Shown here: in pieces, positions 1 through 38,202 of the stretch
How the letters are laid out: the number at the start of each line of letters is the position of its first letter
How positions within the stretch are numbered: position 1 is the stretch's first letter
Source of the DNA: Acidobacteriota bacterium
Lineage (GTDB): Bacteria; Acidobacteriota; Terriglobia; Bryobacterales; Bryobacteraceae
Length of the DNA: 38,202 nucleotides
Assembly: GCA_016871015.1 (NCBI GenBank)
Contig: VFZX01000026.1
Location: forward strand, 1-38,202
Reading direction: 5' to 3'
Notes under the pieces: generated by a model
What the model was told of the DNA's origin: nothing
Databases searched by the model: none
The model's input: only the letters and a program-made list of their open reading frames with translations
Program-made: the position numbers and the translations under genes

Positions 1-552
1 ATTCGTTGCAGATACGCAGTGCCGAGGTTCATTCGCGTGGTGGCCCATTCCACCGGCATTGCCTGGCGCGTCCTCACCTCCAGCGCGTCGCGGTAGCAGG
101 CGATCGCCTCTTCCAGGTTCTCCGCCCGCTCCCCACGGATTCGTTGCAGATACGCAGTGCCGAGGTTCATCCGCGTGGTGGCCCATTGCACCGGCATTGC
201 CTGGCGCGTCCTCACCTCCAGCGCGTCGCGGTAGCAGGCGATCGCCTCTTCCAGGTTCTCCGCCCGCTCCCCACGGATTCGTTGCAGATACGCACTGCCG
301 AGGTTCATCCGCGTGGTGGCCCATTGCACCGGCATTGCCTGGCGCGTCCTCACCTCGAGCGCGTCGCGGTAGCAGGCGATCGCCTCTTCCAGGTTCTCCG
401 CCCGCTCCCCACGGATTCGATTCCGATACGCATTGCCAAGGTTCATCCGCGTGGTGGCCCATTCCACCGGCATTGCCTGGCGCGTGATTACCTCCAGCGC
501 GTCGCGGTAGCAGGCGATCGCCTTCTCCAGGTCCGAACTCATCAGCAGCGCA
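1..552. repeat. Four tandem 138-bp coding repeats (46-residue TPR-like units)
   Basis: Unit boundaries fall at 1, 139, 277 and 415, exactly 138 bp apart. The units at 1, 139 and 277 differ from each other at only a few bases, some of them synonymous (for example a G/C change in the Leu codon near 357). The unit at 415-552 is more diverged. The array lies in the reading frame of the minus-strand TPR protein and continues past the window edge. Near-identity at nucleotide level implies recent duplication or gene conversion. Confidence 0.95.
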
Positions 553-1196
553 TCCGCGGCCCTGACCAATAGCCGTGCGCGCACCAGTTCATGTCCGGGC
601 CGGCCCTCCAGCTCCTTCGCGTGGGACAACGCGTAATCCGGATCGAGAGTGGCTCCAGCCGCCATGTCGATCTCAGCGAGGTCCAGTATACCGAGCCCGA
701 CCGCTGGCTCCGGAGCAACCAGCTCCACCGGGATGACGGCGGTGGCGACGGACCACAGGTCCGGTGCCGTGTCACGAAAGAGAGGGGGAAGCCACGAGTT
801 CCCGGCGAGAATCACCGGACAGATAAATCGAGCCTGGATCTCGTTCCGGTGCTGATTGAGCCCAGCGAGTGCCGCCCTCCACGCCAGCCTCCACTCAGGC
901 TCCTTCTTGTTCAGATCGCCAACCGCGCCCGCGATCCAGACCGCCGAAGCGCTGGCTGGAACTTCCGCGCTTAGCACCGTCGTTGTGAGGTTTCTCAACT
1001 CCTCGGGGCTCCGGGGAGAAAGATCAACGACTGTCCCGTAGTGCGCCCTCAACGCCCCAAGAAGCGCCGTAGCGGCGGCCGGACCTTCCAGCGTCACTGG
1101 GATCAGAGAAAAGCTGGAGCTCAGATCGACGTGGGCGACGAGAGTGTCCCAGGACGGCCCAGCGCCGGGGCGCTCAATGCCGTCCATTCGGGACAT
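1..1196 (-). CDS. Partial TPR-repeat protein paired with a STAND-like ATPase (C-terminus beyond window)
   Basis: An open minus-strand frame runs from ATG at 1196 (alternative ATG at 1187) to the left edge without a stop, 398 codons visible. The first ~190 residues form a globular domain of a type seen in bacterial NTPase-associated TPR proteins: a motif resembling LNxxRxxI, then PVILAGNSWLPPL and APDLWSV. From about residue 208 come TPR-like units of 46 residues containing MNLGxAYLQRIRGERAENLE and EAIACYRDALEV. The first unit is diverged and the next three are almost identical. The start overlaps the end of the upstream ATPase gene by 23 bp, so the two are probably co-translated. Function is inferred: the repeats likely form a protein-binding superhelix and the ATPase is the likely partner. 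No catalytic effector domain is visible, but the C-terminus is missing. Confidence 0.8.
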   Translation of the reverse strand, partial: MSRMDGIERPGAGPSWDTLVAHVDLSSSFSLIPVTLEGPAAATALLGALRAHYGTVVDLSPRSPEELRNLTTTVLSAEVPASASAVWIAGAVGDLNKKEPEWRLAWRAALAGLNQHRNEIQARFICPVILAGNSWLPPLFRDTAPDLWSVATAVIPVELVAPEPAVGLGILDLAEIDMAAGATLDPDYALSHAKELEGRPGHELVRARLLVRAADALLMSSDLEKAIACYRDALEVITRQAMPVEWATTRMNLGNAYRNRIRGERAENLEEAIACYRDALEVRTRQAMPVQWATTRMNLGSAYLQRIRGERAENLEEAIACYRDALEVRTRQAMPVQWATTRMNLGTAYLQRIRGERAENLEEAIACYRDALEVRTRQAMPVEWATTRMNLGTAYLQR

Positions 1197-2514
1197 CGAT
1201 CGGCTTTGCCGCCATCTCGATCACGTCATCGCGGATCAGCGGGTGAACGTCGTACCATTCCTCGCCGTTCTTCAGGTAAAGAATCAAGTGGGTGTCGATC
1301 AGACGGGTCAAATGCGCGACATCTTCACTGCCGGTCGAAGGCAGGGCACAGCGCCGCGAATCGAAGACGTTCTTGAGCCAAATGGCGTCCTCATACGCGA
1401 TCGGGAGAAAAGAGTTACGAACCGCAATTAGCGCCGCGTCCACCACCCGGTCGGAAACTGGAAGTTCAGCGGCCGCGGCAGCCCGTGCAATGGTTTCCTG
1501 AAGCAATTTCAACAGGTCTTTGAAGTGTCCGCCGCAGGAATCGATGATTCGCATGGGCTGCGCGTCATTCGCCCAGAACCGGGCCATTCCATCAGGGCCG
1601 AATCGTTTCTGGACTACCTCGAGCAGACTCTGGCATCCATGTTCGAAGCGGGTTCGCTGAGGGTCGTTATTCCATTGCCGGACGTTGTGCAGGACATCCA
1701 CCGGCGTCCCAGCAAGGACGAACTTGAGCCACGGAGGAACTGTGTAGACCACATGGATGTACGGCAACTCCAGCCTCCGGATATGATTGGCGAACAACCG
1801 CTCGATGCTCTGGATGACCTCCTTCTCCCCACTGAGCGAACCGCGAATCTGCTCCAGTTGATCAAAGATGAAAACGACTTTGCCTTCCGGATGCCGTTTC
1901 CGGATCGCCTTCACACAGTCCTCCGCGAATTTCCGGACTTGATTTTCGAGTTCCTGCACGCGGGTGGCAAGAGCGTCTCGAACCCGCGTCCGGAACGAGT
2001 CGTTACCACGTAAGGAAACCTTGACGCTAAATCCGCCACCGCTTGCGCCGGTCTCAGGAATCTCAACTTTGGTCTCTCTCAAAAAGTGTTCAAACCGTGT
2101 CCAATAGCCCTCGTGCAACGGATCGCCGAATCCCCCGCGCTCCTCGATCGCATCGCCAAGCGCTCCGGCAATCGAAATCAATAGGTCCGTGATGTCCACG
2201 GGCTGGGCTGGATGGACATACTGTAGGGCGTCGGCGTATAGCACAAGGTGCCCGGCAGCTTCGAGCCGCTGCTTCAGGCGGAGCAGTTCGGTGGTTTTGC
2301 CGGATCCCCGGAAACCCGACAACAGGAACATTCCCTCGGTTTCCGCGAAGTCGATCTTGGCCTCCAACAGCTTCACCGGGTCTTCGACTCCAGGGCCCTC
2401 GTAGATCGGCTGGTAGAACTCGCTGCCTGGCTTGGTGGGATCGATCGGCTTGTTCGGATCGGTGTCGCGATAGAGCCGCCTCAAAAGATCCCGGTCTTGG
2501 GGCGAAAGCGCCAT
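1174..2514 (-). CDS. P-loop ATPase, STAND/AAA-like, with C-terminal winged-helix-like region
   Basis: 446 residues. Walker A is GFRGSGKTT (residues 67-75) and Walker B is KVVFIFDQLE (212-221, D218 and E221). Residues ~325-435 contain a helical region and a segment (DTHLILYLKNGEEWYDVHPL) resembling the winged-helix lid of STAND-type ATPases. There is no signal peptide, so it should be cytosolic. It precedes and overlaps the TPR gene, suggesting an ATP-dependent switch working with the TPR protein. It starts at ATG 2514, with TATACT ending 9 nt upstream, and is divergent from the CHAT gene with 52 bp between. It could alternatively be an ordinary AAA regulator. The P-loop assignment is firm; the conflict-system role is inference. 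Confidence 0.85.
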   Translation of the reverse strand: MALSPQDRDLLRRLYRDTDPNKPIDPTKPGSEFYQPIYEGPGVEDPVKLLEAKIDFAETEGMFLLSGFRGSGKTTELLRLKQRLEAAGHLVLYADALQYVHPAQPVDITDLLISIAGALGDAIEERGGFGDPLHEGYWTRFEHFLRETKVEIPETGASGGGFSVKVSLRGNDSFRTRVRDALATRVQELENQVRKFAEDCVKAIRKRHPEGKVVFIFDQLEQIRGSLSGEKEVIQSIERLFANHIRRLELPYIHVVYTVPPWLKFVLAGTPVDVLHNVRQWNNDPQRTRFEHGCQSLLEVVQKRFGPDGMARFWANDAQPMRIIDSCGGHFKDLLKLLQETIARAAAAAELPVSDRVVDAALIAVRNSFLPIAYEDAIWLKNVFDSRRCALPSTGSEDVAHLTRLIDTHLILYLKNGEEWYDVHPLIRDDVIEMAAKPIDVPNGRH

Positions 2515-2523
2515 ACTGAGCCT

Positions 2524-2529
2524 AGTATA
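2524..2529 (-). promoter_or_regulatory. Possible -10 element of the ATPase/TPR unit
   Basis: TATACT on the minus strand, 9 nt before the ATG at 2514. No convincing -35 is visible. If used, the transcript would have almost no leader. Confidence 0.35.
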
Positions 2530-2566
2530 ACGAGCTTCCTGCGCGCCGCAGTATCATGAGGTCAGG

Positions 2567-4930
2567 ATGCGCCTTCCGGCCGGTCTGCTGCTCCTCACCC
2601 TGCTCGCCCAGGCCCAAACCGCCAACGAGCAGGCCATCGAGCTCGGCCGCCAGGGCTGGGCCGAGATGGACCAGAAGCACCGGCCCGCCTTCGAGCGCGC
2701 CCTGCAACTCTTTGAGTCCGCCCTTGCCCTGGCCCCCACCGATCCGGCAACCGAAGCCTACCTGCTGCACTCAGTCGCCGCCGCCAAAGCTACGCTCGGA
2801 GATCCGAAAGCGGCCATCCCTCTGCTCGAAAAAGCGCTCGCCATCCAGGAGGGGCTCCAGCAGGAGTCCTCGATCGCGAGCACGCTCGACCGCCTGGCTT
2901 CGAACACGCTCGCCATGGGCGACAGCGCCAAGGCCATCGCCCTCCATCAACGCGCACTCGCCATTCGCACCAGGCTCGGTGAACTTCGCGGACAAGCGCA
3001 GACCCTCACCAACCTCGGACTGGACTTCTTCTCCGCGGGCGAGCATCAAGCGGCGCTCGACCACTACGCGAGGGCGCTTCCCTTCTGGCGGCAGCTCGGC
3101 GACACGCAGGGCGAGGCAACCACGCTGCACAATATGGCCGAAGCGCACATCTATCTCGGAGACTGGTCCGCCGCGATCGCGTTTTGCAACCGCGCCCTGC
3201 CTCTGCACCGGTCGGTGAACGACTGGCCCGGGTACGTGCACACGCTCGTCCATCTGGGCGAGGCTAACAACGGACTCGGCGATGCGGTCCGCGCGCAACA
3301 ACACCAACAGCACGCCCTATCCGAGGCGCGGCAGCGCGGTCTCAAGTGGCACGAAGCCACCGCCATCATCGAACTCGCCGATTCGCGCGCCAGCGCAGGA
3401 CAACGGACCCAGGCACTGGCCGGATACCGCGAAGCGCTTGAGAAAGTCCAGCAGGCGGGCTGGCCGCAGCGCGAGGCCGCTCCGCGGCTGGGAATCGCCG
3501 ACACGGACCCGGAATCCGCATCCGCCGAGTATGCGAAGGCGCTGGAGCTGGCGCGCACTTACCGCAACGTGCCTGCGCAGATCCGGGCCCATGATGGACT
3601 CGCGCGTGTTGCGCTCCGGCGCGGCGCCATCGCGGAGGCCCGGACACATGCCGAGGCCGCCATCGCGGCCATTGAGGCGTCCCGTGCGCAAGTGCGGTCG
3701 CACCACCTGCGCGCCACGTTCCTCGCCACGCAACGCGGCGCCTACGAGCTGCTGCTCGAGATCCACCTCCGCGCCGGAAGGACCGCCGCGGCGCTCGACA
3801 CCAGCGAGCGTGCCCACGCCCGGGCACTGCTTGAGCTGATGGCGCAGACGCGAACCGCTGCTTCCGCCGCCGTCCCCGCGAAGGCAGCCGCGATTCAGGC
3901 GGCGCTCGATCCGGGCGAAGTGATGCTCCACTATTTCGCCGGATCGAAATCGCTGTTTCTCCTCGCCGTGGCGCGTGACCGCATCCAAGGCTTCGCGCTT
4001 GGTCCCGTGTCCGTGGTCAACAGCCGGATCCGCGGCATCCGCACGCTACTTTCCGCTCCAGGCCGGCGGCAGATGGCGGCGCTGGACGAGGGGGCGCGCC
4101 AGCTCTCCGGAATCTTGTTGCAACCCGCCGCGGACATCCTCAAAGGGAAGACAGCGGTGACGATCGTAGCCGACGGACCGCTGTACTACCTGCCGTTTCC
4201 GGTGCTTCCGTCGCCTGGATCCGCGGGCAAGCGAATGATCGAGGATTATCAAATCAGCTACGCGCCTTCAGGCAGCATCTGGTTGAACCGCGCGGCCGCG
4301 CAGGCGGCGGAATCCTGGATCGGGTTCAGCGAACCGGACCCGTTGCCCCCCCACCCACGCGCACTCGCCTGGCCCACGCTCGGGGGAGCAGCCGCCGAGG
4401 TGAGCCAGATCGCACGCCTTCTGCCCGCGTCCAATCCCGTGGCGCTCACCGGGAAGCAAGCGGCCGAACGGGAAGCCAAGTCCGCGCGCTTGTCAGGAGC
4501 GCGGTATCTGCACTTCGCCGTCCACGGATGGCTCGACGACCAACGTCCGGAAAACTCGGCGCTGGTGCTTGCCCCATCCCCTGGCGAGGACGGACTGCTG
4601 CGGGTGAGCGAGGTCAGCCAGCTCCGCTTGCGCGCGCGTCTTGCGATCCTTGCTGCCTGCGACACGGGACTCGGACCCACGCTCAGTGGCGAAGGCGTGC
4701 TGGGCCTGGCCCGCGCTTTTCTCCACGCAGGCGCGGAACGCGTGATGGTGTCGCTTTGGCCGGTCCACGATCAATCGACCCAGCGGCTCACGGCGGCGGT
4801 CTATGAAGGGATCGCGCGTGGCGATGCGCCCGGCCAGGCGCTCCGGTTGGCGCAGCTGCGGCTGCTTGCGGATCCTGCCACGCGGCACCCCTATCACTGG
4901 GCGCCATTCATCGTCATGGGCGCACGCTGA
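2567..4930 (+). CDS. Exported TPR-CHAT domain protein (caspase-like peptidase)
   Basis: 787 residues. The N-terminal MRLPAGLLLLTLLAQAQT looks like a cleavable signal peptide. Residues ~40-430 are TPR repeats (tetratricopeptide helices such as AKAIALHQRALAIRTRLGE). Residues ~450-787 are a CHAT domain, a caspase/separase-fold peptidase. The predicted catalytic dyad is present: His653 in LHFAVHGW and Cys698 in AILAACDTG. The start at 2567 follows ATGAGGTCAGG, with a weak ribosome site. Its 3' end overlaps the anti-sigma gene by 17 bp, tail to tail. CHAT proteins commonly act as proteases switched by partner binding through the TPRs; the substrate is unknown. Export would place it outside the cytosol, unlike CHAT proteins of intracellular defence systems. 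Confidence 0.92.
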   Translation: MRLPAGLLLLTLLAQAQTANEQAIELGRQGWAEMDQKHRPAFERALQLFESALALAPTDPATEAYLLHSVAAAKATLGDPKAAIPLLEKALAIQEGLQQESSIASTLDRLASNTLAMGDSAKAIALHQRALAIRTRLGELRGQAQTLTNLGLDFFSAGEHQAALDHYARALPFWRQLGDTQGEATTLHNMAEAHIYLGDWSAAIAFCNRALPLHRSVNDWPGYVHTLVHLGEANNGLGDAVRAQQHQQHALSEARQRGLKWHEATAIIELADSRASAGQRTQALAGYREALEKVQQAGWPQREAAPRLGIADTDPESASAEYAKALELARTYRNVPAQIRAHDGLARVALRRGAIAEARTHAEAAIAAIEASRAQVRSHHLRATFLATQRGAYELLLEIHLRAGRTAAALDTSERAHARALLELMAQTRTAASAAVPAKAAAIQAALDPGEVMLHYFAGSKSLFLLAVARDRIQGFALGPVSVVNSRIRGIRTLLSAPGRRQMAALDEGARQLSGILLQPAADILKGKTAVTIVADGPLYYLPFPVLPSPGSAGKRMIEDYQISYAPSGSIWLNRAAAQAAESWIGFSEPDPLPPHPRALAWPTLGGAAAEVSQIARLLPASNPVALTGKQAAEREAKSARLSGARYLHFAVHGWLDDQRPENSALVLAPSPGEDGLLRVSEVSQLRLRARLAILAACDTGLGPTLSGEGVLGLARAFLHAGAERVMVSLWPVHDQSTQRLTAAVYEGIARGDAPGQALRLAQLRLLADPATRHPYHWAPFIVMGAR

Positions 4931-5522
4931 GCTTGTAGACAGCCGCCGGATTTGTTCCCTGCCGGGCGTGGAACTGCAGCTCATACTCACCTGCCGCAAG
5001 TCCGGCGGGCAACAGTACGGTGAAGTCACCCTCCGCCTGCCGCACCGGATTCGCCTCCCGCCATAACACCCGCTCACCCGCCAGCAACTCCAGGCGGCCC
5101 GGCTCGAATCCTTCCACGGGGGGAGGCGTGAGCAGCAACAGCACTGGCTTCATTGCCGGCAACACGGTGACAGAACCGGGCGCGGAGCCTCGCTGGTTCC
5201 AGCCGGTGGGGATCAGGTCGGCGACACGCACGCTCGCGACCGCAGCCATGGGCGCCGCCACACTCGCTTCGCGCCACCAGCCGATTCCGAGTCCCACGGC
5301 GGCAAGCATCGCGGCGATCGCGAACCAGACCGGCACGGTTCGGGCGGGACGCTCGGCCGGTGCGGACGCCGCCACCGCCTCGCCCAGCCACTGGGTCTGC
5401 TCGAACTCCTTCCAACAGGCCGGGCAGGTTTCCAGGTGTGCGTTCAATTGCTCCCGCTCGGGCTCCGGCAGGGATCCATTCCAGAGCCAGGGCAGGCGTT
5501 CACGCGCCTCCTCGCAGGTCAT
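4914..5522 (-). CDS. Anti-sigma factor with zinc-finger (zf-HC2-like) domain and one TM segment
   Basis: 202 residues from ATG 5522, chosen because it overlaps the sigma-factor stop as ATGA; an upstream extension to 5582 would run into the sigma gene. The N-terminus has the zinc-binding anti-sigma pattern, Cys3 in MTCEEARERLPWL and HxxxCxxC in NAHLETCPACWKEFE. A hydrophobic segment (WFAIAAMLAAVGLGIGWW, about residues 65-82) should span the inner membrane, followed by a periplasmic beta-rich domain of ~110 residues. It would hold the ECF sigma factor inactive and sense an envelope signal. The 3' end overlaps the CHAT gene convergently. Confidence 0.88.
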   Translation of the reverse strand: MTCEEARERLPWLWNGSLPEPEREQLNAHLETCPACWKEFEQTQWLGEAVAASAPAERPARTVPVWFAIAAMLAAVGLGIGWWREASVAAPMAAVASVRVADLIPTGWNQRGSAPGSVTVLPAMKPVLLLLTPPPVEGFEPGRLELLAGERVLWREANPVRQAEGDFTVLLPAGLAAGEYELQFHARQGTNPAAVYKLSVRP

Positions 5523-6064
5523 TGTTGTTTCCTTTCCGGTTGCGCCATGCGGTCCCGCATCTCGATGGCGCGCTGGCGGCACCGGAGGGCGCGTACACGA
5601 AGCGCTCCTTCGCTGACGCCCATCTCAATGCTCAACGTCTGGTAGCTGTCTCCGGCGGCGACCCGGCGCCAAAGCTGGACACAGTCGGCCGGCATGTTCT
5701 CAATCACGGACCGGACCATCCGGCGTTTCTCGGCCTCGACCATCAGGTCCACTGGCGAACGGTCTGGCGTGCGCAGGGTTTCGGCAAGTGGAACTCCCGG
5801 ACGCCGCCGGTTCAGCAACTCGATGCAGCGGCGGATGGTGATGCGCCAAACGTAGGTCACCAAACCCGACTCGCCGCGGAACTTGTCCGCCCGCAGCAGC
5901 CGCGCGGTCTCCAATTGCGCTTCCTGGACGGCGTCTTCCCAATCCTCGCCCAGCCTGGAGCGGAAAGTGGCCGCCGCGCCCCGGATCCAGCGCGTGACGG
6001 CCTCGGCGGCGTCCGTTTCGCCGCCGAGATACCGCCGGATGAGTTGCCCGTCGGACTCTCGCAT
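5519..6064 (-). CDS. ECF-type RNA polymerase sigma factor
   Basis: 181 residues. Region 2 is present (DAVQEAQLETARLL ... FRGESGLVTYVWRITIRRCI, matching the DxxQE/YLxxIxRN pattern of ECF sigma-70 proteins). Region 4 follows (SYQTLSIEMGVSEGALRVRALRCRQ), a helix-turn-helix for -35 recognition. GGAGGG sits just upstream of ATG 6064. The stop codon overlaps the start of the anti-sigma gene (ATGA), the usual arrangement for translational coupling of a sigma/anti-sigma pair. Targets are unknown; the convergent CHAT protease is a candidate. Confidence 0.93.
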   Translation of the reverse strand: MRESDGQLIRRYLGGETDAAEAVTRWIRGAAATFRSRLGEDWEDAVQEAQLETARLLRADKFRGESGLVTYVWRITIRRCIELLNRRRPGVPLAETLRTPDRSPVDLMVEAEKRRMVRSVIENMPADCVQLWRRVAAGDSYQTLSIEMGVSEGALRVRALRCRQRAIEMRDRMAQPERKQQ

Positions 6065-6082
6065 CGCCCTCCGAGTCCGATT

Positions 6083-6598
6083 CTACTCTACGCGACAGAT
6101 GCACCGGATTGTCTGAGTCTTCTTCGCCTGCGCGAAGTCTTTGCGCTCTTCTCCGTGCGGACCCTGCTTTGGCTTTGGTTTGGGTTCCACAGGCGGCTTC
6201 GGCCACCAAGGCGGCTTGGCCGGCGGTGAGGGTTTGGGCTTCGGCTCTTTCGTCTCGATGTACAACGAGCAGACCTGTTTGCGTCCGGCGCGGTCCGGAC
6301 ACGTGCCTCTGCACTCGCCTGAAACGATCCGGCACCGGTCCTGCTGCCAGTAGGACGCCGACAGAAGCTCTCCCGCCTCTCCCCCCTCCCGCAGCCGCAG
6401 GATGAGCGCTTCGATGTCCGGCCCGGTCTGGCGGAATACCATCGCCGTGTCCGCATCCTGCTCCACCCAGGCGATGTAGGGGGTGTTGGATGGGAGCCGC
6501 GCTCCCCTATGGTCGATGAGATTCGAATACGCGGGCCCGCAAACGGGCTCAGCCCAGGCACTGCCCGCGACTGTGACGAAAAGAAACAGGTTTCTCAT
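6083..6598 (-). CDS. Secreted Cys-containing protein with Pro/Lys-rich tail
   Basis: 171 residues, no recognised family. The signal peptide is MRNLFLFVTVAGSAWA. The mature part has seven cysteines (C20, C89, C96, C100, C110, C166, C168), suggesting disulfides or metal binding. Residues ~117-145 are a Pro/Lys-rich stretch with PKPKPSPP and KPPWWPKPPVEPKPKPK, resembling a cell-wall or periplasm-spanning linker. The start ATG 6598 overlaps the stop of the upstream gene (ATGA at 6595-6598), so the pair is translationally coupled. The sigma-factor gene follows 18 bp downstream. Confidence 0.82.
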   Translation of the reverse strand: MRNLFLFVTVAGSAWAEPVCGPAYSNLIDHRGARLPSNTPYIAWVEQDADTAMVFRQTGPDIEALILRLREGGEAGELLSASYWQQDRCRIVSGECRGTCPDRAGRKQVCSLYIETKEPKPKPSPPAKPPWWPKPPVEPKPKPKQGPHGEERKDFAQAKKTQTIRCICRVE

Positions 6599-7374
6599 TT
6601 CTGCCTGCCTCTCAACCCGCGCAGTCCTTCGAGCGGACTTGCGGTCTCTGTGTATCCGGCCGGAATCGACATTCCACCGAGCGGCGCGGTCCATACTTTG
6701 GTCGCCGTCACGTTGGCCGCGATTCCCGCCATGTCGGTCCGTGTTGCCATCGGAACCCCGTCCATCTTCTTGAACTGCTCGGCGAGCTGCCGCATTTGCG
6801 CGGCGTCTTCTGGCATCGCCGTGGCCATGGCGGAGAGTCCGCCGCCTGCGAAGAACTTGCCACCGAGCTTTTCGCGGTATTGCCGGATGAGTTCCCAGCC
6901 CGGAGCCTTCGTAATGCAACTGGTGGCTTTGATGCCGCCAATTGTAACGAGGAACTCCGAGCAGGTGTGCCCCGCGATGGACTCGGTCTTCCCGGTCTCG
7001 GTGATGCTCATCGTGCCAGCCATGCCAGGACGCTCGCCGGGCATCACCGGAGGTCCCGTCTTGGGCTTCTTCGATTGGGACCGCAACTGGTCGAGCGACA
7101 TGACCGAGTACGTTCTGTTTCCGTGATCGATGGTGGTGACAGTGGCTTTGGCGGCGTCGGTCCAGCGTTCCACCTGTCCGTCCTTGGTGTACATGAACGA
7201 GCCGTCGCAACTATGGGTCTGGCGCTTGGGGGCAAGCGATTTCGCCGCGCCCGGCATCTTCGCCATCATTCCACCGAACTTGCCGAGATCGGTCTTGGAT
7301 TCCTCTTCCCACCAGATGGCGCCAGGCAGTGTGTGTGCGATGGTCAACATCGCTACTGGTATGATCAACCGCAT
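6595..7374 (-). CDS. Secreted DUF4412-like protein
   Basis: 259 residues with a signal peptide (MRLIIPVAMLTIAHTLPGA). The sequence has features of DUF4412-type exported proteins: a methionine-rich N-terminal part, a segment on conversion to an assayable state (TYSVMSLDQL), and TESIAGHTCSEFLVTIGG. Function is unknown. AGGAGG is placed well (about 8 nt) before ATG 7374. It sits between the radical SAM gene (61 bp upstream) and the Cys-rich secreted protein (4-bp overlap). The family call is by pattern recognition and should be treated as moderate. Confidence 0.75.
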   Translation of the reverse strand: MRLIIPVAMLTIAHTLPGAIWWEEESKTDLGKFGGMMAKMPGAAKSLAPKRQTHSCDGSFMYTKDGQVERWTDAAKATVTTIDHGNRTYSVMSLDQLRSQSKKPKTGPPVMPGERPGMAGTMSITETGKTESIAGHTCSEFLVTIGGIKATSCITKAPGWELIRQYREKLGGKFFAGGGLSAMATAMPEDAAQMRQLAEQFKKMDGVPMATRTDMAGIAANVTATKVWTAPLGGMSIPAGYTETASPLEGLRGLRGRQK

Positions 7375-7435
7375 TCAGTGATCCTCCTCGCCAGTGTTAG
7401 GAGGAGGTGGATGCCGGTTGTTACAGGTCCTGGTG

Positions 7436-8455
7436 CTATTTTTGCGCCGAAATGTTGACCAGCTCGCCGGGCTCACGCGCGGGGATTTCGGCTGGATCCG
7501 CAAGTTTGTTGCCGATCCAGAGGGACGCGGTGAACAGGCTGCGAAGCGGCACAATCCCGCCCAGCCGGTGGTCGGCGATCGCGGCCAAGCCCATGGATGC
7601 ATAGCAGCCGCACTGGGAGCAGTCCGGGTCGCCGCCAAACTGGCAGGGTATGATGGCCGTCTTGAGGTCCGCCGACAGGGTCTTCGTGGTCAGCGCAAAC
7701 ACGCATTCAGACGGGGATCCGGGCGGCTTCAGGAATTGCCTGAGCACCACCGCGGGCATGTCAGCCTTGGGATAGCGCTGCCGCAGTTCGATGAGCTGCG
7801 CGATCACCGTGCGCCGCTCGGCGGCAGTGAGATTCTCGACAGGACTGTCGCCGCGCTGCGGGGTGAACAAGCTGAACCAGATCCGCGAGACCTCGGGCCG
7901 TGCGCTCCAGAATTCGAGGAACTCCTCGAGGTAACCCGGCTTGCCCATCATCTGCGAGGTGATCGTGCAGTGAACGGTGATCCGGTGTCCCGCAATGCTC
8001 TTCAGGATCCGTTCGTAGGTGGCCGGGTTGCGCCGCTCGTCGTGCTCGGGCGCGAGTCCGTCGATCGACACTGAGAGGTTGAGGTTCTCGAGTCCGATCC
8101 AGGATGGCGGAATCTGGCGGAACGCGCTCGTGACGACCTGCACTGTGATTCCGCGCTCCAGGATCTGCGGCACCAGCACTTCCAGTTCGCGGTAGCGTAC
8201 CAGCGGATCCCCACCGACAATCGAGACGTGCAGCGGCTTCTCGCGAGCAATCACATCCAGCGTGCGGCGGATCAGCTCTTCGCCTTTGAAGTCGGAAAGC
8301 TGGCGCAACGTCGATCCACCCCCGAGGTGGTTGTCCTCATACGCGTAGCAGCCGGGGCACCGGAGCGGGCACTCCTTGGTGATCTCAATGGATAACGACG
8401 GCGCCCGGCCTTTGAGGATCGACCCCCAGGCCTGGAGCACGTGGCGGACCTTCAT
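7436..8455 (-). CDS. Radical SAM protein with C-terminal Cys cluster
   Basis: 339 residues. The CxxxCxxC motif for the 4Fe-4S cluster that cleaves S-adenosylmethionine is at C29-C33-C36 (CPLRCPGC). GGDPL at 81-85 is the typical SAM-binding strand. A second Cys group near the C-terminus (C251, C271, C279, C282, C284) suggests a SPASM/twitch-like auxiliary cluster, common in peptide- and cofactor-maturing enzymes. The substrate cannot be named. It leads the minus-strand run that continues through two secreted proteins to the sigma/anti-sigma pair, so it may modify one of them. Confidence 0.88.
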   Translation of the reverse strand: MKVRHVLQAWGSILKGRAPSLSIEITKECPLRCPGCYAYEDNHLGGGSTLRQLSDFKGEELIRRTLDVIAREKPLHVSIVGGDPLVRYRELEVLVPQILERGITVQVVTSAFRQIPPSWIGLENLNLSVSIDGLAPEHDERRNPATYERILKSIAGHRITVHCTITSQMMGKPGYLEEFLEFWSARPEVSRIWFSLFTPQRGDSPVENLTAAERRTVIAQLIELRQRYPKADMPAVVLRQFLKPPGSPSECVFALTTKTLSADLKTAIIPCQFGGDPDCSQCGCYASMGLAAIADHRLGGIVPLRSLFTASLWIGNKLADPAEIPAREPGELVNISAQK

Positions 8456-8814
8456 ACGCTGCTCACGGGTCTAGTGTAGCAGCCGTGGCGGATTTCTACT
8501 CAGGCCCGTCCTGGTTTCCGATGCGCATTCTCAGGCTTGTGCCGGCCAGGTGCCCGTCCCCGCCGTTTGGCAGGCCCGCGGTCCAACTGTGGCGGCTGGC
8601 GTCGGGAAACAGCGGACCGGGTTCAAGAAGCTTTGCTCGAGGAACAGATGCGTGTGGACCAGGGCGACGCCCAGCCCGGTCGAGCTGTTTTCTGACGGCC
8701 GGATTCCGACAGTGGGCTGGATCCAGTACTGCTCGAGTTTGGCCGCCGACTCCCACCGCGATTTTCTTGGTCAGCCGGTGCGTGATGTACATGCTGGCCA
8801 CCAAAAAACCGGAC
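8456..8814. other. Intergenic region, possible decayed coding remnant
   Basis: About 360 bp with no convincing intact gene. On the minus strand, protein-like text is spread over two frames: one frame gives LTKKIAVGVGG and later HSWTAGLPNGGDGHLAG, another gives QYWIQPTVGIRPSENSS and LVHTHLFLEQSFLNP. This could be a frameshifted remnant of a gene end, but no homologue is recognised. It separates the divergent radical SAM and PadR units. Confidence 0.3.
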
Positions 8815-8842
8815 TTGACAAATACTCAGTCGTCTATATAAT
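8815..8842 (+). promoter_or_regulatory. Consensus sigma-70-type promoter of the padR-permease unit
   Basis: TTGACA at 8815-8820 and TATAAT at 8837-8842, 16-bp spacer; both boxes match consensus exactly. The expected start of transcription, about 8849, leaves a leader of roughly 7 nt before ATG 8856. PadR proteins often repress their own operon, so an operator probably overlaps this site. Confidence 0.88.
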
Positions 8843-8855
8843 TAGATCACTGGGT

Positions 8856-9185
8856 ATGGCGAAACCGGATTCCCTGCAAGGCTCGCTCGATCTGCTCGTC
8901 CTCAAGATCCTTTCGAGGAGGCCCGGGCTGCACGGCTACGCGATCATGGCCGCGATCCAGGAAATCTCACGGGAAGTGTTGCGCGTGGAAGAGGGCTCGC
9001 TATATCCGGCGCTCCACCGCATGGAGAGCGAGGGCTGGATCCAAGCGGAATGGGTCACGAAGGATTCCGGCCGCCGTGCGCGCATCTACCGGCTTACCGA
9101 ACAGGGCGGGATCCAACTGGCCGCGAGCGAATCCCGGTGGCTCGCCGTGGCCGATGCGGTCGGACAGGTCCTGAGGATGGCGTGA
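8856..9185 (+). CDS. PadR family transcriptional regulator
   Basis: 109 residues starting MAKPDSLQGSLDLLVLKILS, the usual PadR opening. The winged helix-turn-helix covers most of the protein, with the family signature GYAIMAAIQ, VEEGSLYPALHRME and YRLTEQG. An in-frame extension upstream to 8550 crosses the promoter and lacks family similarity, so ATG 8856 is preferred. The stop overlaps the permease start by one base (TGATG). In Acidobacteriota such PadR genes are regularly found directly before large fused permeases and probably regulate them in response to a ligand. Confidence 0.95.
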   Translation: MAKPDSLQGSLDLLVLKILSRRPGLHGYAIMAAIQEISREVLRVEEGSLYPALHRMESEGWIQAEWVTKDSGRRARIYRLTEQGGIQLAASESRWLAVADAVGQVLRMA

Positions 9186-11845
9186 TGCGCTGGTGGACCC
9201 GGATATCGAACACCCTGCGCGGCCAACGGCTGGACCGCGAAATCGACGAGGAGCTGGAGTCCCATCTCGAAGAGGCGGCGCGGCAGGGCCGCGATACCGC
9301 GGAGGCACGGAGAGCGTTTGGGTCCGCGCTGCGGCTTCGTGAGCAGAGCCATGAGGCAAGGGCGATCACCTGGATCGAGTCGGCCGCGGCCGACTTCGTA
9401 TTCGGCTGGCGCCAGCTTCGTAAGAGCCGGAACGCCTCCGCCGCGGCGATCCTCTCTTTGGCGCTTGCTACCGGCGCCTGTACCGCGGTGTTCCGCCTGA
9501 TCGACGCTGTCTTGCTGCGGCCGATGCCGGTGGCCGATCCGGGTAATCTCTACGTGGCCGCTTACACGTACACCACCTTCGACGGCTCGATCGATCGTGG
9601 GCATGGTTCGGAATATCCGGCATTCGTCAGGATGCGCGACGCGGTTCCTGAGGCGGAGCTGCTGGCCATCTCGTATGCAACCCGGATCGGCGTCCGGTTT
9701 AATGGGGGTCCGGAGGGAGAACGGCAGTTCCTGCAATACGTATCGGGCAATACGTTTCTCTCGTTCGGGCTCAAACCCGCGTTGGGGCGTCTGATCGCGC
9801 CCGCCGACGACCTCAAGCCCGGAGCCCATCCTGTGGCGGTGATCTCCCACGACTACTGGATCCGGCAGTTTGGCGGCGACCCGGGCGTGCTCGGGCGGAC
9901 GTTCCACTGGAATGGCACCCCGGTCGAGGTGATCGGGGTGGCTCCAGAGGGATTCACGGGCACTGAAACCGGCAGCATGACCGACATCTTCATGCCGGTG
10001 ATGATGAACGCGAAAGCGATCGGCAATCCGTCCTGGGTTTGGCACCGGATCTGGGTCCGTGCGCGGCCGGGATCGGATCTCCGCGTGGTGCGGGACAAGC
10101 TTCGCGCCGCCTTCCATTCGTTCCGCCGCGAACAGGTCAGGAGTTGGCCGGGCAGTACACCACAGCAACGGATCGATGAGTTCGTTGGTGCGGAGTTGGT
10201 GCTCGAGCCAGCCGGTGCAGGAGTGTCCGGGCTCCAGCGCCATTACCACCGCCCGCTGATGATCATCGCGGTGCTCGCCGTAATGGTGCTGCTGATCGCC
10301 TGCGCGAACGTCGCGAATCTGCTGACGGCGCGGGCGGCCGCGCGGGCGCGCGAAATGGCGCTGCGTGTGTCGATTGGGGCGGGGCGGGGGAGGCTGGTCC
10401 GGCTCGTGTTTGCGGAGAGCCTGCTCATTGCGGTGGCGGCCTCGGGACTGGGAGCATTGCTCGGCTGGTGGGGCGCGCCGCTGGTGGTCCGCATGGTCAG
10501 TACGCCGGATTCACCGGTCGGGCTCGTGCTGCCGTTTGACTATCGCGTGGCTGCGTTCAGCGCTCTGCTGACGCTCATGGTTTCCGTGCTGTTTGGCTTG
10601 GCGCCGGCGTTGCGGGCATCCGCCGTGGAGCCAGCCGCCGCGCTCAAGGGCGGGGACAGCTCGCGCGGACGGCGGCGCTCCATGAGCGCCATGGTGGCCT
10701 TCCAGGTGGCGTTTTGCTTCGCCGTGTTTTCGACCGCATGCACGTTCACCGCGTCACTGCGGTATTTGCTGCAGCGTCCGCTGGGCTTTGCACCGGACCG
10801 GCTGCTGCTGCTCGAAACCGTCAGTGCGGAGACAGTCCGGTTCGACGTGTGGCTTCAGGCGATCCCGCACATTCGTGCGGTTCCGGGTGTGGAATCCGCA
10901 GCGTTCAGTTCGTGGCCGTTGCTGGGCGCAAGCGCCTGGCGGGACGGCGTGCGGACGGCCAGGGCTGGGCTCGAGGCTTCCCCAGCGCCCTATTTCCTGA
11001 GCGTCTCCCCAGGCTGGTTCGAGACGATGCGGATTCCGTTGCGCGAGGGCCGCGATTTCCGTCCGGGCGATGTGTTTCCTGGACCTGCGGTGGTCGACAG
11101 CACGTTCGCGCGGAGGTATTTCGGGGAGGGCAGCCCGTTGGGCCAGTTTTTCGAGAAGCCGGCAACGAGAGATCAGTGGAGGAGATTTGACGTGGCGGGG
11201 GTCGTTGGACCGGTTCTGTACGAGAACATCCGCGAGCCGTTCCTGCCGGTCGCCTATGTGCCCATCAACGCCCCGGCGGGACAAGCTGGCCCGGCAGCGC
11301 CCGGATGGGGGACGTTTGTGGTCCGCACTGCGGGTTCCGATCCGCTGGCCCTGGCGCCGCTGTTGCGGCAGGAAATCCGGCGGGCGCGCCCGGAGCTGCG
11401 TGTGACCAGTGTGCGGACGCAGGAGGAGTTGATCCGCACCCAAACGGTCCGGGAGCGGATGCTGGCGGCATCGTCCGCCTTCTTTGCGGCTGTGGCACTG
11501 CTGCTCGCCGCCGTAGGACTGTACGGAGTGCTGGAATACGCCGTGGTCCGACAGCGGCGGGAGATCGGGATCCGGATGGCGCTCGGGGCGCAGGCCGCTG
11601 ATGTCGCTGGGCGGGTGTCGGCGGAGGTGGCGGCGATGCTGGCATTTGGATCGCTTGCGGGATTTGGGCTCAGCCTGCTGTCCGGGCGGTTTGCCTCCAG
11701 CCTGGTTCACGGGGCCGGGGCTGGGGATCCGCTGATGCTTGGGATTCCCGCAATGGCGATTGTGGTGGCGTCAGCGCTGGCCGCGGTTCCACCGCTGCTG
11801 CGGGCGCTGCGGATTGCTCCGGCGGTCACGTTACGGGCGGATTGA
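9185..11845 (+). CDS. Fused MacB/FtsX-type ABC transporter permease (ADOP family)
   Basis: 886 residues from ATG 9185. Order: a short N-terminal helical region (LDREIDEELESHLEEAARQG), first TM (about 80-100), a large periplasmic MacB core domain, then an FtsX-like block of three TMs around residues 355-480 (IIAVLAVMVLLIACANVANL; FSALLTLMVSVLFGLAPAL). A second periplasmic domain and a second FtsX block end the protein (FFAAVALLLAAVGLYGVLEY, RREIGIRMALGAQ). This is the architecture of acidobacterial duplicated orphaned permeases. No ATP-binding subunit is encoded nearby, which is typical. Likely role: mechanotransmission or export at the inner membrane; substrate unknown. Confidence 0.93.
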   Translation: MRWWTRISNTLRGQRLDREIDEELESHLEEAARQGRDTAEARRAFGSALRLREQSHEARAITWIESAAADFVFGWRQLRKSRNASAAAILSLALATGACTAVFRLIDAVLLRPMPVADPGNLYVAAYTYTTFDGSIDRGHGSEYPAFVRMRDAVPEAELLAISYATRIGVRFNGGPEGERQFLQYVSGNTFLSFGLKPALGRLIAPADDLKPGAHPVAVISHDYWIRQFGGDPGVLGRTFHWNGTPVEVIGVAPEGFTGTETGSMTDIFMPVMMNAKAIGNPSWVWHRIWVRARPGSDLRVVRDKLRAAFHSFRREQVRSWPGSTPQQRIDEFVGAELVLEPAGAGVSGLQRHYHRPLMIIAVLAVMVLLIACANVANLLTARAAARAREMALRVSIGAGRGRLVRLVFAESLLIAVAASGLGALLGWWGAPLVVRMVSTPDSPVGLVLPFDYRVAAFSALLTLMVSVLFGLAPALRASAVEPAAALKGGDSSRGRRRSMSAMVAFQVAFCFAVFSTACTFTASLRYLLQRPLGFAPDRLLLLETVSAETVRFDVWLQAIPHIRAVPGVESAAFSSWPLLGASAWRDGVRTARAGLEASPAPYFLSVSPGWFETMRIPLREGRDFRPGDVFPGPAVVDSTFARRYFGEGSPLGQFFEKPATRDQWRRFDVAGVVGPVLYENIREPFLPVAYVPINAPAGQAGPAAPGWGTFVVRTAGSDPLALAPLLRQEIRRARPELRVTSVRTQEELIRTQTVRERMLAASSAFFAAVALLLAAVGLYGVLEYAVVRQRREIGIRMALGAQAADVAGRVSAEVAAMLAFGSLAGFGLSLLSGRFASSLVHGAGAGDPLMLGIPAMAIVVASALAAVPPLLRALRIAPAVTLRAD

Positions 11846-11980
11846 CTCCTTGCGGCTGAGGCCATAGCCCGCATGAACTGAGCGCTGTTAAGGACTGCGC
11901 GGCGCGCATCTGGCCTGAGGGTTTTCCCTATACACCACAAAGCGAAATCCGCCGATACTCCCTATGAACACCGGAGTCTC

Positions 11981-14449
11981 ATGGTCAAGGGCCCTTCCAG
12001 CAGTCCCTCTACAGCATCACGGATTTTTGTCATAGCGATTATCCTGCTCGGCACGGCGGTGCTTGCATCGGCCATCCTGTCATGGGATTGGCAGGATCCC
12101 ACCCGGTCGGCGATGTTCCTGATGCTGGCGCTGATCGCTTCGGGCTTGAAGTTGAATATCCCTCAGACGGCGGGCACGCTATCGGCCAACTTTGTCTTTG
12201 TCCTGCTGAGCATCATGGAGCTCAGCCTGTTCGAGACGCTGGTCATCGGCTGCTCGGGGACAGCGGTGCAGATTCTGGTCCACCGGCACGCGAAGCAGAT
12301 TCCCGTGCCGGCGGCGTTCCATATCGCGAATACCGCGATCGCGGCCTCGATCGGCTACTACATCTACACGTCACCGATTTTCGGGTCGCAGACTTCGTTG
12401 TTGTCGCTGCTGCTGGTGGCAAGCGTCCTCTACGCGATGAACACATTACCGGTGGCCTTCGCCGTCGCCTTCAGCGAGGGCAGGAACTTTGGATGGGTGT
12501 GGCGCGAGTGCAACTTCCGCGGATTCCCGTACTACGTCGCCGGGGCGTGCCTGGCGGCCGCGTTCCACTACTCCTCACATCTGCTGGGAGGGAACTCGCC
12601 GCTGCTGCTGGTGCCGGTCGCGTTCCTGGTCTACTGGTCGTATGATTCCTATCTGGCGCGGAACCAGGAGGAGCGGTCCGGCGCGCAGGAGACGATTGCG
12701 CTCCATGCGCGGACGATCGAGGCGCTGGCGATGGCGATCGAGGCCAAGGACCAGACTTCGCACACGCACCTGAGAAGGCTCCAGTTGTATTGCACCGAGA
12801 TCGGCAAGGAGATGGGGCTGCCGCCTCAGGAAATGGAAGCACTCCGGGCAGCGGCGCTGTTGCACGACATCGGCAAGCTGGCTGTTCCGGAGCACATCCT
12901 GAGCAAGGCCGGACGGCTGACGCGCGAGGAGTTCGACAAGGTCAAAATCCACCCGGTGGTGGGCGCCGAGATCCTGGAGCGGGTAAATTTCCCGTATCCG
13001 GTGGCCAGCATTGTCCGCTGCCATCACGAAAAGTGGAACGGCCTCGGCTATCCGCTAGGGCTGAAGGGCAAGGATATCCCCACCGGCGCGCGGATCCTGG
13101 CCGTGGCCGATACCCTGGACGCGCTGATTTCCGACCGTCCCTACCGTGCGGCCGTCCAACTGGAGGAGGCCATTGCACGTGTCGTCGCCGAAGCGGGCCT
13201 GAGCTTCGATCCGCGCGTGGTGAACATCGTCGAGAGCCGGTACAAGGATCTCGAGGCCAAGCTGCGTGCGATTGAACTAGCGGAGAGAGCCAACGAAACG
13301 GCGAGTGCGGAGTCGCGGTTCGTCGGCGACATTATCAAGCTTCAGAGGGCGTCAAGAACGAGCTCAGGCGTGAGTCCGCTGACCGATGACAACAAACCTG
13401 CCTTCATCGACTCGATTGCCGCCGCGCGGCAGGAAGCTCAGGTCGTCTTGGAGCTCACCCAGGAGCTTGGGAGCTCCCTGAAGCTCGACGAGACCTTCTC
13501 CGTGCTTGCCAGCGGACTGCGAAGGCTGATGAACTTCGACACTCTTGTCGTTTACGCCATCCGCGACGGATTCGCCGTCGCCCGCTATGGGACCGGAGAA
13601 TTGACGTCGGCATTCCTCTCCAACCGTGTCCCCCTGGGGACCGGGCTCGTCGGCGGAGTGGCCGCATCCGGTGCACCGGACGGCAACCAGCCGCTGGACC
13701 TCGAACTCGGCGGAACCCAGCCCGGCCAGCAACGGACGATGGAATCGGCGATCGCGGTGCCGCTTCCAGGCGTCGCCGACACGCGGGGTGTGCTGCTTGC
13801 CTGCTGCCGCAACCGCGGAGCTCTCGGCAAGGACCACATGCGGATCCTGATGGCGATCGCCAGCAAGCTCGGCATGGTGATGGAGAACGCGCTCAAATAC
13901 GAACAGGCAGCCGCGTCCGCCACCACCGACTTCCTTACCGGCCTTCCGAATTCCCGTGGACTCAACGTCCAGATTGAGAACGAACTCGCCCGGTGCCGCC
14001 GGCAGAAGAGCTCGCTCGCGGTTCTGGTTACCGACCTCGACGGATTCAAGGATGTGAATGACCGGTTCGGGCACCAGGAAGGCGACCTGGTCCTGAAGGC
14101 CGTCGCGCTCGCATTACGCCAGTCGTGCCGCGAGTACGACTATGTGGCACGCATGGGTGGCGACGAGTTCGTCATCCTGCTGCCTGGGTTGGGGGTCGAG
14201 GACGTCAACGCCAAGATCGGCCAGCTCTCAATCGCGGTTGCCGATGCCGCCAAGGCCGCCGTACCCGAGGCGCGGGTGGGCCTGAGTGCGGGCCAGGCGC
14301 GGTATCCCGAGGACGGAGATTCGGCCCAAGACCTTCTCGACGAAGCCGACCAGCGGATGTATGAGGTCAAGCAGATGCGGAAGCAGATGCGCTCCCACCG
14401 GGCCGGCTCCCGCGGGTTCGAGTTCGATTGGACAGAGGCGAATCAATAG
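11981..14449 (+). CDS. Membrane HD-GYP, GAF and GGDEF protein (c-di-GMP turnover)
   Basis: 822 residues. Residues ~12-225 hold about six to seven TM segments, probably a sensory domain. An HD-GYP phosphodiesterase domain follows (~240-425) with His295-Asp296 in LLHDIGKLAVPEHIL, HHEKWNGLGYP at 348-358 and ADTLDALISDRPYR. A GAF-like domain spans ~485-640. A C-terminal GGDEF cyclase (~645-800) has intact GGDEF at 726-730 and the product-inhibition site RxxD (REYD, 717-720) five residues before it. All catalytic motifs look intact, so the protein could both make and break cyclic di-GMP. GGAG lies 7 nt before ATG 11981. It appears monocistronic. Confidence 0.94.
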   Translation: MVKGPSSSPSTASRIFVIAIILLGTAVLASAILSWDWQDPTRSAMFLMLALIASGLKLNIPQTAGTLSANFVFVLLSIMELSLFETLVIGCSGTAVQILVHRHAKQIPVPAAFHIANTAIAASIGYYIYTSPIFGSQTSLLSLLLVASVLYAMNTLPVAFAVAFSEGRNFGWVWRECNFRGFPYYVAGACLAAAFHYSSHLLGGNSPLLLVPVAFLVYWSYDSYLARNQEERSGAQETIALHARTIEALAMAIEAKDQTSHTHLRRLQLYCTEIGKEMGLPPQEMEALRAAALLHDIGKLAVPEHILSKAGRLTREEFDKVKIHPVVGAEILERVNFPYPVASIVRCHHEKWNGLGYPLGLKGKDIPTGARILAVADTLDALISDRPYRAAVQLEEAIARVVAEAGLSFDPRVVNIVESRYKDLEAKLRAIELAERANETASAESRFVGDIIKLQRASRTSSGVSPLTDDNKPAFIDSIAAARQEAQVVLELTQELGSSLKLDETFSVLASGLRRLMNFDTLVVYAIRDGFAVARYGTGELTSAFLSNRVPLGTGLVGGVAASGAPDGNQPLDLELGGTQPGQQRTMESAIAVPLPGVADTRGVLLACCRNRGALGKDHMRILMAIASKLGMVMENALKYEQAAASATTDFLTGLPNSRGLNVQIENELARCRRQKSSLAVLVTDLDGFKDVNDRFGHQEGDLVLKAVALALRQSCREYDYVARMGGDEFVILLPGLGVEDVNAKIGQLSIAVADAAKAAVPEARVGLSAGQARYPEDGDSAQDLLDEADQRMYEVKQMRKQMRSHRAGSRGFEFDWTEANQ

Positions 14450-14511
14450 CTGTCGCCAATCAATAGGCCCTTCCACTTCACCTCCAGGCGTGATATTCTC
14501 GGATCAACCCA

Positions 14512-15855
14512 ATGCCGATCCGCACGCTTGCCCTCATTGTGTCTGCTCTGGCCGCACTGCCGGCCACCGCGGCAGCTCCCGCGTTCAGCAAGGATGTCGC
14601 GCCGATTCTGCACAAACACTGCGTTGGGTGCCACCGGCCCGGAGACATTGCTCCGATGTCCCTGCTCGACTACAAGTCCGCCCGGCCGTGGGCCAAGGCG
14701 ATCCGGCAATCGGTCCTCGCCGGCAAGATGCCGCCCTGGCTCGCTGATCCGAGGTATGGGCATTTCGCCAACGACGCGCGGCTGAGCAAGGCCGAAATCG
14801 CCACGATCCAGGCTTGGGCCGATGGCGGAGCGCCGGAGGGCAATCCCGCCGATATGCCGCCGCCACCGCGCTTCATTGAGGGCTGGCACCTCGGCACTCC
14901 GGACAAAACCGTAGACATTGGCACCGACCATGTCGTGACTCCTGGCCTGGATGCCTACGAGCACTTCATCGTCGAAACGGGGTTCAAAGAGGGTATGTGG
15001 ATCCGGGCCGCTGAGATCAAGCCCGGCAACCGGCAGGTGGTCCACCATGTCCACGTGAACCTGATTCAGGACCACGGAATTGGCGCCACTACCATTCAGG
15101 GCATGAAGCCGCTCAATGATTTCCTCCTGAGAGAGGGCAAGCTGACGCGGCTGAAGATGGACTCTCCCGTGGTCAACAACGCCTGCTCGGACCGGCTGCC
15201 GGATCTCCCCTACCTCACGGGCTTCCAGGAGGGCGCGCTCGCCTCGTTCCTGCCCGGCCGCCAGCCCGATGTCTTCCCGGAAGGCTCGGCCAAGTGGGTG
15301 CCGCCCGGCGCGAAACTCGAGTTCGTGGTTCACTACGCGAGGATTTCGGGCAAGCCGCAGACCGACCGCACCAGTGTCGGCTTCTACACGGTCCCGGGGC
15401 CGCCCAAGAGAGTCATGCGGCGGATGGACCTGCGGAACTTCTTCTTCGAGATCCCGCCCGGAGCCGCGTCCCACGAGGTCAAGCGCTGCTATACGTTCGA
15501 GAAGGATAAGCTCCTGCTTTCGTTCACGCCCCACATGCACTACCGTGGCAAGGACGTCACCTATGAACTTGTCCGGCCAAACGGCAAGCGCGAGATCCTG
15601 CTGGCGGTGCCCAAGTACAACTTCGAGTGGCAGCTCGTCTACCGGCTGAAGGAGCCCGTGTTTGTTGAAAAGGGCAGCCTGCTGACCGTGACAGTCCACT
15701 ACGACAACAGCCCGAACAACAAGTTCAATCCGGACCCGACCCAGCGGATCCGCTGGGGTGACAAGAGCGAGGAAGAGATGATGACCAGTTGGATCGAGTA
15801 CCTGGACGCCGATCCTCCGGCCACGCACAGCTCTTCCGGCTCAGGCGGTAACTGA
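14512..15855 (+). CDS. Secreted c-type cytochrome fused to copper type II monooxygenase-like domain
   Basis: 447 residues with a signal peptide (MPIRTLALIVSALAALPATAAA). The N-terminal ~100 residues bind one haem c: CVGCH at residues 37-41, and MPPW at 73-76 as possible region of the sixth ligand. The C-terminal part resembles the PHM/dopamine beta-monooxygenase fold: histidines in VVHHVHV (176-182), H274, HMH at 341-343 and MM at 423-424, plausible copper ligands. Known relatives in Acidobacteriota are annotated as cytochrome or ascorbate-dependent monooxygenase; substrate unknown. It lies 62 bp downstream of the c-di-GMP gene with no clear shared operon. Confidence 0.88.
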   Translation: MPIRTLALIVSALAALPATAAAPAFSKDVAPILHKHCVGCHRPGDIAPMSLLDYKSARPWAKAIRQSVLAGKMPPWLADPRYGHFANDARLSKAEIATIQAWADGGAPEGNPADMPPPPRFIEGWHLGTPDKTVDIGTDHVVTPGLDAYEHFIVETGFKEGMWIRAAEIKPGNRQVVHHVHVNLIQDHGIGATTIQGMKPLNDFLLREGKLTRLKMDSPVVNNACSDRLPDLPYLTGFQEGALASFLPGRQPDVFPEGSAKWVPPGAKLEFVVHYARISGKPQTDRTSVGFYTVPGPPKRVMRRMDLRNFFFEIPPGAASHEVKRCYTFEKDKLLLSFTPHMHYRGKDVTYELVRPNGKREILLAVPKYNFEWQLVYRLKEPVFVEKGSLLTVTVHYDNSPNNKFNPDPTQRIRWGDKSEEEMMTSWIEYLDADPPATHSSSGSGGN

Positions 15856-15864
15856 CCGCTCCTC

Positions 15865-15870
15865 TACAAT
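15865..15870 (+). promoter_or_regulatory. Possible -10 element of lysA
   Basis: TACAAT ends 6 nt before ATG 15877, so transcription would begin at or next to the start codon. No good ribosome site precedes the ATG, which fits a leaderless message. No clear -35. Confidence 0.4.
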
Positions 15871-15876
15871 TGAACT

Positions 15877-17142
15877 ATGCCCATGTCCCGGGACTTTGAG
15901 GCCCGGCTGCTTCCGGACCTTGAACGGATCGCCGCGCACTTCGGAACTCCCTTTCACATCTACGACGAGGCCGGAATTCTCGACACGGGCGAGCGGTTGA
16001 AGCTCGCGTTTTCGCGGGTCAAGGGATTCCGCGAGTACTTCGCGGTGAAAGCACTGCCGAATCCGCGGATTCTGCAATTGATGAAGGTGATGGGCTTCGG
16101 ATTCGATTGCGCTTCGATCCCCGAGTTGATGCTCGCACGCGGCCAGGGAGCGCGCGCCGGGGACATCATGTTCACGTCAAACAACACCAGCGCGGCCGAG
16201 TTTGACGAGGCGATTGATGGGGGCGGCTGTATCCTGAACCTGGACGACATCAGCCTGATCGACAAGGTCCCGGAGATGCCGGAGCTGGTGTGCTTCCGCC
16301 TCAACCCGGGCCCTGAAGTCGCAGGCAACAAGATTATCGGGGAGCCGGAGAAGGCGAAGTTCGGGCTGACGGTGGACCAATACGTGGACGCCTACCGTAC
16401 CGCGCGGGAACGGGGAGCTTCGCGCTTCGGCCTGCACACGATGGTAGTCTCAAACCAGCGCGACTACCGGCATATTCTCGACACCACGCGCCGCATGCTC
16501 CTCTGGGCCGGAAAGCTCGATGATGTGCTGGGGATCCAGCCCGAGTTTATCAATATCGGTGGAGGCTTCGGGATTCCGTACGGGCCGGCGGAAACGCCGC
16601 TGGATATCGCCGCGCTCGGGGAGGGAGTCGCGGACGCAGTGGACCAATTCGCGGCCCGGCGCGGCTACCGTCCGAAGATCTACACGGAGAGCGGCCGCTA
16701 CATCACCGGTCCGCATGGGGTGTTGGTCACACGCGCCATCAACCGCAAGGAGACCTACCGGATCTACGTCGGAGCCGACGCCTGCATGTCCGCGCTCATG
16801 CGGCCCGGAATGTACCCCGACACCTACCACCACATCTCCGTTCCTGGCCGGACCCCGGAGGACGGCGTGGAATGCGTCGATGTCACAGGGTCCCTGTGCG
16901 AGAACAACGACAAGTTCGCCGTACAACGCACGCTTCCGCGGATCGAGGATGGCGACCTGCTCGTGATCCACGATACAGGCGCGCATGGCCACTCGATGGG
17001 ATTTACCTACAACGGACGGCTGCGGCCCAAGGAACTCCTTCTGCGGTCGACCGGAAGTGTCGAGGTCATCCGGCGCGCGGAGACGCCGGATGATTATTTC
17101 GCCACGCTTCAGTTCGATCCGTGGATCCTGTCCAAGGCCTGA
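15877..17142 (+). CDS. lysA: Diaminopimelate decarboxylase (PLP, fold III)
   Basis: 421 residues. Lys58 in EYFAVKALPNP is the predicted pyridoxal-phosphate Schiff-base lysine. INIGGGFGIPYG is the glycine-rich phosphate loop, TGSLCENNDKF carries the catalytic Cys of the C-terminal domain, and GAHGHSMGFTYNGRLRP is the subfamily signature near the C-terminus. The enzyme converts meso-diaminopimelate to lysine in the cytosol, the last step of lysine synthesis. The start could be ATG 15877 or the in-frame ATG 15883. It is convergent with the next gene with 2 bp between stops. A related fold III amino-acid decarboxylase cannot be fully excluded. Confidence 0.85.
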   Translation: MPMSRDFEARLLPDLERIAAHFGTPFHIYDEAGILDTGERLKLAFSRVKGFREYFAVKALPNPRILQLMKVMGFGFDCASIPELMLARGQGARAGDIMFTSNNTSAAEFDEAIDGGGCILNLDDISLIDKVPEMPELVCFRLNPGPEVAGNKIIGEPEKAKFGLTVDQYVDAYRTARERGASRFGLHTMVVSNQRDYRHILDTTRRMLLWAGKLDDVLGIQPEFINIGGGFGIPYGPAETPLDIAALGEGVADAVDQFAARRGYRPKIYTESGRYITGPHGVLVTRAINRKETYRIYVGADACMSALMRPGMYPDTYHHISVPGRTPEDGVECVDVTGSLCENNDKFAVQRTLPRIEDGDLLVIHDTGAHGHSMGFTYNGRLRPKELLLRSTGSVEVIRRAETPDDYFATLQFDPWILSKA

Positions 17143-17144
17143 AG

Positions 17145-17588
17145 CTAGAAGAACACCATCGACGCCGTGCCCTTGAGGGCAGCGACTTTGTAGCTCTGAA
17201 CCTGTCCCTGAACCAGTCCGGGGCCGCCAATCGACGTTTTCGACGCGGTCGTGATGCCGATCGTCACGATCCTCGCCTTGTTTTTCGGCGGCAGGTTGAC
17301 TTGCGGAACCACCAGGGTGAAGGTCACTGTGCGGAGATCGGGAATGAACTCGATGTCCACCGTCACCAGCGTGCCGATCCCGGTTGACTGGGTCCGGATC
17401 TGGTCGCCCATGAAGCTGAGCATCGTCCGGCCCTTCTTGTAGTTGAAAAGGGGCTTACCGCTGATGCTCGACGTGGAATAGCTGACAGTGAGATTGCCCC
17501 CCTGCAGTTCGTACAGGTTGGGTTCGTTTTGCTGCGGCTGGGGAGCAGCGGCAGGCGCCTCGACGGCGGCTTTCTTTTTGGATGCCAT
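17145..17588 (-). CDS. Conserved-looking protein of unknown function
   Basis: 147 residues, family not recognised. The N-terminus is a low-complexity Lys/Ala/Pro/Gln stretch (about 1-21) without a signal peptide. The rest is predicted beta-rich (LTVSYSTSSISGKPLFNYKKG; TVDIEFIPDLRTVTFTLVVP). GAGG lies 4 nt before ATG 17588. It ends 2 bp from the lysA stop and lies 53 bp downstream of the bactofilin-like gene, perhaps in the same transcript. Confidence 0.72.
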   Translation of the reverse strand: MASKKKAAVEAPAAAPQPQQNEPNLYELQGGNLTVSYSTSSISGKPLFNYKKGRTMLSFMGDQIRTQSTGIGTLVTVDIEFIPDLRTVTFTLVVPQVNLPPKNKARIVTIGITTASKTSIGGPGLVQGQVQSYKVAALKGTASMVFF

Positions 17589-17641
17589 AGTGCCTCAGGA
17601 TACGATAGTACACCCAATGGCGGATGTTTGGAAGGAAAAAA

Positions 17642-18664
17642 TCAACCTTCCGCGAGAAGGAGTTCCAACCCGCCTTCGATGGCAGGCTCGGCGCCCACCA
17701 CGCGGCCGGCCGCGGCCAATTGGCCGCGCACGACGACGTTGGGTTCAAGGATCAGGTCCTGCCGGGCTTCGGCCCGGACCAGCCCCGACGGGTTGACCCC
17801 GCGGACTCCCTGCGACAAACGCACCGTCCGGTCGCCGCGAAGCTCCGCCTCGAACACGCAGTCCCGCTCGAGGATCAGCTCCGCGCGCGCCGTCAGATTG
17901 CCCTTGCAGATGGATCCAGCGCCGATGCGCATCGTGTCGCCAGTCTTGACGTCGTCTCCCAACAGGCTTCCAGCCGGACATTGGAACGAGCCTCGAACGA
18001 CCAGCTTGCTGTGCAAGTAGACCGGCACCGGAAGGGCGAGGCTGCCGTCATACACCCAGGTCTCAGCCCCGAGCGGGATCAGCTTTTCCAACTTGAATCC
18101 GCGCACGCAGCCCAGTTCGGGAAGCTCGCCGCGTGAGGGCGGAGCAATCTCGATTGAATTCCGGGGATCGGCCAGTTCATGGAAGTCCGTCATCCGGCCG
18201 GTGGTGGTGATCTCAGGCGCAGTGAGCGAGCCCGCCCACGAATCGATCCCCACCTGGATCGCCTGTCCGGCAAGCGCCGCCTGCTGGACCACACTTCCGG
18301 GGCGCAGGTCGAGAATCCGGCCCGCTTCCGCCCAGCGCGCAACCACTGACCCGGGTCCGAGGATCAGGTCCCCCTCGACCGAAATGGCATCGAGCTGGCA
18401 GCCCTTTCCAACGTGGCAGTTGCCGGAGACGAACACCGGCCGGCGGAACTGGCATCCGGTACCTGTGTGGAAATCGCCGCGCGCCAACACGACGGAGTCG
18501 ATCGAGGTGCCATCGCGGCACAATGCATGGTCGGCAAGTAGTGCTTTGTGCTCCGCAAGTTGGATGGGCCGCGCCGTACCCGGCTGGCCGGGAGGAACGA
18601 GCGTCAGCCAAGCCCGCGCGTGGGACCGGAATGCCGAGTGGCTATGGGTGTCGAGGACCACCAA
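17642..18664 (-). CDS. Bactofilin-like / polymer-forming beta-helix protein
   Basis: 340 residues. Repeated short beta-strand/Gly turns (GTGCQFRRPVFVSGNCHVGK, LDAISVEGDLILGPGSVV, AELILERDCVFEAELRGD) point to a beta-helix related to bactofilins. A central segment (~150-200) interrupts the pattern. There is no signal peptide or TM. The start appears to be TTG at 18664, with AAGGT about 6 nt upstream; an in-frame stop lies just above at 18683-18685. Likely cytoskeletal or envelope-associated scaffold; this is inference from the repeat pattern. Confidence 0.72.
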   Translation of the reverse strand: MVVLDTHSHSAFRSHARAWLTLVPPGQPGTARPIQLAEHKALLADHALCRDGTSIDSVVLARGDFHTGTGCQFRRPVFVSGNCHVGKGCQLDAISVEGDLILGPGSVVARWAEAGRILDLRPGSVVQQAALAGQAIQVGIDSWAGSLTAPEITTTGRMTDFHELADPRNSIEIAPPSRGELPELGCVRGFKLEKLIPLGAETWVYDGSLALPVPVYLHSKLVVRGSFQCPAGSLLGDDVKTGDTMRIGAGSICKGNLTARAELILERDCVFEAELRGDRTVRLSQGVRGVNPSGLVRAEARQDLILEPNVVVRGQLAAAGRVVGAEPAIEGGLELLLAEG

Positions 18665-18716
18665 GTGACCTTCTGAGATTGTTCAATCGGCTGGTACCGA
18701 TGGATTCCTTAGGGTT

Positions 18717-18731
18717 GCCCCCAAAGGGGGC
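18717..18731. repeat. Short perfect hairpin
   Basis: GCCCCC-AAA-GGGGGC: a 6-bp all-GC stem with a 3-nt loop, 53 bp upstream of the bactofilin-like start. No T tract follows on either strand. Confidence 0.6.
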
Positions 18732-18779
18732 TGGCAAATTTCGGTTCGAATTCCTTGACACCATCGCCCCTTTCAGGTT

Positions 18780-18879
18780 ACCCCTATATGAAACGGCCGA
18801 TACGCGGGTTCTCGTTTCGTGCTCCTTGCCCACGGAGCGCAACTCCTCCGAGGAGAACCCGCCGGCCAGATTTTGGGGT
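18780..18879. repeat. Nested inverted repeats, possible structured RNA element
   Basis: GCGGGTTCTC (18804-18813) pairs with GAGAACCCGC (18853-18862). GGCCG (18795-18799) pairs with CGGCC (18863-18867), giving a 15-bp stem with one 4-nt bulge. Inside is a hairpin GTGCTCC/GGAGCGC (18819-18825 with 18834-18840, one wobble pair). ACCCC/GGGGT (18780-18784 with 18875-18879) can close the whole. It lies directly after the stop of the MocA gene and before the bactofilin-like gene on the minus strand, so it may act as a terminator, attenuator or mRNA stabiliser. There is no U tract. Confidence 0.6.
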
Positions 18880-20135
18880 CAAGCGCGTTCCGGAATGACG
18901 TAGGGAGCGCGGTAGCGGCGCGACAACAGCCGGTCGGCGTCGGAATCGTTGATGAAGCGCCCGGTTTCCGGGTTGTAGTGGATTTCGCGCCCCAGCCGGT
19001 AGGCGATATTGCCGAGGTGGCAAAGCGAGGTGGAGAGCGCGGTCTGCTCGATCTCGGCGTGGAGGAGTTTCGGGTCCCGCTTCCGGATCGCATCGACGAA
19101 ATTGGCGTAGTGATTGACCTCGGGCATCGGCTCGAACGCCGGTTCCGGCTCCTTGTTGCGGCCCATGGTGACGGCCACTTTGCCATCACCCTCGATGTGC
19201 ATGTGTCCTTTGCTGCCGAAGAAGTCCCAGGACATTCTTTCCGAGGTATAGAGCCCACGCAGCTCGGCGATGATCTCGCTGCCGTCAGCATAGGTCCAGG
19301 TAACGGTCTGAGTGTTGGGAGTCTCGGCCTGATCCTTGTAGCCGAATCTCCCGCCGGTTGAGTAGATCTTCACGGGCAGCCCCTTATTCATGCCCCAGCG
19401 GGAAATGTCGACGAGGTGGATCCCGTTGTTGCCGAGCTCGCCGTTGCCGAAATCCCAGAACCAGTGCCAGTTGTAGTGGACGAGATTCCCGTGGTAGTCC
19501 TGCATCTGGGCGGGACCGAGCCATAGATCCCAGTTGAGCCAGCTTGGCGGGGATTCGATTGGCTTGTAGCCGATGCTGTCGCGGCGCCCGGGGAAGATCC
19601 ACTTGGCCTGGTAGATGTCGCCGATCGCACCGTCGTGGAGCATCTTCATCGCCTTCCGGAACACGCCATAGGAGCGGCGCTGAGTTCCGCCTTGAACCAC
19701 CCGGTTGAGCTTGCGCGCGAACTCCACCAGCTTTTCGCTTTCGAAGAGGTTGTGCGAGACGGGCTTTTCGACGTAGACGTCCTTGCCCGCCTGCATCGCC
19801 CAGATGGCGGTGAGCGCGTGCCAGTGGTTGGTGGTGGCGATGGTGACCGCGTCAATGTTTTTGTCCTCGAACACGCGGCGCATGTCGGATTCAACCGCCG
19901 CGCGCTTGCCGGTGTTCTGCAGGACCCACTGGGCGGCCTTCTCCGCGCGGTTGCCGTCGGGGTCGACGACCGCGCCGATCTCGCAGTTGGTGACCTTCGA
20001 GAAGACCTTGAGGTGGTCGTTGCCACGGCCTCCCATGCCGATCACGGCGATGCGGACGCGGTCATTGGCCTGGCTCCACAGGTGCGAGGTGCCCATCATG
20101 CTGGCGGAAGCGCTGAGGAATTTGCGGCGATTCAT
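18879..20135 (-). CDS. Gfo/Idh/MocA family oxidoreductase, probably Tat-exported
   Basis: 418 residues from ATG 20135 (an in-frame ATG at 20150 is possible). The opening MNRRKFLSASASMMG resembles a twin-arginine signal. The Rossmann NAD(P) motif is VIGMGGRG, about 35 residues in, and VEKPVSHN carries the conserved catalytic-region Lys of the family. The C-terminal domain (WHWFWDFGNGELGNNGIHLVD) matches exported Gfo/Idh/MocA proteins of soil Acidobacteriota and Planctomycetes. Likely oxidises or reduces a sugar or inositol derivative. It is divergent from a lactonase-like gene 33 bp away, suggesting a shared sugar-acid pathway. Confidence 0.9.
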   Translation of the reverse strand: MNRRKFLSASASMMGTSHLWSQANDRVRIAVIGMGGRGNDHLKVFSKVTNCEIGAVVDPDGNRAEKAAQWVLQNTGKRAAVESDMRRVFEDKNIDAVTIATTNHWHALTAIWAMQAGKDVYVEKPVSHNLFESEKLVEFARKLNRVVQGGTQRRSYGVFRKAMKMLHDGAIGDIYQAKWIFPGRRDSIGYKPIESPPSWLNWDLWLGPAQMQDYHGNLVHYNWHWFWDFGNGELGNNGIHLVDISRWGMNKGLPVKIYSTGGRFGYKDQAETPNTQTVTWTYADGSEIIAELRGLYTSERMSWDFFGSKGHMHIEGDGKVAVTMGRNKEPEPAFEPMPEVNHYANFVDAIRKRDPKLLHAEIEQTALSTSLCHLGNIAYRLGREIHYNPETGRFINDSDADRLLSRRYRAPYVIPERA

Positions 20136-20156
20136 GGTGTGTGCTCTCACTGATGG

Positions 20157-20162
20157 TATAAC
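20157..20162 (+). promoter_or_regulatory. Possible -10 element of the lactonase-like gene
   Basis: TATAAC ends 6 nt before the GTG at 20169, consistent with a leaderless transcript. No -35 recognised. Confidence 0.35.
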
Positions 20163-20168
20163 AGCTTC

Positions 20169-21062
20169 GTGGGAAACTTTCTTCTATTCTTCGCGTTTTT
20201 GGGTTTGGCGGCCGCCGAGGAGCTTTGGACGGCCAAGCCGCTGACGCCGGCCGGGAGCTTCACGCCGGAGATCGAGGGTCCGGCGGTGGACCGGGCGGGC
20301 AACATCTTCGCGGTCAGCTACGAACGTAAGCCGACCATCGGCCGCGTCACGCCGGATGGCAAGGCCGAGGTGTTCCTTGAGTTCACGAATGGATCGCTCG
20401 GCAACGGGATCCGGTTTGACCGCAAAGGCCGGATGTACGTGGCCGACTACACCAACCACAACGTCCTTCTGGTCGACCCGAAGACGCGCAAGTTCCGCGT
20501 GTTCTCACACGATCCCACGATGAACCAGCCAAACGATCTGGCGATGGCGCCGGATGAAACCCTTTACGCAAGCGACCCGAATTGGAAAGACAGCACGGGC
20601 CAGATCTGGCACTTTGACCGTAAGGGGCGGGCGCGGAAGGTGGCCACCGGCATGGGAACCACCAATGGGATCGAGGTGAGCCCCGATGGTAAGAGGCTGT
20701 ACGTCAACGAGAGCGCGCAGCGGAAGGTCTGGGTGTTCGACATCGCGAGAGGACACCTGCTGGAGAACAAGCGTCTGTTGATTGAGTTCCCCGATCACGG
20801 ATTCGATGGCATGCGCGCCGACGTGGACGGCAACCTGTACATCACACGCTATGGCAAAGGAACAGTTGCGATCGTGTCGCCCGAAGGCAAGGTGATCCGT
20901 GAGGTTGGGGTGCTCGGAGCCCGGCCGAGCAACATCTGCTTCGGCGGGCCGGACGGGCGCACGGTGTACGTCACCGAGGTCGAGCACAAGCGGCTGGTGG
21001 AATTCCGCTCGGACCGGCCGGGGATCGAGTGGGCGAGATGGTCTAAGAGCCGGCGGCGCTAA
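20169..21062 (+). CDS. Secreted SMP-30/gluconolactonase-like beta-propeller protein
   Basis: 297 residues starting at GTG 20169 with a signal peptide (GNFLLFFAFLGLAAA). Repeated propeller blades carry the SMP-30 pattern: GPAVDRAGNIFAV, GNGIRFDRKGRMYVADY, PNDLAMAPDETLYASDP, TNGIEVSPDGKRLYVNES and FDGMRADVDGNLYITRYG, including the acidic and Asn metal ligands. Likely hydrolyses a sugar lactone in the periplasm. It is divergent from the MocA oxidoreductase, which could supply the lactone. The 3' end overlaps the DHp gene by 20 bp, tail to tail. Confidence 0.9.
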   Translation: MGNFLLFFAFLGLAAAEELWTAKPLTPAGSFTPEIEGPAVDRAGNIFAVSYERKPTIGRVTPDGKAEVFLEFTNGSLGNGIRFDRKGRMYVADYTNHNVLLVDPKTRKFRVFSHDPTMNQPNDLAMAPDETLYASDPNWKDSTGQIWHFDRKGRARKVATGMGTTNGIEVSPDGKRLYVNESAQRKVWVFDIARGHLLENKRLLIEFPDHGFDGMRADVDGNLYITRYGKGTVAIVSPEGKVIREVGVLGARPSNICFGGPDGRTVYVTEVEHKRLVEFRSDRPGIEWARWSKSRRR

Positions 21063-21234
21063 GGCGGTCGACCTTGGACTTCAGCTCCTGGCCGCACAGC
21101 TGAATTTTCTCCAGGTAGCCACGCTGGCGCGGTGTGAGTTTCGCCGAGTCGCGTAGAAGGAGTTCGGTAAAGCCGAGCAGCCCGAGGAGCGGACCTCGAA
21201 GGTCATGCGTGATCGTGCGCAGGTCCGGATTCAT
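21043..21234 (-). CDS. Stand-alone HisKA (DHp) domain protein, 63 residues
   Basis: The whole protein is a histidine-kinase dimerisation and phosphoacceptor domain. The H-box is HDLRGPL with His10, preceded by LRTIT. The first helix runs on through LLGLLGFTELLLRD and the second helix (residues ~34-61) covers TPRQRGYLEKIQLCGQELKS. There is no sensor, no ATP-binding N/G box domain and no TM. ATG 21234 overlaps the stop of the sigma-54 regulator (ATGA at 21231-21234), with GGGAAG about 3 nt upstream. Could receive or donate phosphate to the neighbouring receiver domains, or dimerise with a full kinase encoded elsewhere. A deletion remnant is possible, but the domain ends cleanly. Confidence 0.82.
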   Translation of the reverse strand: MNPDLRTITHDLRGPLLGLLGFTELLLRDSAKLTPRQRGYLEKIQLCGQELKSKVDRLSAAGS

Positions 21235-22526
21235 GGCTTCCCGTGATTGAACTCCGCGAGGCGGCGGTACAGGGTCGCGCGGCTGATGCCGAGCCTCCTG
21301 GCCGCTTCCATGCGGTCTGAGTCGGCTTCAGCCAGCACTCGCTCGATCAGCTTTCGCTCGGCGTGTTTGACGTTGTCAGGCTGCGCGGCTCCGGGACTGT
21401 GGACTGAAGCTGGGAGGTCGGAGACTCCGATCCGGCAATCCTGCGCCACCATGCACGCATACATGATTGCGCTGCGCAGCTCACGCACGTTGCCTGGCCA
21501 AGAGTGAGCGCGTAGCGCTGCCTCCGCTTCCGGAGTTAAGCCTTCGATCCGCCGGCCTGTCTCAGCGCGGCCCTCCGCAACGAAATGCTGGACCAGCAGG
21601 GGCAGGTCTTCGATACGGTCAGCGAGCGCTGGCAGGCGGATCTCTACTGTCGCGAGCCGGTAGAAGAGATCATCACGGAAAAGTCCGCGCCCTACCGCGG
21701 CACGCAGCTCCCGGTTGGTGCCCGCAATCACCCGGACCTCGACAGCCCGGCTGGCAACTGAACCGACGGGACGAACCGCGCGCTCTTCAATCGCGCGCAG
21801 GAGCTTGGCCTGAAGGTGTAGGGGAAGCTCGCCAACTTCGTCCAGGAAAAGTACTCCGCCATTGGCGGCCTCCATCAAGCCGCGCTTGTCGCGCGTGGCT
21901 CCAGTAAACGCACCGCGGACGTGTCCGAACAGTTCACTCTCAAACAGGGTCTCCTGTACAGCGGCGCAGTTGACCGCAACGTACGGGCCACGCGCCGAGG
22001 GACTCAACCCGTGCAGCCGCCGCGCGAACAGCTCTTTTCCAGATCCCGTCGGACCTGCCAGCAGCACGTTCCGGAAGTGCGGCGCCACAAGCGAGGTGAG
22101 AGACAGTGCGGACTTGATTGCTGCGCTCTCTCCGATAATGCACGCCGCGGGCGGCACCGGCTCATAGAGGATTCTGGTTACGGCGGATTGAACCCTTTCA
22201 ATCGGGAATGGCTTCGCCAGATAGTCGACCGCTCCGCGGCGGATGGCTTCGACCGCCGCTTCAGCCGAATCGTAACCGGTCATCAGGACGAGTTGGGTCG
22301 CCGGCGCCGCGGACCGGATTCCGTCAAACAAGGACCATCCGTTGACCCCAGGCATTCGCCAATCGAGCAGAGTGATTCCGGGTTGCAGGCGCTGCGCCAA
22401 TTCAATCGCCACGCCGGCATCGCGCGCCGTGGAAATCTTCACCGGTGAGGATTGCAACGCAGCTCGGATAAACGCCAGACACAGGGAGTCATCGTCAACG
22501 GCGAGGAGGCGGAGTGAATGTCCCAA
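21231..22526 (-). CDS. Sigma-54-dependent response regulator, NtrC family
   Basis: 431 residues. Receiver domain (1-~120): acidic pocket D11-D13, phosphoacceptor Asp55 in LLDWRMPG, Thr83 and Lys105. AAA+ domain: Walker A GPTGSGKE (158-165), the sigma-54 contact loop GAFTGA (205-210) and Walker B GGVLFLDE (223-230). The C-terminal Fis-type helix-turn-helix is MEAARRLGISRATLYRRLAE. All motifs for ATP-driven opening of sigma-54 promoters are intact. The start is read as TTG 22526, since MGHSLRLLAVDD gives a normal receiver N-terminus; no ATG fits. TATTAT lies 7 nt upstream. It is coupled to the DHp gene. Confidence 0.94.
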   Translation of the reverse strand: MGHSLRLLAVDDDSLCLAFIRAALQSSPVKISTARDAGVAIELAQRLQPGITLLDWRMPGVNGWSLFDGIRSAAPATQLVLMTGYDSAEAAVEAIRRGAVDYLAKPFPIERVQSAVTRILYEPVPPAACIIGESAAIKSALSLTSLVAPHFRNVLLAGPTGSGKELFARRLHGLSPSARGPYVAVNCAAVQETLFESELFGHVRGAFTGATRDKRGLMEAANGGVLFLDEVGELPLHLQAKLLRAIEERAVRPVGSVASRAVEVRVIAGTNRELRAAVGRGLFRDDLFYRLATVEIRLPALADRIEDLPLLVQHFVAEGRAETGRRIEGLTPEAEAALRAHSWPGNVRELRSAIMYACMVAQDCRIGVSDLPASVHSPGAAQPDNVKHAERKLIERVLAEADSDRMEAARRLGISRATLYRRLAEFNHGKP

Positions 22527-22528
22527 GT

Positions 22529-22543
22529 CCGCTATAATAGCGG
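22529..22543. promoter_or_regulatory. Palindromic operator overlapping divergent -10 elements
   Basis: CCGCTAT-A-ATAGCGG, perfect 7-bp arms with a single central base. It contains TATAAT on the plus strand (22533-22538) and TATTAT on the minus strand (22539-22534). A regulator bound here would control both the sigma-54 regulator/DHp unit and the HU-like/NarL unit. TTACAT, 18 bp upstream of TATTAT on the minus strand, is a weak -35 candidate. Confidence 0.55.
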
Positions 22544-22570
22544 ATTCTTCTCAATTAATGTAAGACTTTT

Positions 22571-22583
22571 TCTCATTTTGAGA
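22571..22583. promoter_or_regulatory. Inverted repeat in the divergent intergenic region
   Basis: TCTCA-TTT-TGAGA, perfect 5-bp arms within an AT-rich stretch; a related half site TCTCAATTA occurs at 22549. Possible protein-binding site, for example for the HU/IHF-like protein or a response regulator. Confidence 0.4.
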
Positions 22584-22668
22584 CCCTATCGGCAGTCGGC
22601 CGTAGTGGATGTCCTCGATTTTTCAACGATCACTTAGGTGGAACACGGATTGCACATCAACCTGCCGG

Positions 22669-22950
22669 ATGACGAAGATCGATCTCGTGCGGGAAGTGTC
22701 ACGGGTCTGCGAGCTTCCGTTCCGCGAGTCGGGCACGATCGTTCAAACGATTCTCGATGCAGTCGCTCAGAGCGTTCTCAGCGGTGGGACTGTTGAGGTG
22801 AGAGGGTTCGGAACGTTCTGGGTTCACACGCGGCGGGCACGGAGGAGTATGAACCCGAAGACCAGGGTCCGGGTCCAGGTGCCGGAGAAGAAAATAGCGC
22901 GATTCCGCGCCTCGAATCTGCTACTGGAGTCGCTCAATCACAATGAGTGA
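22669..22950 (+). CDS. HU/IHF family DNA-binding protein
   Basis: 93 residues starting MTKIDLVREVS, typical for the family. The beta-arm core is intact (VEVRGFGTFWVHTRRARRS), followed by MNPKT, where Pro inserts into the minor groove, and VPEKKIARFRASNLL. An in-frame ATG at 22609 would add 20 residues unlike the family. It bends DNA. Divergent from a sigma-54 activator, it could provide the looping that such activators need. The stop overlaps the NarL gene start (8 bp, ATGAGTGA). Confidence 0.9.
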   Translation: MTKIDLVREVSRVCELPFRESGTIVQTILDAVAQSVLSGGTVEVRGFGTFWVHTRRARRSMNPKTRVRVQVPEKKIARFRASNLLLESLNHNE

Positions 22951-23614
22951 ACTGATTCGAGTCATGGTGGTTGAGGACCATGAGGTGGTCCGCGCGGGTT
23001 TGTGCGCGCTGATTGAGGCCGAGCCGGGGCTGGCGGTTGTGGGTACGGCCGGGCGGGCGGAGGAGGGCCTGGCCTTGGCCGCCAGTATCAGGCCCGATGT
23101 GATCCTGTTGGATCTGACCCTTCCCGGAATGAGCGGGATGGCCGCGATCGGAGCATTCCTGCGTTCGGTTCCATCGGCGGGCATCCTGGTGCTGTCGGGC
23201 CACCAGGATGATCAACACGTGTCTGGCGCGCTGACTGCCGGAGCTCGCGGGTACGTGGTGAAGGCCGATTCGCTCAGCGAGCTGATCCACGCGATCCGAT
23301 GTGTCGGCGGCGGCGGAACCTATTTGAGCAGCCCGTTGACCCAGTGGTTTGCCGCGAAGTTGCGCGCGGGAAAGAATCCGTCCCAGCCGCGGATCAATCA
23401 ACTGGGAATGAGGGAACGGCAAGTGCTCCAACTGGTGGCGCGCGGAATGACGAGCAAGGAGGTCGCGAGCGAACTCTCCCTGCAGACCGAGACCATCCGG
23501 ACCTACCGGAAGACTCTGATGCGCAAGCTTGGTGTGACCAACCTTGCGGCGCTGACACGAGTGGCCGTGGAAGAGGGGCTGGTGGAGTCCGGCGAGGCGG
23601 AGCGGCTGGCTTAG
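22943..23614 (+). CDS. NarL/FixJ-type response regulator
   Basis: 223 residues. The receiver has acidic residues E11-D12, phosphoacceptor Asp57 in VILLDLTLPG, and Lys112-region GYVVKADS. The C-terminal LuxR helix-turn-helix is MRERQVLQLVARGMTSKEVA ... TIRTYRKTLMRKLGV. It binds DNA as a phospho-activated dimer. It overlaps the HU-like gene and shares its last bases with the convergent HAD gene (stop codons overlap at 23611-23614). No cognate histidine kinase with a catalytic domain is nearby. Confidence 0.94.
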   Translation: MSELIRVMVVEDHEVVRAGLCALIEAEPGLAVVGTAGRAEEGLALAASIRPDVILLDLTLPGMSGMAAIGAFLRSVPSAGILVLSGHQDDQHVSGALTAGARGYVVKADSLSELIHAIRCVGGGGTYLSSPLTQWFAAKLRAGKNPSQPRINQLGMRERQVLQLVARGMTSKEVASELSLQTETIRTYRKTLMRKLGVTNLAALTRVAVEEGLVESGEAERLA

Positions 23615-24294
23615 AAATACCGGCGGAGCCCGGAAAACGTCTCGACCACCAGCAGCCGCCCGTGTTCTTCCGGAACATCCTGGTGCTCCAGGTGCCAGGT
23701 GTGCGGATGGGGCACGTACACAGCGCCAATTCCCGCCGCCAGCGCCGGGTTGATGTCGGACTTGGGCGAATTGCCCACCATCCAGCAGCGGCCGGCGTCG
23801 ACGGACCGTTCGGCCAGCAACTGCTCATAGCAGGCGCGGTCCTTCTCGCGAACGATCCGGACGTGATGGAAGTGGCCCGCCAAACCGGAGCGCCCGATCT
23901 TGGCCTGCTGTTCGCCGGGATCACCCTTGGTGCACAGCATGAGCTGGTGCCTTGCGCTCAGGTAGACGAGGGTCTCCTCCACTCCGTCGATGAGTTCCAT
24001 CGGGTGATTCGCGAGATCTGCTCCGAGCCTCGATATCCACTGCCGGTCAGCGCTGGTCACGGGACGCGGCGCGAGCTGCTCGAAGCACTGGGTGAGATTG
24101 CGGGCGAAGTTCGCCGATCCGTAACCGTGGATCCGGTTATTGACCCGCTCGATGTCATCGAGCCGCACGCGGACTTCGGCCGCCGTGAGACTGGGATGGT
24201 TGAGGTATCCTGCGAAGGCCGCAAAGGCACGCTCGAAAAAAACGTTGTTCTCCCAGAGCGTGTCGTCGGCATCGATCCACAGGTCGAGCGTCAT
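23611..24294 (-). CDS. HAD-superfamily phosphohydrolase
   Basis: 227 residues from ATG 24294, which overlaps the preceding stop as ATGA; a GTG at 24306 would add four residues. HAD motif I is WIDADDTLWENN (nucleophile Asp8, acid Asp10). Motif II Thr is in LMLCTKGDPGE, motif III Lys in VREKDRACYEQLL, and motif IV in MVGNSPKSDINPA. An alpha-helical cap is inserted between motifs I and II (residues ~20-100). Cytosolic phosphatase or dehalogenase-like enzyme; substrate unknown. It follows the LON-domain gene. Confidence 0.87.
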   Translation of the reverse strand: MTLDLWIDADDTLWENNVFFERAFAAFAGYLNHPSLTAAEVRVRLDDIERVNNRIHGYGSANFARNLTQCFEQLAPRPVTSADRQWISRLGADLANHPMELIDGVEETLVYLSARHQLMLCTKGDPGEQQAKIGRSGLAGHFHHVRIVREKDRACYEQLLAERSVDAGRCWMVGNSPKSDINPALAAGIGAVYVPHPHTWHLEHQDVPEEHGRLLVVETFSGLRRYF

Positions 24295-24929
24295 TCCTGT
24301 TCCCACTCAGGCGGGTGGTGGCTGTGGCCGTTCTGTCCGGCTACGTCGCGGATGTAGGCGACCTGCTTTCTCCTTTCGCCATACGTGGGTGCGAATTCAA
24401 TGATCCGCCGCAGGCGCCCGGCTTCGGAACGCATGGTCAGCAGTTGCTGCCGGAACATCAGATCTTCGAAAGATCCAGCGAGATTGAAGCTCAACCAGGG
24501 GTCGTCCGGCTCGGCGGCAACGTTCATTTCCGCCGCCGGATCCTGCGCATCGGCTTCCTTGCAAATCCGGATCGCCTCCCGCCGCAACTCGATCGGCGCC
24601 GAGCCCGGCCCGTCCTCGAAGAACTCGACCGCGCCGCGCAGGTAGGATTTCTCCTGGTCAAGCGAAACAATGGTGAACCGGCGGCGGCCCGCGGTGACGA
24701 TGTCCATCCGCCCATCCTCATAGCGCTTCACCACCTCCTCGACGCTCGCCGTGCAACCGGCGTTGGCGATGCCGCCCTGGGCCGCCAGCACCACACCGAA
24801 CTCGGAGCCGGCATCGAGCACGTGCGAGATCATCTCCTTGTAGCGGTCTTCGAAAATGTGGAGCGGAAGTTGATTGGACGGCAATAATACGGCCGACAAC
24901 GGAAAAAGAGGCAGCAAGCCGTCCTGCAT
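24291..24929 (-). CDS. LON substrate-binding domain protein (stand-alone, non-proteolytic)
   Basis: 212 residues from ATG 24929 (GTG 24947 is an alternative). It is the N-terminal Lon-type domain alone: LLPLFPLSAVLLPSNQLPLH, IFEDRYKEMI, EFGVVLAAQGG and GCTASVEEVVKRYEDGRMDI, then a helical C-terminus with EDLMFRQQLLTMRSEAGRL. No ATPase or protease domain follows. Such proteins bind unfolded or specific protein partners; precise role unknown. Divergent from the SDR gene with about 20 bp between starts, and coupled to the HAD gene by a 4-bp overlap. Confidence 0.9.
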   Translation of the reverse strand: MQDGLLPLFPLSAVLLPSNQLPLHIFEDRYKEMISHVLDAGSEFGVVLAAQGGIANAGCTASVEEVVKRYEDGRMDIVTAGRRRFTIVSLDQEKSYLRGAVEFFEDGPGSAPIELRREAIRICKEADAQDPAAEMNVAAEPDDPWLSFNLAGSFEDLMFRQQLLTMRSEAGRLRRIIEFAPTYGERRKQVAYIRDVAGQNGHSHHPPEWEQE

Positions 24930-24949
24930 GCTACCATTATGGCCCACGC

Positions 24950-25732
24950 ATGGACCTGGACCGCAAAGTTATTCTGATCACCGGTGCGTCGGAGGGGATC
25001 GGCGCTGCTTGCGCCCGGCTGTTCCGGGAGCGGGGGGCGCAGATCGCCGTGGTGGCCCGGTCGCGCGAGAAGCTCGAATCGGTGGCGGGCGCCGGCGGAC
25101 TGGCGATCCTCGCCGATCTGCTGGATCCGGATTCGCGGCGCCGGGCGGTGGAGGCAACCGTTCAGCGGTTCGGCCGGATCGACGTACTGGTGAACAACGC
25201 CGGAGTTGGTATGTACGCACCGTCGTGGAAGGCGGACCTTGAAGGGGTCCGCCGGATGTTCGAGCTGAACTACTTTGCGGTTCTCGAGATGATCCAGCAC
25301 GCGGTTCCGCACATGAAACGCCAGGGCGGCGGCGCAATCGTCAACGTCAGCTCGATCGGCGGAATGATTCCGCTGCCCTGGTTCACCAACTACACGGCAA
25401 GCAAGTACGCTGTGTGCGGCCTGACCGACGGGCTCAGGATCGAATTGTCGGCTTCCGGCATCCACTGCATGGCCGTTTGCCCGGGCTATGTCCAGACCGG
25501 ATTCCAGCGGAACGTCATCTCGGGCAAGCCTCCCGACAAGCTCTGGCGTGCGCGCAAGTTCGCGATCACACCGGAGCAATGCGCACAGGCGCTGGTGCGG
25601 GGGCTCGAACGGAACGCGCGCACCGTCATCGTACCCCGTGCCGGACGGCTGCTCGCGCTCGCCTACGCTATCGCACCGTCGCTCGTGGACCGCCGGCTCC
25701 GCTCGATCTATGGCACGCTCGACATGCAATAA
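24950..25732 (+). CDS. Short-chain dehydrogenase/reductase
   Basis: 260 residues. Cofactor motif TGASEGIG (11-18), NNAG (82-85), catalytic Ser in VNVSSIGG (~134) and YxxxK at Tyr148-Lys152 (YTASKYA), then PGYVQTGF. The C-terminal extension (~200-260), with a hydrophobic LLALAYAIAP, is longer than the minimal family. NAD(P)-dependent oxidoreductase of unknown substrate. It heads the plus-strand run ending at 29510; aroK follows after 15 bp. Confidence 0.92.
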   Translation: MDLDRKVILITGASEGIGAACARLFRERGAQIAVVARSREKLESVAGAGGLAILADLLDPDSRRRAVEATVQRFGRIDVLVNNAGVGMYAPSWKADLEGVRRMFELNYFAVLEMIQHAVPHMKRQGGGAIVNVSSIGGMIPLPWFTNYTASKYAVCGLTDGLRIELSASGIHCMAVCPGYVQTGFQRNVISGKPPDKLWRARKFAITPEQCAQALVRGLERNARTVIVPRAGRLLALAYAIAPSLVDRRLRSIYGTLDMQ

Positions 25733-25747
25733 TGCCCGATTGACGCC

Positions 25748-26275
25748 ATGAACGCGAAGCTGATCCGGACGCCGGGACTGTACCTTGTGGGATTTATGGG
25801 TAGCGGCAAGACCACGGTCGGCAGGCTGCTTGCGGGCGACCTGGGCTGGATGTTCGCCGATCTCGACGACGACATCGAAGCCGCGGCCGGGGAAACCATT
25901 ACGTCGATCTTCGAGAACCAGGGCGAAGCAGATTTCCGGCGGCGGGAGCACGAGGCGCTGCGCGCGCGCGTCCGCTCCGTGCAGGGCGGGCGTCCGCTGG
26001 TGCTGGCGCTTGGCGGCGGCGCGTTTGCACAGGAGAACAATTACGCGGTCCTCAATGGGAATGGCATCTCAGTATGGCTGGATTGCGAGCTGCCGCTGCT
26101 GCGGCGGCGGGTGGCTGGCGAGCTTCACCGGCCGCTGGCGCGTGATCCGGAAAAGTTCGCCGCGCTCTATCATGCCCGGCAACCCGCATACGCCCGGGCG
26201 GACTACCGGATCGCGGTCACGTCCGATGATCCGGCCGAGGCCGTGCGCCTGATTCTCGCGCTTCCCGTGTTCTAA
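25748..26275 (+). CDS. aroK: Shikimate kinase
   Basis: 175 residues, the usual family length. Walker A GFMGSGKTT (15-23) binds ATP. FADLDDDIE supplies the Asp that contacts shikimate, FRRRE is the shikimate-binding Arg segment, LALGGGAF is the family GGG motif, and RPLARD is the lid. It phosphorylates shikimate in aromatic amino-acid synthesis. The other genes of the run are not pathway neighbours. Confidence 0.93.
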   Translation: MNAKLIRTPGLYLVGFMGSGKTTVGRLLAGDLGWMFADLDDDIEAAAGETITSIFENQGEADFRRREHEALRARVRSVQGGRPLVLALGGGAFAQENNYAVLNGNGISVWLDCELPLLRRRVAGELHRPLARDPEKFAALYHARQPAYARADYRIAVTSDDPAEAVRLILALPVF

Positions 26276-26285
26276 AGGAGAACCA

Positions 26286-27617
26286 ATGCCCCAACCGCTT
26301 CGCAAACACGCCATGGCGATTTTCCGCGCGTCACTGGAGGCGGCGGATCCGGTCCAGGCGGTATTGCGATTCATGCGCCGTGACGGAGAGGTCCTGCACG
26401 TGGGCAAACGCCGCTACGATCTGTCGCGGTTTGCCAACGTCTACGTGCTGGGTGCGGGCAAGGCGTCGGCGGCGATGGCACAGGGAGTTGAGAGGGTGCT
26501 CGGCCGCAGGATCCGTGATGGACTGGTGAACGTCAAGTACGGACACGGGGCTCCGCTGCGGCGGGTGCGGGTGCATGAATGCAGCCATCCGGTTCCGGAT
26601 GAGGCTGGTGTTGAAGGCGCGCGCCAGATCGCGGCGATGGCTTCGGCGGCCGGCGCGGGTGACCTTGTGGTCTGCGTGATTTCGGGGGGCGCCTCGGCGT
26701 TGACTCCATCGCCCGTTCCGCCCATCACGCTCGTCGAAAAGCAGGCCACCACCCGGCTGCTGCTGGAGTGCGGCGCCAATATCCACGAGATCAACACCGT
26801 GCGCAAGCACATCTCCGGATTCAAAGGCGGCCAGTTGGCGCGACTGGCGGCGCCTGCCACGTTGGTGGTGCTGATGCTGAGTGACGTGATCGGCGATTCG
26901 ATGGACGTGATCGGATCCGGGCCCGCAGTGCCGGACCACTCGACCTTCGCCGACGCCGCCGCCATCCTGCGCAAGTTCACGCTATGGGACCGGATCCCGG
27001 CGAGTGTCTGCACGCGGATCGAACAGGGAATGGCCGGTGCCGTGGAGGAGACGCCCAAGGAGGGCGACCCGGCGTTCGCCCGCGCGCAGAACCTGGTGGT
27101 TGGCAGCAATCAACTGGCGGTCGACGCGGCGGCCGCCAAGGCAAAGGAACTCGGATACCGGGTCCTCAAGCTGTCGACGTTCATTGAGGGAGAGACACGC
27201 GATGTCGCAGGTGTGCACGCCGCGATCGCACGCCAGATTCACGCGACGGGTGAGCCGCTGCGGCCGCCCGCGTGCATCCTGTCGGGCGGCGAGACGACGG
27301 TCGCGATCCGGGGTGGCGGACTGGGCGGGCGCAACCAGGAGTTCGCGCTGGCCGCGGCCACCGGCATCGAGGGACTGCCGCGCACGCTCGTGCTGAGTGG
27401 CGGGACCGATGGTTCAGACGGGCCCACCGATGCCGCGGGCGCGATCGTTGACGGCGGCACCGTTGAGTTGGCGCGCAAGGCTGGATTGGACGCCCGCGAC
27501 TTCCTGGCGCGCAACGACTCGTATCACTTTTTTGATCCGATCGGCGGCCTGATCCGCACCGGCCCCACACGGACCAACGTGATGGATGTCCGCATCGTGC
27601 TGGTGGGGGCGCGTTGA
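26286..27617 (+). CDS. Glycerate 2-kinase, MOFRL/DUF4147 family
   Basis: 443 residues. The N-terminal DUF4147 domain contains VLGAGKASAAMAQG, VISGGASALTPSP and EINTVRKHISGFKGGQLA, and the C-terminal MOFRL domain contains ILSGGETTVAIRG, GGRNQEFALA and SGGTDGSDGPTDAAGA. These are the conserved blocks of the family that converts D-glycerate to 2-phosphoglycerate; older annotations call it hydroxypyruvate reductase. AAAGGAG is well placed before ATG 26286. The stop overlaps the tag start (TTGA). Confidence 0.93.
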   Translation: MPQPLRKHAMAIFRASLEAADPVQAVLRFMRRDGEVLHVGKRRYDLSRFANVYVLGAGKASAAMAQGVERVLGRRIRDGLVNVKYGHGAPLRRVRVHECSHPVPDEAGVEGARQIAAMASAAGAGDLVVCVISGGASALTPSPVPPITLVEKQATTRLLLECGANIHEINTVRKHISGFKGGQLARLAAPATLVVLMLSDVIGDSMDVIGSGPAVPDHSTFADAAAILRKFTLWDRIPASVCTRIEQGMAGAVEETPKEGDPAFARAQNLVVGSNQLAVDAAAAKAKELGYRVLKLSTFIEGETRDVAGVHAAIARQIHATGEPLRPPACILSGGETTVAIRGGGLGGRNQEFALAAATGIEGLPRTLVLSGGTDGSDGPTDAAGAIVDGGTVELARKAGLDARDFLARNDSYHFFDPIGGLIRTGPTRTNVMDVRIVLVGAR

Positions 27618-28180
27618 GCCGCCCGCGCTGTTGGTGGTGCGGCGAGGATCCGGTGTATACGGCCTATCACGACGAAGAGTGGGGCGTTCCGCTGCATGAT
27701 GGCCAGGCGCTGTTCGAGATGCTGATGCTCGAAGGATTCCAGGCCGGGTTAAGCTGGATCACGATCCTCCGCAAGCGCGGAGCGTTCCGGCGCGCCTTCG
27801 CCGGGTTCGACGCGGAAAAGATCGCGCGGTTTACGCCCGCCCGGATCGAGAAGTTGATGCAGGATCCGGGGATCGTGCGGAACCGGCTCAAGATCGCCTC
27901 CGCTCCAGGGAACGCGCGGGCGTTCCTCAAGCTGCAGAAGGAGCCCGGCGGATTTGACCGGTTCATCTGGAGTTTCACTGGCGGCCAGACGCTCCGGGAT
28001 CCGCTGGGGATGACGCGGGAGAGGGTGCGGGCGCGGTCACCCGAGTCCGACGCAATGTCGAAGGAGTTGCTGCGGCGCGGATTCAAGTTCGTGGGCTCGA
28101 CCATCTGCTACGCGTTCATGCAGGCCGTGGGGATGGTGGATGATCACGTCGACGGTTGTTGGCGGTATCAGCCCCGGTAA
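27614..28180 (+). CDS. tag: DNA-3-methyladenine glycosylase I
   Basis: 188 residues. It opens with CWWCGEDPVYTAYHDEEWG; Cys6 or Cys9 and His19, with His178 and Cys182 in DDHVDGC, match the zinc site of E. coli Tag. LFEMLMLEGFQAGLSW and the helix-hairpin-helix region follow. It removes 3-methyladenine from alkylated DNA. The start is TTG 27614, overlapping the upstream TGA; a strong ribosome site is not visible, so translation is probably coupled. Confidence 0.95.
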   Translation: MSRPRCWWCGEDPVYTAYHDEEWGVPLHDGQALFEMLMLEGFQAGLSWITILRKRGAFRRAFAGFDAEKIARFTPARIEKLMQDPGIVRNRLKIASAPGNARAFLKLQKEPGGFDRFIWSFTGGQTLRDPLGMTRERVRARSPESDAMSKELLRRGFKFVGSTICYAFMQAVGMVDDHVDGCWRYQPR

Positions 28181-28183
28181 AAT
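28178..28183 (+). promoter_or_regulatory. Possible internal -10 element before the DsbA-like gene
   Basis: TAAAAT overlaps the tag stop codon and ends 8 nt before ATG 28192. An internal promoter is possible; the spacer also contains AGAAGAG, which may serve as a weak ribosome site. Confidence 0.25.
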
Positions 28184-28191
28184 AGAAGAGC

Positions 28192-28770
28192 ATGCGCGCC
28201 GCTTCGTTGATGCTAGGCTTGACCTTGATGACGACTCTTTCCGCGGCGGACCGCCTGGTGGAGGGCAATGCCGCCAGCCCGGTCCGGATCCTGATCTACG
28301 AGGACTTGCAGTGCTCGGACTGCGCCAATTTCCGGGTGATGCTCGACCGTGAGCTGCTCCCGGCGTTCAAAGACAAGGCAGGATTCGAGCATCGCGATTT
28401 TCCCTTGCCCAAACACGCGTGGGCGCGGCAGGCAGCGGTGGCGGCGCGATTCTTTGAGTCCGTCAAGCCGGAGTTGGGAGTGGCCTTCCGGCGCGAGACC
28501 ATGGCCACGCTGGGGATGATCACGCCGGAAACGTTTGGCGCGCACGTGGCCGCGTTCGCGCGGCGCAATCGTGTGGATCCGGCGAAGGCTTCGGCGGCGC
28601 TCACCGACCCCAAGTTCACCGCGATGGTCGAGAGTGACTACCAGGAGGGCGTGGCGCGTGGGGTCGCCAAGACTCCCACCGTGTTCGTCGAGGGCGAGCC
28701 GTTCATTGAGACGTTCACCGCGGCGGAGCTTTCGAAGGCCATACAAGCGGCGCTGGGGACGTCCCGTTGA
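28192..28770 (+). CDS. Secreted DsbA-like thioredoxin-fold protein
   Basis: 192 residues with a signal peptide (MRAASLMLGLTLMTTLSAA). The redox motif CSDC is at Cys41-Cys44 in IYEDLQCSDCANF, and the cis-Pro loop is AKTPTVFVEGEP, where Thr precedes Pro. A helical insertion separates them, as in DsbA and Thioredoxin_4 proteins. Likely a periplasmic thiol oxidoreductase. It lies 11 bp downstream of tag and overlaps the next SDR by 4 bp. Confidence 0.9.
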   Translation: MRAASLMLGLTLMTTLSAADRLVEGNAASPVRILIYEDLQCSDCANFRVMLDRELLPAFKDKAGFEHRDFPLPKHAWARQAAVAARFFESVKPELGVAFRRETMATLGMITPETFGAHVAAFARRNRVDPAKASAALTDPKFTAMVESDYQEGVARGVAKTPTVFVEGEPFIETFTAAELSKAIQAALGTSR

Positions 28771-29510
28771 TCGCAGACCGGCCCAGCGCCATCGTCACAG
28801 GAGCGAGCCGGGGGATCGGTCGTGGAATCGCGAAGGAGTTGGCGCGGACGCACCAGGTGATTGCGACTTACAAGGGGCGGCTCGACGCGGCTGAGTCGCT
28901 GCGGGAGGAGTGCGGCTGCGACATCTTCCAGTGTGACGTGTCGAGCGCCTCCGACCGCGCCGCACTGATCGATTTCGCGCGGAGCCGGTCCGCCCGCCTG
29001 GATCTGATGGTGAACAACGCGGGGGTCACGCAGCGGATTCGCGCCGATGTGCTCGATGCGGGTGAGGAGAGCTTCGACGAGATCATCGGGACGAATCTGA
29101 AGGGTCCGCACTTCCTGACGCAATTGGCCGCGCGGTGGATGCGTGAGACCGGGGGCGGGCGGATCGTGTTCATCACGTCGATCTCGTCGTATGCGGCGAG
29201 CGTGAATCGCGCTGAATACTGCATTTCGAAAGCCGGGCTCAGCATGAGCGCGCTGCTGTACGCGCAACGGCTCGCGCCTGAGGGGATTCCGGTGTTCGAG
29301 ATCCGGCCCGGGGTGATCCGCACGGACATGATCGCGACAGTGGAGAAGCTATACGAGGAGCGGATCGCCAACGGGCTGGTTCCGCAGCGGCGGATGGGCG
29401 AGGCGGCGGATGTCGCCAAGGCGGTGCGCGCGATTGCGGACGGGTTGCTGGATTACGCCGCCGGACAGGTGCTCAATGTTGATGGTGGATTCCACATGCG
29501 GGCGTTGTAG
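28767..29510 (+). CDS. Short-chain dehydrogenase/reductase (3-oxoacyl-ACP reductase-like)
   Basis: 247 residues, classical SDR length. TGASRGIG (11-18), NNAG (83-86), FITSIS with the catalytic Ser, YCISK at Tyr151-Lys155, and the C-terminal LNVDGGFHMRAL resembling the FabG ending. NAD(P)-dependent, substrate unknown. The start is TTG 28767 overlapping the upstream TGA. It is the last gene of the run and convergent with the next gene, 18 bp apart. Confidence 0.92.
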   Translation: MIADRPSAIVTGASRGIGRGIAKELARTHQVIATYKGRLDAAESLREECGCDIFQCDVSSASDRAALIDFARSRSARLDLMVNNAGVTQRIRADVLDAGEESFDEIIGTNLKGPHFLTQLAARWMRETGGGRIVFITSISSYAASVNRAEYCISKAGLSMSALLYAQRLAPEGIPVFEIRPGVIRTDMIATVEKLYEERIANGLVPQRRMGEAADVAKAVRAIADGLLDYAAGQVLNVDGGFHMRAL

Positions 29511-29528
29511 ACACCCCGCACGCAGCAA

Positions 29529-30602
29529 CTACCGCAGCGGGGGCTCTTCCTTGAACTTGTCTTCCGGCAGCGGCTCGGGTGTCTCAAACGTGATGCTCGT
29601 GTCCGCCCCGAACTTGCGGTACATGCGGAACTCCGCTTCGTTCTTCTGCAGGAGCTTCGCTTCACGGATCCGCGCCACGTGCCGCAGCGGCAGCATGTAG
29701 GCGCCGACTCCGCCGATGTCCACGAGATCGTAATCGAGATCAATCACTGCCTGCGTGATCGGGAAGGTAGGTGGCAGATCATGGTCCAGACGCACGCGGG
29801 TAATCATGTTGGTATTGGCGTCGACGTAGATGGAGCCCCGGTAGCCCGGGGTGACCACCATCGTCTTCTGATAGCTCACCGTGCGCTTGGATTTGTCCTG
29901 CCGCACCTGGAATCCGAAGACGTGATTCCGCTGGCCGCGCAGGGTGGTCCACCGGGTCCATGTGAACGCGGCCTCCGACTCGGCCTCGAAAATCTCCTTG
30001 AGCATCGATCCGAACTCGCCCGCCGTCGTGAATCCGCCCACCTGGCTGATGTGGACATCCTGGGTGACTGGCTGGCTGTTCACCAGGATCACCTTGTAGT
30101 CCTCCTTCTGCTCGAAGAAGGATACCTTCGACGTGATCACGTCCGCCTTTTGCCAGAATTCGAGTCCGCTTGGATCCACGTAGCGCGTGGTGACCTGGGT
30201 GCAGATAAAGTTGGGGAGCTGCTTCGAATAGTTGAGCGCGAAATCGCGGGCGGCGGCGAGCACCTTGTTCTGCTCGTCGGCGGAAGGAGGAGGAATCGGG
30301 GGCGCCGGAGCCTTCGGCGCCGCGATCATGGCGGGCGTCAGCGCCTTGCTCTGGTCCCGCAGCCCCTGCAGCGCTTCAACAGTCCGGGGACCCGCGCCCA
30401 GCCCCTGCAGATCCTCAATGATCCGGTCCTCGAGCCGGTCTGTCAGGGCCAGTTTCCTGACTTGGGCCGCCACCTGCTTGTCCGGGTGCTTCAACTGGAC
30501 CGAAGACCGGATGAACTGGACAAGCTGGTTCACGCTCATCTTCATCTGGGCGTGCAAGCACAGGCCCGCCGCGATCACCAGGACGGCCAGACGCACAGGC
30601 AT
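29529..30602 (-). CDS. Exported protein of unknown function
   Basis: 357 residues from ATG 30602, where a signal peptide begins (MPVRLAVLVIAAGLCLHAQ). The frame stays open further upstream, but that extension overlaps the SGNH gene and is Arg/Ser-rich, so it is rejected. A helical domain (~20-120) is followed by a Pro-rich linker (APKAPAPPIPPPSADEQ). The C-terminal beta-rich part (~140-357) resembles lipoprotein-sorting or outer-membrane assembly folds (TTRYVDPSGLEFWQKADVI, GSIYVDANTNMITRVRLDHD). Its start is 4 bp after the preceding stop, so it is in the same operon. Confidence 0.78.
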   Translation of the reverse strand: MPVRLAVLVIAAGLCLHAQMKMSVNQLVQFIRSSVQLKHPDKQVAAQVRKLALTDRLEDRIIEDLQGLGAGPRTVEALQGLRDQSKALTPAMIAAPKAPAPPIPPPSADEQNKVLAAARDFALNYSKQLPNFICTQVTTRYVDPSGLEFWQKADVITSKVSFFEQKEDYKVILVNSQPVTQDVHISQVGGFTTAGEFGSMLKEIFEAESEAAFTWTRWTTLRGQRNHVFGFQVRQDKSKRTVSYQKTMVVTPGYRGSIYVDANTNMITRVRLDHDLPPTFPITQAVIDLDYDLVDIGGVGAYMLPLRHVARIREAKLLQKNEAEFRMYRKFGADTSITFETPEPLPEDKFKEEPPLR

Positions 30603-30606
30603 GGGT

Positions 30607-31698
30607 CTATTTTCCCCCAAATGGCAAGAGACGTTTCTTCTTTGCCGGAGGTTCCAGGACTGGTACGAACGTGACCTTTTGGATGGCCGCCGAGGCCAGG
30701 GGCGCCATGACTTTGTAGCCGTCGGCGTTGGGATGGAGTCCATCCTCGGCCAGCTCCTGCCGGAGGAATCCCGCCGAGTCGGCCATCGGGGTGTGGTAGT
30801 CGAGGTAGACGAAGCCCTTCTGCTGGCAATACGCCTTGATCCAGGTGTTGATCTGGCGAATCGTCTCGGGAGGGCGCCGGGTGGACCGCTCAAGAGAAGG
30901 ATCCTTGTCCTTGTTGTAGTCGTGAACCGGCAGGATGGAGGCGAGGATCACTTTGATTTTGTTGGCCGTGGCGAGCTCGGCGATCATCGCCAGGTTGTCC
31001 TGAACAGCCGTGGCCGGAATGCCGCGGCTGATGTCGTTGGTCCCGGCCAGTACAACCATGGCGGCAGGCTTGGCGCGGATCACGTCGGCCATCATCCGGC
31101 CGAGCATCTGTCCGGTGATCTGTCCGCCAATGCCGCGGTTGATCAGGTCCTTGCCGGGGAAATACTCGTTCAAGCGCCAGCCGTCGGTGATGGAGTCGCC
31201 GAGGAACACCACGCGTGGATTCCCGGGTTGAGCCATCCCCACCAGCGTGTTCGCCTCCTCGTAGCGCTTCAGGTTGTCGCGGTCCGGATTCGCCGTGGCG
31301 CGCTCCCGGACGTCGAGCAGGGCGCGAAGGTGAGTCTCGGCGCGGTCGACGGCATCGCGGAGGCTGCTCACCGCGCGGCGGCTATCCTCGTGGAACGGAT
31401 GCGGCTTGGGGAGCGAGTCGGCGATGGCGAGGAATCCACGGGCGCTCGCCAGGAACGCGTAGTGCGTGGGGGTATGGTTGGGATTCCCGGTGCGCCGCAG
31501 GGTGTCCAGCGCCTGCCGCGAATTCTCAAGCTGCGGGGAGCCCGCCCGGGCCAGGCCCGGAATCGCGCCTGCCGCCGTGTTCATCCACTCGATCATGCCC
31601 GCGTAATGAGCCAGGGCTTTGTTGGCGTCGAGCAGCGGCTGGTCCTGGGCGGCGAGCAGTCCGGCGAGCGCGATTCCGGTGATCCTGATGAGCCTCAT
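30607..31698 (-). CDS. Secreted SGNH/GDSL hydrolase
   Basis: 363 residues with an N-terminal hydrophobic signal (MRLIRITGIALAGLLAAQ). An extra helical region occupies ~20-155. The GDSL fold follows: block I FLGDSITDGW with Ser169, block II GIGGQ, block III GTND (219-222), and the block V DGLHPNADGY with Asp319 and His322. Likely an esterase or lipase acting on acylated carbohydrate. The C-terminus is Lys-rich. It sits 12 bp after the DUF3108 gene. Confidence 0.92.
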   Translation of the reverse strand: MRLIRITGIALAGLLAAQDQPLLDANKALAHYAGMIEWMNTAAGAIPGLARAGSPQLENSRQALDTLRRTGNPNHTPTHYAFLASARGFLAIADSLPKPHPFHEDSRRAVSSLRDAVDRAETHLRALLDVRERATANPDRDNLKRYEEANTLVGMAQPGNPRVVFLGDSITDGWRLNEYFPGKDLINRGIGGQITGQMLGRMMADVIRAKPAAMVVLAGTNDISRGIPATAVQDNLAMIAELATANKIKVILASILPVHDYNKDKDPSLERSTRRPPETIRQINTWIKAYCQQKGFVYLDYHTPMADSAGFLRQELAEDGLHPNADGYKVMAPLASAAIQKVTFVPVLEPPAKKKRLLPFGGK

Positions 31699-31710
31699 AT
31701 CTCTTTCACA

Positions 31711-32391
31711 CTACGACGGCGGCGGGGCCTCGCTCAACTCCAGCGTCACCGTGCCGATGTAGAACGGCATTCGGACGCGGACGCGCACGGGAATCCGGCG
31801 TGCGTCCTGGGTCAGCCAGACATGGAGGTGGCCGGACCGCCGGTACAGCACGTTGTTCATCAGGTGCGCCTCATACCGGATGGTGGGCGCCTTGCGAATC
31901 CATTCGATGCGCTGGGCCTCGACTTTCACACGTGCGACCTTGCGCTCATTCGCCATTGGATACTCAACGCTGCGGCCGATCTCCGGAGGCGCTCCCCGCA
32001 GCCTGCGCAGCGCGGCGATCACTTCGTAGTTGCAGTCGGGCGCGGGCATCTCCTTCACTTCGTCCTTCTTGCGGACCAGGTCGCGATGGAATGAAGCGAC
32101 TTTCCCGCCGGTGTAGCTCACGCGGATCTCCTCGCGCCGCTTGCCTTCCTCCGCCTCCATCAGGCTCTTTTCGGCGCAGCCGGAGCCATTGAAGTTGACG
32201 GTGTAGACGTCCTTCACCTTGTAGAGCCGCCCCACGAAGCCCGTGGTCTCCAAGGTGAGCCGGGCGCCGCCGTCAGAAAAATCGATTGACGCGATGCCCG
32301 CCGTCATCCCGCGCCAGTGAGCCGTGTAGTAAAGTGTTTCCGCCGCCGCGGAGACAGCGCCCAGGCACAGCGCCGCGGCGGAACGTGTCAT
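31711..32391 (-). CDS. Secreted DUF3108-like protein
   Basis: 226 residues with a signal peptide (MTRSAAALCLGAVSAAAE). The body is beta-rich with LYYTAHWRGMTAGIASIDF near the N-terminus and a C-terminal HLHVWLTQDARRIPVRVRVR, the pattern of DUF3108 periplasmic proteins. Function unknown. ATG 32391 overlaps the MocA stop (ATGA at 32388-32391), so it is translationally coupled. Confidence 0.82.
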   Translation of the reverse strand: MTRSAAALCLGAVSAAAETLYYTAHWRGMTAGIASIDFSDGGARLTLETTGFVGRLYKVKDVYTVNFNGSGCAEKSLMEAEEGKRREEIRVSYTGGKVASFHRDLVRKKDEVKEMPAPDCNYEVIAALRRLRGAPPEIGRSVEYPMANERKVARVKVEAQRIEWIRKAPTIRYEAHLMNNVLYRRSGHLHVWLTQDARRIPVRVRVRMPFYIGTVTLELSEAPPPS

Positions 32392-33668
32392 ACCTTGGGC
32401 AGGGACCAGGGCGCACGGTAGGTGCGGCTCAACAGCTTGTTCGCCTCGTCGTCCCCGATGAACCGCTCCGCGACGCCATCGAACTTGAGCTTGCGGTCCA
32501 TGCGCCAGGCGATGTTGCCCAGGTGGGTCATCGACGAGGCCACGTGTCCGATCGCGATGTCACAATTGGGACGCCGGCGGTTGCGGATCGCATCGGTGAA
32601 ATCGCGCTTGTGGGCCGGGTCGTGCTGGTCGTTGCCGGACTGCGTGCCATGGGGGAGCGGCTCTCCTTTGGGTCCGAACGCGCGCCAACCGGTGTTGCCG
32701 ATGACCACGTGTCCCTGGTCGCCGTAGACCGCGCCGCCTTCCTCCTCGCCTTCCATCTTGCTTCCGGTCCAGATGCGCATCTCGTAGTTGAGGATCGCGC
32801 CCGGATATTCCCAGTTGACCATCAGGTTGTCGGGGAACTCCTGGGCGTCGTCGAAGTAGTGCTTGCCGCCGGCGGCAGAGACGGCGGTGGGCCAGTCCGG
32901 CAGACGCTTGCCCATGCCGGTGAAGGCAGCCTCGAGCGCGCGGCGCGCATAGTCGATGCGGTGGACACCGTCGTTGCCCAGGTCGCCTGTGCCGTAGTCG
33001 AAAAACCAGCGCCAGTTGGAATGGAACCGCATGGGGTTGAACGGGCGCTTGGGGGCGGGTCCGAGCCACATGTCGTAGTCGACTCCAGCGGGCGGATCGG
33101 AGTCCGGCGGACGGCCGATCGATTTCTGCCGCGCCGTCTCCCAGCCACGCGCGAAAGCCACCTTGCCAAGCGCGCCGGAGCGGATGTATTCGAGCGCCTC
33201 GGCGAAGTGGCGTCCGCTGCGGGACTGGATTCCTACCTGCACCACGCGCCCGTGTTTGCGCGCGGCTTCGAGCATCACCTGTCCTTCACGGACGTTGTGG
33301 CTGCACGGCTTTTCGACGTAGACGTGCTTGCCCGCCTGGCAGGCGAGAATCGTAGGGATGGCGTGCCAGTGGTCCGGCGTGCCCACCACCAGCGCGTCGA
33401 TCGATTTGTCGTCGAGCACGCGCCGGAAATCGCGCTCCGTCCGGGGCGCCTTGCCCTTGGCGGCCGTGACGTCCGTGACCGCCTTTGCGAACTGGTTTTC
33501 GTCGACGTCGATGAGAGTGGCGATGTCGATGTCTGGCATGGCCGCGAATCCGCGGACCAGGTGTCCCGCGCGGCCGCGGACGCCCATGCAGGCGATGGTG
33601 ATTTTCTCGTTGGCGCTGGCTTTTCCGAAGTAGAGCGCGGGTGCGGCGATCAGGGTCCGGCGTGTCAT
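32388..33668 (-). CDS. Gfo/Idh/MocA family oxidoreductase, exported
   Basis: 426 residues from ATG 33668 (GTG one codon upstream is possible). The N-terminus MTRRTLIAAPALYFGKASA is a short signal, possibly Tat-dependent (RR). NAD(P) motif CMGVRGRAGH, VEKPCSHN with the family Lys, and the GNDGVHRIDYARR region in the C-terminal domain. It resembles the gene at 18879-20135 in architecture but differs in detail, so the two are paralogues or separate acquisitions. It probably acts on a sugar derivative. It leads into DUF3108 and SGNH genes. Confidence 0.9.
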   Translation of the reverse strand: MTRRTLIAAPALYFGKASANEKITIACMGVRGRAGHLVRGFAAMPDIDIATLIDVDENQFAKAVTDVTAAKGKAPRTERDFRRVLDDKSIDALVVGTPDHWHAIPTILACQAGKHVYVEKPCSHNVREGQVMLEAARKHGRVVQVGIQSRSGRHFAEALEYIRSGALGKVAFARGWETARQKSIGRPPDSDPPAGVDYDMWLGPAPKRPFNPMRFHSNWRWFFDYGTGDLGNDGVHRIDYARRALEAAFTGMGKRLPDWPTAVSAAGGKHYFDDAQEFPDNLMVNWEYPGAILNYEMRIWTGSKMEGEEEGGAVYGDQGHVVIGNTGWRAFGPKGEPLPHGTQSGNDQHDPAHKRDFTDAIRNRRRPNCDIAIGHVASSMTHLGNIAWRMDRKLKFDGVAERFIGDDEANKLLSRTYRAPWSLPKV

Positions 33669-33689
33669 CACCGGTATCCTACCATACCG

Positions 33690-34199
33690 CTAGCGAGCGG
33701 CCAGATCCGCCTGGAACATGCGGCGGGCGGCGGTGTACTCTTCGGGCAGCATCGGACCCAGATTCTCCATTCCGATGGCTGCCTTGTGCTCGGCTTCAAA
33801 CGTCGACCGGATGGAGGCGAAGGTCATCTCCGCGGCCGCCAGTAGCTCCGGCGTGTACCGGTCCCCGGCGTCGATCAGTTGATTCAGCCGGTTCAGCAAG
33901 TCGCGCGCGGGCGCGATGCGTCCGGCGCCGCCTTCGAGGACTCCCTGGTGCCGCGAGAGGGTTACGTGGGGACCAAACTCCAGGGCGACGCGCTCCCACC
34001 GGTCGAGGATCATGACCGCGCCGTAGCGCTGCTGGTCCAATTGCATTTCGAAGAGAAACGCGGCTCCCTTGGGCCGTGATTCGAGCCGGGCGAGCGCCTG
34101 GGCGGTCCCGTCGAGCGAGTTCCAGAGTGAATCGACGAACGCGCTGACGCAGCCCATAAACTCGGGCTCAGATAGGCCCGGCATGCGGAGAATCCGCAT
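33690..34199 (-). CDS. Protein of unknown function
   Basis: 169 residues, family not recognised. It is predicted mostly helical (LDRWERVALEFGPHV, PARDLLNRLNQLIDAG, TFASIRSTFEAEHKAAIG), with no signal peptide or TM. ATG 34199 lies 3 bp after the small lipoprotein stop, and the MocA gene follows 21 bp on, so it is part of the same operon. Confidence 0.72.
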   Translation of the reverse strand: MRILRMPGLSEPEFMGCVSAFVDSLWNSLDGTAQALARLESRPKGAAFLFEMQLDQQRYGAVMILDRWERVALEFGPHVTLSRHQGVLEGGAGRIAPARDLLNRLNQLIDAGDRYTPELLAAAEMTFASIRSTFEAEHKAAIGMENLGPMLPEEYTAARRMFQADLAAR

Positions 34200-34202
34200 G
34201 GA

Positions 34203-34313
34203 TCAGTTGGTGCGCTGGGGCGCGGGCGGGACCGGGGTCTTGACGGTGTTCTTCTCGGCGCAGGCGGAGAGGAGCGTGGCCAACAGGATCAGGGAGGCGG
34301 ACAGGGGGCGCAT
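34203..34313 (-). CDS. Small lipoprotein, 36 residues
   Basis: A short gene at the head of the minus-strand run. ATG 34313 is followed by a lipoprotein signal, RPLSASLILLATLLSAC, with lipobox LSAC and Cys18 as the lipidated residue. The remaining 18 residues are Lys/Pro-rich and end PPAPQRTN. TATACT lies 7 nt before the start. Its stop is 3 bp from the next start. A lipidated tail this short could be an anchor or a leader-like small protein. Confidence 0.7.
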   Translation of the reverse strand: MRPLSASLILLATLLSACAEKNTVKTPVPPAPQRTN

Positions 34314-34340
34314 CGAGCCCAGTATAGCGGCTGCGGGCGA

Positions 34341-34346
34341 TACAAT
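34341..34346 (+). promoter_or_regulatory. Possible -10 element of the beta-helix gene
   Basis: TACAAT ends 12 nt before ATG 34359; the divergent lipoprotein gene has TATACT on the opposite strand at 34321-34326. No clear -35 for either. Confidence 0.35.
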
Positions 34347-34358
34347 GAGAGTCCTCCC

Positions 34359-36299
34359 ATGCGCATCCAACTGCTATCCGTTTGCCTGGCCGCGCAGGCG
34401 CTGCTGGCCCAGAACGCCACTACGCCCGGCCGCTTCCATGTCGAGCATCCAACGCTGCTCAATCTCGGTTTTGAATGGCCGATTTCCGGCGACGCCAACC
34501 GGAACGCGACGGTCGCCGTACAGTTCCGCAAGGTGGGCGACAGCGCCTGGAAAGACGCGCTCCCGCTGGTCCGGATGGGCGGGGAAAAGGTCTACCGGCG
34601 GCGGGAGAACCTCGACTACACCGTGCCGGACGGGTTCGCGGGCAGCATCCTGAATCTGCAGCCGGGCACGGAGTACGAGTGCCAGTTCAAGATGTCGGAC
34701 CCCGATGGAGTCAACGGCCAGGGGTCGCACACGGTGAAGGTCCGCACGCGGACTGAGCCGCAGCCCTCGCGCGAGGGCCGCGTCCTGCACGTGTATCCGC
34801 CGGGGCACGAGGGCCAACGCATCGAGCCGAGCTTCACCGGAATCCTGCAGGCGTATTACGGCGCCGGACTCGGCGACTGGAGCGTGGTGTGGGAGCGGCG
34901 CGCGCGGGCGGGTGACACGCTGCTGGTGCACGCCGGACTCTACAAGCCCGAGCGGCTGAACTACGTGGATCCGATGATGGCGCCGTTCGACGGGTCGATG
35001 TCGCTGACGCTCAAGGGCACGGCTGAGCGTCCCATCACGATCAAGGCGGCGGGCGACGGCGAAGTGGTGTTCGACGGCGCGGGCAACCATCGCCTGTTCG
35101 ACGTGATGGCGTCCAAGTATCACATCTTCGACGGACTCACGTTCCGCAACACCGACATCGCGATCTTCGCGGGCCAAAAGGAAGTCCTCGGCGCGGTGGG
35201 GCTCGCGGTGAAGAACTGCCGTTTTGAAGACGTCGGTTTCGGCGTCTGGACTGAGCATGCCGAGTCAGCCGATTTCTATATCGCCGACAACATGTTCCTC
35301 GGGCGCGAGGACCGCATGCGGCTCATTGGCTGGACCTACCCGGGAATCATGACCGCCGGCATCTACGGATCGCACGGGCTCAAGAGCTACTACGCGGTGA
35401 AGGTGTACGGTCCCGGCCACGTGATCGCCCACAATTCGGTGGCCTACTTCCACGATGGGATCTCGATCTCGACGTACGGAACTCCGGAGAAGGATCCGGA
35501 CAAGCGCGCCTCCTCGATCGACATCTACAACAACGACATGCACATGTTCAACGACGATTTCGTCGAGACCGACGGCGGGGTCCACAACATCCGCGTGTTC
35601 AACAACCGGGGCGTGAACGCGGCGCACGGCGGTTACAGCTCACAGCCGGTCTTCGGGGGCCCGGTCTACTTCCATCACAACCTGCTGTATCACGTTCCCA
35701 GCGGCGTGGCGTTCAAGTTTAGCGCCAAGCCCGCCGGACTGTTCGTCTACCACAACACGATCATCGGCGAGCACGTGATCCGGGACCCATCGACCAATGT
35801 CCACTACCGGAACAACCTGTTCATGGGGCGCGGGACCGCGGACCGCGGAGTCGCCGCGTGGGCCAACGCCACCAGCGCCTATAGCAGCGACTATAACGGA
35901 TTCCGGCCGAATCCCGGTGTCGCGGCGCAGTACATGTGGCTCGCGCCCAAGCCTGGCGGGACCGCCTACGAGCCGCAGCCGGAAGAATGGAAGAGCTTCC
36001 GCACGCTGGCTGAGTTCCGGTCCGGCACGGGCCAGGAGGCGCACGGCCGTGAAGTGGACTTTGACATCTTCGAGAGCATGCGTCCGCCGGATCCAGCCAT
36101 GCGGCACGCCGTGTATCATGCGATGGACCTGAATTTCCGGATCAAGGCGGGCAGCAAGGCAGTGGATGCGGGCGTTGCGATTCCAACGGTGAACGACGGA
36201 TTCGTGGGCGCGGCGCCGGATCTCGGCGCGATCGAGGTGGGGAAGCCGGAGCCGCATTATGGTCCCCGGTGGCTCAAGTGGAAGCCGTTCTACCGGTAG
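34359..36299 (+). CDS. Secreted right-handed parallel beta-helix protein
   Basis: 646 residues with a signal peptide (MRIQLLSVCLAAQALLAQ). Residues ~20-130 look like a fibronectin type III-like domain (AVQFRKVGDSAWKDALP, LNLQPGTEYECQFKM). From ~170 on, repeated coil motifs (NTDIAIFAGQ, VKNCRFEDVGFGVWTEHAES, FYIADNMFLG, VHNIRVFNNRG, GLFVYHNTIIGEH, VHYRNNLFMGRG) form a pectate-lyase-like beta-helix. The C-terminus ends in a GAAPDLGAIEVG motif typical of such exported proteins. Possible polysaccharide lyase or binding protein, substrate unknown. The methyltransferase gene follows 10 bp downstream. Confidence 0.88.
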   Translation: MRIQLLSVCLAAQALLAQNATTPGRFHVEHPTLLNLGFEWPISGDANRNATVAVQFRKVGDSAWKDALPLVRMGGEKVYRRRENLDYTVPDGFAGSILNLQPGTEYECQFKMSDPDGVNGQGSHTVKVRTRTEPQPSREGRVLHVYPPGHEGQRIEPSFTGILQAYYGAGLGDWSVVWERRARAGDTLLVHAGLYKPERLNYVDPMMAPFDGSMSLTLKGTAERPITIKAAGDGEVVFDGAGNHRLFDVMASKYHIFDGLTFRNTDIAIFAGQKEVLGAVGLAVKNCRFEDVGFGVWTEHAESADFYIADNMFLGREDRMRLIGWTYPGIMTAGIYGSHGLKSYYAVKVYGPGHVIAHNSVAYFHDGISISTYGTPEKDPDKRASSIDIYNNDMHMFNDDFVETDGGVHNIRVFNNRGVNAAHGGYSSQPVFGGPVYFHHNLLYHVPSGVAFKFSAKPAGLFVYHNTIIGEHVIRDPSTNVHYRNNLFMGRGTADRGVAAWANATSAYSSDYNGFRPNPGVAAQYMWLAPKPGGTAYEPQPEEWKSFRTLAEFRSGTGQEAHGREVDFDIFESMRPPDPAMRHAVYHAMDLNFRIKAGSKAVDAGVAIPTVNDGFVGAAPDLGAIEVGKPEPHYGPRWLKWKPFYR

Positions 36300-36309
36300 A
36301 CTCCGCGCA

Positions 36310-37143
36310 GTGAAATGCCCGTTGTGCGGCGGAGCCTCGGCTGTCCGGTTTGAGGCGCACGGATATCCGGTGTTGCGATGCCAGGCGTGTGGCCACGAGT
36401 TCGCGGGACTGAGCCAGACCGAGGGGCATGTCGAGCGCACGTATAGCGGCAGCTATTTCCATGGCGGCGCGGCGGGCTATGCGGATTATCTGGCCGAAGC
36501 GGGGATCCTGCGCGATCACGGGCGGCGCTACGCGCGTCTGATCCGCCCGTGGCGGGGTCCGGGCCGGATGCTGGATGTTGGCGCGGCGGCGGGCTTCATC
36601 CTGCGCGGGTTCGCGGATGAGGGCTGGACCGGAATTGGTGTCGAGCCGAACGCGGTCATGGCGCGGCACGGCCGGGAGCAATTGGGGATCGACGTGCGGC
36701 AGGGGACGCTTGAGTCGTGCGGGGAGCTGGGCCAGTTCGATCTGGTGTCGATGATCCAGGTGATAGCGCATTTTGCGGATCCGGTGGCGGCGCTGGGGGC
36801 GGCGGCGCGGCTGACTCGTCCGGGGGGATACTGGCTGATCGAGACGTGGAACCGGGCGAGTTGGACGGCGCGGATGTTTGGGAAGAACTGGCACGAGTAT
36901 AGTCCGCCGAGCGTGTTGCACTGGTTCACCCCGGGGAGCCTGGAGCAGGCGGCGGCGCGGTTCGGGATGAGGCGGGTGGCGGGGGGGCGGCCGGGTAAGT
37001 GGATCGCGGGGGGACATGCGGTGTCGCTGTTGAAGCACAAGTCGCGCGTCTTGGGGTCGGTGGCGGAGCGGCTGGTTCCGGATAGGCTGGCGATTCCGTA
37101 TCCGGCGGAGGATTTGTTTTGGATGCTGCTGCGTCAGGGTTGA
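36310..37143 (+). CDS. SAM-dependent methyltransferase with N-terminal zinc ribbon
   Basis: 277 residues, start taken as GTG 36310 because the protein then begins with the zinc ribbon (V)KCPLCGG; an in-frame ATG upstream at 36259 is inside the previous gene. Cys3-Cys6 and Cys24-Cys27 (LRCQACGHE) form the ribbon. The class I methyltransferase motif I is MLDVGAAAGFIL (87-98), with IGVEPNAVMA as motif II and LVSMIQVIAHFADP as motif IV. Known relatives with this arrangement modify sugars or lipids; substrate unknown. Confidence 0.9.
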   Translation: MKCPLCGGASAVRFEAHGYPVLRCQACGHEFAGLSQTEGHVERTYSGSYFHGGAAGYADYLAEAGILRDHGRRYARLIRPWRGPGRMLDVGAAAGFILRGFADEGWTGIGVEPNAVMARHGREQLGIDVRQGTLESCGELGQFDLVSMIQVIAHFADPVAALGAAARLTRPGGYWLIETWNRASWTARMFGKNWHEYSPPSVLHWFTPGSLEQAAARFGMRRVAGGRPGKWIAGGHAVSLLKHKSRVLGSVAERLVPDRLAIPYPAEDLFWMLLRQG

Positions 37144-37443
37144 GAGAGTGGCGTCAACGGATCCCCCGCCGCTTCAGCCTACGAAAAATCGCTCGCAACC
37201 TGACATGTCTCAAACAGCCACTCTGAGACCGCCTGGCGATACGCCCGCTGCCTCTCCCACTGGCTATCGAGCGCTTCGTCCTCTCTCCTGCGATGATTCC
37301 GGCGCTACGACGCGCGGGTGATCGCGTTGCCCGCGCCACACCAGCCCCGATTTTGCTCCTGACGAAAAAATCTTGCGGGAAATTCCGGCCTGACACGCTA
37401 TTGAAGGCAGAACGACTCGAAATCTCGATCCAGGAGCAACAAC
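37144..37443. other. Intergenic region with no recognised gene
   Basis: 300 bp between the methyltransferase and the secreted protein. A minus-strand open frame of 80 codons (37154-37396) is Arg/Ser-rich with no domain and is probably not coding. Base composition falls near the right end (run of A at 37365-37370). No strong hairpin or promoter with both boxes was found. Confidence 0.4.
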
Positions 37444-38058
37444 ATGCACAGGTTCATTCTCACTCTTGGTCTGGCGGCCGGGGCGCTGGCGACAGCGGCT
37501 GAGCCGGGTTATCTGGAGATCAGCTTTTATCAGGTCCGGGCGGGCAAGGCTGGCGCCCGCACCGCGCAACTGAAGAAAACGGGCGCGCTGCTGGATCAGT
37601 CCGGCGCCGCTCCCGGGACCAGAAGCGTTCGAATGGTCCGCCGGTATCCGATTGGCGCGGAACACGGCGACAACGACCTTTCGCTCACCTTCCGGGATGA
37701 GCCGCGCGAACTCGATCCGGCCAAGGGGGACCCGGCGCGTTCGCTGGCTGCCCTCTTGAAGTCAACTGGCCAAAATTATGACCAGTATTTCGCCGAGATG
37801 AACGCCATCTGGGACACGGGCGCGGAAAAGGGCTGGCTGGTCTATGAACTCCCCTTCCCGACGAGCGAGGCGGACTCCGACTTCTTGCGGGTACACGTGT
37901 TCAAAGATTCAAAGTCCGCCCAAAAGCTCTTCCGGGGTTTGCCGGATTTGCTTGGCCCGCAGGCGTTCGCCAGCTATCTTGATCTGATTCGCGGCGCAAC
38001 CGCATTTACCCAGATCGAAATCTATCATGTCGAAAAGGTAAGAGCACCTAAATTTTGA
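37444..38058 (+). CDS. Secreted protein of unknown function
   Basis: 204 residues with a signal peptide (MHRFILTLGLAAGALATAAE). AGGAG is placed 8 nt before ATG 37444, the clearest ribosome site in this part. The body may be an alpha/beta sandwich of dimeric barrel type: LEISFYQVRAGKAGA near the N-terminus and a similar FTQIEIYHVEKV at the C-terminus suggest two related halves. No catalytic motif is recognised. Confidence 0.8.
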   Translation: MHRFILTLGLAAGALATAAEPGYLEISFYQVRAGKAGARTAQLKKTGALLDQSGAAPGTRSVRMVRRYPIGAEHGDNDLSLTFRDEPRELDPAKGDPARSLAALLKSTGQNYDQYFAEMNAIWDTGAEKGWLVYELPFPTSEADSDFLRVHVFKDSKSAQKLFRGLPDLLGPQAFASYLDLIRGATAFTQIEIYHVEKVRAPKF

Positions 38059-38079
38059 AACACTCAAAGGAGCAATAGC

Positions 38080-38124
38080 ATGTCATTGAACGGAAAATGC
38101 CTCCTCAGCAAAATCTGTGGGTAG
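38080..38124 (+). CDS. Very short ORF after a strong ribosome site, perhaps a truncated gene
   Basis: AAAGGAG lies 8 nt before an ATG that opens only 14 codons (MSLNGKCLLSKICG) before TAG. The gap to the preceding gene is about 20 bp, as in an operon. It may be the 5' end of a gene broken by a frameshift or insertion beyond 38124, or a small peptide. Nothing recognisable follows to the window edge. Confidence 0.35.
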   Translation: MSLNGKCLLSKICG

Positions 38125-38202
38125 CTGGCGGCTCGGGTAGGCAGCCAAGGTTGTGATAAAGCGAGAGTTCCATGACGCGGTAAGTGCGCAGGCCATAGGA
38201 TC

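What the first reader, a model, noticed from the sequence alone, without database searches (positions are those of the whole stretch)
2567..6064. Exported CHAT protease overlapping an ECF sigma/anti-sigma pair tail to tail
The CHAT protein has an intact His653/Cys698 dyad and a signal peptide. The anti-sigma factor has a single TM with a periplasmic domain and its gene overlaps the CHAT gene by 17 bp. A periplasmic caspase-like protease next to a membrane anti-sigma factor suggests regulated proteolysis controlling the sigma factor, or a product of its regulon. Convergent overlap also allows antisense interference.
Basis: partly seen in the sequence, partly recalled or inferred. Interest (0 to 1): 0.5.

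Follow-up and report, generated by a model that had tools for sequence, protein, structure and literature searches.

The report
Split caspase-like sigma-factor control module
Three neighbouring genes encode a gene switch (a sigma factor), the membrane protein that probably holds it off, and an exported caspase-like protease; the trio recurs in several bacterial phyla, sometimes with the protease fused to the membrane protein, so the protease very likely helps control the switch.

Summary
In detail: an exported TPR-CHAT protein (2567-4930 +) with His653/Cys698 converges on an ECF sigma/zf-HC2 anti-sigma operon, sharing 17 bp of 3' end. The link is not chance. In the family survey (41 genomes) 91 of 131 distinct CHAT places examined have an ECF gene within 6 kb. 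Of 22 relatives of this very sigma elsewhere in the phylum, 13 lie near a CHAT gene, 6 in the same tail-to-tail order. CHAT and sigma trees agree, even against swaps inside one genome. The dyad is intact in 91 of 91 linked CHATs.

Eleven related proteins carry zinc-type motifs, a hydrophobic segment and CHAT in one chain directly after an ECF gene. This resembles the solved anti-sigma DdvA: the window CHAT's best Foldseek hit is DdvA's outer part, and a profile of separate anti-sigmas best matches DdvA's N-terminus. I read the window as a split DdvS/DdvA-type module in which the periplasmic CHAT senses or cleaves the anti-sigma. Cleavage is inferred; no experiment was found. The overlap is ordinary (24% of convergent pairs in family regions); antisense control is unsupported. 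CHAT-ECF neighbourhoods and DdvA are known; the widespread split form is a new variant.

The parts
2567..4930 (+). exported TPR-CHAT (caspase-like) protein, 787 aa, dyad His653/Cys698
   Evidence: PF12770 7.4e-65; dyad positions; model pLDDT 87.6; best Foldseek match DdvA 8rw5, E 1.3e-17
4914..5522 (-). membrane anti-sigma factor, 202 aa: zf-HC2 + one TM + probable beta-sandwich periplasmic domain
   Evidence: zf-HC2 2.2e-9; TM; model; member of profile A7, whose top PDB match is DdvA
5519..6064 (-). ECF sigma factor, 181 aa, 4-bp ATGA overlap with anti-sigma
   Evidence: TIGR02937 4.8e-14; relatives beside CHAT at 13 of 22 places
4914..4930 (.). 17-bp tail-to-tail overlap of the CHAT and anti-sigma genes
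   Evidence: coordinates; overlaps this size are common in family regions

Best explanation
The three genes form one envelope-signalling module, a split version of the Myxococcus DdvS/DdvA system. The anti-sigma holds the ECF sigma at the inner membrane through its cytoplasmic zinc-finger domain. The separately exported TPR-CHAT protein sits in the periplasm, where its TPR superhelix senses a ligand or partner. When triggered, the CHAT cysteine protease acts on the periplasmic part of the anti-sigma, most likely as its first (site-1) cut; later steps by general proteases (a RIP-type cascade) would free the sigma. Shown here: the genes, domains, intact dyad, conserved linkage, tree agreement, fusions and resemblance to DdvA. 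Inferred: periplasmic location, physical contact, the cut, the signal, the regulon.
For: Linkage: 91 of 131 distinct CHAT places in the family survey have an ECF within 6 kb, domain to domain, and none has its nearest ECF at 6-8 kb (133 rows, two in L101 repeat L063). Of the 67 places with at least 6 kb held on both sides, 54 are linked. 90 of 94 scanned sigma segments match TIGR02937. This window's own sigma: of 22 non-own relatives (E <= 1e-14), 13 lie near a CHAT and 18 loci hold an anti-sigma similar to this one at E <= 0.01 (in L288 it is not next to the sigma). L172 (Thermoanaerobaculia) carries CHAT, sigma (41% identity) and anti-sigma in one direction. Tree agreement r 0.68; within-genome partner shuffles reach at most 0.32, 0 of 1000. 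Dyad intact in 91 of 91 linked CHATs. Fusions: 2 in the family survey and 9 more from a class search of 299 genomes, each with an ECF match just upstream. DdvA: top Foldseek match of the CHAT model and top PDB match of the separate anti-sigma profile. Eight neighbouring tree members look cytosolic, follow the sigma gene directly and have no separate anti-sigma.
Against: No experiment. No relative of this sigma at E <= 1e-15 was found in 100 other family genomes. In the 91-pair trees the window's CHAT and sigma have different nearest neighbours. 9 of 22 sigma relatives show no CHAT (L272 starts 132 bp before the sigma, L264 was seen with about 1.5 kb on each side only). The dyad is equally intact in unlinked CHATs (39 of 40, one gap), so it does not single out the linked ones. 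Pfam zf-HC2 reaches no fused protein over its cut-off: 2 of 11 (L241, L245) score weakly, 9 not at E <= 0.1; the motifs rest on the HxxxCxxC pattern and a profile match (hhalign 96%). At the domain alone DdvA (8rlz, 32.2 bits) barely exceeds 3hug (31.2 bits). By VIA Z-score several Csx29/Craspase and plain TPR chains rank above DdvA. The signal-peptide rule is positive in only 58 of 88 linked CHATs not cut at a contig edge. In Bacteroidota the anti-sigma is assigned by position and TM only; Pfam shows no anti-sigma domain in the five scanned. No clear shared promoter motif.
Confidence: 0.55

Rival explanations
1. The CHAT protein is a non-proteolytic periplasmic sensor or clamp: its TPR-CHAT body binds the anti-sigma and sets its state, and the cut is made by another protease. 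The CHAT fold serves as a ligand-binding or dimerisation unit.
For: In DdvA and the fusions CHAT is part of the anti-sigma chain, which suits a built-in sensor. The PDB title of 8rw5 calls DdvA dimeric.
Against: Both catalytic residues are kept in 91 of 91 linked CHATs, more than a binding role needs.
Confidence: 0.2
2. The CHAT protein is an effector made under this sigma (a regulon product), for example a stress or death protease in the envelope, and does not act on the anti-sigma.
For: ECF genes often sit beside their targets (general knowledge). The convergent order implies a promoter of its own for CHAT. In one of ten convergent loci (L114) the best shared bipartite upstream motif exceeded all 20 shuffles.
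Against: Fusions with the anti-sigma part and the DdvA match. In the other 9 of 10 convergent loci, window included, the shared motif did not exceed its shuffles (a weak test). A cytosolic-looking CHAT group lacks a separate anti-sigma.
Confidence: 0.15
3. The cut runs in the other direction or elsewhere: CHAT cleaves the sigma or an unknown third protein, and the anti-sigma senses CHAT or its products.
For: Extra proteins of unknown kind, 276-414 aa, are encoded between anti-sigma and CHAT in L014, L016, L095 and L114. In cytosolic-looking CHAT loci the sigma is the only evident partner.
Against: Does not explain the fusions as directly.
Confidence: 0.07
4. Chance neighbours: the CHAT gene and the sigma pair are unrelated in this locus.
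For: The own pair has no close twin in the sampled family; CHAT and sigma of the window have different nearest neighbours in the trees.
Against: 13 of 22 relatives of this sigma are near CHAT genes, 6 in the same orientation.
Confidence: 0.03

Closest known systems
Myxococcus xanthus DdvS/DdvA (ECF sigma and transmembrane anti-sigma; PDB 8rot, 8rw5, 8rlz)
   Same: ECF sigma with an anti-sigma; separate anti-sigmas as a profile closest to DdvA (residues 5-128); TPR-CHAT closest to DdvA's outer part by Foldseek. PMC4374960 (passages read): DdvS acts when DdvA is inactivated; signal unknown. That the PDB DdvA is the M. xanthus protein is my inference from the name.
   Different: In DdvA the parts are one 991-residue chain; here anti-sigma and CHAT are two proteins from convergent genes. 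The primary DdvS/DdvA paper (recalled) was not held.
Csx29-Csx30-CASP-sigma (type III-E CRISPR)
   Same: A TPR-CHAT protease cuts an inhibitor of an ECF-like sigma (PMC10028731, passages read).
   Different: RNA-guided, tied to Cas7-11. CRISPR genes in this window were not searched for systematically.
ECF54 group with CHAT, subtilase and carboxypeptidase neighbours
   Same: Conserved ECF-CHAT neighbourhood with proposed proteolytic control (PMC8999054, passage read).
   Different: ECF54 is described there as acting without an anti-sigma; one is present here. Group assignment was not tested.
CalpL-CalpT-CalpS
   Same: Protease cuts an anti-sigma bound to an ECF sigma (PMC11417357, passages read).
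   Different: Lon-type protease with a SAVED domain, cyclic oligoadenylate signal.
Prokaryotic metacaspase and EACC2-caspase neighbourhoods with sigma factors
   Same: Caspase-like genes beside sigma genes (PMC3501461; PMC8195603; passages read).
   Different: Metacaspase or EACC2-linked caspase domains, not TPR-CHAT with a zf-HC2 anti-sigma.

Membership tests
ECF sigma / class I membrane anti-sigma pair | ECF-type sigma with regions 2 and 4 | tested here: met
   TIGR02937 over cut-off, residues 24-165; Pfam region 2 alone is just below its cut-off and region 4 is not listed
ECF sigma / class I membrane anti-sigma pair | adjacent gene with zinc-finger anti-sigma domain and one TM | tested here: met
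   zf-HC2 2.2e-9 over cut-off; TM; three-helix N-terminus in model
ECF sigma / class I membrane anti-sigma pair | the anti-sigma inhibits the sigma | not testable with these tools
   needs an experiment
TPR-CHAT protease | CHAT domain with His-Cys dyad and TPR repeats | tested here: met
TPR-CHAT protease | proteolytic activity | not testable with these tools
   needs an experiment
DdvS/DdvA-type system | anti-sigma domain related to DdvA N-terminus | tested here: inconclusive
   profile A7 of 33 separate anti-sigmas including the window: DdvA is the top PDB match, 1.4e-8, but its domain alone nearly ties with 3hug; the window protein alone matches only RsiW, weakly
DdvS/DdvA-type system | outer part of TPR-CHAT architecture | tested here: met
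   Foldseek E 1.3e-17; VIA Z 25.5, 618 residues, rmsd 5.7
DdvS/DdvA-type system | anti-sigma, TM and TPR-CHAT in one polypeptide | tested here: not met
   two genes on opposite strands; a one-chain form exists in 11 related proteins
ECF54 | no anti-sigma in the neighbourhood | tested here: not met
   zf-HC2 anti-sigma adjacent; the definition is from PMC8999054
Csx29/Craspase | association with Cas7-11 and guide RNA | not tested
   no systematic CRISPR search was made; the NCBIfam Csx29 model scores 18.3 bits against a cut-off of 300

The most novel reading that the evidence does not exclude
Caspase-like CHAT proteases are a widespread, unrecognised class of site-1 protease or protease-sensor for membrane anti-sigma factors. 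They occur in exported, membrane-anchored, cytosolic and fused forms in Acidobacteriota, Bacteroidota and Calditrichota, with DdvA as the fused special case and CRISPR Craspase as a captured cytoplasmic relative.
Probability: 0.4. Interest if true: 0.75.

Novelty: new variant of a known kind. Interest (0 to 1): 0.55.

Why it matters
Membrane anti-sigmas are classically opened by proteases such as DegS (named in PMC10028731). A caspase-family protease in that role outside CRISPR would give many orphan TPR-CHAT genes a function, place bacterial caspase relatives in everyday envelope signalling rather than only in immunity or death, and suggest where Craspase's cut-the-sigma-inhibitor logic came from. 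The split form makes the question testable: CHAT can be removed or mutated without touching the anti-sigma, which a fused protein does not allow.

Tried and rejected
Chance adjacency: rejected.

Antisense control through the overlap: 66 of 275 convergent pairs in the family regions (24%) and 11 of 47 in the Bacteroidota loci overlap, five of those 11 being, by length, the CHAT/anti-sigma pairs. CHAT/anti-sigma immediate convergent neighbours overlap in 11 of 14 cases that I compared by stop positions (window 17, L146 4, L175 22, L180 4, L187 4, L191 77, L193 9, L206 12, L273 32, L281 44, L266 4; not L282, L290, L291). This is above background, but several are related by descent, so it is only suggestive.

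Shared ECF promoter upstream of CHAT and sigma in ten convergent loci: 9 of 10 did not exceed their 20 shuffles (window 10 of 11 letters, shuffle mean 9.3, maximum 11); L114 reached 11 against a shuffle maximum of 10. With ten loci tested I do not build on it.

The AAA ATPase 1174-2514 as part of the module: no relative in the survey loci. PADLOC: only a generic TPR model for the CHAT protein and nothing for the other four scanned. Fold search of the anti-sigma model: no match below E 0.016. Nearest sequence relative of the CHAT in the family (G049, L033): its 4.9-kb contig shows no ECF.

Survey limits: the 41 family genomes were drawn by the tool. Of the CHAT places listed I fetched the 120 best non-own ones; weaker ones were not fetched, except one that fell inside L118. 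L194 and L203 appear, from contig lengths and coordinates, to repeat places L061 and L052; L237 repeats a CHAT of L211. That the family is Bryobacteraceae is inferred: contig G033:C4 and the Bryobacteraceae MAG contig of L194 have the same length. L264 and L266 were examined only in the 3.5 kb that the search returned.

Mended on re-check: sigma relatives were first counted as 20 of 22; one search added the last two.
Full report
What is there. The window lies in an 8.66 Mb, 720-contig assembly. A TPR-CHAT gene with a signal-peptide-like start (2567-4930 +) meets, tail to tail, an operon of an ECF sigma (5519-6064 -) and a zf-HC2, single-TM anti-sigma (4914-5522 -). Domain calls. Dyad His653/Cys698. 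Overlap 17 bp. The sigma stop and anti-sigma start overlap as ATGA.

Own genome. Of 11 CHAT matches, 7 have an ECF match within 6 kb: C26, C226, C70, C125, C45, C216, C134. The C70 match is below the family cut-off. Three of the other four CHATs lie close to a contig end or on a very short contig (C195, C148, C583).

Family survey. All 41 genomes (at least 90% complete) carry CHAT. In 120 fetched regions plus the own-genome loci, 91 of 131 distinct CHAT places have an ECF within 6 kb, and none has its nearest ECF at 6-8 kb (133 rows include two repeats in L101). Where at least 6 kb is held on both sides, 54 of 67 are linked. Orders: 41 sigma then CHAT, 42 CHAT then sigma, 6 convergent, 2 divergent. 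The ECF model was built from seven own-genome sigmas; 90 of 94 sigma segments match TIGR02937 at E <= 1e-3. An HxxxCxxC anti-sigma candidate follows the sigma in 63 of 91.

Co-evolution. CHAT and ECF trees of the 91 pairs agree: r 0.68; full shuffles at most 0.14, swaps among pairs of one genome at most 0.32, 0 of 1000 each. Within the sigma-then-CHAT class, r 0.71 against a within-genome maximum of 0.50. In the CHAT-then-sigma class within-genome swaps reach the value in 18 of 1000, with only 4 genomes able to swap. The window pair itself is on long branches with different neighbours in the two trees.

This sigma. Relatives at E <= 1e-14 occur in 18 of 396 genomes of the phylum, the own one included. 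Of the 22 non-own places, 13 have a CHAT within 6 kb: 6 convergent (L273, L281, L282, L290, L291, L266), 4 CHAT then sigma, 2 sigma then CHAT, 1 divergent; 9 show none. 18 of 22 loci hold an anti-sigma similar to this one; L290 and L291 have a TM protein in its place that the search did not match. L172, a Thermoanaerobaculia MAG, has the same three genes in one direction: sigma 41% identical over 157 columns, CHAT 36% over 362 columns, and anti-sigma zinc finger 43% over 37.

Other phyla. Among 104 CHATs in 80 named loci (best 80 of 578 or more), ECF within 6 kb: Acidobacteriota 13 of 23, Bacteroidota with Balneola and Rhodothermota 17 of 28, Calditrichota 2 of 2, others 1 of 7, Cyanobacteriota 0 of 44. 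Bacteroidota loci repeat the convergent order with a TM protein as anti-sigma candidate. Pfam sees no anti-sigma domain in the five scanned, and TPR-like repeats in four of them. The CHAT proteins of L180, L188, L191 and L206 show a C-terminal hydrophobic segment.

Fusions. L110 and L130 encode, directly after an ECF gene, one chain with two HxxxCxxC motifs, a hydrophobic segment, TPR and CHAT (the segment is weaker in L110). A class search with L130 found matches in 9 of 299 genomes; all nine have one or two motifs, a TM segment, CHAT in one frame and an ECF match just upstream. TPR models exceed a Pfam cut-off in 7 of the 11 chains and are weaker in L241, L242, L244 and L247; zf-HC2 is weak in L241 and L245 and absent from the other 9 at E <= 0.1. 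The N-termini match the separate anti-sigmas (hhalign 96%, E 3.4e-9, 48 columns).

DdvA. The model of the window CHAT (pLDDT 87.6, pTM 0.85) has DdvA 8rw5 and 8rot as its two best Foldseek matches, then separase and Csx29. By VIA, DdvA aligns over 618 residues at rmsd 5.7 (Z 25.5), while the best Csx29/Craspase chains reach Z 30 at rmsd 11-14 and TPR-only proteins Z 30.8. Independently, the profile of 33 separate anti-sigmas has DdvA as its best PDB match (8rot 1.4e-8, 8rlz 8.5e-7), ahead of 3hug (1.8e-6; recalled as RskA), RsiW and ChrR. On the domain alone DdvA and 3hug nearly tie. The same DdvA chain also matches the CHAT profile at residues 834-976, with the His and Cys aligned. So the two window proteins correspond to the two halves of DdvA. 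The window anti-sigma alone matches only RsiW, weakly.

Mechanism. Shown: anatomy, linkage, tree agreement, fusions, intact dyad. Inferred: periplasmic CHAT acts on the anti-sigma, probably by a first cut, and frees the sigma. Eight CHATs that are adjacent in the leaf order of both trees (L054, L057, L070, L073, L079, L086, L100, L109) show no hydrophobic segment before CHAT at my threshold, start within 42 nt of the sigma stop and have no separate anti-sigma (L054 passes the short signal-peptide rule marginally). This is what one expects if CHAT works in the compartment of its target.

Literature. Seen: passages of PMC10028731, PMC8999054, PMC8103513, PMC7406223, PMC3174227, PMC8195603, PMC3501461, PMC11417357 and PMC4374960. 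Among the titles and abstract openings listed by ten searches of the open library I saw no paper on an exported TPR-CHAT protein paired with a separate zf-HC2 anti-sigma. Most subscription papers, and the primary DdvS/DdvA paper that I looked up, are not held, so this is no proof of absence.

Noticed in passing
window 3-1196 (-) and 1174-2514 (-): AAA-type ATPase followed by a TPR protein running off the contig; its repeats are up to 84% identical to those of the TPR-CHAT protein on C354 (L015). The TPR gene may be a second CHAT gene cut by the contig end.
   Followed up: partly
window 6083-6598 (-) and 6595-7374 (-): A small exported-looking, proline-rich protein ends 18 bp before the sigma start, and a second exported-looking protein lies upstream; both may share the sigma operon. 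Pfam finds no family for either.
   Followed up: partly
L084 and L158: Next to the fusions L110/L130 in both trees, but the zinc-motif part and the CHAT part are separate ORFs; real split or sequence error is unresolved.
   Followed up: no
L054, L057, L070, L073, L079, L086, L100, L109: CHAT proteins without evident membrane segment, starting within 42 nt of the sigma stop, no separate anti-sigma: CHAT itself may be the anti-sigma.
   Followed up: partly
L014, L016, L095, L114: An unassigned protein of 276-414 aa is encoded between anti-sigma and CHAT (Pfam over L014, L016 and L114: nothing over a cut-off).
   Followed up: no
26 cyanobacterial loci: None of 44 cyanobacterial CHATs lies within 6 kb of a detected ECF gene, in contrast to Acidobacteriota and Bacteroidota.
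   Followed up: no
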